Source: Tumebacillus lacus (GTDB taxonomy: Bacteria > Bacillota > Bacilli > Tumebacillales > Tumebacillaceae). Taken from it: a stretch of 64,000 bases of DNA. The notes beneath the pieces were generated by a model, which did not search any database, was not told where the DNA came from, and saw nothing but the letters and a program-made list of their open reading frames with translations. Location of the stretch: positions 372,001 to 436,000 of the forward strand of contig NZ_JAPMLT010000002.1 in NCBI RefSeq assembly GCF_026410385.1. Direction: 5' to 3'. How positions within the stretch are numbered: position 1 is the first letter of the stretch; each line of letters opens with the position of its first letter. This document shows positions 1 to 64,000 of this stretch, piece after piece. Position numbers and translations under genes: made by a program.

Positions 1-56
1 GGCACCGGCCTTGGGTCGAGCCCCGTCTCTCCGTTGACCAGCAAGACTTCGGTCAT
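1..56 (-). CDS. Start of an unidentified gene (partial)
   Basis: The minus strand has an ATG at 56..54 preceded by a purine-rich ribosome binding site (GGGGGAGGGG, a few bases upstream). The first 18 codons read MTEVLLVNGETGLDPRPV and stay open to the window edge. The gene runs left out of the window and diverges from the sigma factor gene at 358. Too little is visible to assign a family. The strong ribosome binding site makes the start credible. Confidence 0.5.
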   Translation of the reverse strand, partial: MTEVLLVNGETGLDPRPV

Positions 57-357
57 ATCCCCTCCCCCATCCACGTACACCGGGCGCAGTGCGCCGATTT
101 CATGTATTTTACTGATTACATTCATTTATAGTGTACACCCCTTTAGTAATTTATTTTTGATTGGCGGATTGATTGTAGCGGGACGCGGAGACGGCGTCAA
201 GTCTCTGGCGACTGAAACTGACTCCGGTTCGACTCAGGCTGAGTCGGTGCCGAGTCGAGGCGGCTGCCGCTTCGACGGGAGGGCTGCCCCTTTTTATGCT
301 GAGAGTGCGTATACGACACAGGTTGGACCGGTCCCCGAACAAAGGGGCTTTTGACAG
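57..357. other. 301-bp divergent intergenic region
   Basis: This stretch separates a leftward partial gene from the rightward sigma factor gene. It starts AT-rich (about 110-180) and then becomes GC-rich. The AT-rich part probably carries the divergent promoters, but I could not fix convincing -35/-10 pairs. It contains the inverted repeat listed at 230-246 and several further GACTC/GAGTC words between 218 and 256. No credible small gene was seen. Confidence 0.5.
230..246. repeat. Perfect inverted repeat upstream of the sigma factor gene
   Basis: CGACTCA (230-236), a GGC loop, then TGAGTCG (240-246). The site lies about 110 bp upstream of the sigma factor start, and GACTC-like words recur on both sides. 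It could be an operator or a hairpin in the leader RNA. No poly-T follows, so it is not a terminator. Confidence 0.4.
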
Positions 358-927
358 ATGGCGCAGGAACAGCAAGATTGGACGGCAGCGGTGGTTGCGG
401 CGAGGTCGGACGGAGCACAGATGATCGAGCTGCTGAAATCGTTTGACAATCTGATTCGGTCGGCGTGCCGCCGTTTTTCGGTGTCGCCTGCCGAGCGAAA
501 GGATCTGGAGCAGGAGGCGTATATCGGATTTTTGAAGGCGGTGAGGGACTTTGACCCGGAGAAGAGCAGCGGGTTTCCCGGATATGCAAAAGCGAAGACA
601 CGGGAGGCGGTGTGGCAATGGATTCGCGTCCGCAAACGCAACCACTCCCGCGAGTTGGCCGACCGCCCGGCCGGCACGTCGGGCGAGGAGGAGTCGTCGC
701 TGCTGGAGCAATGGCCGGACGGGCACAGCGGCGAGGCGTTTTCCGAGCTGGAGTGGCGGTCGCTGCTGGCCTCGCTGTCGGAGCGGGAGATGCTGGTCGT
801 CGAGCGGATCGTCATCGACGGCCTGACGATGGCCGAACTGGCCCGGCAAGAGCGCGTCTCCCCCGACACGGTCAAGACGTGGAAGAAACGAGCCTTCGCC
901 AAGATCCGGGCAGAACTGGGAAGATAA
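358..927 (+). CDS. Small RNA polymerase sigma-70 family factor
   Basis: A 189-residue protein with the two-domain plan of small sigma factors. Region 2 spans roughly residues 25-95 (LEQEAYIGFLKAVRDFDP, then a short basic WQWIRVRKR segment that fits promoter melting and -10 contact). Region 4 spans about 130-187 and ends in a helix-turn-helix (LTMAELARQERVSPDTVKTW). The middle, residues 95-130, is a Glu/Ser-rich linker. The start is set by AAAGGGG about 10 bases upstream of ATG. It is one of very few plus-strand genes here, is monocistronic, and converges on fabZ. No anti-sigma gene is visible on its right; the truncated divergent gene at the left edge is a possible partner. Family is clear, regulon is unknown. 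Confidence 0.85.
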   Translation: MAQEQQDWTAAVVAARSDGAQMIELLKSFDNLIRSACRRFSVSPAERKDLEQEAYIGFLKAVRDFDPEKSSGFPGYAKAKTREAVWQWIRVRKRNHSRELADRPAGTSGEEESSLLEQWPDGHSGEAFSELEWRSLLASLSEREMLVVERIVIDGLTMAELARQERVSPDTVKTWKKRAFAKIRAELGR

Positions 928-995
928 CGGGCAAAGAAAAAAGACCCGGTGGAAACCGAATCTTTTCAGATCTTGGGCTGCTAACTGTGGGCCAT

Positions 996-1025
996 AAAAA
1001 AGACCCGGTCGTTGACCGGGTCTTG
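996..1025 (-). terminator. fabZ terminator
   Basis: Stem AGACCCGGTC / GACCGGGTCT with a 3-base loop, followed on the minus strand by a run of T (plus-strand A-run at 996-1001). It sits between the convergent sigma factor and fabZ genes. A degenerate copy of the same left arm (AAAAAAGACCCGGT) occurs at about 940-953, just after the sigma factor stop. Confidence 0.8.
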
Positions 1026-1040
1026 GGGCTTGCGTGTGTG

Positions 1041-1472
1041 TCAGTCTTGTTTTTCGCCGAGGGCAAACATGAGCTCGGCTTCGCAGACGGCTTTGCCGTC
1101 GACGTAGGCGGTGCCTTTGCCTTTGCCGATCGGGCCTTTGAGGCGGGTGATCTCCACTTCGAGGCGCAGGGTGTCACCCGGACGCACCTGTCCGCGGAAC
1201 CGGCAGCCGTCGATGCCGGCAAAGAAGGCGAGACGGCCTTTGTTCTCCTCTTTGGAGAGCATCGCCACCGCACCGACCTGTGCCAGCGCTTCGACGATCA
1301 AAACGCCCGGCATGACCGGATACCCTGGGAAATGGCCTTGGAAAAACGGCTCGTTGATCGTGACGTTCTTGATGCCGACGGCGCGCTCGCCGACGACCAC
1401 CTCTTCCATTTTATCGACCAAAAGGAACGGATAGCGGTGCGGGATCGTCGCTTGGATCTCTTCGATGTTCAA
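1041..1472 (-). CDS. fabZ: 3-hydroxyacyl-[acyl-carrier-protein] dehydratase FabZ
   Basis: Catalyses dehydration of (3R)-hydroxyacyl-ACP to trans-2-enoyl-ACP in type II fatty acid elongation. The 143-residue length is normal for the family. The hot-dog-fold signature [11 protein letters not shown] is present, with catalytic His47 and Glu61. The reading frame starts with TTG at 1472..1470, preceded by AGGAGG at 8 bases; no ATG in frame fits. It follows flhP in the minus direction, separated by a strong terminator, so it is its own transcription unit. In B. subtilis fabZ (ywpB) is also next to flhP. Confidence 0.95.
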
Positions 1473-1578
1473 GTTTATGACCTCCTCCTAATACTAGGAT
1501 ACCTGTATAGCGGGCAAGGGTCAAACACATACTAGGCGTACCTTCTCGCAAGTCCTTACCGGCTGGAGAAGTTTATAT

Positions 1579-1616
1579 AAAAAGCACCTCTGCCCTTAAC
1601 GCAGGAGGTGCTTTTT
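1579..1616 (-). terminator. Strong hairpin terminator after flhP
   Basis: Stem AAAAAGCACCTCTGC (1579-1593) against GCAGGAGGTGCTTTTT (1601-1616), flanked by A/T runs on both sides. It ends the mbl-flhO-flhP transcript and separates it from fabZ. Confidence 0.85.
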
Positions 1617-1627
1617 ATCGTTCCCAT

Positions 1628-2452
1628 TTAGTTGCGCAGGTTGTTCGCCAGACCCATCATCTCGTCGGCCGTCTGCACCATTTTGGCGTTCATGGAGTAG
1701 GCGCGCTGTGCGACGATCATCTCGGTCATCTGCGCAGCCATGTTGACGTTCGATCCTTCGAGGTAGCCTTGGCGAGCCTTGGCAGGCTGGTCACCGGCTG
1801 CGTAGTTGTTCTGGTTGCGAACGGTGCCGGCCGGCACGCCCGCGTTCAGCTCCAGATAGTTGCCGCCCGCCGGTTGCAAGTTTGCATCCGGGTGGTCGAT
1901 CACCGCGATCTGGAGCACGGCGATGTCTTCACGCGTACCTTGACCCGTCTGCACGGCGTTCAAGGTGCCGTTCGGAGCGACGGTCAGCGTCTCGATGTCA
2001 TATCCGGCCAACGAGATCGGACGGTTGTCCGCATCGAGCAAACGGCGGCCGCTGGCATCGACGAGGAACGGCTCATCGTTCAGTATCCCGACCTTAAACG
2101 AGCCGTCACGGGTGTAGGTGTTGTTCGAGTCGCTCTCGACTTTGAAAAATCCGTTGCCTTCCAGCGCGACGTCGAGCAGTTGGGTCGTCTGTTGCAACGA
2201 CCCTTGCGCCATCGACTGCGCAAGTCCGGTCACGCGCACGCCGTGCCCGATGCGCAGACCCGGCTCGGTCAGGCGGTTCGTCAGGTTGCCGACGTCCGGC
2301 TTTTGCACAAACTGCGCGTAGAGCAGGTCTTTGAAGTTGACGTCTTGAGACTTGTATCCGGTGGTGTTCACGTTGGCGAGGTTGTTTGCGACCGTGTCCA
2401 GCTTGATCTGCTGGGCGTTCAGGCCGCTCGCCGAAGTCCACAATGCGCGCAT
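1628..2452 (-). CDS. flhP: Flagellar hook-basal body protein FlhP (FlgG-like rod protein)
   Basis: A 274-residue axial flagellar protein of the FlgG/FlgF family. It has the N-terminal rod signature (LDTVANNLANVNTTGYK, residues about 18-34) and the C-terminal helix rich in Met/Ala/Asn (NVNMAAQMTEMIVAQRAY) that pack into the rod core. The central FlgE/F/G-type beta domain contains the TRDGSFKV motif. It lies 13 bp after flhO and is presumably co-transcribed with it, as in B. subtilis mbl-flhO-flhP. It shows that the organism has flagella, although no other flagellar genes occur here. FlhP and FlgG are hard to separate by sequence; the context favours FlhP. Confidence 0.9.
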   Translation of the reverse strand: MRALWTSASGLNAQQIKLDTVANNLANVNTTGYKSQDVNFKDLLYAQFVQKPDVGNLTNRLTEPGLRIGHGVRVTGLAQSMAQGSLQQTTQLLDVALEGNGFFKVESDSNNTYTRDGSFKVGILNDEPFLVDASGRRLLDADNRPISLAGYDIETLTVAPNGTLNAVQTGQGTREDIAVLQIAVIDHPDANLQPAGGNYLELNAGVPAGTVRNQNNYAAGDQPAKARQGYLEGSNVNMAAQMTEMIVAQRAYSMNAKMVQTADEMMGLANNLRN

Positions 2453-2465
2453 CTCTTCTCCTCCT

Positions 2466-3284
2466 CTACAGTCTGCCGATGGAAACGGCCTTTTCCAGTG
2501 TGCTGTCCAACGTGCGGATCATGCGCTGGTTGGCTTCGTAGCTGCGCATGACGTTCATCATCGAGACCATCGACGCGGCGAGGTCGACGTTGGACTGCTC
2601 CAACTGACGCTCGACGATCCGGCCGGTGCCTTGCTCAGCTTGTCCACCGGTAAAATAGGTCTCGCCGTATTTGCGAAGTGCGTGACTGTCGACGATGTCG
2701 ACGACGCCCATCGTCGGCTGCTGACCCGGAGCCACGAAAGGCTGTCCGGTCGCCGCATCGACATATTGGAAGGTGCCGTCCGCTTGGACGCGGATGCGCA
2801 CGTTTTGCATCACGTCGCCGGTGGCTGCGTTGATCGGCAACACCGCGTCGCCTTTTGTGGTGACGAGGTAGTTGGTGCCGGTCTGCACTTTAAAGTCGCC
2901 GTCCCGGGTGTACATCGTCTCGTTGCCGACGCTCACCGGGAAGAACGAGCGGCGGTTCGGTTCCTCCGCACCCGGCGGGGTGTCGAGGATGGCGCGGGCG
3001 TAGGGGTTGTCCGACTCTTTGAGTAGCCCCTGTACAAATCGCGGCACCATCTCTTCCAAGGCAGCCCCGTAGCCGAGTTGGCCGATGGCCACGTTGTCAC
3101 CTTTGCCGACGCCGCCTTTGTCATCCTTGAGACGGTAGGCGAGCAGCTCCGGGAAGGAGCGCACGACGCCGTCGTCCGATTTGTAGCCGATCGTGTTGGC
3201 GTTGGCGATGTTGTTCGAGTTCATCTCCTGCAGACGTTCATTGGCCGTCATGCCGGATGTGGCAATGTAGAGTCCGCGAATCAT
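2466..3284 (-). CDS. flhO: Flagellar hook-basal body protein FlhO
   Basis: A 272-residue paralogue of FlhP and a component of the flagellar rod. The N-terminal signature SGMTANERLQEMNSNNIANANTIGYK and the central TRDGDFKV motif match the FlgG superfamily. The C-terminus (NVDLAASMVSMMNVMRSYEANQRMI) is the usual axial helix. It starts at ATG 3284 with a GGAGG-type site and lies between mbl and flhP. The order mbl-flhO-flhP is the established Bacillus arrangement, which is the reason for the FlhO name. Confidence 0.9.
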   Translation of the reverse strand: MIRGLYIATSGMTANERLQEMNSNNIANANTIGYKSDDGVVRSFPELLAYRLKDDKGGVGKGDNVAIGQLGYGAALEEMVPRFVQGLLKESDNPYARAILDTPPGAEEPNRRSFFPVSVGNETMYTRDGDFKVQTGTNYLVTTKGDAVLPINAATGDVMQNVRIRVQADGTFQYVDAATGQPFVAPGQQPTMGVVDIVDSHALRKYGETYFTGGQAEQGTGRIVERQLEQSNVDLAASMVSMMNVMRSYEANQRMIRTLDSTLEKAVSIGRL

Positions 3285-3314
3285 CTCTCAAACCTCCAAA
3301 AATAGATAGTGGAA

Positions 3315-4343
3315 TTAGCCTACGTATCCTGCACCGGTTTTCTTGCTGAATATCGACCGCGACATTTTGGACAGGTTGTCCAAGGCGATGCCCGTGCCGC
3401 GCACGACGCAAAGCATCGGGTTTTCGGCGATGTGGACAGGCACTTGCAACTCCTGCTGCATCAGGCGGTCGAGGCCAAACAGGAGTGCACCGCCGCCCGT
3501 GAGCACGATGCCTTTGTCAAAAATATCGGCCGCCAGTTCCGGCGGGGTCCGTTCCAATACGTTTTTCGTGGTGGCCACAATCATGTCGACCGTCTCTTGC
3601 AGCGCCTCGCGCATCTCTTCCGAGTGGACGACGACCGTTTTGGGCAACCCGCTGATCATATCGCGACCTCGAATGTCGAGCTTCTCATCGCGCGCGTTCG
3701 GAAAGACCGAAACGACGCGGATCTTGATCTCTTCAGCCGTTCGTTCACCGATCAACAAGGAGTGTTCTTTTTTGATGTGGCGAATGATCGCGTCGTCAAA
3801 CTTGTCCCCTGCGACGCGTATAGAATTGGAGGTGACGACATCTCCCAGAGAGAGAACTGCGACGTCTGTCGTACCTCCGCCAATATCAACAACCATCGAG
3901 CCGGACGGCTCAAAGATATCCAGCCCCGCTCCGATGGCCGCTGCTTTCGGTTCTGAAATCAGGTATACCTGACGGGCGCCTGTGCGCTCCGCCGCTTCGA
4001 TGACCGCTTTTTGCTCGACCGACGTGATGCCGGACGGCACGCAGATCATGACGCGCGGTCGTTTGAACGGCCCTTTGCCGATCGACTTTTGGATGAAATG
4101 GCGGAGCATGATCTCCGTCGTGTCAAAGTCGGCGATCACACCTTCACGCAACGGGCGAGTCGCCACGATATGCCCTGGCGTACGCCCCAGCATGCGGCGC
4201 GCTTCCTCGCCGACTGCCACTACCTTTTTCGTCTGAGAGTCGATGGCTACCACGGAAGGCTCATCGAGCACAACGCCTTTTCCCTTCACGTGGACCAGCA
4301 CGTTCGCCGTGCCCAGGTCAACACCGATGTCGATTCCGAACAT
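3315..4343 (-). CDS. mbl: MreB-like actin homologue Mbl, cell-shape determinant
   Basis: A 342-residue bacterial actin that guides lateral wall synthesis at the membrane. The actin ATPase motifs are present: phosphate-1 DLGTAN near residue 9, phosphate-2 VVDIGGGTTDVAVL in the middle, and the adenosine motif VLTGGGALL near residue 285. Length is normal. Directly upstream is spoIIID and downstream is flhO, the same order as B. subtilis spoIIID-mbl-flhO-flhP, so Mbl is preferred over MreB or MreBH. Confidence 0.93.
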   Translation of the reverse strand: MFGIDIGVDLGTANVLVHVKGKGVVLDEPSVVAIDSQTKKVVAVGEEARRMLGRTPGHIVATRPLREGVIADFDTTEIMLRHFIQKSIGKGPFKRPRVMICVPSGITSVEQKAVIEAAERTGARQVYLISEPKAAAIGAGLDIFEPSGSMVVDIGGGTTDVAVLSLGDVVTSNSIRVAGDKFDDAIIRHIKKEHSLLIGERTAEEIKIRVVSVFPNARDEKLDIRGRDMISGLPKTVVVHSEEMREALQETVDMIVATTKNVLERTPPELAADIFDKGIVLTGGGALLFGLDRLMQQELQVPVHIAENPMLCVVRGTGIALDNLSKMSRSIFSKKTGAGYVG

Positions 4344-4473
4344 AATTCTTGTCTTCCTCCCTTAGCCTCATATGCTGTCATAAAGAAAGCGAAGTCTCAT
4401 CGGTGTTGAACCGTGTCCTACTGTCTGCCGCACAAATGAGGCTAAGTTTGCTGAGAATCCGCTCCTATACATT

Positions 4474-4782
4474 CTACAGAGGAGAGGAAACCCCTCTTTC
4501 CACTTGCAGGTTTTTCGCCACTTTTCGCTTTGTTTCGTCTTTCCGGTATTTCTTTTTGGTCGCCTCGCCGCCGCGCAAGTGCCGGATCGACTTGTGGTAT
4601 TCGAGAATCTCCTTTACCCGGTTCGCCAAGTCGGGATTGATCTCGGGCAGCCGTTCGGTCAGGTCTTTATGCACGGTGCTTTTGGAGACCCCGAATTCAC
4701 GCGCGATCGTGCGGACCGTGTTTTTGGTCTCCACGATGTATTCGCCGATCTTCAGGGTGCGCTCTTTGATGTAATCGTGCAC
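4474..4782 (-). CDS. spoIIID: Sporulation transcription factor SpoIIID
   Basis: A 102-residue DNA-binding protein that modulates mother-cell sigma-E and sigma-K genes. The N-terminal half (HDYIKERTLKIGEYIVET) and the helix-turn-helix VRTIAREFGVSKSTVHKDL are almost identical to the Bacillus protein. After the conserved RHLRGGEATKKKY it has a basic tail. I chose the GTG at 4782..4780 because GGGGAGG lies 8 bases upstream and the protein then begins exactly where SpoIIID begins. An in-frame ATG at 4845 would add 21 unrelated residues. Confidence 0.95.
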   Translation of the reverse strand: MHDYIKERTLKIGEYIVETKNTVRTIAREFGVSKSTVHKDLTERLPEINPDLANRVKEILEYHKSIRHLRGGEATKKKYRKDETKRKVAKNLQVERGVSSPL

Positions 4783-4937
4783 TCCCTTCGCCTCCCCATG
4801 TTCATCGGTTTGTCTGTTACATGTATATGGGGGAGTGTACGGCATATTCCAAAAATGAGCCCTGACAAGCTCTGAGCGCAGATTTACGGCGGTTATCTCT
4901 CGTTATCTCACGGCTATACTAGAATTGGGGCGACAAA

Positions 4938-4976
4938 AAGAAAACCGCCCCTGATCGTGTCAGGAGCGGTTTTTCT
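4938..4976 (-). terminator. Terminator after spoIIQ
   Basis: Stem AAAACCGCCCCTGA (4941-4954) against TCAGGAGCGGTTTT (4960-4973) with one mismatch, followed by T residues on the minus strand. It separates spoIIQ from spoIIID. Confidence 0.8.
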
Positions 4977-4981
4977 CATCA

Positions 4982-5968
4982 TTAGTTGACGCCGTGGTCC
5001 GGGCCGTTGCTCTCGATCATGGACGGAGCTTCTTTTTTGTCAGCATCCGTAGCCGCGTCTTTCTCAGCCGGGGTGTCGGTCGATTTTGCTGCGCCGTCCG
5101 GCGTTTTTTCCTCTTGCTTGCCGGAGTCTTTGTTCGCGTCTTTGTTGGTTTCCTGGCTGGTGCCGGCCGCTGCGCCGTCTTTCTTCTCTTCCGGCTTGGT
5201 GGAAGTTTCGGACGCGTCTTCGGTTTTCAGCTTGCCCGCCGCTTTGGCTTGCTCGTAGGCGGACGGTTTTTTCGGGAGCAGGCTTTGCGGGTCGACCGCT
5301 GCGCCTTGTTTGCGGACTTCGAAGTGCAGGTGGTTTTTCTCCGCCACTTCAAATTTGTTGTTGCCGGTCTTGGCGATCGGCTGGGACTGCATCACTTTGT
5401 CGCCTTTTTTCACTTCGACGCCGGAGAGCGATGCGTAGTAGGTGGTGTAGCCGTTGCCGTGGTCGATCTCGACGGTCCAGCCCATCAGCGGGTCTTCCTT
5501 GACATCGAGGACGGTGCCTTTTTCAGCCGCGATGACGGTGAAGGACGCGTCGTTTGCAAGGCCCAAGTTGACACCTTGGTTCGGGGTGAAGGTCTTTTCG
5601 TACGCGATCACTGCCATCGAACGTTCGTCTTCGCTTGCATCTTCGCGGTAGAAGTCGAGGGAGATCACGGCGTCTTCGCCGCCTTCGCCCACCGGCCAGA
5701 CGAAGTTGGTGGACGTGACGGGCGCGCTCGGGCTGTCACCCGGTACGGACGGTCCTGCAATCGGTCCTTGGTTCGACGGGTCCATGCTGTAGTCCTCGGC
5801 GTCCTTGCTTTGCGAGTACATCAAACCTACGATGAGGACGGACGCTGCGAGATAGATGACAGGGAAGGTCCAGCGCTTGCCAAAGATCGACTTGCCGCCG
5901 GAGTTTTGCGGGGTCGTGCCTTTGGTTTCTTCTTGGTTGTTGTTGTTTTTGTTTTCGTTGTTGTTCAT
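4982..5968 (-). CDS. spoIIQ: SpoIIQ-like forespore protein, degenerate LytM (M23) domain
   Basis: SpoIIQ sits in the forespore membrane and binds mother-cell SpoIIIAH to form the engulfment zipper/channel. The 328-residue product has an Asn-rich cytoplasmic start, one membrane segment (residues 33-52), and an M23/LytM fold at about 88-225. By motif alignment the first zinc ligands H-x-G-x-D read N130-Q-G-V-N134 and the YGHL histidine is Ser180, while the HLHFE pair (His213, His215) remains. The peptidase is therefore probably inactive, which parallels B. subtilis SpoIIQ. A Lys/Glu/Asp/Thr-rich tail of about 90 residues follows, longer than in B. subtilis. ATG 5968 is chosen because TGAGGTGATTGAG precedes it. 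It follows spoIID, matching B. subtilis. Confidence 0.85.
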   Translation of the reverse strand: MNNNENKNNNNQEETKGTTPQNSGGKSIFGKRWTFPVIYLAASVLIVGLMYSQSKDAEDYSMDPSNQGPIAGPSVPGDSPSAPVTSTNFVWPVGEGGEDAVISLDFYREDASEDERSMAVIAYEKTFTPNQGVNLGLANDASFTVIAAEKGTVLDVKEDPLMGWTVEIDHGNGYTTYYASLSGVEVKKGDKVMQSQPIAKTGNNKFEVAEKNHLHFEVRKQGAAVDPQSLLPKKPSAYEQAKAAGKLKTEDASETSTKPEEKKDGAAAGTSQETNKDANKDSGKQEEKTPDGAAKSTDTPAEKDAATDADKKEAPSMIESNGPDHGVN

Positions 5969-6073
5969 CTCAATCACCTCAGTAGCACATTCTCGACCGA
6001 TTGCGAGAGTCGTATACGTGCACGGACGGCGATTGGGAAATTTTTTTGATAAAAATCGGTTTCGCTGCAAACC

Positions 6074-7078
6074 CTATTCGATTACCTCTTTGAGATCGCC
6101 GATCTGAACGCCTTGGTAATAGTGCCGGACGATCTCGTCCGCTTTCTTGCCGTCTTTGGCCATGCCGTTGGCTCCGTACTGCGAGAGACCGACGCCGTGT
6201 CCGAAGCCGCGCGTGAAGAAGGTGATCGAGTCGCCGTTCGCTTTCCACGTAAACCACGTCGAGCGCAGGCCGAGCTTTTCCCGAAACTCGCGGCCGGAGA
6301 ACGTCTGATCGCCGACGCGGATCTTTTTGATGTGTTCGCTGGCCGATTTCTCCATCGGTTGCAGCACGGCGTTCAGATTGGAGGCGGTCAGCGCGGAAGT
6401 GACGCCCAGTTTGGCGCGCATGTCTTGGAGCGACATCGTGGTCTGTGCGGTGTATTTGTCCGACTGTTCATCCCACGGCGAGGCGACGGAGCGCAGGTAC
6501 GGGAGCGACTTGTCCCAATAGTCTTCGGAGTTTTCCGTCTTGCCGCTGGACGTGGAGAAGAACAGGGCTTCGATCGGCTTGCCGTCGTAGAGCAGCACCC
6601 GGCCTTTGGTCTCGTTGACCGCCTCGTTGATCTTGGAGAGGTTTTGCGCGTATTCGATCATGCCCCAGCGCTTTTGCAACTTCTCATCGGTGGAATACGC
6701 TTGGGCTTCGGTGTGGTCGTCGCTGACGTCATACGGATCCTCTTTTGTTCCGCCCGAGGCGAGACGGCGCACGACATAGGTGCGGGCGGCCATCGCCTGC
6801 GCTTTCAGAGCTTCTTTTTCAAAGGTGACCGGCATCTCGGCCGCCACGACGCCGCGGACGTATTTTTCCAAAGGCATGGTCACGACTTTTTGCTGATCTT
6901 TGAGGAGCACGCGGATGGGAATGTCGTCATCGGCGACTTGTAGTTCGACCAGTCCGCGCTGCTCGTCGTCCGGCCCGTTGCCGGACGGCCAGAGCGAGAT
7001 CAATGCGGCCGGAAACAAGACCGTGACCGCCGTGATCGTCAGCAGCACGATCAAGATCAGGAGTGCGTTTTTTTTCAT
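6074..7078 (-). CDS. spoIID: Stage II sporulation protein D (septal peptidoglycan lytic transglycosylase)
   Basis: SpoIID is a membrane-anchored glycan hydrolase of the mother-cell DMP machine that thins the septum and drives engulfment. The 334-residue product has an N-terminal membrane anchor (residues 5-28), the family block LEKYVRGVVAAEMP with the conserved Glu, the FFSTSSGKTENSEDYW block, and the C-terminal GRGFGHGVGLSQYGANGMA signature. ATG 7078 follows GGGAGGA. The order murA, (two extra genes), spoIID, spoIIQ resembles B. subtilis murAA-spoIID-spoIIQ. Expression from sigma-E is expected from the family, but I could not identify a convincing sigma-E promoter. Confidence 0.95.
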   Translation of the reverse strand: MKKNALLILIVLLTITAVTVLFPAALISLWPSGNGPDDEQRGLVELQVADDDIPIRVLLKDQQKVVTMPLEKYVRGVVAAEMPVTFEKEALKAQAMAARTYVVRRLASGGTKEDPYDVSDDHTEAQAYSTDEKLQKRWGMIEYAQNLSKINEAVNETKGRVLLYDGKPIEALFFSTSSGKTENSEDYWDKSLPYLRSVASPWDEQSDKYTAQTTMSLQDMRAKLGVTSALTASNLNAVLQPMEKSASEHIKKIRVGDQTFSGREFREKLGLRSTWFTWKANGDSITFFTRGFGHGVGLSQYGANGMAKDGKKADEIVRHYYQGVQIGDLKEVIE

Positions 7079-7152
7079 CGATGGAGCGTCCTCCCTGTCT
7101 CATTTTCAACTCTACGAAATGATATGAGAGGAGCAAGTGGGTTATGCGATGA

Positions 7153-7178
7153 AAAAAGACCCGCCTTTAGAGGCGAGT
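7153..7178 (-). terminator. Terminator overlapping the stop codon of the LysM/M23 gene
   Basis: On the minus strand GACTCGCC, a 6-base loop and GGCGGGTC are followed by TTTTTT. The TAA stop (7169..7167) falls inside the hairpin loop. Confidence 0.75.
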
Positions 7179-9035
7179 CTCCCAGTACTTGAGGAACGGA
7201 TACGGATTGATCGCGGCAAATCCGGCCGCGTTGTCATACAGCCCGAAATGCAGGTGCGGGGCAAATTTGCCGGTCGTGCCTTCCGGGCCGTAGCCGGTGG
7301 CACCGACGTAGCCGATCAACTGGCCTTTGCTGACCCGCACGCCTTTGCCAAGCCCCGGGGCATAGCGGGACATGTGGGCGTAGTAGACGGAGTAGTCGGT
7401 GTTGTCGAGGCGGATCGTCACTCGCCAGCCGCCCAGTTCGCTCCAGCCGTAGTTGGTGATCACGCCGCTGCCGACCGAGACGAGCGGCGTGCCGGACGGG
7501 GCCATGATGTCGGTGCCTTCGTGCTGGCGGTATTCGCCGGTCGTCGGATTGTAGGTGCGGGTGTCGCCCCATGTGTCGCGCAACGGGTCGTAGCCGGTGC
7601 GGCTCTGAAACGGGAAGATAAAGTTTGCGTTGCCCAGTTGCGCGACGGCGGTCGGGTCGGCGCCGCTCAGGTAGCTCTCCGCAGGCGGCGGTGGCGGCAC
7701 GTAGCCGGGGATCATCAGCCGCTGGCCGGCGATCAGCGAGTCGCCGGTCATGCCGCTGGCCTGCTTGATCGCATCCACCGTCGTGTTGTAGCGGGCGGCG
7801 AGGCCGGACAGGGTGTCGCCCGGCTGCACGATGTATTCGCCGGCTGCCGGGGCCGGAGCGGGGGCTGTCGGCGTCGGCGTCGGCGTGGCGGTGCCGGACG
7901 GGATCGTCAGTTTTTGCCCGACGTAGATCATGTCGCTCGTCAGGTTGTTCGCCGTGCGGATCGCCGTCACCGTCGTGCCGTAGCGAGCTGCGATCACGGA
8001 GAGCGAGTCTCCGGCGACGACCGTGTACGTGACGGTCGTCGGGGCAGGCGCAGGCGCGGTCGGTGTCGGCGCGGGAGTCGGTGCTGTCGGTGCAGGTGCG
8101 GCAGATGCCGGGATCGTCAGTTGTTTGCCGACGGTGAGCGTGTCGGTGGTCAGCCCGTTTGCCGTTTTGATCGCGCTGATCGTCACGTTGAAGCGGGCTG
8201 CGATCAGCCACAGCGAGTCGCCCGGCTGCACGGTGTAGAGCATGGCCTTGGCCGGGATGAGCAGCTTTTCACCGGGATAGAGGCCGGCGGTGGCCGTCAT
8301 GCCGTTGAGCCGCTGGATGGCATCGACGGTGGTGCCGCGATTCGTGGCGATCTTCCACAGCGAATCGCCGCTCTGCACAGTGTAGACTTCGCTCGGCTGC
8401 ATCGACAGCACGGCAGCGGAGCGGTACGTGTCATAGACGTAGTTCGCCCCCATCTGGCGTGCGAGAAACTCAGCCGAGACGTAGGAGGTGCTGCCGATCA
8501 GCGTCAGCGGTTCCTCCATCGTGATGGTGCGGCCGCCGACGACCGCTTGGTTGCTACCGATGGTGAAGACCATTTTCAACGCGCCCCGTGTGACGGTGAC
8601 CTGCCGCGTCGCGGAGTCGAAGCTGACCGTCCCGCCAAGTCCCTCCGCCACCGGCCGGACCGGGACGATCAGATGCCCGTTTTGCATCTGCGGCGTGCAC
8701 GCCACGCACTGCACGCCGTTCAGGTAGAGTTGCATCGTGGATGCGGCGTAGGCGGTCTGTGAGCCGAGCCCGGTCTTGCCTCCCAGTTCACCGCCCGCCA
8801 TCGTTACGAGCAGCATCGAGCCGAGAAACACTTTGACCGTCTTGATCGAGGAACCGGCGTATTTATCGGCCAGGTAGCGGCGCACGGTGATCTCGACGCG
8901 CTCGTTGCGCTCCTCTTCCCCGAGCGGACCGCCGGTCTCTGCCAAAAAGTCCAGATGGCGAAGGAAAACGTGCAGCTCGCCGCCGTTTTGCGTCTGCACC
9001 CATTTTTCACGCAGAATGTACGGAGGATGTGGCAT
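7167..9035 (-). CDS. Multi-LysM cell-wall protein with copper-amine-oxidase-like stalk domain and C-terminal M23 endopeptidase
   Basis: A 622-residue probable wall hydrolase. An N-terminal cytoplasmic part (1-63) precedes one membrane segment near 64-82. Residues about 98-205 match the copper amine oxidase N-terminal-like repeat (LIVPVRPVAEGLGGTVSFD, then YVSAEFLARQMGA). Four LysM modules follow (each opening YTVQ/V-x-GDSLW/S or YIVQPGDTL), separated by Pro/Thr/Ala linkers, and should bind peptidoglycan. The C-terminal M23 domain keeps HEGTD, YYAHM and HLHFG, so it looks catalytically complete, unlike the neighbouring SpoIIQ. AAAGGAGG upstream of ATG 9035 fixes the start. It lies between murA and spoIID, so a role in sporulation or wall remodelling is plausible but not shown. 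Confidence 0.85.
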   Translation of the reverse strand: MPHPPYILREKWVQTQNGGELHVFLRHLDFLAETGGPLGEEERNERVEITVRRYLADKYAGSSIKTVKVFLGSMLLVTMAGGELGGKTGLGSQTAYAASTMQLYLNGVQCVACTPQMQNGHLIVPVRPVAEGLGGTVSFDSATRQVTVTRGALKMVFTIGSNQAVVGGRTITMEEPLTLIGSTSYVSAEFLARQMGANYVYDTYRSAAVLSMQPSEVYTVQSGDSLWKIATNRGTTVDAIQRLNGMTATAGLYPGEKLLIPAKAMLYTVQPGDSLWLIAARFNVTISAIKTANGLTTDTLTVGKQLTIPASAAPAPTAPTPAPTPTAPAPAPTTVTYTVVAGDSLSVIAARYGTTVTAIRTANNLTSDMIYVGQKLTIPSGTATPTPTPTAPAPAPAAGEYIVQPGDTLSGLAARYNTTVDAIKQASGMTGDSLIAGQRLMIPGYVPPPPPAESYLSGADPTAVAQLGNANFIFPFQSRTGYDPLRDTWGDTRTYNPTTGEYRQHEGTDIMAPSGTPLVSVGSGVITNYGWSELGGWRVTIRLDNTDYSVYYAHMSRYAPGLGKGVRVSKGQLIGYVGATGYGPEGTTGKFAPHLHFGLYDNAAGFAAINPYPFLKYWETRL

Positions 9036-9100
9036 CAGCAGGAATACCTCCTTTTGCTAGATCCTCCTCAGTCTGCCACGTTTACATGGATGTGATTCCC

Positions 9101-9532
9101 CTAGTTGTTTACAAACCCGACTTCAAATCGTTCGCCGTCGATGATGACGACGCGTGCTTCGAGATGTAGGACTTGCTGATACATTTCGATAGCGAAATTG
9201 GGAATGAAATTGTCTAGATGATCCCACTCGCCTTGGGCAAGAAATCCGACCGTTCCCATTCCGCCCGGAAAGTGCTGAACCAAGCTCAATTCCAAATGGT
9301 CCCCCTCTTCGTACTCATAGAATACGTTTCGTGCTTCTCCTGTGCTCTGCAACCAGTGAAAGGATGCCACTTCTTCGAAAACAAGCTTTGAATGAGTGAC
9401 CTTCCCATAGTCGACCGCATGAACGATAAACTCGATTTTTTTGCGCAAAGGATCAAATGTAAGTTCATCGATGATAGCAGCCCATAAAGTGTCCAAGCGT
9501 TGCTGCAGGTAACTTCTCTGCATGTTCTTCAC
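9101..9532 (-). CDS. Uncharacterised small protein, YxiG-like
   Basis: A 143-residue soluble protein with no signal peptide or membrane segment. Its pattern (LWxAIIDELTFDPLRKKIEF, then a Phe/Trp-rich core and Glu/Asp-rich surface) recalls the YxiG-like small proteins that occur near polymorphic toxin genes, but this is a visual impression. Base composition is clearly lower in GC than its neighbours, which suggests recent acquisition. It is separated from the LysM gene by about 65 bp and from murA by a terminator. No toxin gene is adjacent. Function unknown. Confidence 0.6.
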   Translation of the reverse strand: MKNMQRSYLQQRLDTLWAAIIDELTFDPLRKKIEFIVHAVDYGKVTHSKLVFEEVASFHWLQSTGEARNVFYEYEEGDHLELSLVQHFPGGMGTVGFLAQGEWDHLDNFIPNFAIEMYQQVLHLEARVVIIDGERFEVGFVNN

Positions 9533-9559
9533 TCACTTTCCTTTTGTGTTTTTATGAAA

Positions 9560-9581
9560 AAGAAAAAACCTTCGCAAGGTT
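9560..9581 (-). terminator. murA terminator
   Basis: On the minus strand AACCTT-GCG-AAGGTT (plus 9567-9581) is followed by T6. An overlapping longer pairing, AACCCTTCGC (9606-9615 region) with GCGAAGG, is also possible, so the transcript end may fold in two ways. Confidence 0.65.
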
Positions 9582-9628
9582 GAAAGCAACATGCTCTCTG
9601 TGTCTCGCGAAGGGTTCGTTCCCAAATA

Positions 9629-10927
9629 TTAAGTTGCTTTCTTCTCGATAAGGCTAAACGGTTCGGCCTCCACCCGCTTCAGCTCTGCGCCAAGGCGCAT
9701 GAACTTGTCGCAGATGTCGACGTAGCCGCGGTCGATGTGGTGTACGCCGTAGACCTCGGTGTCGCCTTCGGCGACGAGGCCGGCGAGGATCAGGCAAGCG
9801 CCTGCACGCAGGTCGGTCGAGGTGACTTTGGCACCCTGGAGACGCGGCACGCCTTTGATCATCGCGGTGCGGCCGTCGATGCGGATGTCCGCGCCCATGC
9901 GCTTGAGCTCGGCGACGTGCATGAAGCGGTTTTCAAACACCGTCTCGGTGATGAACGACGTGCCAGGCGTGACGGTGAGCATCGCCATCATCTGCGCTTG
10001 CAGGTCGGTCGGGAAGCCCGGATAGACCAGCGTCTTGACGTCGAGCGGACGCAGCGGACCGTTCGCCGTCACGCGCACGCCGTAGACGTCATCGACCACC
10101 GTCGCGCCACTTTCCTTCAATTTGAAGAGCAGCGGCGTCAGGTGGTTGGAGATCGCGCCTTCGACGTAGACGTCACCGCCGGTGATCGCAGCGCCGATCA
10201 GGAACGTGCCCGCCTCGATGCGGTCCGGGATCACCGTATGCTCGACGCCGCGCAGTTCGCGCACGCCGTTGATGCGGATCTCGTCGGTGCCGGCTCCGCG
10301 CACCTCAGCCCCCATCTTGTTGAGATAGTTGGCGAGGTCGACGATCTCCGGCTCTTTGGCCGCGTTTTCGATGACGGTCTTGCCGTCTGCAAGGACGGCC
10401 GCCATCATGATGTTCTGCGTCGCGCCCACCGATGCGAAATCCAAATAAATCTTCGCACCGCGCAGACGACCGCCTGCGACGCGGGCTTCGATAAAGCCGT
10501 TGCCGATCTCAACCTCGGCACCCAGCGCTTCGAACCCTTTGATGTGCAGGTCGATCGGACGCTCCCCGATGGAGCAGCCGCCCGGCATCGCGACGCGCGC
10601 GTAGCCAAAGCGGGAGAGCAACGGCCCGAGGACAAGAAAAGAAGCCCGCATTTTCCGAACGAGGTCGGCCGGTGCTTCTTTGGACTCCACCGTTTCGGCA
10701 GAAAGGGACAGACGGGTCGAGTCGACCCACTCTGCTTCCACGCCCATCACTTCAAGCAAAGAAATCATATGTCTGACGTCCGAAAGATTCGGCACGTCCT
10801 CTAAAACACTCGCACCCCGGCTCGGCAGAAGCGCCGCCGCTAAGATCGGCAAAACGGCGTTTTTTGCGCCGCTGGCCCTCACGGAGCCCGAGAGTCGTTG
10901 TCCACCCTGTACGACAATTCTGGTCAA
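9629..10927 (-). CDS. murA: UDP-N-acetylglucosamine 1-carboxyvinyltransferase MurA
   Basis: Transfers enolpyruvate from PEP to UDP-GlcNAc, the first committed step of peptidoglycan synthesis. The 432-residue length is typical. Conserved features: substrate-binding Lys22-Asn23 in SGAKNAVLP, and the PEP-binding loop [11 protein letters not shown] with catalytic Cys118 (the fosfomycin target). I chose TTG at 10927..10925 because GGAGG lies 8 bases upstream and homologues start at this point; the in-frame GTG at 10942 overlaps that site. It lies downstream of ywmB and upstream of the wall and spore genes, as murAA does in B. subtilis. Confidence 0.96.
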
Positions 10928-10966
10928 TGCTGTAACCTCCACAGGCGGGGCGAATCTTACGAGCCC

Positions 10967-11725
10967 TCAATACTCAATGGTCACGATCGGAGAACCTACC
11001 AGCACACGGGTTTGACCGCGCTTTTCGTCATAGTGAACGGCCACTTGCAGGTTCATTTTGTTCCCATTGGTCACTATGTAATCCTTGGTCAGAGGAGAAT
11101 ACCCGGATACGCTGGTGACAAGGTCCGAACGGACGCCTTCGATCTCTTTGGCTTTGGCCTTTTTGAAGATCGTTTCGACCAATTCGTTCGTTTTGCCGTC
11201 CTCCATTTTATCAGCAAGCAAACCTGAGATACAAGTACTAATTTGTGGGACGGTGCCGAGTTGCAGCGCGGTGTCGCGCACGCGTTGGATCGAAGCCGAA
11301 TAATCGGTCAGGTCCGACGTCTTGCGTTCGACGCGCACAGCCAGCACGGTCTGCGGGGCTTGGTCTTGGAATTTCAGGGAAGAGAGGGTCAGTTGCACCT
11401 CCGAACCGTTGGTCCAAGTGCCGCGCAGCACGTAGGAATTTTGGTCGCCTTGATGTTTGACCGATTCCTGTGCCCCTTCGACGGCCAGCGTTTTCGAGAG
11501 GGTCTGCCCCATCTCCTTCAGCTCGTCTGTCGATTTGTAGTCCTTGCTCACCACCGACCAGTTGTGGATCGAGTAGCCTTCGACGTCTGCAGACGACGCG
11601 ATGAAAGCCCGGGTGAGAAACTCGCCCGTGTCTGTCGACTGGGCGATGGTTTGGCGGCTGTTCATAAATTGAAAGCCTGCAAGCAGGAAACAGAAGATGA
11701 TACCGAGTACTCCGATTTTTTTCAT
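10967..11725 (-). CDS. ywmB: YwmB family protein (TATA-box-binding-like fold)
   Basis: A 252-residue exported protein of the YwmB family. It has an N-terminal signal or anchor (MKKIGVLGIIFCFLLAGFQF). The body carries the two-lobed pattern, with repeated VQLTLSS/VAVHYDE-type strands, seen in that family. It directly precedes murA in the same orientation, exactly as ywmB precedes murAA in B. subtilis, and the two genes are only about 40 bp apart. Biochemical function is not established for the family. The ATG at 11725 is followed by a canonical signal sequence, so the start is reasonable. Confidence 0.8.
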   Translation of the reverse strand: MKKIGVLGIIFCFLLAGFQFMNSRQTIAQSTDTGEFLTRAFIASSADVEGYSIHNWSVVSKDYKSTDELKEMGQTLSKTLAVEGAQESVKHQGDQNSYVLRGTWTNGSEVQLTLSSLKFQDQAPQTVLAVRVERKTSDLTDYSASIQRVRDTALQLGTVPQISTCISGLLADKMEDGKTNELVETIFKKAKAKEIEGVRSDLVTSVSGYSPLTKDYIVTNGNKMNLQVAVHYDEKRGQTRVLVGSPIVTIEY

Positions 11726-11819
11726 GAGAATCGCTCCCGACTGTCTGAATGGATGTTACCCATTCTGACCGCCGGACGATCTCTTTATACCTTTTGCTAG
11801 AAAAAGAGTTTGCTAGTTT

Positions 11820-12026
11820 TCACCGCAACAGCGAGGTCGCGAGCAGATATTCATTTAAAAAGCGCGACAACTGGTAGCCGAGCAAGATCGCCACCAAAAG
11901 TCGCAACACAGCGGCCGGTTTGCTCTTGGCGTCTTTGAGAAACACTTCCCAACGCACGGCCGACAGCGCGTACCAGGCGATCATCACGCCGAACAACAAA
12001 AAGATCAGATTGAAGACGGCAATCAT
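11820..12026 (-). CDS. ywzB: Small membrane protein YwzB (DUF1146)
   Basis: A 68-residue integral membrane protein with two predicted helices (residues about 3-24 and 40-60) separated by a basic loop WEVFLKDAKSKPA. The sequence pattern (ALSAVRWEVFLKD, ILLGYQLSRFLNEY) fits the DUF1146/YwzB family. In B. subtilis ywzB sits between the atp operon and ywmB. Here the nuo operon has been inserted between atpC and ywzB. Function unknown. Confidence 0.8.
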   Translation of the reverse strand: MIAVFNLIFLLFGVMIAWYALSAVRWEVFLKDAKSKPAAVLRLLVAILLGYQLSRFLNEYLLATSLLR

Positions 12027-12067
12027 GCAAAGATCCCCCCTGTTCTCCTCTATCCTACCACAAATAT

Positions 12068-12110
12068 GAAAAAAGACCCCGAGACTTTCGTCCCGGAGCC
12101 TTTTTTTTCG
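12068..12110 (-). terminator. nuo operon terminator
   Basis: Imperfect stem GACCCCGAGAC / GTCCCGGAGCC (12075-12100) with a TTTC loop, flanked by A and T runs on both sides. It lies just after nuoN. Confidence 0.75.
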
Positions 12111-12119
12111 ACAATTTTT

Positions 12120-13640
12120 TTAGCCGAACCAGTGCAAACCGTTCAGTACGTCGAGGAACAGGTTCGGGAAGACCCCGAGACCGACAGTCCCGATCAGACC
12201 GATCCAGACGATCAGGTTCAGCGACCACGGCAGGCCGAGCTTCGGCACGGCGGTGCCTTCTTCGGAGGTCTCGCCGGCGAAGATCGCCTTGAGCACGCCG
12301 AAGTAGTAGTAGAACGCAATCGCGGAGGTGACGAACAGGAGTGCCGCCAGCCAGTACAGGCCGGTGTTGATCGCCCCGAGGAAGATGTAGAACTTCCCGA
12401 AGAAGCCGGCGGTGATCGGCATGCCCGCCATCGAGAGCAGGAACACCGACATCGCCACCGCTTGGAACGGCGAACGTTTGTACAGTCCGCGGAAGGCGTC
12501 GATGGTCTCGTTGCCCGCCTCGCGGGTGACGGCGGTGAGCACGGCGAACGCGCCCATCGTCATGAACAGGTAGCCGGCGAGGTAGAACACCGTCTCGCCG
12601 AGGGCGAGCCAGATGTTGTGCTCGTTGGTACCTTTGCCGAGTGTGACGAGCGGGATCAGCAGGTAGCCGGCCTGTGCGACCGAGGAGTACGCGAGCAGGC
12701 GCTTGATGTTCTTTTGCGCCAGTGCTGCCACGTTTCCGACGATCATCGTCAGGGCCGCGAAGATCGCGAGGTAGATGTACAACTCACCGAACTCGCGAGC
12801 GAAGCCCCAGATGAAGGTGCGGATGATCAGCGCGAAGCCTGCCGCCTTGGAGACGACGGCGAGGAACGAGGTGATCGGGTTGGCCGCGCCTTCGTAGGTG
12901 TCGGGCGCCCATTGGTGGAACGGCACGAGCGAGATCTTGACGCCAAAGCCGACCAGCATCAGGAGGAAGCCGAGCAGGAGCACCGGCTGCATCTCCATCC
13001 ACATCTGAGCGATCATCTGACCGCCGAGGGCGATGTTGGTCTGGCCGGTGATGCCGTAGATAAACGACATGCCGTAGAGCACAAACGCCGATGCGATGGA
13101 GCCGATGACGAGATATTTCATCGCGCCTTCGGTCGCTTTCGAATTGCCCTTGCGCATCGCCACCAAGATGTAGGAGGAGATCGAGAGGATCTCAAGGCCC
13201 ACAAACAAGGTGATCAGGTCGAACGCGGACGCCATCGTCATCGCACCGACCGTGCCGAACAGCAGCAGGTAGGTGTATTCAGGCACGGCGACCAGCGGGT
13301 TTTTCTTGAAGAAGTCAATCGACATGATCAGCGTGAACAAGGTGCCGAACAGGAAGATCAGCTTGAACACGTTGCCGTAGTCGTCGAGGACGTACAGCAT
13401 GTTGGAGAGCTGACCCGGCCCCTCCGCTGCGACGACGCCGAAGTTGCGGATGACGAGCACGATCGCGACGATCACCGTCACCACGCCCAGCCACGGCGAG
13501 AGGCGGCGGGAGGTTCCTTTGGAAACGAACAGGTCGAACAGCAGGATGGCGAAACCGGCGAGGATCATGATCAGCTCCGGCGCCATCACGTGCCAGACAT
13601 CAGAGAACGTGATGGTGGTAAAGCCTGTGGTCAAATTCAT
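12120..13640 (-). CDS. nuoN: NADH-quinone oxidoreductase-like complex subunit N
   Basis: A 506-residue antiporter-like membrane subunit of complex I with about 14 predicted helices. Family motifs include YILVAMRKGNSKATEGAMKYLVIG and the proton-channel segment VSLVPFHQWAPDTYEGAANPITSFLAVVSKAAGFAL, with the conserved Lys in the broken helix. It is the last gene of the nuo operon, five bases after nuoM, and is followed by the operon terminator. Confidence 0.95.
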   Translation of the reverse strand: MNLTTGFTTITFSDVWHVMAPELIMILAGFAILLFDLFVSKGTSRRLSPWLGVVTVIVAIVLVIRNFGVVAAEGPGQLSNMLYVLDDYGNVFKLIFLFGTLFTLIMSIDFFKKNPLVAVPEYTYLLLFGTVGAMTMASAFDLITLFVGLEILSISSYILVAMRKGNSKATEGAMKYLVIGSIASAFVLYGMSFIYGITGQTNIALGGQMIAQMWMEMQPVLLLGFLLMLVGFGVKISLVPFHQWAPDTYEGAANPITSFLAVVSKAAGFALIIRTFIWGFAREFGELYIYLAIFAALTMIVGNVAALAQKNIKRLLAYSSVAQAGYLLIPLVTLGKGTNEHNIWLALGETVFYLAGYLFMTMGAFAVLTAVTREAGNETIDAFRGLYKRSPFQAVAMSVFLLSMAGMPITAGFFGKFYIFLGAINTGLYWLAALLFVTSAIAFYYYFGVLKAIFAGETSEEGTAVPKLGLPWSLNLIVWIGLIGTVGLGVFPNLFLDVLNGLHWFG

Positions 13641-13645
13641 ATCGT

Positions 13646-15166
13646 CTAGCCTCCTATCCCGGTGACATAAGAGAGAATCGTCGGGTTCACCAGGTCACCG
13701 AGGATCGACGGGTAGATACCGATCAGGAGGATCAGCGCGGTCAGGACGATCATCGGCAAGTACTCGATCGCCTTTGCGTCCGACACGCCTTCCAGCGCTG
13801 CGGTCGTCGGCCCGTAGGTGGTGCGTTGCATCGCCCACAGGAGGTAGACAGCCGCCAAGATGATCCCCAGCGTACCGACGGCCGCCAGCACCGGGAACGC
13901 GTCAAACGCGCCGATGAAGGCCAGCACTTCGGAGATAAAGCCGCTCATACCCGGCAGGCCGAGCGAACCGAGCGCCGCTGCCAGCAGGAAGCCGGAGAGG
14001 ATCGGCATCGGTTTGGACAGACCGCCCAGCGCGCCGATCATCGTCGTGCCGGTGCGCTCTTGGATCGCGCCGATCAGGAAGAAGAGCAGACCCGAGAGCA
14101 GACCGGAGGAGATCGTCATGAAGATCCCGCCTTGCAGACCCGCTTCGTTCATCGCCGCCACCCCGAGGAGCACGACGCCCATGTGCGAGATCGCGGAGAA
14201 GGCGAGCAGTCGGCGCCAGTCCTTCTGTACCATCGCGATCAGAGCGGCGTAGACGATGTTGATCACGCCGATGAGGGCGATCAGCGTCGCAAAGTATTGC
14301 ACGGCATCCGGCAGGATGCCGACCCCGATGCGGAACAAGAGGTACGCGCCGATCTTCATCAGCACGCCGCCGACCAGCATCGAGACAGCGGCCGGCGCTT
14401 GCTCATGCGTGTCCGGCAGCCAGGTGTGGAACGGGAAGAACGCTTCCTCGATCAGGATCGCCAGCAGGAGCACCAGGAAGATGCCCTGTTTGAACGCAGC
14501 CGTGATCAGGTCCGGCGATGCTTTGGCGAACGCATCGGCGATGTTGACCATGTTCATCGAGATCACGCCGGTCGCATCGGCCGCTTTGAACGCCAGCGCG
14601 ACAAAAGCGACGAGGACGAAGGCGGACGCGATGCCGCGGTAGACGAGGAACTTGGTCGCCACCGCGCCTTTGCGGTCGCCGCCCCAGATGCCGATCAGGA
14701 AGTACATCGGGATCAAGGTCAGCTCGAGGAACAGGAAGAACAGGAACAGGTCGAGGGCGACGAAGCAGCCGTACAGACCTGCGACGAGCAGCATCACCCA
14801 GAGGTAGTACTCTTTGACGCGGTGCTGGATGTTTTTCGATGCCAGCACGGCGAGGAAGGTGATGATGCCGGTCAGGAGCAGGAACGGCAGCGAGAGGCCG
14901 TCGATCCCGAGGTCAAAACCGATGGTCAGCGCTTTGTCTTGGTAGACGTGCGCGATGTTGATCCATTCGTAGTGCGTCGTGTACTGCATGCCTGCGAGGT
15001 CTTGGTCAAAACCTGCGTAGACGAAGATCGAGAGCAGCAGGGACAGCGCCGTGGCGATCAAGGCGACCGCACGGGCTTGGCCTTGGTTGCTGCGCGGGAC
15101 AAACCCGATGATCAGTGCAGCGATCAGCGGCAGGAGGACGATGAACGTCAGCAGATTGCCCGTCAT
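13646..15166 (-). CDS. nuoM: NADH-quinone oxidoreductase-like complex subunit M
   Basis: A 506-residue antiporter-like subunit (about 14 helices). Diagnostic blocks are the LFFLFLELTLIPMYFLIG segment with the helix-5 Glu, and FPFHTWLPDTHEQAPAAVSMLVGGVLMKIGAY around the conserved Lys. Its start codon directly abuts the nuoL stop, which indicates translational coupling. It translocates protons across the membrane as part of complex I. Confidence 0.95.
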   Translation of the reverse strand: MTGNLLTFIVLLPLIAALIIGFVPRSNQGQARAVALIATALSLLLSIFVYAGFDQDLAGMQYTTHYEWINIAHVYQDKALTIGFDLGIDGLSLPFLLLTGIITFLAVLASKNIQHRVKEYYLWVMLLVAGLYGCFVALDLFLFFLFLELTLIPMYFLIGIWGGDRKGAVATKFLVYRGIASAFVLVAFVALAFKAADATGVISMNMVNIADAFAKASPDLITAAFKQGIFLVLLLAILIEEAFFPFHTWLPDTHEQAPAAVSMLVGGVLMKIGAYLLFRIGVGILPDAVQYFATLIALIGVINIVYAALIAMVQKDWRRLLAFSAISHMGVVLLGVAAMNEAGLQGGIFMTISSGLLSGLLFFLIGAIQERTGTTMIGALGGLSKPMPILSGFLLAAALGSLGLPGMSGFISEVLAFIGAFDAFPVLAAVGTLGIILAAVYLLWAMQRTTYGPTTAALEGVSDAKAIEYLPMIVLTALILLIGIYPSILGDLVNPTILSYVTGIGG

Positions 15167-17071
15167 TTATCGCACACCTCCAATCGCATACATCGCGGCC
15201 CCGAGCAGTACGACTGCGCCGAGCACGGTGATCAACCCGTAGGTTTGCACCTGGCCGTTTTGCGCGTACTTCAGGCCGAGAGCGCCGACGTACGTGCCTT
15301 GCCCCACGAGGCGGACAATGCCGTCGACGATCCATTTGTCGATAAAGTTCAAGATGCGGCCGATCCAGACGACCGGGAGGACGATGGCGTAGTGGTAGAT
15401 CTCATCCACGTAGAACTTGTTGTAGGACAGGTTGTACAGCGGACGGAGCGCACCGTTTGCCAAGCGTTCCGGGTTGATCGACTTCGTTTTGTACATCAGG
15501 TAGGCAAGACCGATGCCCGCCAGCGCGACGAGGGTCGCAACGTACGGCATCCACGAGACATGCTCCGGGTGTGCGCCGTAGTGCAGGCCGCCCGCTTGCA
15601 GGAAGTCTGCCAGCGCGTAGTCGGTGACCGGCGAGTTGAACAGGCCGGAGACGAGTGCCATGATCGCCAGCAGCACCAGCGGAATGGTCATCACAGGACC
15701 CGACTCATGCGCATGGTCCCACGTGTCTTTGTCACCGCGGAACTCCCCGGTGAAGGTCATGAAGAACACGCGGAAGATGTAGAACGCGGTGCAGAACGCG
15801 GCGATCAGGCCGATCACGAACAGGAGCGTGTTGCCGGACGCGTACGCGCCGAGCAAGATCTCGTCCTTCGACCAGAAGCCGGCGAACGGCGGGATGCCGG
15901 ACAGTGCCAACGCGCCGATCAGGAAGGTCCAGCCGGTAACCGGCATCTTCTTCCACAGGCCGCCCATTGAGCGGATGTCCTGGTTGTGGTGCAGGGCGTG
16001 GATCACGGAGCCTGCCGCCAAGAACAGCAGCGCCTTGAAGAAGGCGTGGGTCATCAGGTGGAACACGGACGCCACATAGGCGGAGACGCCGAGCGCCATC
16101 ACCATGTAGCCGAGTTGCGAGACGGTCGAGTAGGCGACCACCCGCTTGATGTCGTTTTGCGTGAGACCGATCAGCGCGGCGAAGATCGCCGTGATGCCGC
16201 CGATGACCGCGATGACAGTCAGCGCCGTCTCAGATGCGGCAAAGATCGGGAAGGCGCGAGCGACGAGATAGACGCCCGCGGCGACCATCGTCGCGGCGTG
16301 GATCAGCGCCGACACAGGGGTCGGGCCTTCCATCGCGTCCGGCAACCAGGTGTGCAGCGGGAACTGCGCCGATTTGCCGATCGCACCGATGAAGATCAGG
16401 ATCGCAACCAGCGTGATGAACGCTTCCGGAGAGATCCAGTCGATGGCGAAGTTTTTCGACTCTACCGCTTGGAAGACACCTGCATAGTCGAACGTGCCGG
16501 TAGCCACAAACAGCAGCATGATGCCGATGAACAGACCGACGTCACCGATACGAGTGACGATAAATGCTTTTTTTGCAGCCGCTGCCGCTTCCGGCTTGTA
16601 GTACCAGAAGCCGACGAGCAGGAACGAGCACAGACCGACCAATTCCCAGAAGATGTAGACCTGGAGCAGGTTCGGCGAGATGACCAGCCCGAGCATCGAG
16701 AAGACGAACAGGCTGAGATATTGATAGAACACGACGAAGCGTTCGTCGCCTTTCATGTAGCTCTTCGAGAAGAGGAACACCAGCGTCGAGACGAACGTGA
16801 CGACCGCCAGCATCATCGCGTTGAGCGCGGTGACTTCATAGCCCATCGAGAGCGTATACGAGCCGACCGTCAGCCAGTGGAACATGTACGGGGCTCCCGG
16901 GCCGTTCGCCTGCACTTCAGATAAAATCATCAGCGACACGACGAATGCAGCCAGCGAGGCCAGCACAGCAATCGCAGTGACGACACCCTCTTGCGCCCGC
17001 CGTCCGAGCACGAACAGGAGCAGATACGCCACCAGCGGGAAGAGGGGAACTAACCAGGCATACTCAACCAT
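15167..17071 (-). CDS. nuoL: NADH-quinone oxidoreductase-like complex subunit L
   Basis: A 634-residue, the largest antiporter-like subunit. It has the NuoL core (FWELVGLCSFLLVGFWYYKPEAAAAAKKAFIVTRIGD and AQFPLHTWLPDAMEGPTPVSALIHAATMVAAGVY) followed by the C-terminal extension (about 490-634) that forms the lateral helix across M and N. Length and motifs are normal. It follows nuoK by about 40 bp and abuts nuoM. Confidence 0.95.
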   Translation of the reverse strand: MVEYAWLVPLFPLVAYLLLFVLGRRAQEGVVTAIAVLASLAAFVVSLMILSEVQANGPGAPYMFHWLTVGSYTLSMGYEVTALNAMMLAVVTFVSTLVFLFSKSYMKGDERFVVFYQYLSLFVFSMLGLVISPNLLQVYIFWELVGLCSFLLVGFWYYKPEAAAAAKKAFIVTRIGDVGLFIGIMLLFVATGTFDYAGVFQAVESKNFAIDWISPEAFITLVAILIFIGAIGKSAQFPLHTWLPDAMEGPTPVSALIHAATMVAAGVYLVARAFPIFAASETALTVIAVIGGITAIFAALIGLTQNDIKRVVAYSTVSQLGYMVMALGVSAYVASVFHLMTHAFFKALLFLAAGSVIHALHHNQDIRSMGGLWKKMPVTGWTFLIGALALSGIPPFAGFWSKDEILLGAYASGNTLLFVIGLIAAFCTAFYIFRVFFMTFTGEFRGDKDTWDHAHESGPVMTIPLVLLAIMALVSGLFNSPVTDYALADFLQAGGLHYGAHPEHVSWMPYVATLVALAGIGLAYLMYKTKSINPERLANGALRPLYNLSYNKFYVDEIYHYAIVLPVVWIGRILNFIDKWIVDGIVRLVGQGTYVGALGLKYAQNGQVQTYGLITVLGAVVLLGAAMYAIGGVR

Positions 17072-17113
17072 ATGATCACCTTTCTCCGTTGTTTGAAATG
17101 GGATGCAAGCCCG

Positions 17114-17422
17114 TTACCACTTCATCAGGTCTTGATCCCGCACATCGCTGGTGTTGCGATTGCGATACAGCGCGATCAGGATCGCAAGGCCTACAGCGAG
17201 CTCCGCCGCTGCAATCGTCATCGCAAAGAGGGTGAACACCTGACCGTTGATCGCCGGGACGAGACCGAAGCGAGCGAACGTGAGGAGGTTGATGTTGGCC
17301 GCGTTGAGCATCAACTCAATCGACACGAGGACGATGATGATGTTGCGCTTCGTCAGGGCACCGTAGAGACCGATGCAGAACAAGATAGCCGCAAGCGTCA
17401 GAAACTGTTCGACCGATAACAC
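17114..17422 (-). CDS. nuoK: NADH-quinone oxidoreductase-like complex subunit K
   Basis: A 102-residue subunit with three helices. The conserved membrane glutamates are present in [15 protein letters not shown] and in [15 protein letters not shown]. One base separates it from nuoJ. Confidence 0.95.
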
Positions 17423-17423
17423 G

Positions 17424-17954
17424 TTACTCCTCCTCCTTCTTCGCCAGCGTGATGGCGCCGACCAGTGCGACGATCAGCACGACGGAGACCAATTCGAACG
17501 GGATGACGTACTGGTTGAACAGCGACTCCCCGATCAGTTTGACGTTGTCTTCCCCTTGCCACGGCGACTCCGCAGACGGAGTGGGCCATTTGACGCCGGA
17601 GAATTTGACCGCCCACAGCACGATGAAGCCGAGACCGGCCGCGCCGATGGCAGCCCAGACCGGGTGTGCGGTGAGTTTTTGCGGCATTTCGACCTCGTCG
17701 TGACGGGTCAGCATGATCGCAAACAAGAGCATGATCGTGATCGCACCTGCGTAGAGCAGGACTTGGATGAACGCGAGGAACTCCGCCTCGAGCATCAAGA
17801 AGACGGCCGCTACGCCGATGAAGACGCCGCCGATGGCCATCGCCATGTACATGACCTTGCGCAAGGACAGCAGGAGCACCCCGCAGGCGATCACAAACAG
17901 CGAGATCAGGAAGAAGGCCACCGACTGTCCGGTGATTGCAAATCCGGAAAACAT
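17424..17954 (-). CDS. nuoJ: NADH-quinone oxidoreductase-like complex subunit J
   Basis: A 176-residue membrane subunit with about five helices. The conserved block [24 protein letters not shown] (residues about 53-76), which forms the pi-bulge helix, identifies it. The ATG overlaps the nuoI stop by one base. A loop enriched in Trp/Pro/Glu (residues about 115-140) separates the last helices. Confidence 0.95.
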
Positions 17955-18397
17955 TACTTGACACCTCCGGATTGTTCTTCTGTTTCGCCTTTTTTCAGGA
18001 GACCGTCACTGACGCGGGCGTTTTCGTCCAGCCAGTAGATATTCTTGTAGAGGTCGACGCGGTTGTACGTCGCCAATTCGAATTTATCGGACATCTGAAT
18101 GGCTTCGGTCGGGCAGACCTCTGTGCACAGGTCGCAGAGGATGCAGATCTCAAAGTTGATGTCGTACGTGTCGATGTGCAGCTTTTTGTCTTCACGTTTG
18201 GAGCCGGACAGCGAGATGCAGGACGTCGGGCAGACGCGCGCGCATTGGTTGCACACGATGCATTTCTCCGGGTAAAACTTGTGCACGCCGCGGAACCGTT
18301 CGCCGAAATCAGGCATGACGTCCGGGTATTGCAGGGTGATCTTTTTATGAGCCAATTGTTTAAAGGTGACTTTCAAGCCTTTCAGGAAACCAAACAT
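17954..18397 (-). CDS. nuoI: NADH-quinone oxidoreductase-like complex subunit I (2x[4Fe-4S])
   Basis: A 147-residue peripheral-arm subunit that carries electrons to NuoB. Two ferredoxin motifs are intact: Cys46/49/52/56 (CIVCNQCARVCP) and Cys85/88/91/95 (CILCDLCTEVCP). The N-terminal amphipathic segment fits membrane attachment. GGGGTGAAAAG precedes ATG 18397. Because nuoE, nuoF and nuoG are absent from the operon, NuoI is a candidate entry point for electrons from a soluble donor such as ferredoxin; that is an inference. Confidence 0.95.
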   Translation of the reverse strand: MFGFLKGLKVTFKQLAHKKITLQYPDVMPDFGERFRGVHKFYPEKCIVCNQCARVCPTSCISLSGSKREDKKLHIDTYDINFEICILCDLCTEVCPTEAIQMSDKFELATYNRVDLYKNIYWLDENARVSDGLLKKGETEEQSGGVK

Positions 18398-18416
18398 CTT
18401 TTCACCCCGTTTCGGT

Positions 18417-19415
18417 TTACACCAGCGTCATGACGACGGCGGTGGCGACGAGATTGAGCAGCGCCAACGGGATCAGCACTTTCCAGGAGAAGGAAAGCAA
18501 CTGGTCCGTGCGGATCCGCGGCATGGTGGCGCGAACCCAGAAGAAGAAGAAGATAAACGCCGATACTTTGATGGCGAACCAGAGCCAGCCCGGCAGGAAC
18601 GGTCCTTCCCAGCCGCCGAAGTACATCGTGGTCGCCAGAGCGGACATCGCAAAGACGTACACGTACTCAGCCAGCATGTAGAAGGCGAAGCGGAAGCCGG
18701 AATACTCGGTGAAGTAGCCTGCTACCAACTCCGACTCGGCTTCCGGCAAGTCGAACGGTGTGCGGTTCAACTCGGCCGTCGCAGAGATGATGAAGATGAT
18801 GAAGCCAAAGAACTGCGGCACGATATACCAGACGTACGGGAAGTTCTTTTGTGCTTCGACGATCTCGACGAGGTTCATCGAGCCGGACATCAGGACGACG
18901 GCCAGCAGCGACATCGCCAACGGCACTTCGTAGGAGATCATCTGCGCTGCGGAGCGCATGCCGCCGATCAGCGCGTATTTGTTGTTCGATGCCCAACCGC
19001 CGAGCACGACCCCGATGATCGTCAGAGCGGACAGAGCGATGTAGTAGATGACGCCGACGTTGCTTGCCGCCGTAAAGATGTGCGTCGCCGAAAACGGAAT
19101 GACGGCGAGAACCATGAACGACGGGAAGAACGCGATGATCGGCGCGATCAGGAACATCGTGCGGTCGGCCTTGGCCGGGACAATGTCCTCTTTGATCAGG
19201 AGTTTCAGGACGTCGGCGATCGTTTGGAACAGACCGAGCGGACCTACGCGGTTCGGACCGATCCGCCATTGCATCCAGCCGATGACCTTGCGCTCAAAGT
19301 AGATCGTATAAGTGACGACCCCGAGGATAAAGCCGAGGACGATGACAGCGCCGAGCGCCATGTTGAGGAACGTCATCCCCGACATCGGTTTATCCAGCCA
19401 CGTGAACATTTCCAT
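18417..19415 (-). CDS. nuoH: NADH-quinone oxidoreductase-like complex subunit H
   Basis: A 332-residue membrane subunit (about eight helices) that forms the quinone tunnel with NuoB and NuoD. Family signatures are YFERKVIGWMQWRIGPNRVGPLG near the start and TPFDLPEAESELVAGYFTEYSG, the Glu-rich loop of the E-channel, in the middle. GGGGAGG precedes ATG 19415, and nuoD ends one base upstream. Confidence 0.95.
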   Translation of the reverse strand: MEMFTWLDKPMSGMTFLNMALGAVIVLGFILGVVTYTIYFERKVIGWMQWRIGPNRVGPLGLFQTIADVLKLLIKEDIVPAKADRTMFLIAPIIAFFPSFMVLAVIPFSATHIFTAASNVGVIYYIALSALTIIGVVLGGWASNNKYALIGGMRSAAQMISYEVPLAMSLLAVVLMSGSMNLVEIVEAQKNFPYVWYIVPQFFGFIIFIISATAELNRTPFDLPEAESELVAGYFTEYSGFRFAFYMLAEYVYVFAMSALATTMYFGGWEGPFLPGWLWFAIKVSAFIFFFFWVRATMPRIRTDQLLSFSWKVLIPLALLNLVATAVVMTLV

Positions 19416-20516
19416 TTATGCGTCGACCTCCCCAAGCACGATATCGACAGCCCCGAGGATGGCGATCAAGTTGGACATCGACTGGCCGACCAACAGCTTC
19501 GGCAACAGTTGCAGGTTGACGAAGGAGGGGCGGCGGAATTTCAGGCGGTACGGTTTGTCCTTGCCTTCCGAGACGATGTAGACGCCGAGTTCCCCGCGAG
19601 CGCCTTCGACAGCCGAGTAGTACTCGCCGGCCGGGACGCGGAGGATCTTCGGCACCTTGCCCATCACCGGGCCTTCCGGGATCTGATCGAGCGCTTGCTC
19701 GACGATCCGCAACGACTGCTCGATCTCTTTGAGGTGACACATGTAGCGGTCGTAGCAGTCGCCGTTCTCCCCGACGACCACGTCAAAGTCAAAGCGGTCG
19801 TAGATCGAGTACGGTTTGTTTTTGCGCAGGTCCCAGTTGAAGCCGGTCGAGCGCAGGTTGATACCGGACATCGCGAAGTTGATCGCGGTTTCGGTGTCAA
19901 ATTTGCCGATGCCTTTGACGCGGTTCAAGAAGATCTCGTTGCCGGTGACCAACTCGTGGTACATGTCCATCTGCTTCTTGAGATGTTGGACAAATTGTTT
20001 TGCTTCTTCAACCCAGCCCTCCGGCGTGTCCCATTTGACACCGCCGACGCGCATGTAGTTGAAGGTCAGGCGCGCCCCGCAGAGGCGGTTGAAGAGATCG
20101 ATGATCTTTTCACGCTCGGCGAAGACGTAGAGGAACGGACTCATCGCGCCAAGGTCCAGCAGGTATGTACCGAAGAAGACCAAGTGCGAGGCGATGCGTT
20201 GCAGTTCTGCGACGATGACGCGCAGATGTTCGGCGCGTTCTGGAACTTCCAGGTCCATCGCCTTTTCGACCGCGCCCACGATCGCGTGGTTGTTGATCAT
20301 CGAGGCGAGGTAGTCCAAGCGGTCGGTGTATGGGATGATCTGCGTGTATTGCAGATCTTCGGCCAGTTTTTCCGTGCCGCGGTGGAGGTAGCCGACGACC
20401 GGCTCGGCGTCGACGATGATCTCACCGTCGACTTTGACGACCACGCGCAACACCCCGTGCGTACTCGGATGCTGGGGGCCGATGTTCATTAAGAGTTCTT
20501 CCGTGCGAATTGCCAT
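19416..20516 (-). CDS. nuoD: NADH-quinone oxidoreductase-like complex subunit D (49 kDa)
   Basis: A 366-residue quinone-site subunit, separate from NuoC. The MNIGPQHPSTHGVLR motif holds the quinone-headgroup His, and the DPLTDR-equivalent DYLASM region and C-terminal IVLGEVDA end are present. The length is shorter than fused NuoCD and matches Gram-positive NuoD. GGAAAGGA precedes ATG 20516. Confidence 0.95.
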   Translation of the reverse strand: MAIRTEELLMNIGPQHPSTHGVLRVVVKVDGEIIVDAEPVVGYLHRGTEKLAEDLQYTQIIPYTDRLDYLASMINNHAIVGAVEKAMDLEVPERAEHLRVIVAELQRIASHLVFFGTYLLDLGAMSPFLYVFAEREKIIDLFNRLCGARLTFNYMRVGGVKWDTPEGWVEEAKQFVQHLKKQMDMYHELVTGNEIFLNRVKGIGKFDTETAINFAMSGINLRSTGFNWDLRKNKPYSIYDRFDFDVVVGENGDCYDRYMCHLKEIEQSLRIVEQALDQIPEGPVMGKVPKILRVPAGEYYSAVEGARGELGVYIVSEGKDKPYRLKFRRPSFVNLQLLPKLLVGQSMSNLIAILGAVDIVLGEVDA

Positions 20517-20531
20517 CGTAATCCTTTCCCC

Positions 20532-21245
20532 CTAGTCCATGACGACGTAATCTTTGCGAAGCGGGTGACCCTGCCACTCTTCTTCGAGCATGATGCGGCG
20601 CAGGTCGGGATGTCCTTCGAAGCGCAGGCCGAGCAGGTCGTAGATCTCGCGCTCTTCCCAGTTGAAGCCGGAGAAGATCGGGGTGATCGACGGGACGCTG
20701 CCGTTGTCGCGCGCACCGCGGACTTTCAAAGCGATGTCGTAGTCGAGTTCGAAGGAATGCAGGAGGGTGAACACTTCGATGTACCCTTTGTCTTTGTAGT
20801 CGGTGCCGGCCATCGCTTCCGGGTAGAAGAAGAGCAGCGAGGGATCGGTTTTGACGTACTCGACGGTGTCGACCCAGTACTCGGGCTTGATCACGAGGGT
20901 CGGGGTGATTTTTTTCACGTCCGCTTCCTCGATCGCAGCGTCGCCGAATTTGGTAGCGATCTTGCCTTTGATCGTTTCGAGGCGTTGCTGGGCTTCGATC
21001 AGGCGCGGGTCCGGCTCTTTCTCCGGCTCCGGAGCCTTCTCGGCAGCAGGCTTGGCCGCAGCCGCCGGTTTCGGAGCAGCGGGCTTCGCTTCCGGGGTGG
21101 CTTCTGCCTTCGGTGCTTCCGGGGCAGCGTCTGCCTTCGGTGCTTCCGGCTTGGCTTCTGCCTTCGGTGCTTCCGATTGCGTTTCGGTTTTTGCCGGTTC
21201 TTCCGGTTTTACGGTTTCTTCAGGCGCTTTGTTTTCTTCGCTCAT
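20532..21245 (-). CDS. nuoC: NADH-quinone oxidoreductase-like complex subunit C with low-complexity N-terminal extension
   Basis: A 237-residue 30-kDa-type subunit. The folded NuoC domain occupies about residues 85-237 and ends in the family signature FNWEEREIYDLLGLRFEGHPDLRRIML...W-GHPLRKDY. The first 80 residues are almost only Ala, Pro, Glu, Lys and Thr, with EAPKAEA-type heptads repeated several times. The extension is part of the gene: AAGAAGGTGC lies just before the ATG at 21245, and nuoB ends one base upstream. It is probably a disordered tail and could be a tether or a product of repeat expansion. Confidence 0.93.
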   Translation of the reverse strand: MSEENKAPEETVKPEEPAKTETQSEAPKAEAKPEAPKADAAPEAPKAEATPEAKPAAPKPAAAAKPAAEKAPEPEKEPDPRLIEAQQRLETIKGKIATKFGDAAIEEADVKKITPTLVIKPEYWVDTVEYVKTDPSLLFFYPEAMAGTDYKDKGYIEVFTLLHSFELDYDIALKVRGARDNGSVPSITPIFSGFNWEEREIYDLLGLRFEGHPDLRRIMLEEEWQGHPLRKDYVVMD

Positions 21246-21797
21246 CTAGCGCACCTTCTTCCCTTTCGCTTCCAAGCGGATCTTCTCTTGGAGCTTATTC
21301 AGGCCGTAGATCAAGGCCGGCGGAGACGGCGGGCAGCCCGGGATGTAGACATCGACCGGGATGATCTGGTCAGCGCCCTTGACGACACTGTAGGCGCGCA
21401 CATACGGACCGCCTGCGGTTGCACAGGAGCCCATCGCCACCACCCATTTCGGTTCCGGCATCTGATCGTACAGACGCTTCAAAATCGGCGCCATCTTCTT
21501 CGTGATCGTGCCGGCGATGATGATGCAGTCCGCCTGACGCGGCGACGCCCGAAAGATGATGCCGAAGCGGTCGAGGTCATAGTGCGCCGCACCGGTGCCC
21601 ATCATCTCGATCCCGCAACATGCGGTCGCAAAAGTCAACGGCCAAAGCGAGTTGCTGCGCGCCCATGCCTTTACCTGTTCCAATGTGCCGATCAGCACAC
21701 CGGCCTTGCTCAATTCCTGCGACTCTTCTTTGCTGAACCCTTCGAACTGGACGTAAGCTGGTTCTTGCGGGTTGGCCGTGTTTTTCGTTACTTCCAT
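21246..21797 (-). CDS. nuoB: NADH-quinone oxidoreductase-like complex subunit B (N2 cluster)
   Basis: A 183-residue subunit that holds the terminal N2 [4Fe-4S] cluster. Its four ligands are visible: the tandem Cys60-Cys61, Cys125 in [10 protein letters not shown], and Cys155 in GCPPSPP. The gene overlaps the end of nuoA by 10 bases, with the ribosome binding site inside nuoA. Confidence 0.96.
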
Positions 21798-22156
21798 TCC
21801 AACACCTTCTTTTTCCAGGCATAGACGAGGCCGATTACAAGCAAGCCAAGGAAGATAAACATCTCGACGAGCCCGAAGACCCCCAGGGATTCAAACGAGA
21901 CTGCCCACGGATACAGGAACATGATCTCAACGTCGAACACTACGAACATCAATGCAAACAGATAGTAGCGGACGTTGTATTGAACATGCGCTTCGCCGAA
22001 CGGCTCCACCCCGGATTCATAGGTGGTCAGTTTTGCTTCGGTCGGGTTTTTCGGTCGCAACAGCGGCCCGAGAATCATCAACGCGCCGATCGGGAGCAAC
22101 AACCCTAAGACGAGGAACAGGGAGATAAAGACGTAACTGTTCCAATATGAGACCAT
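21788..22156 (-). CDS. nuoA: NADH-quinone oxidoreductase-like complex subunit A
   Basis: A 122-residue, three-helix subunit and the first gene of the operon. The conserved loop [39 protein letters not shown] identifies it. I chose ATG 22156 because GGAGGGG lies 6 bases upstream; the ATG codons at 22174 and 22171 lie before that site. A strong promoter sits about 50 bp upstream. Confidence 0.95.
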
Positions 22157-22203
22157 AATAGTCCCCTCCATCATGAGAAGATATTCAGAGTTTTGCCTTC
22201 AAC

Positions 22204-22232
22204 ATTATAACAAAGTCACTCAGCCATGTAAA
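22204..22232 (-). promoter_or_regulatory. Sigma-A type promoter of the nuo operon
   Basis: On the minus strand -35 TTTACA (22232-22227) and -10 TATAAT (22209-22204) are separated by 17 bases. The start point would be about 40-50 bp before nuoA. Confidence 0.8.
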
Positions 22233-22341
22233 ACCAACCTACCACTCTAGTTTCAACAACCTAACCAGTTCCCGTGATAAATAGTTTTCGAACCAGGTCG
22301 CGTCCTATTAGTTTTTGGCATTCTCTGCCGAAACATACAAA

Positions 22342-22367
22342 AACCCCACACGTTTTTGTGTGGGGTT
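22342..22367 (-). terminator. atp operon terminator
   Basis: AACCCCACAC (22342-22351) and GTGTGGGGTT (22358-22367), then T5 on the minus strand. It overlaps the region just after the atpC stop and insulates nuo from atp. Confidence 0.85.
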
Positions 22368-22374
22368 CTGTCGG

Positions 22375-22788
22375 CTAACGGCCGGTTTTGATTTTCGCGA
22401 CTTCCAAACGGTTCAGTGCGCGAGAGAGTGCGAGTTCCGCACGGCGAGCATCGATATCGCCCGATTTCGAGTCCTTGACGCGGCGTTCCGCACGCTCTTT
22501 GGCGCGGGACGCACGGTCTACGTCGATCTCCTCCGGGAGTTCGGCCGACTCAGCGAGCACCGTCACTTTATCCGGCTTGACTTCGAGGAAGCCGCCGGAT
22601 ACAGCGATGGTGTGGTCGCCTCCGTCCGTCTTGACGCGGAGTGCGCTGATCTTCAACGTGGTGACGACCGGGGAATGGCCAGCCATGATCCCGATATCGC
22701 CGTCACCGCCGCGAGCGATGATCAGGTTTGCTTCGTTCTCATACACTTTGCGTTCAGGAGTTACGATTTCGATCGGCATTTTTCTCAT
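22375..22788 (-). CDS. atpC: ATP synthase epsilon subunit
   Basis: A 137-residue central-stalk subunit that couples and regulates F1. It has the N-terminal beta-sandwich (MPIEIVTPERKVYENEANLIIARGGDGDIGIMAGHSPVVT) and the C-terminal two-helix domain (DRASRAKERAERRV...AELALSRALNRLEVA). AGGAGG lies 8 bases upstream of ATG 22788. It is the last gene of the atp operon. Confidence 0.96.
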   Translation of the reverse strand: MRKMPIEIVTPERKVYENEANLIIARGGDGDIGIMAGHSPVVTTLKISALRVKTDGGDHTIAVSGGFLEVKPDKVTVLAESAELPEEIDVDRASRAKERAERRVKDSKSGDIDARRAELALSRALNRLEVAKIKTGR

Positions 22789-22820
22789 ATCGAATTCCTC
22801 CTATGCCCCAATGCAGAGCA

Positions 22821-24254
<1,434 letters not shown>

Positions 24255-24262
24255 CTATCGAA

Positions 24263-25141
24263 CTATTGATTCTGTGCTTCAGCGCCGCCAACGATCTCCA
24301 TGATCTGCGTGGTGATCGCCGCTTGACGGGCACGGTTGAGTACGAGCGTGAGCGTGCCGATCATCTTCGACGCGTTGTCCGTAGCGGCACCCATCGAAGT
24401 CATCTTCGCACCGAACTCGCTCGCCTTCGACTCCAACAGCGCGCTGAAGATCAGAGTCTCAGCATACTTGGGGAGAAGGTTGTCGAGCACTGCTTCCGCA
24501 GACGGCTCGTATTCGTATTTCGAAGTGTGCACGCCCGGTTGCACGGTCTCTTGCTTGCCGCCCACATCTTCGAGCGGAAGCAGTTTACGGGTGACCGGGA
24601 CTTGCGTGATCGCATTGATGAATTGGTTGTAGACCAAGATGACTTCGTCGTAGACACCGTCTTGGAACAACTTCACGACATCATTTGCAATCGATTTGAT
24701 ATCCGCAAATGTCGGAGAATCCGACAGGCCAGTAGTTTCACCAACAATGGGATAACCGCGGCGTTGGAAGAAATCGCGCCCTTTGCGCCCGACGATGAAC
24801 AGGGCGTATTCGTTGTGAGACTTGCCTCTCACTTCGTTCAGCACAGTTCGGATGATCTGAGCGTTGAACGAACCCGCAAGACCCCGGTCGGTCGTCAGGA
24901 CGACATAACCGGTTTTCTTGACGGGACGCTTGACGAGCATCGGATGGTTCGCGGAACCGCTCCCCGAGGCGATGCTGCCGATTACTTCTTCCATTTTCCC
25001 TGCGTACGGACGCGCTTGCTCGACGCGCTCTTGCGCCCGACGCAGTTTCGCCGCAGCTACCATCTTCATCGCTTTGGTGATCTGCTGGGTGTTCTTCACG
25101 GATTTGATCCGGCGACGAATGTCGCGGGTATTTTGCGCCAT
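24263..25141 (-). CDS. atpG: ATP synthase gamma subunit
   Basis: The 292-residue rotor shaft of F1. The N-terminal helix (DIRRRIKSVKNTQQITKAMKMVAAAKLRRAQERVE) and the C-terminal helix (ATDNASKMIGTLTLVLNRARQAAITTQIMEIVGGA) are well conserved. ATG 25141 is chosen, with AAGGCGG about 8 bases upstream; a GTG three codons earlier overlaps the site. Confidence 0.96.
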   Translation of the reverse strand: MAQNTRDIRRRIKSVKNTQQITKAMKMVAAAKLRRAQERVEQARPYAGKMEEVIGSIASGSGSANHPMLVKRPVKKTGYVVLTTDRGLAGSFNAQIIRTVLNEVRGKSHNEYALFIVGRKGRDFFQRRGYPIVGETTGLSDSPTFADIKSIANDVVKLFQDGVYDEVILVYNQFINAITQVPVTRKLLPLEDVGGKQETVQPGVHTSKYEYEPSAEAVLDNLLPKYAETLIFSALLESKASEFGAKMTSMGAATDNASKMIGTLTLVLNRARQAAITTQIMEIVGGAEAQNQ

Positions 25142-25186
25142 GAATGACACCGCCTTTACATGAAATGGTCAGCTGGACGAGAGGAA

Positions 25187-27247
<2,061 letters not shown>

Positions 27248-27251
<4 letters not shown>

Positions 27252-27733
27252 ACGCGAACACCCATTTCCTTCACTGCTTCATCGAAGAGGGCTTTGTGGC
27301 CTTCCGCGTTCAGCTCTTGATGGATGATCTTGCCAGCCAACAGGACGGAGAGAGCCGCGACTTGTTCGCGAACTTCTGCCAGAGCCAGTTCTTTTTCACG
27401 CTTGATTTCAGCAGACGCTTCTTCGCGCAGACGGCGCGCTTCTGCTTCTGCAGCCGCTACGAGGTCAGCCGCTTGCTTGTCGCCGGAACGACGAGCGTTC
27501 TCCAGCATCTCAGCAGCTTCTTTCTTTGCGGAATCGATGGCAGCTTTGTGTTCCGCTGCCAGTCGCTCCACTTCTGCGCGGTTTTTCTCAGCAGAAGTGA
27601 TCTGGTTTTCGATATATTCAGCACGATCGCTCATCACTTTCATGAGCGGACCGAACGCGTACTTGCGCAAGAGCAGGAACAGCACAAGGAACACGGCCAG
27701 TTGCACCAGCATGGTGCCGAGTTGTGGCATCAT
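27248..27733 (-). CDS. atpF: ATP synthase b subunit
   Basis: A 161-residue peripheral-stalk subunit. One membrane helix (residues about 5-24, MLVQLAVFLVLFLLLRKYAF) is followed by a long charged coiled coil rich in Ala, Glu, Lys and Arg. AAAGGAG precedes ATG 27733. The order E-F-H is standard. Confidence 0.95.
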
Positions 27734-27832
27734 GAAGATTCACTCCTTTCGGGATCGGGTTAGACGAGACTGCGGACAAAAGGAAGGCGCAGGCGGTGAA
27801 ACCCGCCCCGCCGCCCTGCCGGTCGTCCGAGA

Positions 27833-28090
<258 letters not shown>

Positions 28091-28138
28091 TCATTTCGAA
28101 CGTTGAAACGAGAGACAACTTGTCGCGCGGACGAATCC

Positions 28139-28909
28139 TTAGTGGTGTTCGTCGTGCGGAAGTTTTTGACCGATGTAGACCAGGGTCAGGACGGTGAAGA
28201 CGAATGCTTGGATCGTGCCGACGAACATGGAGTACGCCAGCCAGACGATGAGCGGGATACCGCCTGTCGGGAAGAACCCGAAGAGGAGCGGCAGACCCAC
28301 GAGGATCCCGATCAGGACTTCACCCGCAAAGATGTTACCGAAGAGACGCAGACCGAGCGTGATGAACTTTGCCACTTCGTCGATCAAGTGCAGGATAAGG
28401 AAAGCCGGATTCGGTTCGATGTAGTGCTTGAAATAACTCTTAGGATTGCGCAGACCGATGAAATGCGTCATGGTGACGATCCCGATCGACATGGCCATCG
28501 CGACGCTCAGGTTCGCGGTCGGCGACATGAAGAAGGAGACGTGTGCCTCGCCGTCATGATGATCCAGAGTTTCTTGGGAAATCCCCAACATCGGCTCGTG
28601 AATGTGAGCGGTGATGTTCGTGATCAGACCCATCTGGTTGGCAACAAACAGATAGATGATCAAGGTGAACGCCAACGGCACATAGGTCATTGCACGCTTG
28701 CCGCCGATAGTATCCTTCGCGAGCCCGGTGATGAAGTCGATCACCCACTCGAAGAAGTTCTGCAAGCCGCGCGGCTTGCGGACATCGACGCTCTTCGTTG
28801 CCAGACGAGCCAGCAGAAGAACGATCAAGGCCGCCAAGATGCTGGTGCCAATCGCAGTCAGGTCAATCGCCCAAGTCCCTTCGCCAATGGTAGGAAATAA
28901 GTGTTCCAT
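28139..28909 (-). CDS. atpB: ATP synthase a subunit
   Basis: A 256-residue membrane stator subunit that forms the proton half-channels. The conserved helix LRLFGNIFAGEVLIGIL holds the essential Arg. The N-terminal half (FITGLAKDTIGGKRAMTYVPLAFTLIIYLFVANQMGL) is typical. It lies between atpI and atpE. Confidence 0.96.
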   Translation of the reverse strand: MEHLFPTIGEGTWAIDLTAIGTSILAALIVLLLARLATKSVDVRKPRGLQNFFEWVIDFITGLAKDTIGGKRAMTYVPLAFTLIIYLFVANQMGLITNITAHIHEPMLGISQETLDHHDGEAHVSFFMSPTANLSVAMAMSIGIVTMTHFIGLRNPKSYFKHYIEPNPAFLILHLIDEVAKFITLGLRLFGNIFAGEVLIGILVGLPLLFGFFPTGGIPLIVWLAYSMFVGTIQAFVFTVLTLVYIGQKLPHDEHH

Positions 28910-28943
28910 TCTTTACTTTCACCCCTTCCGATAGCGTGATGGC

Positions 28944-29330
28944 TTATGAAGTTTTGAGCTTGTTGTATAGGAAGCCCCCCAAGATCACCAGTTGATAGGC
29001 AAACAGCCCTATCACCACACCCGGAAGACTCACATACCCAATTTTCGGTTCGAGCGCCCGCACCAGAAGAAAGGCACCGAGGAGCATCATGATGCGAAAG
29101 GCCATCATGGTTCCCGGTCGCTTTTTGACGTTGCGCAGCGCGACGTCCGCCGCCATCTCCGTCTGTTTGGAAGCGCTGACAGCGAAGTACAGACTAACAA
29201 CCGACCCGATGGCCAGTCCGGCAAACAGCCCGGAGAGACTTGGCAACACCGCCGCGAGTATCGCCAGAATGGCGGCGACGTATGCGGTGTTTCGGATCGT
29301 TCGTCTTGCTAAAAGGTGAAATTCGTTCAT
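28944..29330 (-). CDS. atpI: ATP synthase subunit I
   Basis: A 128-residue membrane protein with four predicted helices and a basic central loop. AtpI is thought to assist c-ring assembly or Mg2+ uptake. Sequence is poorly conserved in the family. The name rests on size, topology and position as first gene of the atp operon. Confidence 0.8.
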   Translation of the reverse strand: MNEFHLLARRTIRNTAYVAAILAILAAVLPSLSGLFAGLAIGSVVSLYFAVSASKQTEMAADVALRNVKKRPGTMMAFRIMMLLGAFLLVRALEPKIGYVSLPGVVIGLFAYQLVILGGFLYNKLKTS

Positions 29331-29481
29331 GCCGTGGCTCCCATCTCACCTGTGAGGAAAAGTCTACCGTACCTAACCTTGCCCCTAGGCGGAAAAATTA
29401 TGTATGGCAAACCACAAAAAGACTCGGCGGGTTTCACAGGACGGAACACGAATCCTCTCTGCGGAACCCTAACCGAGAATC
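29331..29481 (-). other. Long 5' leader of the atp operon
   Basis: About 150 bases lie between the predicted transcription start and atpI. I saw no small gene, no clear terminator hairpin and no recognisable riboswitch. The region is less GC-rich than the genes. Confidence 0.4.
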
Positions 29482-29511
29482 ATAGTACTATACCGAGTAT
29501 AGGATTGTCAA
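29482..29511 (-). promoter_or_regulatory. Probable sigma-A promoter of the atp operon
   Basis: On the minus strand a perfect -35 TTGACA (29511-29506) is followed after 18 bases by TACTAT (29487-29482). It is the best match in the stretch before atpI. Confidence 0.65.
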
Positions 29512-29613
29512 CGAACTCGCCGTCGTCCGTTCCGCGTCGGCTCTGCACTTTTAGCCGTAATTCATAAATCAGACAAAAGTGTGCTAAAACCAGGCAAATC
29601 GTGTAACGAACGC

Positions 29614-30798
29614 TTAGCGTTCGACGATCATCGAGACGCCTTGACCGCCGCCGATGCACAAGGTGGCAAGGCCGCGCTTGGCATCGCGTTTTTCCATCTC
29701 GAAGAGCAGCGAGACGAGCACGCGCGCGCCCGATGCGCCAATCGGATGACCAAGCGCCAGTGCGCCGCCGTTGACGTTGAGCTTTTCGCGCGGGATGTTC
29801 AGCTCGCGGCCGACAGCCAGCGATTGCGCAGCAAACGCTTCGTTCGCTTCGATCAGGTCGATGTCGTCGATGGTCAGGCCGGTCCGGTCGAGGACTTTCT
29901 TGGTCGCGTAGATCGGACCCAGGCCCATCACGTTCGGATCGAGGCCCGCAGACGCATAGCCGCGCACGGTCGCGAGGATCTTCAGACCGAGCGCTTCCGC
30001 CTTCTCGCGGGACATGACGACGATCGCAGCCGCGCCGTCGTTGATGCCCGATGCGTTGCCGGCGGTGACGGTGCCGTCTTTTTTGAAGGCCGGACGCAGT
30101 TTGCCGAGCGACTCGGCGGTGGTGCCAGCGCGCGGGTACTCGTCCTTGTCAAACAGGATCGGATCGCCTTTGCGCTGCGGGAGCGGGACCGGGACGATCT
30201 CGTCGCGGAAACGGTCGGACTTCAGTGCTTCTTCCGCTTTTTGTTGCGACCAAGCTGCAAATTCGTCCTGCTCTTCGCGGGACAGGCCGAAGCGTTCTGC
30301 CACCGTCTCGGCGGTGATGCCCATGTGGGTGTCGTCAAATGCGCACCACAGGCCGTCGCGGATCATCGAGTCGACCGCTTTTTGGTCGCCCATGCGGAAC
30401 CCGCCACGAGCACCTTCCAATAAATAAGGAGAGCGCGTCATGTTTTCCATGCCGCCTGCGACGATCACGTCGGCATCGCCCGCTTTGATCGCCTGCGCGC
30501 CGAGCATGACCGCTTTGAGGCCGGAGCCGCACACTTTGTTGATCGTCATCGACGCGATGGTGTTCGGCAGACCCGCTTTGACCGCCGCTTGACGAGCCGG
30601 GTTTTGACCGAGGCCCGCTTGGAGCACGTTGCCCATGATCACTTCTTCGACGAGGTCGCCGGTGACACCCGCGCGAGAAAGCGCTTCCTTGATGACGATG
30701 CTGCCGAGCTCCGGTGCGGAGATGCCGGACAGCGCGCCGTTAAAGCTGCCGATCGCTGTGCGCACGGCAGATACGATGACTACATCACGATTGCTCAC
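29614..30798 (-). CDS. Acetyl-CoA acetyltransferase (thiolase)
   Basis: A 394-residue thiolase that condenses two acetyl-CoA or cleaves 3-ketoacyl-CoA. The catalytic triad is visible: Cys in [11 protein letters not shown], His in GHPIGASG, and Cys in CIGGGQG. GTG 30798 is used because AAAGGGGAA lies about 7 bases upstream; the open frame continues back to 30903 with unrelated sequence. It is divergent from the HTH-TPR regulator at 31004 and downstream of nothing else, so it is monocistronic. The pair is inserted between atpI and mnaA relative to many Bacilli. Acetoacetyl-CoA synthesis or short-chain beta-oxidation cannot be told apart here. Confidence 0.9.
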
Positions 30799-30926
30799 TG
30801 AATGATTCCCCTTTCCAAATACAAGCATTTCCTGCACAGTTCCAATCCATTCTATTCTCGAAGCGATCATGGATTCCTTCCACCTCAAGGCAGAAAGCGT
30901 CAAGTCTTTTCGCTCCCTGTAAAAGG

Positions 30927-30935
30927 TGGTATATT
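30927..30935 (+). promoter_or_regulatory. Extended -10 promoter for the HTH-TPR regulator
   Basis: TGG immediately before TATATT (30930-30935) forms a TGnTATATT extended -10 element. The -35 region is poor. The start point would be about 60 bp before the ATG at 31004. Confidence 0.5.
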
Positions 30936-31003
30936 TACTTCTATCACAACGAGATGAACATCACTCACAAATTGACTCCGTCCTCGGAATAGGAGAGTTC
31001 ACT

Positions 31004-32317
31004 ATGAACTATTTGACCATGGGCCAGAAACTTCGACTGAAGCGCAAAGAATTGGATCTCACGCTGAAAGAAGTGGCGGGGAGCATGATCTCCCCTGCAA
31101 CGCTCAGTTTGGTGGAGCGCGATCTGCAAGCACCATCGGAGGAGTTGTTGCGCTATCTGGCACAGACCCTGCAAACACCCTTCCATTATTTCCGCGAGAC
31201 CCCGGAGGAAACTTTAACCCGCCGCGCCGCTTCGCTGCTCGCAGAAGCGGAAGCGCTGATGTATCGCAAACGGTACGGCATGGCTGCCCGCTTTGCCGAA
31301 GAGATATTGGAAGACGCGAAAGAACTCGGGCTGACCGCGCTGATCGCCCGCAGCACCTTTTTGCTCGGCCGCATCCATGTCGAGCAGGACGACTACAGTA
31401 AGGCCAACCAATACTTGTTCAAGGCGCAGTCCAGCGCCTTGCTCTCCGGGCAATACGCTTGCCTGCCGGAGATCTATTTCCATTTTGGACTCGTCTCCTT
31501 CCGCCAGCGATTTTACACGCAGGCGCTCGACTATTTTAAACAGGCCGAAGAAACGGAAAATGTGACGATTGAAGATGCGCTGATTCACAAGATCTACTCG
31601 ATGCTCGCTCAGACCTGCCACAAGCTCGGCCAGTACGACGATGCGCTGCTCTATGCCAGCCGCGCCAAAGAGCTTGTCGCGCGGATGAACAACATCGACG
31701 CCTATGCGGAGTCGCTGCTGGTGCTCGGCGCGTCCTATCGCGAGAAAGAGCAGTACGACCGCGCGCTGGAGCTGTTCCAAGAGGCGCTGCGCCTGATGCG
31801 CCAGTCGGATGCCAAGCATGAACTGTCGCAGGTCGAACACACGCTGGCCTCGCTGTATGTGAAGACCGGCGATCTGGTGCTGGCCAACGAGCACTTTGAC
31901 CTCGCCATCGAGCAAAAGCAGCAATTGAAAGACGCCTCTGTCGTCACCGCCGCTCTCGATCAGGTCGAGACGCTGATCGAGTCGAAGGAGCTGGAAGCGG
32001 CCCGCACCCGCCTGGACAAGGCGAGAGAACTGCTCAGCCAATACGACGTCGAGGAGGAGCACGCGCGCGCCCTCGCGTTGAAATACCAACTGTCTCATCT
32101 GCTCGGCGAGGAGCAGGAGAGCCGCCTCGCACTGGAAGAGAGCCTGTCGATCATCCGCCGTCTGCCGGTGCCGCGCCGCCTGGCGGACAACCTTGTGCGG
32201 ATGGGTCGCCTCTGCGCTTCTTCCGGCGATCAGGCGATGGCATCGGTTCTGTACACCGAAGCGCTGGCCGTCTATGAAAATCTCGGCGTGATCATGGGCG
32301 TCGGCTCGATGGTCTAG
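31004..32317 (+). CDS. HTH-TPR regulator, RRNPP-like (no peptide gene adjacent)
   Basis: A 437-residue cytoplasmic regulator. Residues about 5-62 form an XRE-type helix-turn-helix (LRLKRKELDLTLKEVAG...SPATLSLVERDLQAPSEELLRYLA). The rest is a chain of tetratricopeptide repeats, visible as repeated A-x-x-Y/L-A-x-x-L-G-x-x-Y units, from about residue 75 to 430. Size and plan equal NprR-like members of the RRNPP family, which bind short re-imported peptides. ATG 31004 has AGGAG about 8 bases upstream; an in-frame codon at 30926 lacks one. It is divergent from the thiolase, with a 205-bp shared control region, and could regulate it. No small secreted peptide gene follows; a terminator comes straight after. 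Confidence 0.8.
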   Translation: MNYLTMGQKLRLKRKELDLTLKEVAGSMISPATLSLVERDLQAPSEELLRYLAQTLQTPFHYFRETPEETLTRRAASLLAEAEALMYRKRYGMAARFAEEILEDAKELGLTALIARSTFLLGRIHVEQDDYSKANQYLFKAQSSALLSGQYACLPEIYFHFGLVSFRQRFYTQALDYFKQAEETENVTIEDALIHKIYSMLAQTCHKLGQYDDALLYASRAKELVARMNNIDAYAESLLVLGASYREKEQYDRALELFQEALRLMRQSDAKHELSQVEHTLASLYVKTGDLVLANEHFDLAIEQKQQLKDASVVTAALDQVETLIESKELEAARTRLDKARELLSQYDVEEEHARALALKYQLSHLLGEEQESRLALEESLSIIRRLPVPRRLADNLVRMGRLCASSGDQAMASVLYTEALAVYENLGVIMGVGSMV

Positions 32318-32328
32318 TCCCCTGACGA

Positions 32329-32367
32329 AACGACCTCCCGTTGGATGAAAACGGGAGGTCGTTTTTT
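32329..32367 (+). terminator. Terminator between the convergent regulator and mnaA
   Basis: AACGACCTCCCGTT (32329-32342) and AACGGGAGGTCGTT (32350-32363), then a T run. It is near-perfect and followed by T6. Confidence 0.85.
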
Positions 32368-32383
32368 GTTGATGGACGAGCCG

Positions 32384-33526
32384 TTAGACTTCAAACTCGT
32401 CCGGCTTGTCCCCGTTTCCAAAATGGTAGCGGATCGCCTGCACGATGCGCTCCGACGCTTCGCCGTCGCCGTACGGGTTGGCAGCGACAGACATCTTTTG
32501 ATGAGCGTCCGCGTCGGTCAGCAGTTCGCGCCCGAGGCGGTAGATGGTGTCTTCCTCGGTGCCCGCCAGTTTCAACGTCCCGGCCGCGATGCCTTCCGGG
32601 CGCTCGGTGGTGTCGCGCAGGACGAGCACCGGCACGCCGAGCGACGGCGCTTCTTCCTGGATGCCGCCGGAGTCGGTGAGGATCAGGTGCGCCCGCGACA
32701 TGAAGTTGTGGGTGTCGTACACGTCGAGCGGGTCGATCAAGTGGATGCGTTCGTGATCGCCGAGGATCGCCCGCGCCGGCTCTTGCACAGCCGGGTTGAG
32801 ATGCACCGGGTAGACGACGACCGTCTCCGGGTGATCGTCCACCAGACGGCGGACAGCGCGGAAGATGTTTTCCATCTTTTCGCCGAGGTTTTCGCGGCGG
32901 TGCGCCGTCATGAAGATCAGGCGCTGCCCCTCGCCGATGCCTTCAAGGATCGGGTGGGTATACGTCTCGCGCACGGTGGTCTTCATCGCGTCGATAGCGG
33001 TGTTGCCGGTGACAAAGATGCGCGCTTCCGGCTTGTTTTCGCGCAGCAGGTTGTCTTTGGACTGCTGGGTCGGCGCGAAATGAAGATCGGCCATGACGCC
33101 GGTCAGTTGGCGGTTCATCTCTTCCGGGAACGGCGAGTACTTGTCAAAGGTGCGCAGGCCCGCTTCGACATGACCGATCGCCACCTGTTGATAAAACGCA
33201 GCCAAAGAGGCGACGAACGTGGTCGTGGTGTCGCCGTGGACGAGCACGATGTGCGGCTGCTCTTTGCGAATGACGTCTTCGAGGCCGGCCAGCGCTTTAA
33301 TCGTGACGCCGGTCAGGGTCTGGCGCGGCTCCATGATGTCAAGATCGTAGTCAGGCGTGATCTCAAAGAGGTTTAACACTTGGTCCAGCATCTGACGGTG
33401 CTGGGCGGTGACGCAGACGCGGGAGTGAATCCCTTCCCCTGCACGCTCCAACGCTTTGACGAGCGGTGCCATCTTGACCGCTTCCGGTCGCGTTCCAAAT
33501 ACGGTCAATACACGAATCGGTTCCAT
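32384..33526 (-). CDS. mnaA: UDP-N-acetylglucosamine 2-epimerase (non-hydrolysing)
   Basis: Interconverts UDP-GlcNAc and UDP-ManNAc for teichoic-acid or secondary wall polymer linkage units. The 380-residue length equals B. subtilis MnaA. Signatures are GTRPEAVKMAPLV at the start, VHGDTTTTFV, GHVEAGLRT, and the C-terminal LTDSGGIQEEAPSLGVPVLVLRDTTERPEG. ATG 33526 is chosen with GGGAGAGAG upstream; the longer frame would extend into the upp stop region. It follows upp by about 20 bp and is probably co-transcribed with it. wecB is the equivalent name in enterics. Confidence 0.95.
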   Translation of the reverse strand: MEPIRVLTVFGTRPEAVKMAPLVKALERAGEGIHSRVCVTAQHRQMLDQVLNLFEITPDYDLDIMEPRQTLTGVTIKALAGLEDVIRKEQPHIVLVHGDTTTTFVASLAAFYQQVAIGHVEAGLRTFDKYSPFPEEMNRQLTGVMADLHFAPTQQSKDNLLRENKPEARIFVTGNTAIDAMKTTVRETYTHPILEGIGEGQRLIFMTAHRRENLGEKMENIFRAVRRLVDDHPETVVVYPVHLNPAVQEPARAILGDHERIHLIDPLDVYDTHNFMSRAHLILTDSGGIQEEAPSLGVPVLVLRDTTERPEGIAAGTLKLAGTEEDTIYRLGRELLTDADAHQKMSVAANPYGDGEASERIVQAIRYHFGNGDKPDEFEV

Positions 33527-33548
33527 GTTCTGATCTCTCTCCCGAATA

Positions 33549-34245
<697 letters not shown>

Positions 34246-34246
34246 G

Positions 34247-34273
34247 AAAAAGGCGCCCCTGGGGGCGCTTTTT
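34247..34273 (-). terminator. glyA terminator
   Basis: AAAAAGGCGCCCC and GGGGCGCTTTTT around a short loop, ending in T5 on the minus strand. It immediately precedes the upp promoter, so glyA and upp are separate units. Confidence 0.8.
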
Positions 34274-34297
34274 CTGTCGCTATGCGGATCTTACAGC

Positions 34298-35563
34298 TTA
34301 CAGGTAGGTCAGCCCGTCGTACATCGGGAAGCGGTCGCAGAGCGCCTTGACCTTTTTCAACGCTTCGTTGATCTGGGTCTGGTCCTCGCGATGCTTGAGG
34401 GTGAGCTCGATGATGTCGGCGATCTCGGTCATCGCAGCGGTGTCAAAGCCGCGCGAGGTGACAGCCGCCGTGCCGATGCGAACGCCCGAGGTGACGAACG
34501 GGGAAGCCGGGTCGAACGGGATGGTGTTTTTGTTGGTGGTGACACCCACCTCGTCGAGCAGGTGCTCCGCCTCTTTGCCGGTCAGACCGAGGTTGCGCAC
34601 GTCGATCAAGAGCAGGTGGTTGTCGGTGCCGCCGGAGACGATGGACAGGCCGCGGTCGATCAGCGCGGACGCCAGTGCTGCCGCGTTGTCGATGACCGCC
34701 TGCGAGTATTGGGTGAACTCCGGGCGGAGCGCTTCGCCAAACGCGACCGCTTTCGCTGCGATGATGTGCATCAGCGGGCCGCCTTGGATGCCCGGGAAGA
34801 TCGCTTTGTCGATCTGCTTGGCGTACTGCTCTTTGCACAGGATCATGCCGCCGCGCGGACCGCGCAGGGTCTTGTGCGTGGTGGTGGTGACAAAGTCGGC
34901 GAATGGCACCGGCGACGGATGGTGGCCGGTCGCGACGAGACCGGCGATGTGCGCCATGTCGACCATCAGGTAAGCGCCCACTTCGTCTGCGATCTCGCGC
35001 ATTTTGGCGAAGTCGATGGTGCGCGGGTACGCGGATGCGCCTGCGACGATCATCTTCGGTTTGTGTTCGAGCGCGAGGTCGCGCACTTTGTCATAGTTGA
35101 GGCGGTGCGTATCTTCTTCGACGCCGTACGGGACGAAGTTGTAGTATTGGCCGGAAATGTTCACCGGGGAGCCGTGCGTCAGGTGGCCGCCGTGAGAGAG
35201 GTTCATCCCGAGCACTGTGTCGCCCGGCTTGAGGAACGCAAAGTAGACAGCGGTGTTCGCCTGCGCGCCGGAGTGCGGCTGGACGTTGGCATGGTCAGCG
35301 TTGAACAGCTTTTTCGCGCGTTCGCGAGCGAGGTCTTCCACAACGTCGACGTGTTCGCAGCCGCCGTAGTAGCGCTTGCCCGGGTAGCCTTCTGCGTATT
35401 TGTTGGTCAGCACGGTGCCCATCGCTTCCATCACCGCGAGGGAGACGAAGTTCTCCGAGGCGATCAATTCGATCTTGTCGCGCTGACGGCCCAGTTCCGC
35501 CTCAATCGCGCGGGTGACTTCCGGATCCATCACTTTCAAAACGTTGCCCAAATGGTTGCTCAT
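34298..35563 (-). CDS. glyA: Serine hydroxymethyltransferase
   Basis: Converts serine and tetrahydrofolate to glycine and methylene-THF, using PLP. The 421-residue length is normal. The PLP-lysine motif [15 protein letters not shown] and the block [15 protein letters not shown] are present. ATG 35563 follows AAAGGAG; the frame could extend to a TTG at 35587, which overlaps that site. It follows ywlG and rpiB, as in B. subtilis, but with its own promoter. Confidence 0.97.
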
Positions 35564-35616
35564 TCTGAAATCTCTCCTTTTCTCCAAGGAACATCTAAGG
35601 TGCTTCTTTTCCGAAC

Positions 35617-35625
35617 ATTATAGCA
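35617..35625 (-). promoter_or_regulatory. glyA promoter, extended -10
   Basis: On the minus strand TGCTATAATG gives a TGnTATAAT element (TATAAT at 35622-35617). The -35 region is weak. About 50 bp of leader precede glyA; no T-box or riboswitch is visible. Confidence 0.6.
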
Positions 35626-35664
35626 TAAGACACGAAATATAGTTCGGTTTTTTGAGAAATTTGC

Positions 35665-36225
35665 TTAGGATTCGAGAACATAGACGGCGCGTTGTCCGCC
35701 GATCAGCTTGGGACGGGTGCGTGCCATCGTCAGGTGCGCCTCGCCGATCTGCCGCACGCTCGGGCGCACAGGCACGGCGACAGGGCGCAGATGCATGCCG
35801 ATAAACGTGTCGCCGATGTCGATTCCGGCGTGCGCCTGAATCCGCTCGATCATCGCCGGCTGCTCCAGTCGCCGGAACGCCGTCGAAGCCACCGCTCCGC
35901 CTGCAGCGGGCACGGGGACGACAGCGACTTCTTCGAGGCCGAACGCTTTGATCGTGTCGCGCTCGACGACGAGGGCGCGGTTGAGGTGTTCGCAGCATTG
36001 GAACGCGACGTGATAACCGTACCGGGCACGCGCTTCGAGGACCGCTTCGACGATGGCGGCCGCAGCGTCGAGGGAGCCGGCCGTGCCGATCTTTTTGCCG
36101 ATCACTTCGCTGGAAGACGCGCCGATGACGAGGATCTGGTCACTGTCGAGCCCGGCGACCGCTTGCAATTCTTCGAGCGCCTGCGCCAGTTGTGCCTTGA
36201 TCTCGGCGAGACCCTCGGTCAGCAT
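35665..36225 (-). CDS. ywlG: YwlG family protein (DUF436/TIGR01440)
   Basis: A 186-residue conserved Firmicutes protein of unknown function. Motifs include LVIGASSSEVIGKKIGTAGS, AFQCCEHLNRALVVE, and HLRPVAVPVRP. ATG 36225 overlaps the rpiB stop by seven bases, which points to translational coupling; homologues start here. Its fixed position between rpiB and glyA is the same as in B. subtilis. Confidence 0.85.
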   Translation of the reverse strand: MLTEGLAEIKAQLAQALEELQAVAGLDSDQILVIGASSSEVIGKKIGTAGSLDAAAAIVEAVLEARARYGYHVAFQCCEHLNRALVVERDTIKAFGLEEVAVVPVPAAGGAVASTAFRRLEQPAMIERIQAHAGIDIGDTFIGMHLRPVAVPVRPSVRQIGEAHLTMARTRPKLIGGQRAVYVLES

Positions 36226-36689
36226 CCGGACACGCCCTCTTCCCGGCCATATCGCGTTTCGATGGCGGAGATCTTGTCGAGACGCTGCGCATGGCGGCCT
36301 CCTGCAAACTCGGTGGTCAACCACAGCTCGACGATGTCGTCGGCGAGGCCCGGCCCGATCACGCGGGCACCCATCGCCATGACGTTGGTGTCGTTGTGCT
36401 CGCGGGTCGCTTTCGCAGAAAACGTGTCATGCAGCAGGGCGCAGCGGATGCCCGGCACTTTGTTGGCGACGATCGACATGCCAAGCCCGGTGCCGCAGAT
36501 CAGGATGCCGCGCTCATACTCGCCGCGAGCGACGCTCTCAGCGACGAGGATGCCGTAGTCCGGGTAGTCGACCGACTCCTCCGAATGCGTGCCAAAGTCA
36601 TGATAATCAAGGCCCATGCTCTCCAACTTGCGCTTGACCGACTCTTTCAGCGTGTAGCCGCCGTGGTCGGCTGCGATTGCGATTTTCAT
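36219..36689 (-). CDS. rpiB: Ribose-5-phosphate isomerase B
   Basis: Interconverts ribose 5-phosphate and ribulose 5-phosphate. A 156-residue RpiB/LacAB family protein. The N-terminal AADHGG, the catalytic Cys65 in ILICGTGLGMSI, and the REHND motif are intact. In B. subtilis the equivalent is ywlF, between ywlE and ywlG. Confidence 0.93.
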   Translation of the reverse strand: MKIAIAADHGGYTLKESVKRKLESMGLDYHDFGTHSEESVDYPDYGILVAESVARGEYERGILICGTGLGMSIVANKVPGIRCALLHDTFSAKATREHNDTNVMAMGARVIGPGLADDIVELWLTTEFAGGRHAQRLDKISAIETRYGREEGVSGC

Positions 36690-36786
36690 TGGTTGTTCGC
36701 CTCCGTATGCGATCCATTTCTGGATTGACTGGTGATTTCTCTCAGTCTAGTATACCCCAGCGGGGTGAGAAATGACCAAAGAAAAA

Positions 36787-36809
36787 AGCCAAGGGCAGGT
36801 GCCTTGGCT
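36787..36809 (-). terminator. Second terminator after the ywlE-type gene
   Basis: AGCCAAGG (36787-36794) and CCTTGGCT (36802-36809), followed by T6 on the minus strand. Together with the hairpin at 36847 it forms a tandem terminator. Confidence 0.75.
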
Positions 36810-36846
36810 GGTGACTAGATGTAAATTCCTTCCTGAACAAGAAAAA

Positions 36847-36869
36847 ACTCCTTGATCCGCTCAAGGAGT
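36847..36869 (-). terminator. Terminator overlapping the ywlE-type stop codon
   Basis: ACTCCTTGA (36847-36855) and TCAAGGAGT (36861-36869), then T6 on the minus strand. The TGA stop of the gene lies inside one arm. Confidence 0.75.
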
Positions 36870-37553
36870 CTCTTCCTTCAATCTTTCCACCAATTTGTCG
36901 AGCAGCCCTTCGATCTCCGCCGCCGTCGACTCATACACCGCCGCCGGCCCGCCGTACGGATCGGCGATGTCAAAGCTCGGCAGTTGCTGCGCCAATTGAT
37001 TCATCCGCTCCGCCTCGGCCGTCACCGACTCTTCGAGCCGCTGCTGCAACGCGGCCAACTCCTGCTCGATCTGTGCGTCGGCTCCCAGGCCATAGCGCTC
37101 CTGCAGGGACTCGATCTCATCGGCATGCTCGGCGAGGAACAGCGCCTGTTTGGTCTGCGCCTCCGCCTGGATCTGCGCCATCTCCTCAAAGATGCGCTCG
37201 TGCTCCGGGTCGTCGTCGACAAACTCTTTGAGCGTGAACGTTTTGTCCAGCGCTTCGATGTGCCGTTCGAGGATCGCTCGCTTGTGCGACTGCGACATCG
37301 TCAGGATCAGGTCGGCCCACTTGACGAGCTCCTCGTCTAGCAGCGTGGCTTGGTGGCTCTCCCCGTCGACGCCGCGCGTGCGGAGCGCCTCGCGTGCCCC
37401 TTGCGACGCGCTCTGCCCGGCGTAGGCGGCCACCCCGGCGGAGCGCACCTCCCATTTCCCGGCGAGACCCGCCCCTTCCAAGCGGCGGCGCATCATCGGC
37501 TCGGCCATCGCGCTGCGGCAGGTGTTCCCGGTGCATACAAACAACAGATTCAT
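36861..37553 (-). CDS. ywlE: YwlE-type low-molecular-weight protein arginine phosphatase with long helical insertion
   Basis: A 230-residue LMW phosphatase, about 75 residues longer than typical YwlE. The P-loop CTGNTCRS gives Cys7, Thr11 and Arg13; Thr at that position is the known marker of arginine phosphatases. The general acid Asp198 lies in DPYGGPAAVY. Between TLKEFVDD (about 107-114) and PSFDIADPYG (192) is a Glu/Gln/Ala-rich stretch (115-190) that should be a long helical hairpin or coiled coil. In B. subtilis YwlE reverses McsB arginine phosphorylation and sits at this locus. The insertion may be a partner-binding arm; that is inference. Confidence 0.85.
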   Translation of the reverse strand: MNLLFVCTGNTCRSAMAEPMMRRRLEGAGLAGKWEVRSAGVAAYAGQSASQGAREALRTRGVDGESHQATLLDEELVKWADLILTMSQSHKRAILERHIEALDKTFTLKEFVDDDPEHERIFEEMAQIQAEAQTKQALFLAEHADEIESLQERYGLGADAQIEQELAALQQRLEESVTAEAERMNQLAQQLPSFDIADPYGGPAAVYESTAAEIEGLLDKLVERLKEETP

Positions 37554-37612
37554 CGCTCTCCTCCTCGTTCCATCGCGACTTGACTCACTCGTTCAGTATA
37601 TCCCTGTCAACA

Positions 37613-38347
37613 CTACCCATGCAAATGGCCGAACAACAGCAGCAGCGCCGCTCCGGTCAACGTGCCGGACACGGTGATCCATTTGGAGGAGATCCACGCT
37701 TCCGGCCAGAGGTCACGGCCGACCACATAGCTCATCGCCCCCGCCGCAAACGCCATCGACAGCCCGATGCCGTACGAAGACATCTCAAATAATACGATGC
37801 CAAGCAACGTCCCGAGCGGTGTAAACAAACCGAGCACGGCGATCATCGCGAGGATCTGTTTGCCAGGCATCCCCGCCATGCGCAGCGGCACGGCGATCGA
37901 CATGCCCTCCGGCAGGTTGTGCATCCCGATGGCGAGGGCCAGCATCAACCCGAGATCCGGGTGGATCGCGTCGCCTGCACCAATGGCCAAACCCTCCGGC
38001 AGATCGTGCAGCGCGATGACGACGGCGATGAACCAGCCGAGGCGCAGATAGTGAAACTGCTCCCCGCTCGCCAGCGGCGACCGCCGCATCACCAAGCCCA
38101 CACACGTTCGCATCACCATCATAAACAGCCAGCCTGCCGCAAAGCCGAGCAGGGCAAACCCGCTGCCACCGTTCTCCACCGCCGCCGGGATCAGGTCATG
38201 GGCGACCACCGCCAGCATGATCCCGGCTGCCAGCGAGAGGAAAAACGCCAGCCCGTGCCGGGTGAGCTGCCCGATCTTGAGCACCACATAGCCGCCTGCC
38301 ACAGTCGCCATCCCGGCCAGGCCGCTCATCAACATCAGAACTCCCAT
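37613..38347 (-). CDS. ZIP family divalent metal transporter
   Basis: A 244-residue membrane protein with about eight helices. The two ZIP metal-site helices are clear: HDLPEGLAIGAGD and HNLPEGMSIAVPLR. A third His-containing helix (VVAHDLIPAAVE) also fits. ATG 38347 follows GGAGAGGGGG; the open frame continues up to 38665 through mntP in another frame, which is not coding. ZIP proteins generally import Zn, Fe or Mn into the cytoplasm; the metal here is unknown. It lies next to an MntP exporter, 17 bp away, so they are probably co-transcribed. Confidence 0.88.
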   Translation of the reverse strand: MGVLMLMSGLAGMATVAGGYVVLKIGQLTRHGLAFFLSLAAGIMLAVVAHDLIPAAVENGGSGFALLGFAAGWLFMMVMRTCVGLVMRRSPLASGEQFHYLRLGWFIAVVIALHDLPEGLAIGAGDAIHPDLGLMLALAIGMHNLPEGMSIAVPLRMAGMPGKQILAMIAVLGLFTPLGTLLGIVLFEMSSYGIGLSMAFAAGAMSYVVGRDLWPEAWISSKWITVSGTLTGAALLLLFGHLHG

Positions 38348-38364
38348 ACGCCGCCCCCTCTCCG

Positions 38365-38934
38365 TCAGAGCAGAAATTTGATGCCAAACGCCATCAGCAC
38401 CGCACCGCCAATCGCTTCGCCGTATTCCCCGAACAGATGGCTGGCCTTGCTGCCGATCGTCAGACCCATCGCCGCCATCATCGCGCCGCAGATGCCAAAC
38501 AGCGCGACAGCCAGTCCGACATTGGCGCCGAACGTGCCCAGCGAAAAGCCGACGGAGAGCGAGTCGAGGCTGACGGAGAGCGCAAACAGGATCAGCCCGA
38601 TCCCCACCGTTTTGGAAGCGGCCCGCCGACCGTCTGACTCGTCGCCGCCCGCAAAGGAATTCCACACCATATGTACGCCAAGTCCGATCAAAAGCCCCGC
38701 GCCCGCCCAGCGGGTCACATCACCGACGACGCGGGCGAGATAGATCCCGGCCGCCATGCCAAGGAGCGGCATCAGCACGTGGAAGAGGCCGATTGTCAGC
38801 GAGATGCGGGTGATCTCCCGCCCTCTGAGTTGAAGCATCCCCATGCCAAGGCCCAGCGAGAACGCGTCCATCCCCAGCGCCAACGCCATCAAAAGGAGAG
38901 TGATAAACTCCCCCCCATGCATCATCCATTCCAT
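38365..38934 (-). CDS. mntP: Manganese efflux pump MntP (YwlD)
   Basis: A 189-residue, six-helix membrane protein. The paired motifs LGMDAFSLGLG (first helix) and SVSLDSLSVGFS (fourth helix) carry the conserved aspartates of MntP. GGGAGGGAG precedes ATG 38934. B. subtilis has ywlD at this position, between ywlC and ywlE. Confidence 0.9.
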   Translation of the reverse strand: MEWMMHGGEFITLLLMALALGMDAFSLGLGMGMLQLRGREITRISLTIGLFHVLMPLLGMAAGIYLARVVGDVTRWAGAGLLIGLGVHMVWNSFAGGDESDGRRAASKTVGIGLILFALSVSLDSLSVGFSLGTFGANVGLAVALFGICGAMMAAMGLTIGSKASHLFGEYGEAIGGAVLMAFGIKFLL

Positions 38935-39008
38935 CGCGGTCTCCCTCCCCCGGTTGTCCGTTCCCCTCATGTCTATGCGGGCAAGCCTTGGAACAGGACA
39001 AACAAAAA

Positions 39009-39046
39009 ACCGAAGCCCCGGTAGCGTTCGGACTTCGGTCTTTTCA
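39009..39046 (-). terminator. Terminator of the RCK-like gene
   Basis: On the minus strand ACCGAAG ... CTTCGGT closes a long loop, followed by T6. It separates the RCK-like gene from mntP. Confidence 0.65.
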
Positions 39047-39072
39047 GAAAAGAGGTTGTGCGGTCAGTGCGG

Positions 39073-39495
39073 CTAGGCCCCGCGCTTTTTCGAGTACAAG
39101 ACGCGCAAAGAGTCGCGGCTCCAGCGCTTCACGCCGACGACGCGGTCGGCTCCCAGCGCCCGGTAGGCGCGCATGTAGCTCTGGTTTTGCGCGACGACGA
39201 CCACCTGTTTGAGCCCGGCCTGTTTGAGCGCTTGGACGATCAAAGCGCTTTCCAGCCATGCCCCTTCAAAGATGACGGCGGTGTCGTACTCGCGGATCGC
39301 TTCGTTCTCCAGAACGGCCGATTTGCTCGTGCCGACCTTGATCACCGGCGCGTCCAACCGGTGGGCGTGCTCCTTGAGGAACATGTGAGTCCCCATGCAA
39401 AAATCCAAATAAGCAGACTCCACCCCGAGCGTGCTCAGAGTGCGGGCGAGCGGCAGAGCCGATTCGTCCATCGTGACGATCAAACAACGGTTCAT
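39073..39495 (-). CDS. Stand-alone RCK_N/TrkA-N-like protein under c-di-AMP riboswitch control
   Basis: A 140-residue soluble protein with an alternating beta-alpha pattern. The second half (GLKQVVVVAQNQSYMRAYRALGADRVVGVKRWS) closely resembles the end of RCK_N domains in KtrA/TrkA potassium-channel regulators (AQN...LGADRVV). The first strand-turn-helix reads MNRCLIVTMDESALPLART, where a normal RCK_N has GxGxxG, so nucleotide binding by the usual loop is unlikely. No RCK_C domain or channel gene follows. GAGGTGAAG lies upstream of ATG 39495. A ydaO-type riboswitch lies in its leader, which links it to potassium or osmotic control. Assignment is a visual fold match. Confidence 0.6.
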   Translation of the reverse strand: MNRCLIVTMDESALPLARTLSTLGVESAYLDFCMGTHMFLKEHAHRLDAPVIKVGTSKSAVLENEAIREYDTAVIFEGAWLESALIVQALKQAGLKQVVVVAQNQSYMRAYRALGADRVVGVKRWSRDSLRVLYSKKRGA

Positions 39496-39572
39496 GGTTG
39501 TTCTTCACCTCAGCATCCAATTTTGAACGAAATTGGACAACGCCTTGCAGAGGTCTCCAGACCTCTCTCGCT

Positions 39573-39712
39573 ACAGGCTTACGAAGTTAGCTGTCGGGTT
39601 AGGGTGGCAAGAGAGAAAATCGTTCACCCCTTCCGTCCGTTCGGACGAAACTCACCCCGATAAAATGGGTCCTCCGTTCCCGGTCCAGTACCGGGACTCA
39701 GCCTCTTGTTCG
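39573..39712 (-). ncRNA. c-di-AMP (ydaO/yuaA) riboswitch
   Basis: The minus-strand RNA contains the conserved blocks of this class in order: CGGAGGACCCA (39676-39666), GGGGTGA (39658-39652), and AACCCGACAGCTAAC / TTCGTAAGCC (39600-39576). An AGGCT arm (39704-39700) pairs with AGCCT (39579-39575) to close the aptamer. The class is known to turn off potassium-uptake and wall-hydrolase genes when c-di-AMP is high. Downstream, AGAGGTCT/AGACCTCT (about 39558-39541) and TCCAATTT/AAATTGGA (39537-39516) hairpins precede the ribosome binding site; no poly-T follows, so control may act on translation or by another route. Confidence 0.85.
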
Positions 39713-39725
39713 GTTGTCTGCTTCC

Positions 39726-39731
39726 ATTATA
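39726..39731 (-). promoter_or_regulatory. -10 element ahead of the c-di-AMP riboswitch
   Basis: TATAAT on the minus strand (39731-39726), placed 14 or so bases before the first conserved riboswitch bases. The -35 region is weak. Confidence 0.55.
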
Positions 39732-39755
39732 CACGTTCTCTTGAGAAAAGATGAA

Positions 39756-39792
39756 ACGGCATCGGCGCCCATTTTCCCGTCGCCGATGCCGT
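39756..39792 (-). terminator. tsaC terminator
   Basis: ACGGCATCGGCG (39756-39767) and CGCCGATGCCGT (39781-39792), a perfect 12-bp stem followed by a T-rich tail on the minus strand. It lies between tsaC and the riboswitch promoter. Confidence 0.8.
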
Positions 39793-39840
39793 CTGTCGCC
39801 TTCTCATCCGTCCAGAGCGTCCGCTCTCCCTGTTTCTGGA

Positions 39841-40887
39841 TCAATCAGCCGCAATCACACGATGACCGGCCGCCTTGCGCAACCGATTCATGATCGCGAC
39901 GCCGGTGCCCGTCTCCGGGAACGTCTCGGCATAGATCACATCGGCATCATAGCGGTCGAACGCGCGGATCGCATCGTACAGCCCGGTCGCCACGGTGCTG
40001 AGATCGGAGCGGCGGCCGACGGGCAGGACATACACGCGTTCCGCCGCTTGGACGAGCGTTTGGTACTGACCTTCGCCTTCTGCGGTCGTCAGGATCCCGA
40101 CCCGCAGCCCTGCGCGGATCGCCTTCATCGCCAGTTCCTCGATCACGTCGACCGCCCGCGCCCCTTGCACGAGGTGCATCTCGCCTTTGGGCGCATAGTG
40201 GGTGTACTTCACCCCCGGCGATCGCGGTGCTCCCTGCCCGGCCAGTGCCGGGTCGGTGCTCACCTCACCGATCACGTCCCGCAGCATCTCGGCGGTGACG
40301 CTGCCCGGGCGCAAGATCATCGGCACGTCACCGGTGCAGTCGAGCACCGTCGACTCCACGCCGACGCTGGAAGGCCCGCCGTCGACCACCCCGGCGATGC
40401 GTCCCGCCAGATCTTCCAGCACATGGTCGGCCGCCGTCGGCGACGGTCGCCCCGAACGATTGGCAGACGGAGCCGCCAGCGGAACGCCTGCCGCCTGAAT
40501 CAGTCCCAGTGCCGTCTCATGATCGGGCATCCGCACCCCCACCGTATCCAGCCCTGCCGTAACATTGGCCGGAATCGACGCTTTGGCCGGCAGCACCAGC
40601 GTCAAAGGCCCTGGCCAAAAATGCTCCATGAGACGTCTCGCGTGCGCCGGTACCCTCTCGACCAATTTTTCCACATCGGCCATGTCCGCAATGTGGACGA
40701 TCAGCGGATTGTCACTCGGCCGCCCTTTCGCCTGAAAAATCTTATCCACAGCACTCCGGTCGAACGCGTTCGCTCCGAGACCGTACACCGTCTCGGTGGG
40801 AAAGGCGACCACCTCTCCTTGCCGCAGCAGTCCCGCCGCTCGTTCCACTTCCTCTTCCGACCATCCGAATCGCATCGTCTCCACCAT
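39841..40887 (-). CDS. tsaC: L-threonylcarbamoyladenylate synthase (Sua5/YwlC type)
   Basis: Makes threonylcarbamoyl-AMP from threonine, bicarbonate and ATP for the t6A modification of ANN-decoding tRNAs. The 348-residue protein is the two-domain Sua5 form. The YrdC domain (about 10-205) has FPTETVYGLGANA, KGRPSDNPLIVHI and SANRSGRPSPT. The C-terminal Sua5 domain follows a linker with SPGVKYTHYAPKGEM. The equivalent B. subtilis gene is ywlC. Two DnaA-box-like sequences lie inside its 5' part. Confidence 0.95.
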   Translation of the reverse strand: MVETMRFGWSEEEVERAAGLLRQGEVVAFPTETVYGLGANAFDRSAVDKIFQAKGRPSDNPLIVHIADMADVEKLVERVPAHARRLMEHFWPGPLTLVLPAKASIPANVTAGLDTVGVRMPDHETALGLIQAAGVPLAAPSANRSGRPSPTAADHVLEDLAGRIAGVVDGGPSSVGVESTVLDCTGDVPMILRPGSVTAEMLRDVIGEVSTDPALAGQGAPRSPGVKYTHYAPKGEMHLVQGARAVDVIEELAMKAIRAGLRVGILTTAEGEGQYQTLVQAAERVYVLPVGRRSDLSTVATGLYDAIRAFDRYDADVIYAETFPETGTGVAIMNRLRKAAGHRVIAAD

Positions 40888-41477
40888 TCATCCCCGCCCT
40901 TTGCAATGTCTTACTAGTATAGCAAAGAACAGAAAAAAACCAACATCTCGACACGATTCGAACATTCGTTCTTAGTTACCCACACTATCCACACCGCTAT
41001 GTGGATAACTTGTGGATTCATACTCTCGCACCATCGCGATCACCTGTTCGCTTTGATAGGCTGAGAAATGCTGGGACAAGGCCACCGCCGACGGAATCTC
41101 CTCCTTCGAGGCTGTGGAAAACCCCATGTGGATAAAGAAGGGTTCGGCTGTGGATAGTGTGAGTAAGTACAACCGCTCAATCCCGGTGGTCTGTGCATAG
41201 GCCAAAAACAGCTGCAAAAGCTCGACTCCGACCTGTGCGTTCCATGTCTGATTCTTCATCACGAGCGACCGCATCAGCCCGTATTTCTCCTCCAAGATCT
41301 CCAATCCGACCGTGCCGACTGTGGACAACTCCCCGTTCTCCTCCGCCTCCACGACCAAAAACTGCCCGATGTTTTCCACAACCCCGCCGCTGCGCACGTT
41401 CGCGCCTTCCAACAACGCGAGGATCTGCTCCGTATCTTTGCTCCCCGCCACTCGAATGTTGATCGCCATGTGGACAA
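40667..41477. promoter_or_regulatory. DnaA-box cluster in tsaC and ywlB
   Basis: Eleven 9-mers match the DnaA box TTATCCACA at 7-9 of 9 positions. Perfect: 40742-40750 (+), 41000-41008 (-), 41127-41135 (-). Eight of nine: 40667-40675 (+), 40985-40993 (+), 41113-41121 (-), 41149-41157 (-), 41320-41328 (-), 41372-41380 (+), 41469-41477 (-). Seven of nine: 41011-41019 (-). The sites at 40985 and 41000 face each other 6 bases apart. The cluster is mostly in coding sequence. B. subtilis has a known DnaA-binding cluster at ywlC, so conservation of function is likely. Confidence 0.8.
40972..41469 (-). CDS. ywlB: GNAT family N-acetyltransferase (YwlB-like)
   Basis: A 165-residue acetyltransferase fold protein. 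Core elements are the N-terminal IRVAGSKDTEQILALLE, the central strand ELSTVGTVGLEIL, the YGLMRSLVM segment (GNAT motif A region), and the C-terminal LYLLTLSTAEPFFIHMGF, a classic GNAT ending. ATG 41469 is used with GAGGGAG 8 bases upstream; the frame extends to 41511 without another site. The equivalent gene in B. subtilis is ywlB, between spoIIR and ywlC. The gene contains at least six DnaA-box-like words, and one overlaps its start codon. Substrate unknown. Confidence 0.8.
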   Translation of the reverse strand: MAINIRVAGSKDTEQILALLEGANVRSGGVVENIGQFLVVEAEENGELSTVGTVGLEILEEKYGLMRSLVMKNQTWNAQVGVELLQLFLAYAQTTGIERLYLLTLSTAEPFFIHMGFSTASKEEIPSAVALSQHFSAYQSEQVIAMVREYESTSYPHSGVDSVGN

Positions 41478-41550
41478 CTCCCTCTCCGCCGATTTTCGTG
41501 TTCTCTATCAACTCTATGAACCGCCGTCTCCTCTTATGCTAGATCCTCAT

Positions 41551-41602
41551 GAAAAAAAGCCCGATCCCCGGGGACGGGTCCCGGCAGGAATCGAGCTTGT
41601 CA
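41551..41602 (-). terminator. spoIIR terminator
   Basis: AAGCTCGATTCC (41598-41587) and the opposing GGGGATCGGGCTT arm (41569-41557), followed by T7 on the minus strand. It lies between spoIIR and ywlB. Confidence 0.75.
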
Positions 41603-41639
41603 TCTATCTTATGCACACGGGGGATGAGAGGTGAATGGA

Positions 41640-42335
41640 TCAGGCGAACAGGGAGCCGAACCAGCCGGAGATCGTGTCGAAGAGAGCGGAACGCACTTCG
41701 ACTTCTTTCTCTTGGCCGTCTGCGCTGTCGGTGACAGAGACGGTGGTGATCGGCTCGGACGTTTCCTCGTCCATGTCTTTCGCCTGCACCGCGTCGCCGT
41801 TGGCCATGTCGACGAAGCACAGCGGCGGGAACAGCACGCACCACCAGTTCTGACCTTGCGCCTCGCCGATCTGGATGCGCAGCGCTTCGTAGTCGCCGGC
41901 CGGATAGACGGTGTCGCCGTACAGCTTGGTCGGGAACGGCACCAGACCAAAATCGGTGGAGACGTCGTAGGAGTAGCCTTGCTCCGCGATCACTTCTGCC
42001 GCGATCTCGTTCATTCGCGGCACGGCGAGGCGGATCTGCTCGCGGGCGAGTTCCTCGTCTTCGATGCCGCGCACTTCTTCGGCCACCGCTTGGATGATAC
42101 GGTCGCGGATGTCGCGCTTGAGCTGTTGGTCGGCTGCGTCATCGCTGTTGGCGATGATGCGCAGTCGGATCGATTCGTTCGGGATGATGCCTTCTTCTTC
42201 CGCAATCGCTTGCAACTCCGACTTGGTCTTCTGCTGTTCGACCAACATCGCCGGCGCTGCCTGTCCGTTTGCCGCCAGATACCCGCCCATCACCATCGAT
42301 ACCAATACTGCCGCTGCCACCCAACCTTTTCTCAT
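41640..42335 (-). CDS. spoIIR: Stage II sporulation protein R
   Basis: A forespore-made, secreted signal that activates SpoIIGA to process pro-sigma-E. The 231-residue product has an N-terminal signal (residues about 5-25). The family core ESIRLRIIANSDDAADQQLKRDIRDRII, then FPTKLYGDTVYPAGDYEALRIQIGEAQGQNWWCVLFPPLCFVD, is intact. A sigma-F-type promoter lies about 40 bp upstream. It is placed between prmC and ywlB as in B. subtilis. Confidence 0.96.
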   Translation of the reverse strand: MRKGWVAAAVLVSMVMGGYLAANGQAAPAMLVEQQKTKSELQAIAEEEGIIPNESIRLRIIANSDDAADQQLKRDIRDRIIQAVAEEVRGIEDEELAREQIRLAVPRMNEIAAEVIAEQGYSYDVSTDFGLVPFPTKLYGDTVYPAGDYEALRIQIGEAQGQNWWCVLFPPLCFVDMANGDAVQAKDMDEETSEPITTVSVTDSADGQEKEVEVRSALFDTISGWFGSLFA

Positions 42336-42370
42336 CTCTCATGTCCCCTTTCAATCTCTCGTATGATACG

Positions 42371-42399
42371 AGTATGGACACGAGAATAGGAGAGTAAAC
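42371..42399 (-). promoter_or_regulatory. Sigma-F-type promoter of spoIIR
   Basis: On the minus strand GTTTA (42399-42395) and GTCCATACT (42379-42371) are separated by 15 bases. This matches the sigma-F consensus (-35 GYWTA; -10 GGnnAnAnT) except for the second -10 base. spoIIR is a known sigma-F gene. Confidence 0.6.
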
Positions 42400-42427
42400 C
42401 TAGCAAACGAGAAATCTGGCAAAAAAA

Positions 42428-43324
42428 TTATAGACTTGTCCGCAATCCCCAGATCACGCGGCCAATCCCTTGCAGGTCGGGCAAAATGCCGGTCTCGACG
42501 CCCGGCACGCTGTCCGCGATCATCTGCTCCACATCCCGGTCCTGATGGATGCCCACTTCGAACGCAACAAATGCTGGACCCTCAATGGGCCACAGTTGCG
42601 GCAAAGCGCCGGTGATGCGGCGGTACGGGTCGAGTCCGTCCTCGCCGCCGTCCAGCGCAAGGCGCGGCTCAAAGTCGCGCACTTCGGCATCCAGCTCTTC
42701 GCAGTCAGCAGACGGGATGTAGGGCGGATTGGACACCACGATGTCTGGCCGCAAGCCGCGCTCGATCAGCGGCAGATACAGATCGCCGAGCATAAAAGTG
42801 ATTCGCTCTTCGACGCCATGCTCCCTCGCATTTTTCCGCGCCATCTCCAGCGCATCCGGCGACAGGTCGATGGCAATCACGCGCAGCTCCGGCCATTCGG
42901 CTGCCAGCGTGACGGCGATCGCGCCGCTGCCGGTGCCGATGTCGACGAGCAGCGGACCTCGTCCCGGCGCCTGAAAATGCGGTCGCTGCTTCAGCACCTG
43001 CTCCACGAGCAGTTCCGTCTCCGGACGCGGGATCAGCACATCGTACGACACCGAAAACTTGCGCCCGTAAAACTCCTGATAGCCGAGAATGTGCTGCAAC
43101 GGCACATGACTTTCACGCAGTTGGACAAACCAAGCCAACTCTTCCTTGCACGTTTCCGGAAACGGTTCATCAAAGCGCAGCAACATCCCCGTCTTGTCCA
43201 CCCCCAAGACGTCCTGCAGGATCATCTCCGCATTGTACAGCGGCGCACGGATGCCCTCCTCTTCGAACAAACGGGAAGTCCTCAGCAGGACTTCCCGTAT
43301 CGTCTCTCGATTATTCCTCGTCAT
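42428..43324 (-). CDS. prmC: Release factor glutamine methyltransferase PrmC
   Basis: Methylates the GGQ glutamine of RF1 and RF2 with SAM. The 298-residue protein has the N-terminal substrate domain (1-85), a SAM-binding motif [15 protein letters not shown], and the catalytic NPPYIP. It overlaps the prfA end by 14 bases, so the pair is translationally coupled to its substrate gene. Confidence 0.96.
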
Positions 43325-44384
43325 TTGCTTTCAGAGCTTCGGCGCGGCCATGAGCGATCAGCGAGTTGATGATCTCATCCATGTCGCCTGCCAGCACGTA
43401 GTCGAGCTTGTGCAGCGTCAGGCCGATGCGGTGGTCGGTGACGCGGGATTGCGGGAAGTTGTAGGTGCGGATCCGCTCGGAGCGGTCGCCGGTGCCGACC
43501 TGCGATTTGCGGGCTGCGGCGTTTTCGTCGTGCTGCTTTTGCATCTCCATCTCGAACAGGCGGGAGCGCAGGACTTTCATCGCGCGTTCCTTGTTCTTGA
43601 TCTGCGACTTTTCATCTTGGCAGGAGACGACGAGGCCGGACGGCATGTGCGTGATCCGAACGGCCGACTGGGTCGTGTTGACCGACTGACCGCCCGGGCC
43701 GGAGGAGCAGAAGGTGTCGATGCGCAGATCCTTCTCATGCACCTCGACTTCGACTTCCTCAACCTCCGGGAGCACCGCGACCGTCGCGGTCGAGGTGTGA
43801 ATGCGGCCGCCCGTCTCCGTCTCCGGGACGCGCTGCACGCGGTGAGCGCCCGACTCAAACTTGAGCTTGGAGTACGCGCCTTTGCCGGTGATCTGGAACA
43901 CGATCTCGCGGAAGCCGCCGAGCTCGGTGTAGGAGGTGTCGAGCACCTCGGTCTTCCAACGCTGGCGTTCCGCATAGGCGGTGTACATTTTGAACAGGGT
44001 GCCGGCAAACAGAGCCGCTTCGTCGCCGCCGACTGCGCCGCGGATCTCGACGATGACGTTCTTGTCATCGAGCGGGTCTTTAGGCAGCATCAGGACGGTG
44101 AGGCGGTCTTTCAGCTCGACTTCGCGCTCGCTCAGCTCGTCGATCTCCATCTTGACGAGATCGCGCATTTCGTCGTCGAGCTTTTCTTCCAGCATCGCTT
44201 TGGCATCGGCCAGGCCTTGCGCGACTTCTTTGTATTCGCGGTAGCAGGTGACGACTTCTTCCAGATCGGATTGCTCCTTGCCGTACTCGCGGAGCTTTTT
44301 CGGGTCGCTCGCCACCGCCGGGTCGCAGAGCATGTCACTCAATTTGTCATAACGGTCTTCTAACGATTGCAAACGGTCGATCAT
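43311..44384 (-). CDS. prfA: Peptide chain release factor 1
   Basis: Reads UAA and UAG stop codons and releases peptides. The 357-residue length is normal. The catalytic GGQ lies in [18 protein letters not shown], and the codon-reading tripeptide is the PET in [16 protein letters not shown], an RF1-type PxT. ATG 44384 follows GAGGTG; the longer frame to 44429 adds unrelated sequence. Confidence 0.97.
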
Positions 44385-44463
44385 CGTTCTGTCACCTCTT
44401 CTATAGATACGCACAAATGTGTTAGGCACAATACGCTATTTCTTATACCAGTATATCAGAACT

Positions 44464-44492
44464 ATTATAGTACAAGACCGCCCCGCCGTCAA
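44464..44492 (-). promoter_or_regulatory. Sigma-A promoter of prfA-prmC
   Basis: On the minus strand -35 TTGACG (44492-44487), a 17-base spacer, and -10 TATAAT (44469-44464). About 80 bp before prfA. Confidence 0.8.
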
Positions 44493-44571
44493 AATGGCAA
44501 CTTCCTCATAAAATGGTCCTCACATGCAAACCGTATGGGTACGAATCTTGGTGAGGGAGGGGAAGCCGCAG

Positions 44572-46170
44572 ATGATGAAACTGTTACGCAAACTGCTCAA
44601 AAAATCACATCGGCGGCCATCCACCGAGGCACCGATCAAAGAAGCACCCAACATCCCCGAAGGACAGCTCGGCACGTACGCGGAGAACGTGCAGCAGCTC
44701 AAAAATGTCTTCAAAGGCTGCAACGACATCAAACTGCGCGAACTCCAGCCCGGCACGCTGACAAACGGGACGATCTTTATGGTGTACGTCGAGTCGCTGT
44801 CGAAGATCGACGCGCTGGAGCACGGCATTTCGTTTATGCACAGTTTGGTCCAGCCGCCCAAAAATCTGCGGCCCAACGAGACGACCGGCAGCATGGAAGC
44901 CCGCAAACTCCCCGATTTCAAATCGGTCGTCGAATGGGTGCTCGAAGGCTGGTCGGTCTACTGCCTGCCAAACGGCGAGGTCTACGCGGTCAACACCTAT
45001 CTGCCGCCGCAACGCTCCATCGAACGCTCCGAGACAGAGGGCATCATCCTCGGTCCCCAAGAGGCGTTCAACGAATCGATTCAGACCAACCTCTCGATCA
45101 TCCGCCGCCGCATCAAATCCACCGACCTGAAAGTCAAAGCGTACAAGGTCGGCAAATACTCGCAAAACTGGGTCGCCATCGTCTATATGAACCATCTCGC
45201 CCAAAGCGAATACGTGCAGACGCTGGAGGAGCGCGTACAGGCGATCAACATCGACCTGATCATGGACAGCGGCGACCTCGCCCAGATGATCGATGACAAC
45301 CCGAACTCGCCGTTTCCTCAATATCATATGACCGAGCGGCCGGAGCGCATCGCTTCGCACCTGCTCGACGGCAAAGTCGCCGTCTTTGTCGACGGCACGC
45401 CGTTCGTGCTGTCAGGTCCCGCTTCGTTTATTGAATTTTTCCAGACCTCCGAAGACTACGCGAACCGCTGGGCGGCCGCATCGGTCATCCGAACGCTGCG
45501 CATCGTCGGGGTGTTGATCTCGATCTCGCTGTCCGCTCTCTATGTGGCGGTCGTCACGTATCACTATCAGATGATCCCGACCGACATGCTCATTTCCCTG
45601 ACCGAATCCCGTGCACGAGTACCCTTTCCGCCGGTGCTTGAGACGATGATTATGGAACTCACCATCGAACTGCTGCGTGAAGCCGGTGCCCGTCTGCCCG
45701 CCAAAACCGGTCAGACGATCGGTATCGTCGGCGGTATCGTCATCGGACAAGCGGCGGTCTCGGCAGGATTTGCCTCCAACATCCTGATCATCTCGGTCGC
45801 GCTTTCGACCGTCGCCTCCTTTATCACGCCGAGTTACATCATGTCCAGCGCCCTGCGCGCCATCCGGTTCGGACTGATCATGCTCGCCGGATTTTGGGGG
45901 CTGTACGGGTTGTTTATCGGGCTGTTGATGATGGTGCTCCACTTCCTGCGGCTCACCTCGATGGGCGCCCCTTATTTCTCACCGTTTGCCCCGCTTCGGA
46001 TCAGCGACTGGAAAGACACGCTCATCCGCGCGCCATTGCCTTTTATGAAATACCGGCCGACTAACACCCGTCCGAAAGATACGGACCGACAGCCGTTTAA
46101 AAAAGAGGCGACCAAACGATCGATCCCCACCTCCGCCACCGTCGACTCGGAGAAAGGAGAGAGCGAATGA
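44572..46170 (+). CDS. gerAA: Spore germination receptor A subunit (GerA family, GerAA-like)
   Basis: A 532-residue inner-membrane subunit of a germinant receptor. It has a long hydrophilic N-terminal part (1-310) with the family blocks NESIQTNLSIIRRRI and DLIMDSGDLAQMIDDNPNSPFPQYHMTERPERIASHLLDGKVAVFVDGTP. Five to six membrane helices follow (about 320-480), including RARVPFPPVLETMIMELTIELLREAGARLP. ATG 44572 is chosen because GGGAGGGG lies about 9 bases upstream. It overlaps gerAB by four bases. The operon is on the plus strand, inserted between prfA and tdk. Confidence 0.92.
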   Translation: MMKLLRKLLKKSHRRPSTEAPIKEAPNIPEGQLGTYAENVQQLKNVFKGCNDIKLRELQPGTLTNGTIFMVYVESLSKIDALEHGISFMHSLVQPPKNLRPNETTGSMEARKLPDFKSVVEWVLEGWSVYCLPNGEVYAVNTYLPPQRSIERSETEGIILGPQEAFNESIQTNLSIIRRRIKSTDLKVKAYKVGKYSQNWVAIVYMNHLAQSEYVQTLEERVQAINIDLIMDSGDLAQMIDDNPNSPFPQYHMTERPERIASHLLDGKVAVFVDGTPFVLSGPASFIEFFQTSEDYANRWAAASVIRTLRIVGVLISISLSALYVAVVTYHYQMIPTDMLISLTESRARVPFPPVLETMIMELTIELLREAGARLPAKTGQTIGIVGGIVIGQAAVSAGFASNILIISVALSTVASFITPSYIMSSALRAIRFGLIMLAGFWGLYGLFIGLLMMVLHFLRLTSMGAPYFSPFAPLRISDWKDTLIRAPLPFMKYRPTNTRPKDTDRQPFKKEATKRSIPTSATVDSEKGESE

Positions 46171-47318
46171 ACGACCTGCCAAAGCAAGCAAAAAACGATC
46201 ATTCCTTGCGCTCCATCGACTTTATCCAAACGCTCTTTTTCGTGCAGACCGTTCAGGTCGGCATAGGCCTGTTCAACCTGCCGCGCATCGTCTCCGAGGA
46301 GGCGGGGCATGACGGCTGGATCTCGATCCTCCTGGCCGGCGGCCTCTCCCAGATCTCGATGGTCGTGATCGTCGTGTTGCTGCGCCGCTTTCACAACTGC
46401 GATCTCTACGCGATCATGACGCATGTCTTCGGGAAGTGGATCGGCCGGCTGTTCGGCGGTCTGTTTGCCCTGTACGCAGTCTGCGTCGCGGCCATCGTCT
46501 CGCGCACCTACATCGAGATCGTCCAGAGCTGGCTGTTTCCCACCACCTCGACGCTCGTCTTCTTCCTTTTGTTCGTTGTCCCGTTGCTCTATTGTGCCAC
46601 CGGCGGACCGCGCGTGCTGGGCCAGTTTGCTGTCGTGACCTTTTTTGCGACCTTTTGGCTGATGCTGTTCCTGATCACGCCAGGTCTTCAGATCGAGACG
46701 ACGTTCTATCAGCCGCTCTTCGAAGCCCCCATCGGCGATCTCGTGCGCGGACTGTGGAAAGTGTCCGCCTCTGTCGTCGGATTTGAACTTTTGCTCGTGA
46801 TCTATCCGTACGTGCAACGCAAGAATAAAGTGATGCTCGCCTCGTCGATCGGGATCTGGTTCACCACGTTTATCTATTTGATCGTCACGTTGGTGGCGAT
46901 CGGCTTTTATTCCCAAGAGCAGATCAAAGACATGATCTCCCCCACCCTGCACATGTTCAAAGTGGTGCAGATCCCGATCATCGAGCGCGTCGAACACATC
47001 GGCATCGCGACGTGGTCGTTTCTGATCGTCAACACGGCCGGTTCCTACCTGTGGGCGGCAGGCCGCTATCTGTACACGTACGGCCGTTGGTCGGAGAAGA
47101 GGTGCATCTATCTGGTTGTCCCGCTGCTGATCTTGCTCGGCGTCTTTCCGCAGGATGTGTTCGTGCTGGTCTCCTTTGAATACTACCTCGGTCTGATCGG
47201 CGGCACGGTCTCGCTCGCTCTGCCCGCGCTGCTTTTGATCTGCGCCATCGTGTTGAAGAAAAAAGGCGAGCCGCCGCAGCCGGGCGACTCCGAGCCGAAA
47301 GAGGAGGCGACCGCCTGA
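46167..47318 (+). CDS. gerAB: Spore germination receptor B subunit (GerAB-like amino-acid permease fold)
   Basis: A 383-residue protein with about ten membrane helices of the APC superfamily. The B subunit is thought to form the germinant-binding site. The family start IDFIQTLFFVQTVQVGIGLFNLPR and the KVSASVVGFELLLVIYPYVQRK segment are present. Four-base overlap with gerAA and one-base overlap with gerAC show a tightly coupled operon. Ligand unknown. Confidence 0.92.
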   Translation: MNDLPKQAKNDHSLRSIDFIQTLFFVQTVQVGIGLFNLPRIVSEEAGHDGWISILLAGGLSQISMVVIVVLLRRFHNCDLYAIMTHVFGKWIGRLFGGLFALYAVCVAAIVSRTYIEIVQSWLFPTTSTLVFFLLFVVPLLYCATGGPRVLGQFAVVTFFATFWLMLFLITPGLQIETTFYQPLFEAPIGDLVRGLWKVSASVVGFELLLVIYPYVQRKNKVMLASSIGIWFTTFIYLIVTLVAIGFYSQEQIKDMISPTLHMFKVVQIPIIERVEHIGIATWSFLIVNTAGSYLWAAGRYLYTYGRWSEKRCIYLVVPLLILLGVFPQDVFVLVSFEYYLGLIGGTVSLALPALLLICAIVLKKKGEPPQPGDSEPKEEATA

Positions 47319-48433
47319 TGGTCAAACGGCCATTTTCCAAATGGGGGCTGGCTCTGCTCTGTCTCGCCGTGCTGGTCACCGGATGCGCCCGGCAAAACAT
47401 CCTCGAAGATCTCGGTCTGGTGCTCGCCGTCGGCTACGACCTCGCCGACGACGGCAAACTGGTGTTGACCGTCACGATGCCGGAGATCTCCAGAGAGGCC
47501 CAAGAAAAGGTTCAAGTGATCACCTCCAAAGGCGACCTGAGCAAAGAAGCGCGGGAAAACATCGCGATGAGCACCGACCGACAGATCGTCAACGGACAAC
47601 TGCGCACGGTGGTCTTTTCTGAAAAGCTGGCCCGCAAAGGCGTGTGGAAGACGCTGGACACGATCTTGCGGGACGTGAACATCACCTCGAACGTGGTGGT
47701 CGCCATCACAGACGGAGAGACGCGGGAACTGCTGCACACCCGATTTCCCGACCGGCCGCGCATCGGCCGCTACCTGTTCGAACTGCTGCGCAAAGAAGCG
47801 AAAAGCTTTACCGTGCCCCGCACCAATGTGCATGATTTCGCCCGTCTCTATTACACCCGGGGAGCCGACCCCTATGCGCCTTATGTTCAGCTCAAAAACG
47901 GAGCGGTGCGGGCAGCGGGCACCGCTCTGTTTCACAGGGACCGCTTCGTCGGGTCCCTGTCTCCGGAAGAGACCAAGATGCTCCTGCTTTTGCAAGGCAA
48001 AGGACAAGGCGGCGACATCAAACACTCCTTTGACACCCACAACGGCAAAAAGGAGATGGTCATGCTCACCTTCGTCCGCACCAACCCGAAACGGGAGATC
48101 ATCGTCCGCCCAGGCAAACCGGTGCTGGTCCGCTATCAGGTCCAAGTCGGCGGACAGGTCGTCGAGTATACGGGCGATCTCGACCTGACGCGGGAGAAAA
48201 ACAAGAAGATCGTGGAAAAGAGCATTGAGGAAGGGTTGTCAAATCGGATCATCGACCTGTTTGAACAGCTCCAGCATCAATACAAGAGCGACCCGCTCGG
48301 GATCGGAGAAGCGATACGCGCCACCGGTGGCTATCGTCCTTGGACCGAGGAAAAATGGCGGGACCTCTATCAAAACGCTGAGATCGAAGTGAAGTTTGAC
48401 CTTCGCCTCGTACGCACAGGGATGACCAAATAA
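47318..48433 (+). CDS. gerAC: Spore germination receptor C subunit (GerAC-like lipoprotein)
   Basis: A 371-residue lipoprotein. The lipobox VLVTGC puts the lipidated Cys near residue 23. The three-domain GerAC layout is supported by LGLVLAVGYDLADDGKLVLTVTMP, GQLRTVVFSEKLARKGVWKTLDTILRDVNI, and the C-terminal IIDLFEQLQHQYKSDPLGIGEAIR. The operon ends in a terminator just after the gene. Confidence 0.93.
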   Translation: MVKRPFSKWGLALLCLAVLVTGCARQNILEDLGLVLAVGYDLADDGKLVLTVTMPEISREAQEKVQVITSKGDLSKEARENIAMSTDRQIVNGQLRTVVFSEKLARKGVWKTLDTILRDVNITSNVVVAITDGETRELLHTRFPDRPRIGRYLFELLRKEAKSFTVPRTNVHDFARLYYTRGADPYAPYVQLKNGAVRAAGTALFHRDRFVGSLSPEETKMLLLLQGKGQGGDIKHSFDTHNGKKEMVMLTFVRTNPKREIIVRPGKPVLVRYQVQVGGQVVEYTGDLDLTREKNKKIVEKSIEEGLSNRIIDLFEQLQHQYKSDPLGIGEAIRATGGYRPWTEEKWRDLYQNAEIEVKFDLRLVRTGMTK

Positions 48434-48445
48434 ACAGAGGCATGC

Positions 48446-48480
48446 AAAAAGCGGAGCCCGGCAAACAGGGCTCCGCTCTT
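48446..48480 (+). terminator. gerA operon terminator
   Basis: AGCGGAGCCC (48450-48459) and GGGCTCCGCT (48468-48477), flanked by A and T runs, so it may also serve the convergent yhcN-like gene. Confidence 0.85.
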
Positions 48481-48499
48481 TCCCTTAGGAAGCAAACGG

Positions 48500-49165
48500 T
48501 CAGCGCACCGGCACGGCCGGCATCGCGTTCGGACCGACTGCCGGGATCTGTCGGGTCAGATCCATGAAGTCGTCGTTGAACATGTTCAGCGAGTGCCCGG
48601 AACGCAGTTCGTCCGAGATGCGCTGGATGCGACGGGTCAGCTGACGGTCGGTGGTGATGTGCACGCGCTGGAACTCCGGAGCCTGCACAAGGATGCGTTG
48701 GCGCACGTACTGTGTCAGACCAGCCTTTTGATGCGGTTTGACCCCGCGCTCCAAGTTCATCCCGAGCACCACCGTGCGGCCGACGACCAAGGCGCGCGCG
48801 TTGGCGACGCCGTTGACCGAACTGGCGAGGGTCGCGATGCGGTCGGCGGTAAACGTGTGCGGATATGCGCCTTGCGTCAGATCGGAGCCGCCGCCCGGCT
48901 GAGCGAACGAGCGCAGATCGACAGACGGATTGGCGATGTCGTTGCGGCCGGAGAGATGCTCGCGGTCGCCGTCGCCGTCCACGTCGATGTTCTTGTTGTC
49001 AAACTGCGGCGCGTTTTGACGCTGTGCTCCCGGGCCGATCTCCAGCGTGTTCATCCCTTCCGAACTCTGTCGGTGCGACTCCGGGCCCGCTGTGGGAGCG
49101 CACCCCACCATCAGGCCTGCGACCAGCAGAGCGCTCAGACCTTTGATCCACGTTTTCGTTTGCAT
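48500..49165 (-). CDS. YhcN/YlaJ family sporulation lipoprotein
   Basis: A 221-residue lipoprotein with lipobox VAGLMVGC (lipidated Cys near residue 22), then a polar Asn/Asp-rich linker. The C-terminal YhcN/YlaJ domain has ADRIATLASSVNGVANARALVVGRTVVLGMNLE and RQRILVQAPEFQRVHITTDRQLTRRIQRI. The family is known from spore inner membrane and germination. ATG 49165 is chosen with GGAGG 8 bases upstream; a GTG three codons earlier overlaps it. It converges with gerAC, consistent with a spore role. Confidence 0.88.
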   Translation of the reverse strand: MQTKTWIKGLSALLVAGLMVGCAPTAGPESHRQSSEGMNTLEIGPGAQRQNAPQFDNKNIDVDGDGDREHLSGRNDIANPSVDLRSFAQPGGGSDLTQGAYPHTFTADRIATLASSVNGVANARALVVGRTVVLGMNLERGVKPHQKAGLTQYVRQRILVQAPEFQRVHITTDRQLTRRIQRISDELRSGHSLNMFNDDFMDLTRQIPAVGPNAMPAVPVR

Positions 49166-49226
49166 CAAGGTCACCTCCTTCGGGTTACCTCTAGGTTGCC
49201 CGAGAGCGGTACGTGCGACACTGGCA

Positions 49227-49262
49227 AAAAGAGGCCTCTTCCGGTGGGGAAGAAGCCTCTTT
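49227..49262 (-). terminator. tdk terminator
   Basis: On the minus strand AAAGAGGC plus TTCTTCC pairs with GGAAGA plus GGCCTCTTT and ends in T5. It lies between tdk and the yhcN-like gene. Confidence 0.75.
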
Positions 49263-49293
49263 GGATGATGTGTGTATCAGAGTACGCATGTGA

Positions 49294-49908
49294 TCAGACG
49301 CCTTGCTTGGCATCGCCGACCTCGCAGACAGCGCCGCGCGGCACGTCGTGACAATGGCGGCACCGCGCCTCGTATGCCTCCGCCGCGCCGACTTGGATGA
49401 TCGGATCATCGTAGCCGGCCGGGCGGCCGTCGATCAGCCGCTGGTTACGGTTGGCCGGCGCGCCGCAGACGTTACAGATCGCCTGCAGTTTGGTGACGTA
49501 CTCGGCGATGGCGAGCAACTGCGGCGTCGGGCCGAACGGCTCGCCGCGAAAATCTTGGTCGAGACCGGCGACGATGACGCGCTTGCCGTCGTCCGCCCAG
49601 TTCTGGCACCATTCGATGATCGCCGGATCGAAAAATTGGACCTCGTCCACCGCGATCACCTCGACGTCCGGGTCGATCAAGTCGAGGATATCGCTCACAC
49701 AAGCGACCGGGATCGCATCGGCGCGGTCACCGCTGTGCGAAACGACCGCCGTCTGGTGATAGCGGTTGTCGATTTGAGGCTTGAATACTTGGACGTGCTG
49801 GCGGGCGATCTTGGCCCGTTTGACGCGACGGATCAGCTCTTCACTTTTGCCGGAGAACATGCTGCCGCAGATGACTTCGATCCACCCCGGCTGTTTCATA
49901 ACATGCAA
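49294..49908 (-). CDS. tdk: Thymidine kinase
   Basis: Phosphorylates thymidine to dTMP in salvage. A 204-residue type II kinase. The P-loop [15 protein letters not shown], the Mg-binding VDEVQFFD, and the zinc Cys pairs CNVCG and CRHCH are intact. The first ATG at 49908 has GGGAGAG about 10 bases upstream; another ATG three codons later is possible. In B. subtilis tdk is also next to rpmE. Confidence 0.95.
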
Positions 49909-49944
49909 CCGCGATCTCTCCCTGTGTCGATGTCGTGTAGAATC

Positions 49945-49977
49945 AAAAAAACAGGGCCGGATGACCCTGTTTTTTGT
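49945..49977 (-). terminator. rpmE terminator
   Basis: AAAAAAACAGGG and CCCTGTTTTTT around a 9-base loop. It ends rpmE on the minus strand, before tdk. Confidence 0.85.
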
Positions 49978-49983
49978 GTCCGA

Positions 49984-50181
49984 TTAACGGTTGTATTTCT
50001 TCTTGAACTTGTCGACGCGGCCGCCTGCATCGATAAACTTTTGCTTACCGGTGTAGAACGGGTGGCACTGCGAGCAGATCTCGACTTTGAGGCCCTCAGT
50101 GGTGGAGCCGGTCTCGAACTTGTTGCCGCACGCGCAGGATACGGTGGTGACGTGGAACTTCGGATGGATCTCAGTTTTCAT
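49984..50181 (-). CDS. rpmE: 50S ribosomal protein L31 (zinc-binding type)
   Basis: A 65-residue ribosomal protein. Zinc ligands CACG and [14 protein letters not shown] identify the C+ form of L31. ATG 50181 follows AAAGAGGTG and matches the family start ([10 protein letters not shown]). The frame continues 52 residues further up without support. Confidence 0.96.
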
Positions 50182-50453
50182 GACTTTCACCTCTTTCCTG
50201 GTCATAGTTTTTGCCATGACCCTTTGTTCATACGAAAGGTAGTATAACACAATCTCTTTTTTGGATGCAAGAGACTCAGTTCCCTCATTTCTCGCTTGAA
50301 TAAAGATATCAACGTAAAAATGCTTTACAAACTTCAAATTAGAGTGTACTTTAAATATAGGGTCGCGAACCGTAACGAGTTACTTAATAGATAGAGAAAT
50401 TACATGAGTTTATTGTTCTTTGGAAAGTATGCAACAGAAGGAGTGAAGCAACA

Positions 50454-51743
50454 GTGGTTTCGTTGGGACAAAAAATCCGCGAGTTGCGTATCCGCAAAGG
50501 ATTGACGCAACAGGAGTTGGGCTCCGGTATCGTCACGATCTCGATGATCTCGCAGATCGAATCGGATAAAGCCTACCCGTCGCACAAAGTTTTAGAGCAG
50601 ATCGCTTCCCGTCTGGAGACGCCGATTGAGTATTTCGTCGCCGACATGCAGACGCAGATGGAGCAGAGCTCGATCTATAAATTGGCAAAGGCTTATTTGG
50701 CCGCCCAAAACTATGACATGGCGATCCCGCTGTTTCGGGATCTGATCTCGACCCCCGCGCCCCATCTCCCCGTGCATGAGGTGCAATACGACCTCGCCGA
50801 CGCGTTTTTGATGAGCGAAGAGGTGGAGAAGGCGGTCGAACTGTTTGAGCAGGTGCTGGACACGGTGGTACGCAAAAACGACAACCACTTCACCCTGCTG
50901 TGCTTGAACAAGCTCGGCGAAGCGCGCTATTCGCAAGAGAACTACCCGCTGGCTCTCTACCATTGGCGCAAAGCGTACGAGACGTTTTCCCGCGTCAAGG
51001 AGATCGACCCGTTCACCCGCGCCCGCATCATCTCCAACCTCGCGCACGCTCATTTTCAACTCGGTGAGTTTGAAGATGCGATCCGCTTCTATCAAGAGTC
51101 GTACAACCTGCTGCGCGGCAGCACCAACCTCCGCCAGTTGGCGGAGGTCTATCTGCGACTTGGCATCTCCTATCAGAAGATGCGCGAGTGGAGTCGCGCC
51201 GTCGACTATTGCCACGACGCGCTGACGATCTACGAGAGCCTGCAAAACATCAAGCAAGCGATCGATGTAAAAGCCAACTTTGCGCTGGTCGAGGCGGAGC
51301 AAGGCCGCACCGACGACGCGATCACGCTCTTGCACGAGTGCCTGAGCGAATACCGCCGTCAGGAGATCCCGGTCGACAGCGCGATGATCCACCGCGAGAT
51401 CGTGATGCTGTACGTGCGGGCCGGCCGCCTGCAAGAAGCGGAGGCGTTCTGCCAGGAGTCGCTGTTCCTGATGGCCGAGCAGCCGGAGCATCAAGCACAG
51501 ATCTACCACGCCCTCTCCGCTGTCAAACGCGAGCAAGGCGAGATCCCGGCCGCGATTGAATGGTTGAAACGCGCTTTGAACACGTTCCAAGAACGCAACC
51601 AACTGCGCGAGACCCGCTTGGCTTATCAAGAGCTGGCCAACCTGTATGAACACCTCGGCGATTATGTGATGGCAAACGACACGCTGCGGCAGATGAACGC
51701 GATCCTCGACACGTCGCTGCGCCGCATCGGTATCTTGGTCTAG
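50454..51743 (+). CDS. HTH-TPR quorum-sensing-type regulator (RRNPP, NprR-like)
   Basis: A 429-residue cytoplasmic regulator. Residues about 5-64 are an XRE helix-turn-helix (IRELRIRKGLTQQELGS...SMISQIESDKAYPSHKVLEQIA). From about 75 to the end come eight or nine tetratricopeptide repeats (for example YSQENYPLALYHWRKAYETF, FQLGEFEDAIRFYQESYNLL, YEHLGDYVMANDTLRQMNAI). This is the plan of NprR/PlcR-type RRNPP receptors. GTG 50454 has AAGGAG about 10 bases upstream. The gene is followed by its own terminator and, 311 bp later, by a 37-codon gene with features of a secreted pro-peptide. It interrupts the rho-rpmE neighbourhood seen in B. subtilis. Confidence 0.85.
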   Translation: MVSLGQKIRELRIRKGLTQQELGSGIVTISMISQIESDKAYPSHKVLEQIASRLETPIEYFVADMQTQMEQSSIYKLAKAYLAAQNYDMAIPLFRDLISTPAPHLPVHEVQYDLADAFLMSEEVEKAVELFEQVLDTVVRKNDNHFTLLCLNKLGEARYSQENYPLALYHWRKAYETFSRVKEIDPFTRARIISNLAHAHFQLGEFEDAIRFYQESYNLLRGSTNLRQLAEVYLRLGISYQKMREWSRAVDYCHDALTIYESLQNIKQAIDVKANFALVEAEQGRTDDAITLLHECLSEYRRQEIPVDSAMIHREIVMLYVRAGRLQEAEAFCQESLFLMAEQPEHQAQIYHALSAVKREQGEIPAAIEWLKRALNTFQERNQLRETRLAYQELANLYEHLGDYVMANDTLRQMNAILDTSLRRIGILV

Positions 51744-51772
51744 CCAGCACTTCAACTACGTGAGATGACCCG

Positions 51773-51797
51773 GCCCGCCGACTCTGGCGGGCTTTTT
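51773..51797 (+). terminator. Terminator after the RRNPP-type regulator
   Basis: GCCCGCC (51773-51779) and GGCGGGC (51786-51792), then T5. It separates regulator and peptide gene into two transcription units. Confidence 0.8.
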
Positions 51798-51816
51798 GTG
51801 TCACCTCCCGCTGTCA

Positions 51817-51848
51817 AACGGCGTGTAAAACGCCGTTAATCGGTTAAC
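51817..51848. promoter_or_regulatory. Two candidate operator palindromes upstream of the peptide gene
   Basis: AACGGCGT (51817-51824) and ACGCCGTT (51830-51837) form an 8-bp inverted repeat with 5-base centre. It overlaps GTTAA-TCGG-TTAAC (51835-51848). Both lie 75-105 bp upstream of the -35 box of the peptide gene. No T run follows, so they are not terminators. Binding of the upstream regulator is an inference. Confidence 0.45.
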
Positions 51849-51921
51849 ATTTTTGTAGAATCTTGTAGTTTGATGGCGCGATTTGTCTGAAAATATACGA
51901 TCTTTACTTTACATAATCTCA

Positions 51922-51949
51922 TTGTAATCATTCTTCCCTGCGTTATAAT
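51922..51949 (+). promoter_or_regulatory. Sigma-A-type promoter of the peptide gene
   Basis: -35 TTGTAA (51922-51927), 16-base spacer, -10 TATAAT (51944-51949), in an AT-rich stretch. It leaves a leader of about 100 bases before the GTG at 52055. Confidence 0.7.
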
Positions 51950-52054
51950 AAATATAAGACGGAGAACCCAAGCCGACTTACAAAGATACTCACCCGGAGA
52001 TGGCGTTCAGGAATCTTCTCGTCCTTGTTGATCAATTACATTGGAGGTCATCAC

Positions 52055-52168
52055 GTGAAGAAACACATGATTTCGACCATTTTTGCCGTTTGTAACCTTG
52101 TAAGCGACACGATCATGGGCTGGTGGAATGACCACGAGCCGAACGAGATCGCTCTCACTGTTGCCTAA
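52055..52168 (+). CDS. Putative signalling pro-peptide (37 aa), partner of the RRNPP-type regulator
   Basis: A 37-codon frame starting at GTG with GGAGG 7 bases upstream, a promoter of its own and a perfect terminator after the stop. The product begins MKKH, has a hydrophobic core from Met5 to Val16 like a short export signal, then a polar tail after Trp23-Trp24 (NDHEPNEIALTVA). This is the form of Phr, PapR and NprX pro-peptides, whose C-terminal 5-10 residues are the signal. Its place directly downstream of an HTH-TPR receptor is the hallmark of RRNPP pairs. The mature sequence cannot be deduced here; NEIALTVA or a part of it is the natural guess. Alternative: an unrelated small membrane peptide. 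Confidence 0.75.
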   Translation: MKKHMISTIFAVCNLVSDTIMGWWNDHEPNEIALTVA

Positions 52169-52179
52169 CAACCGAATGT

Positions 52180-52210
52180 AAAAAGCCTCGACATCTGTCG
52201 AGGCTTTTTT
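52180..52210 (+). terminator. Bidirectional terminator between peptide gene and radical SAM gene
   Basis: AGCCTCGAC (52184-52192) and GTCGAGGCT (52197-52205) with an ATCT loop, preceded by A5 and followed by T7. Confidence 0.9.
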
Positions 52211-52224
52211 TCCGGTTCCGGGGC

Positions 52225-53490
52225 TTATTTGTTGACGCGGCGCATCTGATCCGGCGGGATATGCGTGAAGGAGCCGATCACGGTGTTCGGGCACTCCTGA
52301 CGGAAGATCTCCATCATCGTCTTCATGCCGAGCAGATCGCCCCGCTGCTTGGGGATCTTCGACAGGTAGAGCTCCGGGTCGATGTTGAGGTTGCGCATCT
52401 GGATCAGCTTGACCTCGTTTTGGTTGATAAAGTCAACCATCGCCTCGATCTCCTCCTCCCGGTCGGTGACGCCGGGGAAGATCAGGTAGTTGATCGACGT
52501 GTAGACGCCTTTGTCAGCCGCGTATTTCAGCGAACGGCCGACGTTTTCCACACCGTAGAGGCGCGGGCGGTAGTATGCGTTGTAATGATCGTCGAGCGCC
52601 GAGATCGTCGACACGCGCATCAGATCGAGACCGGCGTCGGTGATCAGCTTGATCATGTCGGTCAAACCGGCGTTGGTGTTGATGTTGATAAAGCCTTTGT
52701 CGGTGACAGCCCGCACGCGGCGGATCGCTTCGGCGATGTCCACGCCGCGCGTCGACGGTTCGCCTTCGCAGCCTTGGCCGAAGGAGATGATGCCGTTTTC
52801 GGCAGTTTGGATGTGTTCGAGCATCAGTTCGACCATCTCTTCCACCGTCGGCTTGAAGTTCATCCGCACCTGCGGCGACGGGAACGGCATGTCCTCCGGT
52901 TGCTCGGAGATGCAGCCGACGCAGCCCGCGTTGCAGGTCGAGGACACCGGGAGCGCGCCTTCCCAGCGGCCGAAGAACGTGTTGCGCGAGGTGAGGCATT
53001 CATAGTGGAGGGCGCAGGTGGTCAGGTGTTGCCAGATGCGGTTCTCCGGGTATTTGGCGATCATCGCGTCGACCGCCTGTTGCGTGTCTTCCTGCGTGTA
53101 GTTGAGCGGGTTCCATTTGGTCCAGTCATCGACCATCTCCGCCGCCACGTAAAACGCGTCGTCTTTCCATACGACCGCCGTGTAGCCGAACAAAGGCATC
53201 GGTTCGGCATCGTCGCGCTTGGCATAGCCCGGCAGCAGCAGACGGGTGAAGCCCTGCGGCAACAGAGCGCCGACCGCCATCGCCTCGCCCGGCAGCGCGA
53301 GCGTTTTGCCCGACTCCGGGTCATACCCCAGCGCCCGCGTGCCCGGCAGCGACACCAGCGTCGCGCCGTCCGGGAGCGGGATCAGTTCTTCTTCATAGAT
53401 ATCGGTGAGAAATTCGCCGTTGCGTCCGAGCGCCTGCAGCTCCGGATGGTCGAAGATCTGTCCGTCTTTATCTGCATAGACAAGGTTCAT
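52225..53490 (-). CDS. Orphan radical SAM protein
   Basis: A 421-residue protein with the radical SAM cluster motif CNAGCVGC (CX3CX2C, about residue 190) in the middle of the chain. Residues 1-180 form an N-terminal part of unknown function. The barrel region includes ISFGQGCEGEPSTRGVDI (a GxGEP-like motif), FININTNAG and YLIFPGVTDREEEIEAMVDF. The pattern is MoaA/PflA-like. No SPASM cysteines and no recognisable RRE domain are visible. ATG 53490 is chosen since MNLVYADKDGQIFDHPEL is the natural start, with AGAGG close upstream. It is downstream of rho and convergent with the peptide gene. Substrate unknown. Confidence 0.75.
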   Translation of the reverse strand: MNLVYADKDGQIFDHPELQALGRNGEFLTDIYEEELIPLPDGATLVSLPGTRALGYDPESGKTLALPGEAMAVGALLPQGFTRLLLPGYAKRDDAEPMPLFGYTAVVWKDDAFYVAAEMVDDWTKWNPLNYTQEDTQQAVDAMIAKYPENRIWQHLTTCALHYECLTSRNTFFGRWEGALPVSSTCNAGCVGCISEQPEDMPFPSPQVRMNFKPTVEEMVELMLEHIQTAENGIISFGQGCEGEPSTRGVDIAEAIRRVRAVTDKGFININTNAGLTDMIKLITDAGLDLMRVSTISALDDHYNAYYRPRLYGVENVGRSLKYAADKGVYTSINYLIFPGVTDREEEIEAMVDFINQNEVKLIQMRNLNIDPELYLSKIPKQRGDLLGMKTMMEIFRQECPNTVIGSFTHIPPDQMRRVNK

Positions 53491-53539
53491 TGTCCTCTGA
53501 TACATCCTTTCTTGGTGAACATCTTTTATATAGTAACAC

Positions 53540-53572
53540 AAAGAGCCGAATGCATGTGCATTCAGCCCTTTT
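53540..53572 (-). terminator. rho terminator
   Basis: GCCGAATGCA (53545-53554) and TGCATTCAGC (53557-53566), with flanking A and T runs; on the minus strand it ends in CTCTTTG. Confidence 0.65.
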
Positions 53573-53579
53573 CGCAGTG

Positions 53580-54851
<1,272 letters not shown>

Positions 54852-54887
54852 GTTAGTGGTCACCTACAATCGAACAGAATACAGAAC

Positions 54888-54896
54888 ATTATAGCA
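54888..54896 (-). promoter_or_regulatory. rho promoter, extended -10
   Basis: TGCTATAAT on the minus strand (TATAAT at 54893-54888), with a poor -35 region. Confidence 0.6.
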
Positions 54897-54942
54897 TGCT
54901 TCCCGCTCATTTCCTACTTTATGCAGGACTAGTACCCAAGGC

Positions 54943-55911
54943 CTAGACCAGAACGAGATGGGGCTTTTGGTCCAAGCGGTGGCGGGCTTCGACAAAGCGA
55001 ACCGTCCCCGTCTTGGCCCGCATCACGATGGAGTGCGAGGTGGCGACATGACTGCCGAGGAAGCGCACGCCTTTGAGCAGTTCACCATCGGTGACGCCGG
55101 TCGCAGCAAAGATCGCGTCGTCGCCTTTGACCAGATCGTCGAGCATGAGGATCTGCGTCGGGTCTTTGAGGCCCATCTCCTTGCAACGGTCAAACTCCGC
55201 GTCGTTCTCCGGCTTCAGACGGCCTTGCAGGTCACCGCCGAGGCACTTGATCGCCGCCGCTGCCAACACGCCCTCCGGCGCACCGCCGGAACCGAACATG
55301 ATGTCGACGCCGGTGTGTTCGAAGCAGGTGTTGATCGCCGCTGCCACGTCGCCGTCGGAGATCAGCTTGATGCGGGCGCCTGCAGCACGGATCTCTTCGA
55401 TGATCGCTTCGTGGCGCGGACGGTCGAGCAGGCAGGCGACGACGTCGGAGATGTGCTTGTTCGTCGCTTTGGCCACCGCGTGCAGATTCTCAGTCACCGA
55501 TGCGTCGAGATGCACCTTGCCGCGCGCTTTCGGGCCGACTGCGATCTTTTCCATATACATGTCCGGCGCATGCAGCAGTGTGCCTTCCGGTGCGACCGCG
55601 ACGACGGTCAGGCCGTTCCACAGACCCTTGGCGACGATGTTCGTCCCTTCCAGCGGGTCGACCGCCACGTCGAGCTTCGGACCCCAGCCAGCGCCGAGTT
55701 TCTCGCCGATGTAGAGCATCGGGGCTTCGTCCATCTCGCCTTCGCCGATCACGACGGTTCCTTTGAAGTTGACCGAATCAAACATCGCGCGCATCGCGGT
55801 GGTCGCCGCGTTGTCCGCCTCGTTTTTCTTGCCCGTGCCCATCCAGCGCGACGCAGCCAGAGCAGCCGCTTCCGTTACACGCACGATCTCTAATGCCAGT
55901 TCACGTTCCAT
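54943..55911 (-). CDS. glpX: Class II fructose-1,6-bisphosphatase GlpX
   Basis: A gluconeogenic phosphatase of 322 residues. Metal and substrate motifs [23 protein letters not shown], and [15 protein letters not shown] are intact. In B. subtilis the orthologue ywjI lies next to rho, as here. Confidence 0.95.
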
Positions 55912-55948
55912 CTATGAAGTCACTCCGATCGATTAGATTTACGAAATT

Positions 55949-55957
55949 ATTATAGCA
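55949..55957 (-). promoter_or_regulatory. glpX promoter, extended -10
   Basis: TGCTATAAT on the minus strand (TATAAT at 55954-55949), about 35 bp upstream of the glpX start. The -35 region is weak. Confidence 0.6.
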
Positions 55958-56067
55958 CATTTATCCGAATGTGTTATACCTTCTTCTTTGTCCCTGTGGG
56001 AACGCAGGACTCTCGCTTATTTTGTCGAAATGGGTAGATCAATCATGAGGGAGGAGAGGGACGAACG

Positions 56068-57576
56068 ATGAAAAAGAACACGATGAAGCTGTACTCCCTG
56101 ATGTTGACCGTCTTGTCCACGCTGACGGTGCTCGGCGTCTTTCTCCGCCCTCCGGACGGATGGATGCCGCAGATCACCGCGGCGGTGGAGCGATGGACGG
56201 CCGACCCGGTCTACCGCTATGAGCCGCTGGTCCTGCCGACGCCCAACCAGCCCCGCTATGTGATCCGCGCGACGCTCGACGAAGCGGCGGCGGTCCTGCG
56301 GGGCGAGATGACGGTGACGGTGCCGGAACTGCGGCTGGACGGCATGCCCTTTTATTTATATTCCCCATCTGGCGCCCAGATGCGCGTGTCCGATGTGACC
56401 TTAAACGGTGAGCCTGTAGAAGTGGCGGCAAATGCCAAGCAAGTCACCGTGCCTGCCGTCAAAAGTGCGACACCGCAGACGGTCTCGCTGCGGTTTGAGA
56501 CCGCGCTGCCGAAAAAGCCGACCCGCACCGGGGCATGGCAAGGGGTGTACACGGTCTCCTACTGGTACCCGATCCTCGCCGTCGAGCGGAATGGGGAGTG
56601 GGTACCGAGACCTGATCCGCTCGGCTTTGGCGATCCCTATCTGATGGATGCGGGCGACTATGACGTGGAACTGGACAGCCCCGCTTCCTTCAAATGGTAC
56701 ACATCCGGCCCGCGAGTGAGTGAAGCGGAGAAAGAAGGCGGGCGCAAAACGTTCAAATGGTCGGCGGAGAACGTCCGCAATTTTGGGCTGGTCGGCGGAG
56801 CGGCCTTTCAGGAGACGCAGTTTGCCACCGGCACCGGCACGCAGGTGTTCGTCGCCGTGACCGACCCGGCCAAGCTGCAACAGACGGCGGAACTGACCCG
56901 ATCGGCGGTCAAGACGTTTACGGAGAAAATCGGGATGAGCCCGTATCCGGTGCTGAACGTCGTCGAGCTGCCCAAGGGCACGGTGTACGCGCATGAACTG
57001 CCCAATCTGGCCTTGTTCAGCCAGGATCTGTGGGGGTATGACGACCCGGAGCATTGGATCGTGCACGAGGTGGGGCACGTGTGGTTTTACAACTCGGTGG
57101 GCAACTACGAGGTGGAGACGCCGTGGCTCGATGAAGGGCTGACCGACTACATCGCGCTGGTCGAGCAAGAGGTGCGGCTGGGGCCGGAGCACTATCGGAA
57201 GACGATTGCCGAGGCGTGGGAGCGGTATCGGCAGAATCAAACGTACACGCCTTACAAAAAAGGCACCCCATCCGGCGCGAACGACGGGATCTCGGCGATG
57301 CCCTACGGGAGTTTTGCGACGTCGCAGGCGCATTATTATTACAATTATCTGCGGCCGATCCTGATGTACCACGACATTCGGCAGGAGCTCGGCGATGAGC
57401 GGTTCTTCCTGTTCTTGCGCCAGTACTACACCAAAAATGTCGGCCAAACGGCCACTCGCGCCGATCTGGAACGAGCCCTCGCCGATGTGAATCCGGACAG
57501 CGTCAAGCGGCTCAACCTCTGGCTCGACACGCCAAACGGGCAACTGATCTCGCAGATCGCGGGACGATTTCAGTAG
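56068..57576 (+). CDS. Membrane-anchored M1-like (gluzincin) metallopeptidase
   Basis: A 502-residue protein with one N-terminal membrane segment (residues about 8-26) and an extracytoplasmic body. The first 200 residues look like the M1 N-terminal beta saddle. The zinc site HEVGH...DE follows the HEXXH-x18-E rule of M1 gluzincins (VHEVGHVWFYNSVG...PWLDEGLTDY). Where aminopeptidases have GxMEN, this protein reads AHELPN, so exopeptidase specificity may differ. GGGAGGAGAGGG precedes ATG 56068. It is monocistronic, on the plus strand, and inserted between glpX and the dap genes. Confidence 0.85.
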   Translation: MKKNTMKLYSLMLTVLSTLTVLGVFLRPPDGWMPQITAAVERWTADPVYRYEPLVLPTPNQPRYVIRATLDEAAAVLRGEMTVTVPELRLDGMPFYLYSPSGAQMRVSDVTLNGEPVEVAANAKQVTVPAVKSATPQTVSLRFETALPKKPTRTGAWQGVYTVSYWYPILAVERNGEWVPRPDPLGFGDPYLMDAGDYDVELDSPASFKWYTSGPRVSEAEKEGGRKTFKWSAENVRNFGLVGGAAFQETQFATGTGTQVFVAVTDPAKLQQTAELTRSAVKTFTEKIGMSPYPVLNVVELPKGTVYAHELPNLALFSQDLWGYDDPEHWIVHEVGHVWFYNSVGNYEVETPWLDEGLTDYIALVEQEVRLGPEHYRKTIAEAWERYRQNQTYTPYKKGTPSGANDGISAMPYGSFATSQAHYYYNYLRPILMYHDIRQELGDERFFLFLRQYYTKNVGQTATRADLERALADVNPDSVKRLNLWLDTPNGQLISQIAGRFQ

Positions 57577-57587
57577 CCATACAAAAA

Positions 57588-57614
57588 AGGACTCCCGATC
57601 TCCGGGAGTCCTTT
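57588..57614. terminator. Bidirectional terminator
   Basis: AAAGGACTCCCG and CGGGAGTCCTTTT around a 4-base loop (57590-57614). Shared by the M1-like gene and the deacetylase gene. Confidence 0.9.
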
Positions 57615-57623
57615 TCTTGATGA

Positions 57624-58763
57624 CTATCTTCCTGCCGCTTTCCATTCGAGGTAGCGGGTCATGGTGTCGATGGCGACGCCGATCGCTTCTTCACTCGGTT
57701 CGATCTTGGCGTGGTGAAGGCCGTACGGGGTGTCGGCTCCGAGCCAGAACATGAAGCCGGGAATCTCGGCGAGGAAATAGCCGAAGTCTTCGCCGGTCAT
57801 CGCTTCGGTGCACTCGTGCAGACGGGCGACCTGCGTCTCCTTCAGCCAATTCATAAACTCGCGGGTGATCTCGTCGTGGTTGTACACTTGGCAATAGTTC
57901 GCCCCGTAGTCGATCTCCGCCCGGCACTCAAAGCCGGCTTCGATCCCTTTGACGAGCGCCTCGATCCGCCCTTTGACTTTGTGCATCGAGTCCATCGACA
58001 GCGTGCGGATCGTGCCTTCCAGCCGCGCCCGCTCGGCGATGATGTTCTGTTTGGTCCCCGCCTCGATCTTGCCGACGGTGATCACCGCCGAGTCCAGCGG
58101 GTTTACATTTCGAGAAATGATGCTTTGGAGCTGTGCCGTCAGATGCGCCGCCGCCACCACCATGTCGTTCGCTTGATGCGGGAACGCCGCGTGGCCGCCT
58201 TTGCCGATCAGGTCGATGAACAGCTCCGACGTGTTGGCAAACAAGATCCCCGGCCGGGTCGCGATCGTGCCGACCGGATACTCCGGCGCGATGTGCAACC
58301 CGAAGATCAGATCGGGCCGCCACGCCTGAAACTCCTCCGCCGCCAGCATCGGCAGCGCACCGCCCGGCCCTTCCTCCGCCGGTTGGAACACAAACAACAG
58401 GTGATCGGCGACCGGCTCGTCGCGCTGTGCAAAATGAGTCAAGATCCCAAGCCCGATCGTCATGTGCACGTCATGCCCGCACGCATGCATCCAACCCGGA
58501 TGCGTCGACTGAAACTCGTAGCTCGTATCCTCTTGGATCGGCAGCGCATCCATATCAGCCCGATAGCCGAGCGTGCGCGCTCCCACGCTGCCTTTCACTT
58601 TCACCAGGATACCCGTGCGCCACGTCTTTATCTCCAGCCGCTCCTGCGGCAGAGTCGCGATGTAGTCGAGCAAAAACTGCTGCGTTTTGAATTCCGCAAA
58701 GCCCGGCTCCGGGATCCGGTGCAGGCTGCGGCGGATGTCGATGTATTTGGCCGGCGTTGCCAC
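57624..58763 (-). CDS. N-acetyldiaminopimelate deacetylase (M20 family)
   Basis: Removes acetyl from N-acetyl-LL-diaminopimelate in the acetylase branch of lysine/DAP synthesis. The 379-residue protein has the M20D metal motifs [19 protein letters not shown] and the C-terminal [12 protein letters not shown] 58763 is used because AGGGAGG lies 8 bases upstream; the upstream extension to 58832 is unsupported and overlaps the dapH end region. It follows dapH by about 70 bp, as B. subtilis ykuR follows dapH (ykuQ). Confidence 0.92.
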
Positions 58764-58835
58764 CCGCGCCACCTCCCTCTTTCGAAAAAAGTCAGACTGC
58801 CTCCACGCGACAGTCTGACGGGATGTGTTCAACGA

Positions 58836-59555
58836 TTACAGTTGACGCAGCTCTTGCATGATCTCGGTCTTGGACTTGGTCTTCGCATCGATCTCCTTGA
58901 TGATGCGAGCCGGAGCCCCTGCCACCACGACACCTTCCGGCACGTCTTGGGTGACGATGGCGCCTGCTGCGACGACCGCGCCTTTGCCGACGCGCACGCC
59001 TTCGAGGATGACCGCGTTTGCGCCGACGACGACGTCATCTTCGATGACGACCGGCAGAGCGGACGGCGGCTCGATGACGCCTGCGATGACGGAGCCGGCG
59101 CCGATGTGGCAGTTTTTGCCGATGGTGCCGCGGCCGCCGACGACGACGTTCATGTCGATCATCGTGCCGGAGCCGATCACCGCGCCGATGTTGATGCTCG
59201 CGCCCATCATGATGACCGCGTTGTCACCGATCTCCACTTGGTCGCGGATGATCGCGCCCGGCTCGATGCGAGCGGTGATGTTTTTCATGTCGAGCAGCGG
59301 GATCGCCGAGTTGCGGCGGTCGTTTTCCACCACGTAGTCTTCGATGTGGGCCGCGTTCGCTTCCAGCACCGGACCGATCTCTTTCCAGTCGCCGAAGATC
59401 ACACCGACGTTGCCGGTGATAAACGTTTTGCTGCTCGCTCCGAAGTCGATCCCTTCGAGGTTGTTGCCTTTGATATGTACTTTGACCGGAGTCTTCTTTT
59501 CGCTCTTTTGGATGAATTCGATGATTTGCTTGGCATCCATCATGTTCATAGTCAT
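58836..59555 (-). CDS. dapH: Tetrahydrodipicolinate N-acetyltransferase DapH
   Basis: Acetylates tetrahydrodipicolinate from acetyl-CoA, the first step of the acetyl-DAP branch. The 239-residue protein has an N-terminal helical domain followed by a left-handed beta helix, visible as hexad repeats ([38 protein letters not shown]). Several ATG codons lie in the first six positions; the first is taken, with AAGGAG 12 bases upstream, so the start may be a few codons later. The pathway supplies DAP for peptidoglycan and dipicolinate for spores. No lysine riboswitch is seen upstream. Confidence 0.95.
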
Positions 59556-59626
59556 AGTCGTGCGCAGCTCCTTCCCAAAATAGGAAACTAGTGATGATAT
59601 TCATTTATGATACCTGATTTTCAGCG

Positions 59627-59661
59627 AAAAAGCACCTTTCCGAGTTGAAAAGGTGCTTTTT
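59627..59661 (-). terminator. fsa terminator
   Basis: AAAAAGCACCTTT (59627-59639) and AAAAGGTGCTTTTT (59648-59661), ending in T on the minus strand. Confidence 0.85.
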
Positions 59662-59681
59662 CCTGCTACAGCGATGCCGTC

Positions 59682-60326
59682 TTACTTGCTCATCTTTTCC
59701 CAGTCGGCGAGGAAGCGTTCGATGCCCGAGTCGGTCAGCGGATGCTTGACCAGCGCCTCGACCACTTTCAGCGGCATCGTGCCGATGTGCGCGCCGGCCA
59801 GAGCGGCCTCGTGCACGTGGATCGGATGACGGATGCTCGCCGCGATGATCTCCGTTTTCAGGTCGTGGATCAGGAACAGCTCCGCGATGTCCTTGATCAG
59901 CGGCAGACCCGGTGTCGAGATGTCATCGAGACGGCCGAGGAACGGCGAGACGAATGTCGCGCCCGCCCGTGCGGCCAGCAGAGCTTGGTTCATGGTGAAG
60001 ATCAGCGTGACGTTGGTCTTGATGCCTTTTTGCGAGAAACGGTGTACCGCCTTCAGACCTTCCAGCGTCATCGGCACCTTGATCACGATGTTTTCGTGGA
60101 GGGCGGCCAGTTTGAGACCTTCCTCCACCATGCCGTCCGCATCCAAAGAGATGACTTCTGCGGAGATCGGACCGTCCACGATCTCGGTGATCTCCTTGAG
60201 CATCGCCGTAAAGTCGCCGCCTTCTTTGGCGACCAGCGACGGATTGGTGGTGACGCCGTAGATCACGCCAAGTTCTGCCGCTTGACGGATCTCCGAAACG
60301 TTCGCCGTATCAAGAAAAATTTTCAT
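59682..60326 (-). CDS. fsa: Fructose-6-phosphate aldolase/transaldolase-like protein
   Basis: A 214-residue small TIM-barrel enzyme of the TalC/FSA family. The Schiff-base Lys lies in [23 protein letters not shown] and [13 protein letters not shown] are canonical. ATG 60326 follows CAGGAG. B. subtilis ywjH (tal) lies at the same position next to fbaA. Whether it acts as transaldolase or aldolase cannot be decided from sequence alone. Confidence 0.92.
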
Positions 60327-60377
60327 CTGGATTCTCTCCTGTTCGTACAAATCTAAGATGCGTCGTCGGAATCCTTC

Positions 60378-61235
60378 TTACGCGCGTCCCGAGGAACCGA
60401 AGAGGCGCATTTTTTCTTTGACGACCTCTTTGATCGCTTCACGGCCCGGCTTCATGTATTTGCGCGGGTCAAATACGTTTTCGTCTTTGCCGAGGATCTC
60501 GCGGATGACGCGGGTCAGCGCTTGTTGGTTCTCGGTGTTGACGTTGATCTTCGAAACGCCGAGCGAGATCGCTTTGCGGATGTCTTCGTCCGGGATGCCC
60601 GAGCCGCCGTGCAGGACGAGCGGGGTGTTCGGGAGCAGGTTTTTGATCTCTTCCAGACGGCCGAACGCCAGCTCCGGCTTGCCTTTGTACGGGCCGTGCG
60701 CCGAACCGATCGCCGGTGCCAGCGCGTCGATGCCCGACTCTTGCACGAGGCGGACCGCTTCGGCCGGCACCGCCAGCGTCGCGTCGCGCTCGTCGACAGT
60801 CAGGTCGTCCTCGGTGCCGCCGATGCGACCCAGTTCACCTTCCACCTCGATGCCCAGCGGATGGCACAGTTCGACCACTTGCTTGGACAACGCGATGTTT
60901 TTCTCCAACTCGTAATGGGACGCGTCGATCATGATCGACGAGAAGCCCGCGCGGATGCACTTCATGACGACTTCCAGGCTCGGGCCGTGGTCGAGGTGCA
61001 GGATCACCGGCACTTTCGACGTTTCCATCGCCACGCGTGCCATCGCCACGGTGTATTCCAGGCCCATGTACTTCATCGCGCCTTCCGACACGCCGAGGAT
61101 GACCGGGGATTTTTCTTCGTTCGCCGCTTCGATGATCGCCTGCGTGAACTCCAGGTTGTTCATGTTGAACTGGCCCACCGCGTAGCCGTTGCGGTAGCCG
61201 TCGAGCAGCACTTCTTTAAACGATGCGAATGCCAT
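60378..61235 (-). CDS. fba: Class II fructose-1,6-bisphosphate aldolase
   Basis: A 285-residue zinc aldolase of glycolysis and gluconeogenesis. The zinc motif LDHG puts catalytic Asp82 and ligand His83 as expected. Further zinc/sodium loop residues lie in GSAHGPYKGKP and LHGGSGIPDEDI. It precedes fsa, with about 50 bp between them. Confidence 0.96.
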   Translation of the reverse strand: MAFASFKEVLLDGYRNGYAVGQFNMNNLEFTQAIIEAANEEKSPVILGVSEGAMKYMGLEYTVAMARVAMETSKVPVILHLDHGPSLEVVMKCIRAGFSSIMIDASHYELEKNIALSKQVVELCHPLGIEVEGELGRIGGTEDDLTVDERDATLAVPAEAVRLVQESGIDALAPAIGSAHGPYKGKPELAFGRLEEIKNLLPNTPLVLHGGSGIPDEDIRKAISLGVSKINVNTENQQALTRVIREILGKDENVFDPRKYMKPGREAIKEVVKEKMRLFGSSGRA

Positions 61236-61297
61236 TTGATATGTACCTCCATCTCTCTTTTTCTATCTGTATCTGTCAAGCTTTAGTTCTTAGAGCT

Positions 61298-61306
61298 ATC
61301 ATACCA
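61298..61306 (-). promoter_or_regulatory. Possible extended -10 promoter for fba
   Basis: On the minus strand TGGTATGAT gives a TGnTATGAT element just past the kce stop region. The -35 is weak. Confidence 0.4.
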
Positions 61307-61309
61307 AAT

Positions 61310-62125
61310 TTAGAAAGTGAGTTCGAGAAGTTTACGCGTTTTGTCCACCGTGGACACATCCCGTCCCAACTCATTCGCAAGTCGGGCGATCCGCTCCACC
61401 AACTGCGCGTTGCTCGTGGCCAGTTCACCTTTGCGATAGTAGATGTTGTCCTCAAACCCGGTGCGGACGTGACCGCCGAGCACGATCGCCATCGTGTTCA
61501 TCGGCAACTGATGACGGCCGACCGCCGCCACCGACCACGTCGCCCCTTTAGGCAGCTGATTTTTCATCAAGAGCAGATTTTCCGCCGATGCGTCAATCGC
61601 GCCGGGGATGCCCATCACAAAATCAAAGTGAAGATGGTGCGGCAACAATCCCTGTTTGGCAAGCCGCAGGGCTGTTGTTATCATGCCCACTTCAAAGATC
61701 TCCAATTCGGGCCGCACGCCATGTTGGATCATCGCCTTGGCAAACGCCTCGATGTCCTGCGGCGTGTTCAGGAACACCCCGTCGCCAAAATTGACCGTGC
61801 CAAGCGAGAGCGTCGCCATCTCCGGTGACAAGGTCACCGGCTGCAGGCGCTCCTCGGCCGTCATGCCGACCGCTCCGCCGGTGGAGACCTGCACGATGAT
61901 GTCGCAGCGCTCCTTGATCAGCTCGATGATCCGCTGATACACGCTGCGGTCCTGCGTCGGACGCCCCTGCTCGTCGCGGGCATGCAGATGAAGGATCGAC
62001 GCTCCCGCCCGCCAGCAGGCATAGGCGGCATCGGCGATCTCTTCCGGTGTCAGCGGCAGATGCGGCGTCTGTTCACGAGTGACTTCCGCGCCGGTCAGCG
62101 CGGCCGTGATGATCAAAGGTTCCAA
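61310..62125 (-). CDS. kce: 3-keto-5-aminohexanoate cleavage enzyme-like protein (BKACE, DUF849)
   Basis: A 271-residue TIM-barrel enzyme of the beta-keto acid cleavage family. Known members condense a beta-keto acid with acetyl-CoA to give acetoacetate and a CoA ester. Family blocks are LIITAALTGAEVTREQTPHLPLTPEEIADAA, the metal-site HLHARDE, and GGHVRTGFEDN. TTG 62125 is used because GGGGGG lies 8 bases upstream and homologues start here; a longer open frame to 62260 overlaps kal. It lies 16 bp after kal, which supports the lysine-fermentation type (Kce) over other BKACE members. Confidence 0.85.
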   Translation of the reverse strand: MEPLIITAALTGAEVTREQTPHLPLTPEEIADAAYACWRAGASILHLHARDEQGRPTQDRSVYQRIIELIKERCDIIVQVSTGGAVGMTAEERLQPVTLSPEMATLSLGTVNFGDGVFLNTPQDIEAFAKAMIQHGVRPELEIFEVGMITTALRLAKQGLLPHHLHFDFVMGIPGAIDASAENLLLMKNQLPKGATWSVAAVGRHQLPMNTMAIVLGGHVRTGFEDNIYYRKGELATSNAQLVERIARLANELGRDVSTVDKTRKLLELTF

Positions 62126-62141
62126 AGGCGAGGCCCCCCGT

Positions 62142-62543
62142 CTACTGCGACTCGCGCGGTATGCGCTGTTTGTCTTTCGGCGTGACGCACGTCCCGCGCG
62201 CGTACGTGACGAGGATCGGTTCCTCGAGCACCTCGGCAGCAGACGGGCTGGCCGGGTCAATGTGGCCCCGGATCACCTTGTAGGCATGAAACTCCATCTG
62301 GCGCGACGTGTTGCCGATCTTGGTGATCAAGCCGTGCGCCTCGATGTAGTCGCCGGCGTAGACCGGCGCTTTGAACTCCACACAATCATAGGCGACGAAG
62401 AGACCTTCGTCGCCATCCAAACGGATCAGCAGCTCCGTCGCCACATCACCAAACAGCCCCAACATACGTGCCCCGTCGACGAGATCGCCGCCGTAATGGG
62501 CGTCATGCGCACTCATTCGGAGTCGGATCACCGCTTTTTCCAC
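62142..62543 (-). CDS. kal: 3-aminobutyryl-CoA ammonia-lyase-like hot-dog protein
   Basis: A 133-residue hot-dog fold protein similar to Kal, which removes ammonia from 3-aminobutyryl-CoA to give crotonyl-CoA, the step after Kce. Core: [46 protein letters not shown] 62543 has GGGGG about 11 bases upstream. The pair kal-kce lies between spo0F and fba, where B. subtilis has no such genes. No other lysine-degradation genes are in view. Confidence 0.85.
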
Positions 62544-62623
62544 GACGAAACATGCCCCCTTTTTGTCAGATGCAAAAATGAGCCTGGCACTGCGTCATTC
62601 AATTTCGTACAAGCAAACGGCCG

Positions 62624-62992
62624 CTACACCAACTGTTCGTTGACAGCCGCGCGCAGTTCATCGATGTCAAACGGCTTGGTGAAGTGGGTCAACGCCCCCA
62701 GCACGGTCGCCTCTTTGATCAGGTCGAGCTCGCCGTATGCGGTCATCATGATCACTTTCGTATCCGGTTCGATCTCCCGGATGTGGCGCAGGATCTCAAG
62801 GCCGTCCATCCCCGGAATCTTCATGTCCAGCAAGACCAGATCGGGCTTTTCATCACGCACGATCTGCAGAGCGGTCACGCCGTTCGGCGCTTGGAAAATG
62901 GTGTAGCCCTCTTTGTCCAATACCTCATTCAACAACACGCGAATGCCGTACTGGTCGTCGACGATCAGAACTTTTTTATCCTTACTACCCAT
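62624..62992 (-). CDS. spo0F: Sporulation phosphorelay response regulator Spo0F
   Basis: A 122-residue single receiver domain that passes phosphate from the sporulation kinases to Spo0B. Acidic pocket Asp12-Asp13, phosphoacceptor Asp56 in LLDMKIPG, Thr84 and Lys106 are all present. It is the known target of Rap and NprR RRNPP proteins, of which two candidates occur in this window. A sigma-H-type promoter lies upstream. Followed by kal after 80 bp with no clear terminator, so read-through is possible. Confidence 0.96.
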
Positions 62993-63245
62993 GAATCACA
63001 GTTCCCCTCTCTTACAAGACATTCCATTATCACAAATATTTCGCTTCGCAGATGCAAATTCCTTTTTCCCGATCTTAATCTGCAAAAGGAATGTTTTCTT
63101 TCACGCTAAAAATTCAAGCAACTCCCTAACAGATCGGGATCAAGGAACGGAACCGTGTTCCCTGCATGTATATTCAACAGGTCCCTGATCCAGACGGGAG
63201 CGCCAGTTTTCTTGCATCAGATCACGCGGGGATCGCGGTTCTTCT
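62993..63245. other. 253-bp AT-rich control region upstream of spo0F
   Basis: Contains the sigma-H-type promoter listed at 63037-63065 and a GATAAT word near 63024-63030 that could be a sigma-A -10. A short pairing GGAAC/GTTCC (about 63141-63161) is visible. No small gene with a good ribosome binding site was seen. Confidence 0.5.
63037..63065 (-). promoter_or_regulatory. Sigma-H-type promoter of spo0F
   Basis: On the minus strand AAAGGAATT (63065-63057), 11-base spacer, AGCGAAATA (63045-63037). It matches the sigma-H consensus RnAGGAWWW-N11/12-RnnGAATWW in all but one position. spo0F is a known sigma-H target. Confidence 0.65.
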
Positions 63246-63419
63246 TCAGTTGAGGCGGTTGCGATCCGGCAGTCCGATCTGGTGCTCGTCCAAACGAGTT
63301 TGCAGATGCTCCACTTCGCGGGAGACTTTCTCCAGTTGGTCGACGAGCCGCTCTTGCATGTCCATCATGCGCTCCATCAGGGAGAGCAGGCTGAGAATGG
63401 CACTGTTTGTGTCTGACAT
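63246..63419 (-). CDS. Small coiled-coil protein of unknown function
   Basis: A 57-residue acidic/hydrophobic helical protein. Heptad-like spacing of Leu/Met (SLLSLMERMMDMQERLVDQLEKVSREVEHLQTRL) predicts one long coiled coil. ATG 63419 has GGTGGTGAG a few bases upstream; a longer frame starts at 63473. It lies between def and spo0F in the same direction. No family recognised. Confidence 0.55.
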   Translation of the reverse strand: MSDTNSAILSLLSLMERMMDMQERLVDQLEKVSREVEHLQTRLDEHQIGLPDRNRLN

Positions 63420-63488
63420 GTCACTCACCACCAATTTTTTAATCGCACGCTTATTATTGTAGGGGAACGACAAACGGTTTGTCTATGC

Positions 63489-63516
63489 AAAACGGCTCCC
63501 GCATCGCAGCGGGAGC
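63489..63516 (-). terminator. def terminator
   Basis: ACGGCTCCCGC and GCGGGAGCCGT around a 6-base loop, then T4 on the minus strand. Strong 11-bp GC-rich stem. Confidence 0.85.
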
Positions 63517-63536
63517 CGTCTGATTTGAACAAACGA

Positions 63537-64000
63537 TCAGTCTTCGATCATTTGCTCTTCTTGGAAGGTGTCGATCGCTTTGTCGGTGTACAGGATGCCG
63601 TCGAGATGATCGATCTCATGTTGGAAGATGCGGGCAAAAAAGCCCTCCGGTTTCATCTCATATCGCTTGCCGTCACGGCCGACAAATTGCAGGGTGAGCT
63701 TTTCAAAACGCTCGACGTGTCCGCGCAGGCCGGGAATCGAGAGGCAGCCTTCCACATCGACGACAGAGCCGGATTTTTCCACGATCTCCGGGTTGATCAT
63801 CTCGATCAGGCCGCCGTACTCATCGCCGTAGTCGACGACGATCACGCGCTTGGAGATGCCGACCTGCGGCGCGGCCAGGCCGATGCCTTGGTATTCATAC
63901 ATGGTGTCGGCCATGTCGTCGAGCAGGGTGAGGATCTCTTGATCGACCTTTTCGACCGGCTGCGCGATCTCGCGCAAGACGTCGTTCGGTGCCAGTACTA
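63537..64000 (-). CDS. def: Peptide deformylase (5' end outside window)
   Basis: Removes the formyl group from initiator Met. The three motifs are intact: GIGLAAPQVG, EGCLSIPG with the metal Cys, and QHEIDHLDG. The frame is open through the window edge (VLAPNDVLREIAQPV), so the true start lies to the right; an in-frame TTG at 63977 is not the start. It lies upstream of the small coiled-coil gene and spo0F. Confidence 0.95.
   Translation of the reverse strand, partial: VLAPNDVLREIAQPVEKVDQEILTLLDDMADTMYEYQGIGLAAPQVGISKRVIVVDYGDEYGGLIEMINPEIVEKSGSVVDVEGCLSIPGLRGHVERFEKLTLQFVGRDGKRYEMKPEGFFARIFQHEIDHLDGILYTDKAIDTFQEEQMIED

Follow-up and report, generated by a model that had tools for sequence, protein, structure and literature searches.

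Within the window, that is, the whole 64,000-nucleotide stretch analysed here, a gene for an HTH-TPR protein is followed by a short frame, and the question arises whether the two act together in RRNPP-type quorum sensing by a peptide and, if so, which part of the short product is the signal. A preliminary description of the locus had read it as such a receptor with a secreted pro-peptide, and this reading was supported by the finding of the short frame downstream of the orthologous receptors in 7/7 genomes of the family.

The receptor gene and the pro-peptide gene

The receptor, a putative transcription factor of 429 aa, is encoded on the forward strand at 50454..51743 from a GTG start, and its terminator lies at 51772..51793 on the same strand; sequence and fold analysis together with Pfam confirmed both elements as originally described. 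Pfam matched HTH_3 (E 8e-10) and TPR_12 (E 1.7e-35), and an AlphaFold2 model obtained from an input of 46 sequences of collected loci (mean pLDDT 89.4, pTM 0.74) contained the HTH helices and nine TPR pairs. Taken together, they placed an N-terminal HTH at approximately residues 4-62, followed by nine helix pairs of the TPR type at 59-424, in agreement with the layout of RRNPPA receptors, in which an N-terminal HTH is combined with 5-9 TPRs at the C-terminus. In structural alignment, the TPR part of the model superposed on apo NprR (5dbk) with a Z of 25.4 and an rmsd of 5.8 over 346 residues (63-419 onto 64-418), and Rap structures were matched as well (RapI apo, Z 25.7). Since the eukaryotic LGN outscored both NprR and Rap (Z ~29-30), the TPR fold was regarded as generic, and the family assignment rests on the architecture together with the pro-peptide. 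A PDB sequence search with the receptor returned mostly generic TPR proteins, plus the HTH of PlcR. Asn152, Asn195, and Asn275 occupy like places in three TPR A-helices and were invariant in the five group members aligned, and are at most candidate counterparts of the TPR Asn that holds the peptide backbone in RapF (Asn227) and ComR (N208). Upstream of the gene, the element GCTTTACAAACTTCAAA..GTGTACTTTAA (50322..50356, forward strand) was kept in 7/7 orthologous loci in a MAFFT alignment, and is probably the receptor promoter or operator.

The pro-peptide gene MKKHMISTIFAVCNLVSDTIMGWWNDHEPNEIALTVA occupies 52055..52168 on the forward strand, starts with GTG, and encodes 37 aa with homologs in the family, for which no family match was found in Pfam, NCBIfam, or PHROGs. 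It is preceded by a ribosome-binding site, GGAGGT (52043..52048, forward strand), and a promoter, TTGTAA-16-TATAAT (51922..51949, forward strand; 10/12 matches), and is followed by a terminator hairpin (52180..52209, forward strand) with a perfect 13-bp stem and a T run (z = -6.8), which is symmetrical and also faces the convergent gene. The GTG frame, its GGAGG site, the TATAAT promoter, and the perfect terminator were thus all as had been described. One promoter-like site is about what chance would give (mean of 1.6 in shuffles), and the promoter owes its credibility to its conservation in all seven species, in the form TTGTAA/T-16-TATAAT; the hairpin was likewise present in all seven aligned loci. 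The product consists of a basic start and hydrophobic signal sequence (52055..52120, forward strand; 22 residues, as compared with ~27-28 in the relatives) and the element WWNDHEPN (52121..52144, forward strand), and its last 13 residues form a polar tail, correctly described before.

Upstream of the peptide promoter, an alignment of the seven loci revealed a conserved box, TTGTAGAATCTTGTAG (51853..51868, forward strand), which is a candidate regulator binding site and near-unique within the seven genomes. As a regulon finder, the box TTGTnnnAAnTTGTAG (51853-51868 and equivalents) was rejected, as its matches were too few to read a regulon. In some species it also resembles a Spo0A box (TTTGTCGTAAA); a Spo0A-box scan gave one-mismatch sites in two genomes, and sites with two mismatches in the window and in others. 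Autoregulation through one operator common to both promoters was also rejected, as no 9-11-base word was consistently shared. An inverted repeat, CCGGTC...GACCGG, lies between the peptide promoter and the ribosome-binding site in three species (L034, L035, and L036), and is absent from the window.

Conservation of the pair and the probable pheromone core

The comparison covered seven genomes of the Tumebacillus family (Bacillota), including the window genome (G000, 4.18 Mb), T. flagellatus (G002), T. permanentifrigoris (G003), and T. avium (G005). Each of the seven contained one clear receptor ortholog (E < 1e-246, 74-75% identity) and, 254-311 nt 3' of its stop codon on the same strand, a homologous short ORF with its own promoter and its own terminator. 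The DNA between the two genes was too diverged for a DNA search to detect it in the relatives, and the protein-level match of the short ORF is therefore not a mere likeness of near-identical DNA. Purifying selection on the short frame was evident between the relatives, with pN/pS values of 0.12-0.50 over residues 1-36 and 0.21 for the C-terminal core copies. Reference RRNPP pairs are spaced at -50 to 191 bp (PMC10075063); because the distance of 254-311 nt with an intervening terminator exceeds this, the pairing rests on co-conservation. Outside the family, the receptors found were all more distant; L097, the sole one of these with its downstream region read, lacked the WW peptide, and no other genome of the order contained the DNA pattern of the WW core. 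An origin from a mobile element was rejected, given the lack of any phage match, the identity of only 22-26% to the receptor's plasmid relatives, and the absence of any credible counterpart of the peptide on plasmids.

In the six relatives, the ORF (56-92 aa) comprises an MKK start, a hydrophobic stretch, a first core copy after the cleavage site, WW(N/S/T)(E/D)xxPN(H/I/V), and, beyond a spacer that varies in length, another copy, WW(N/S/T)(E/D)xxPNH, which forms the extreme C-terminus. After the MKK start, W23, W24, P29, and N30 (window numbering) were the sole residues invariant in the seven species. A degenerate 24-base pattern of the core matched one site in the window genome and two sites per genome in the remaining six, all of them at this locus; the reversed pattern, used as a control, gave 0 matches in the seven genomes, and among 399 Bacilli genomes there was one further, isolated match.

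The preliminary description had sought the mature signal in the tail ending in NEIALTVA, and had proposed, as a check, to look for a short frame with a conserved C-terminus after each orthologous regulator. The frame was indeed conserved in 7/7 genomes, whereas the C-terminal tail of the window peptide had no counterpart in any relative; EIALTVA, which follows WWNDHEPN, aligned with nothing conserved. NEIALTVA was therefore rejected as the signal. The conserved part proved to be WWNDHEPN, just after the signal sequence, of which each of the six other species has two versions, and, as judged from these sequences, it is likely the pheromone core in the window species.

A small adjacent pro-peptide gene with a signal sequence, a feature of RRNPPA systems, was found in 7/7 genomes, the signal being clear in six and weak in the window. 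As judged by hydropathy, the relatives' signal peptides reached 2.4-3.1 over 10 residues, with G-A or A-x-A preceding WW, and the window pro-peptide was the weakest of the seven, with a hydropathy of 1.9, I-x-G before the core, one core copy, no final H, and a GTG start. RRNPPA systems also have a short conserved pheromone core, usually located at the C-terminus; six species have a core copy there, and the window has its only one at an internal position. Duplication of pheromones has been described for RRNPP systems (PMC9765709; PMC11343458), and internal ones are also known in RRNPP precursors (PMC11343458). The receptor tree grouped the window with T. permanentifrigoris and T. flagellatus (support 99/91), leaving T. 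avium and G004 outside; as the window receptor is nested in a two-copy group, a loss is the best account of the single core copy, and the window pro-peptide may be decaying.

Assignment of the locus and competing explanations

On this basis, the receptor and the short gene very probably constitute an RRNPP-type peptide quorum-sensing pair with a WW-core pheromone, and the best reading is an NprR-like architecture with a new pheromone code and a peptide gene transcribed apart from that of the receptor. In the proposed mechanism, the short gene would produce the pro-peptide from its own promoter, and the pro-peptide would be exported through its signal sequence (presumably by Sec in the relatives). 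Signal peptidase would cut directly before WW, and further extracellular trimming might release a peptide of ~8-9 residues with the core WWxxxxPN(H). An Opp-type importer would return it to the cell, by analogy with described systems, and the peptide would bind to the concave side of the nine-TPR domain and change the DNA binding of the HTH receptor. Among peptide-bound receptors of the RRNPP family, both activation and inhibition occur (PMC11343458). The earlier proposal of a link to sporulation was drawn from the distance of ~10.5 kb to spo0F (62624..62992, reverse strand; assigned by reading its sequence), and distance is no evidence. The link is unsupported and weak; a receptor with an HTH would rather be expected to work at promoters.

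The short ORF might be a real pheromone precursor across the family but a degenerating remnant in the window species, where the C-terminal copy was lost, export is hampered, and the receptor either needs no such peptide or responds to a different one. The single core, the shortened h-region, and the lack of an A-x-A site and of a final H in the window copy would fit such a fate, as would the position of the window receptor in the tree, where every other member of its group carries two copies. However, the window frame is open, its core, ribosome-binding site, promoter, and terminator are intact, and the receptor is intact and conserved. Moreover, one internal core followed by a short tail is likewise seen in a paralogous pro-peptide of G001 (L053), in which ..KTQA precedes the near-identical core IWNEHEPM and VITNAL follows it, and whose partner receptor is just ~35% identical to the window receptor. 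We consider a remnant rather unlikely.

It is quite improbable that the pro-peptide signals to another receptor, with the adjacency reflecting inherited order only. Candidates would be sister receptors without a pro-peptide of their own, as in the clade of L002, L037-L039, and L080, which retains the three Asn residues; nevertheless, the adjacency was kept in 7/7 genomes despite otherwise divergent intergenic DNA. Adjacency of receptor and peptide genes is the rule in the RRNPP family (PMC9765709).

The notion that the ORF encodes a secreted antimicrobial or RiPP peptide, controlled by the HTH-TPR protein rather than acting as its ligand, is very improbable. It draws on the radical SAM gene at 52225..53541 (reverse strand), which is convergent with the peptide gene beside it, in the relatives too, and whose product might modify the tryptophans; repeated cores, moreover, occur in RiPP precursors also. 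Yet the radical SAM protein is encoded once per genome in 45/151 Bacilli genomes, some of them from families that lack the WW peptide, it matched no RiPP-maturase model and only distant MoaA-type ones, and the core is small and coincides with the protein end in the relatives. A role as a dedicated maturase was accordingly rejected, its distribution being far wider than that of the peptide. The protein obtained no specific NCBIfam name and no sequence relative in the PDB, and is a conserved orphan enzyme.

That the short ORF is a chance frame within a small RNA gene is hardly credible, for although a separate promoter, a terminator, and a leader of 100 nt would suit an RNA gene, conservation was at the protein level with synonymous changes, no Rfam match was found, and the leader folded no better than shuffles.

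Relation to known systems and to the paralogous receptors

The WW pair, as a probable quorum-sensing system, recalls NprR-NprX of the Bacillus cereus group, with which it shares an HTH and nine-TPR receptor, whose model superposed over the entire TPR domain, and a short secreted pro-peptide gene downstream. HTH plus nine well-kept TPRs correspond to the NprR/QssR clan (PMC12700828), and the nine repeats of the window receptor are non-degenerate; repeated pheromones are also common in NprR pro-peptides (PMC9765709). On the other hand, receptor identity is low (12% in the structural alignment), the window pro-peptide gene stands behind a terminator at a distance of ~300 nt, and the WWxxxxPN(H) core is unlike NprX. 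The receptor tree contained no NprR sequences. NprX is of the SKPDI/V type.

The AloR-AloP systems of Paenibacillaceae (PMC7425212) are similar in their many HTH-TPR receptors per genome, most of which are followed by small pro-peptide genes. AloP genes, however, lie directly downstream in an operon, an arrangement absent from the window pair with its separate promoter, intervening terminator, and spacing of 254-311 nt; AloR TPRs are divergent, whereas those of the window receptor score strongly in Pfam, and AloR homologs have been reported essentially only in Paenibacillaceae (PMC7425212). With type II ComR-ComS of Streptococcus, the mature peptide of which requires a double tryptophan for activity (PMC5131902), the likeness is by analogy only. 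ComR has five TPRs (PMC12700828) as opposed to nine in the window receptor, and ComS, the shorter peptide, contains no repeats and does not leave the cell by Sec (PMC9765709), whereas the relatives of the window peptide carry Sec-type signal sequences; the window pair thus shows neither the five TPRs nor the Sec-less precursor of ComR-ComS. The RRNPP_detector survey (PMC10075063), with its range of -60..400 bp, could have captured the T. avium pair, which may be present unnamed in its data set; it mentions Alicyclobacillaceae, and its main text names neither Tumebacillus nor the WW core.

The window genome encodes ~19 full-length HTH-TPR paralogs, and pro-peptide-like frames were found at or just after the stop codon of at least seven HTH-TPR genes, divergent ones counted. 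Duplicated pheromone-like units recur among them, namely, ALFEGPEPLAPK twice in L006, VAVE.G.GPL twice in L019, and SINDPT twice in L067 of a relative; the duplicated-unit pro-peptides of L006, L019, L067, and L068 overlap or lie close to the receptor stop codon. Unlike in these pairs, the peptide gene of the WW pair has its own promoter and terminator. In L063, L064, and L065, receptor paralogs are followed by a large secreted protein in place of a pro-peptide. The nearest sister clade, that of L002, L037, L038, L039, and L080 (~1501-2784), is conserved throughout the family and retains the TPR asparagines, but has no adjacent pro-peptide.

A broader scheme, which we hold to be distinctly unlikely, would make the WW peptide a family-wide Tumebacillus signal read both by its own HTH-TPR partner and by the sister receptors without a pro-peptide; other paralogous pairs would rely on pheromones of a related W/F-x4-P kind, such that one duplicated precursor would feed a branching and partly cross-talking network. 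In the literature found, no peptide signalling has been described for Tumebacillus, and the pair supplies a concrete, testable signal, a WW...PN peptide of 8-9 residues that comes in seven natural variants and in both single and double precursors, alongside a large set of paralogous receptors. The WW system is thereby suited to the questions of why pheromones duplicate and how signals stay distinct within receptor families.
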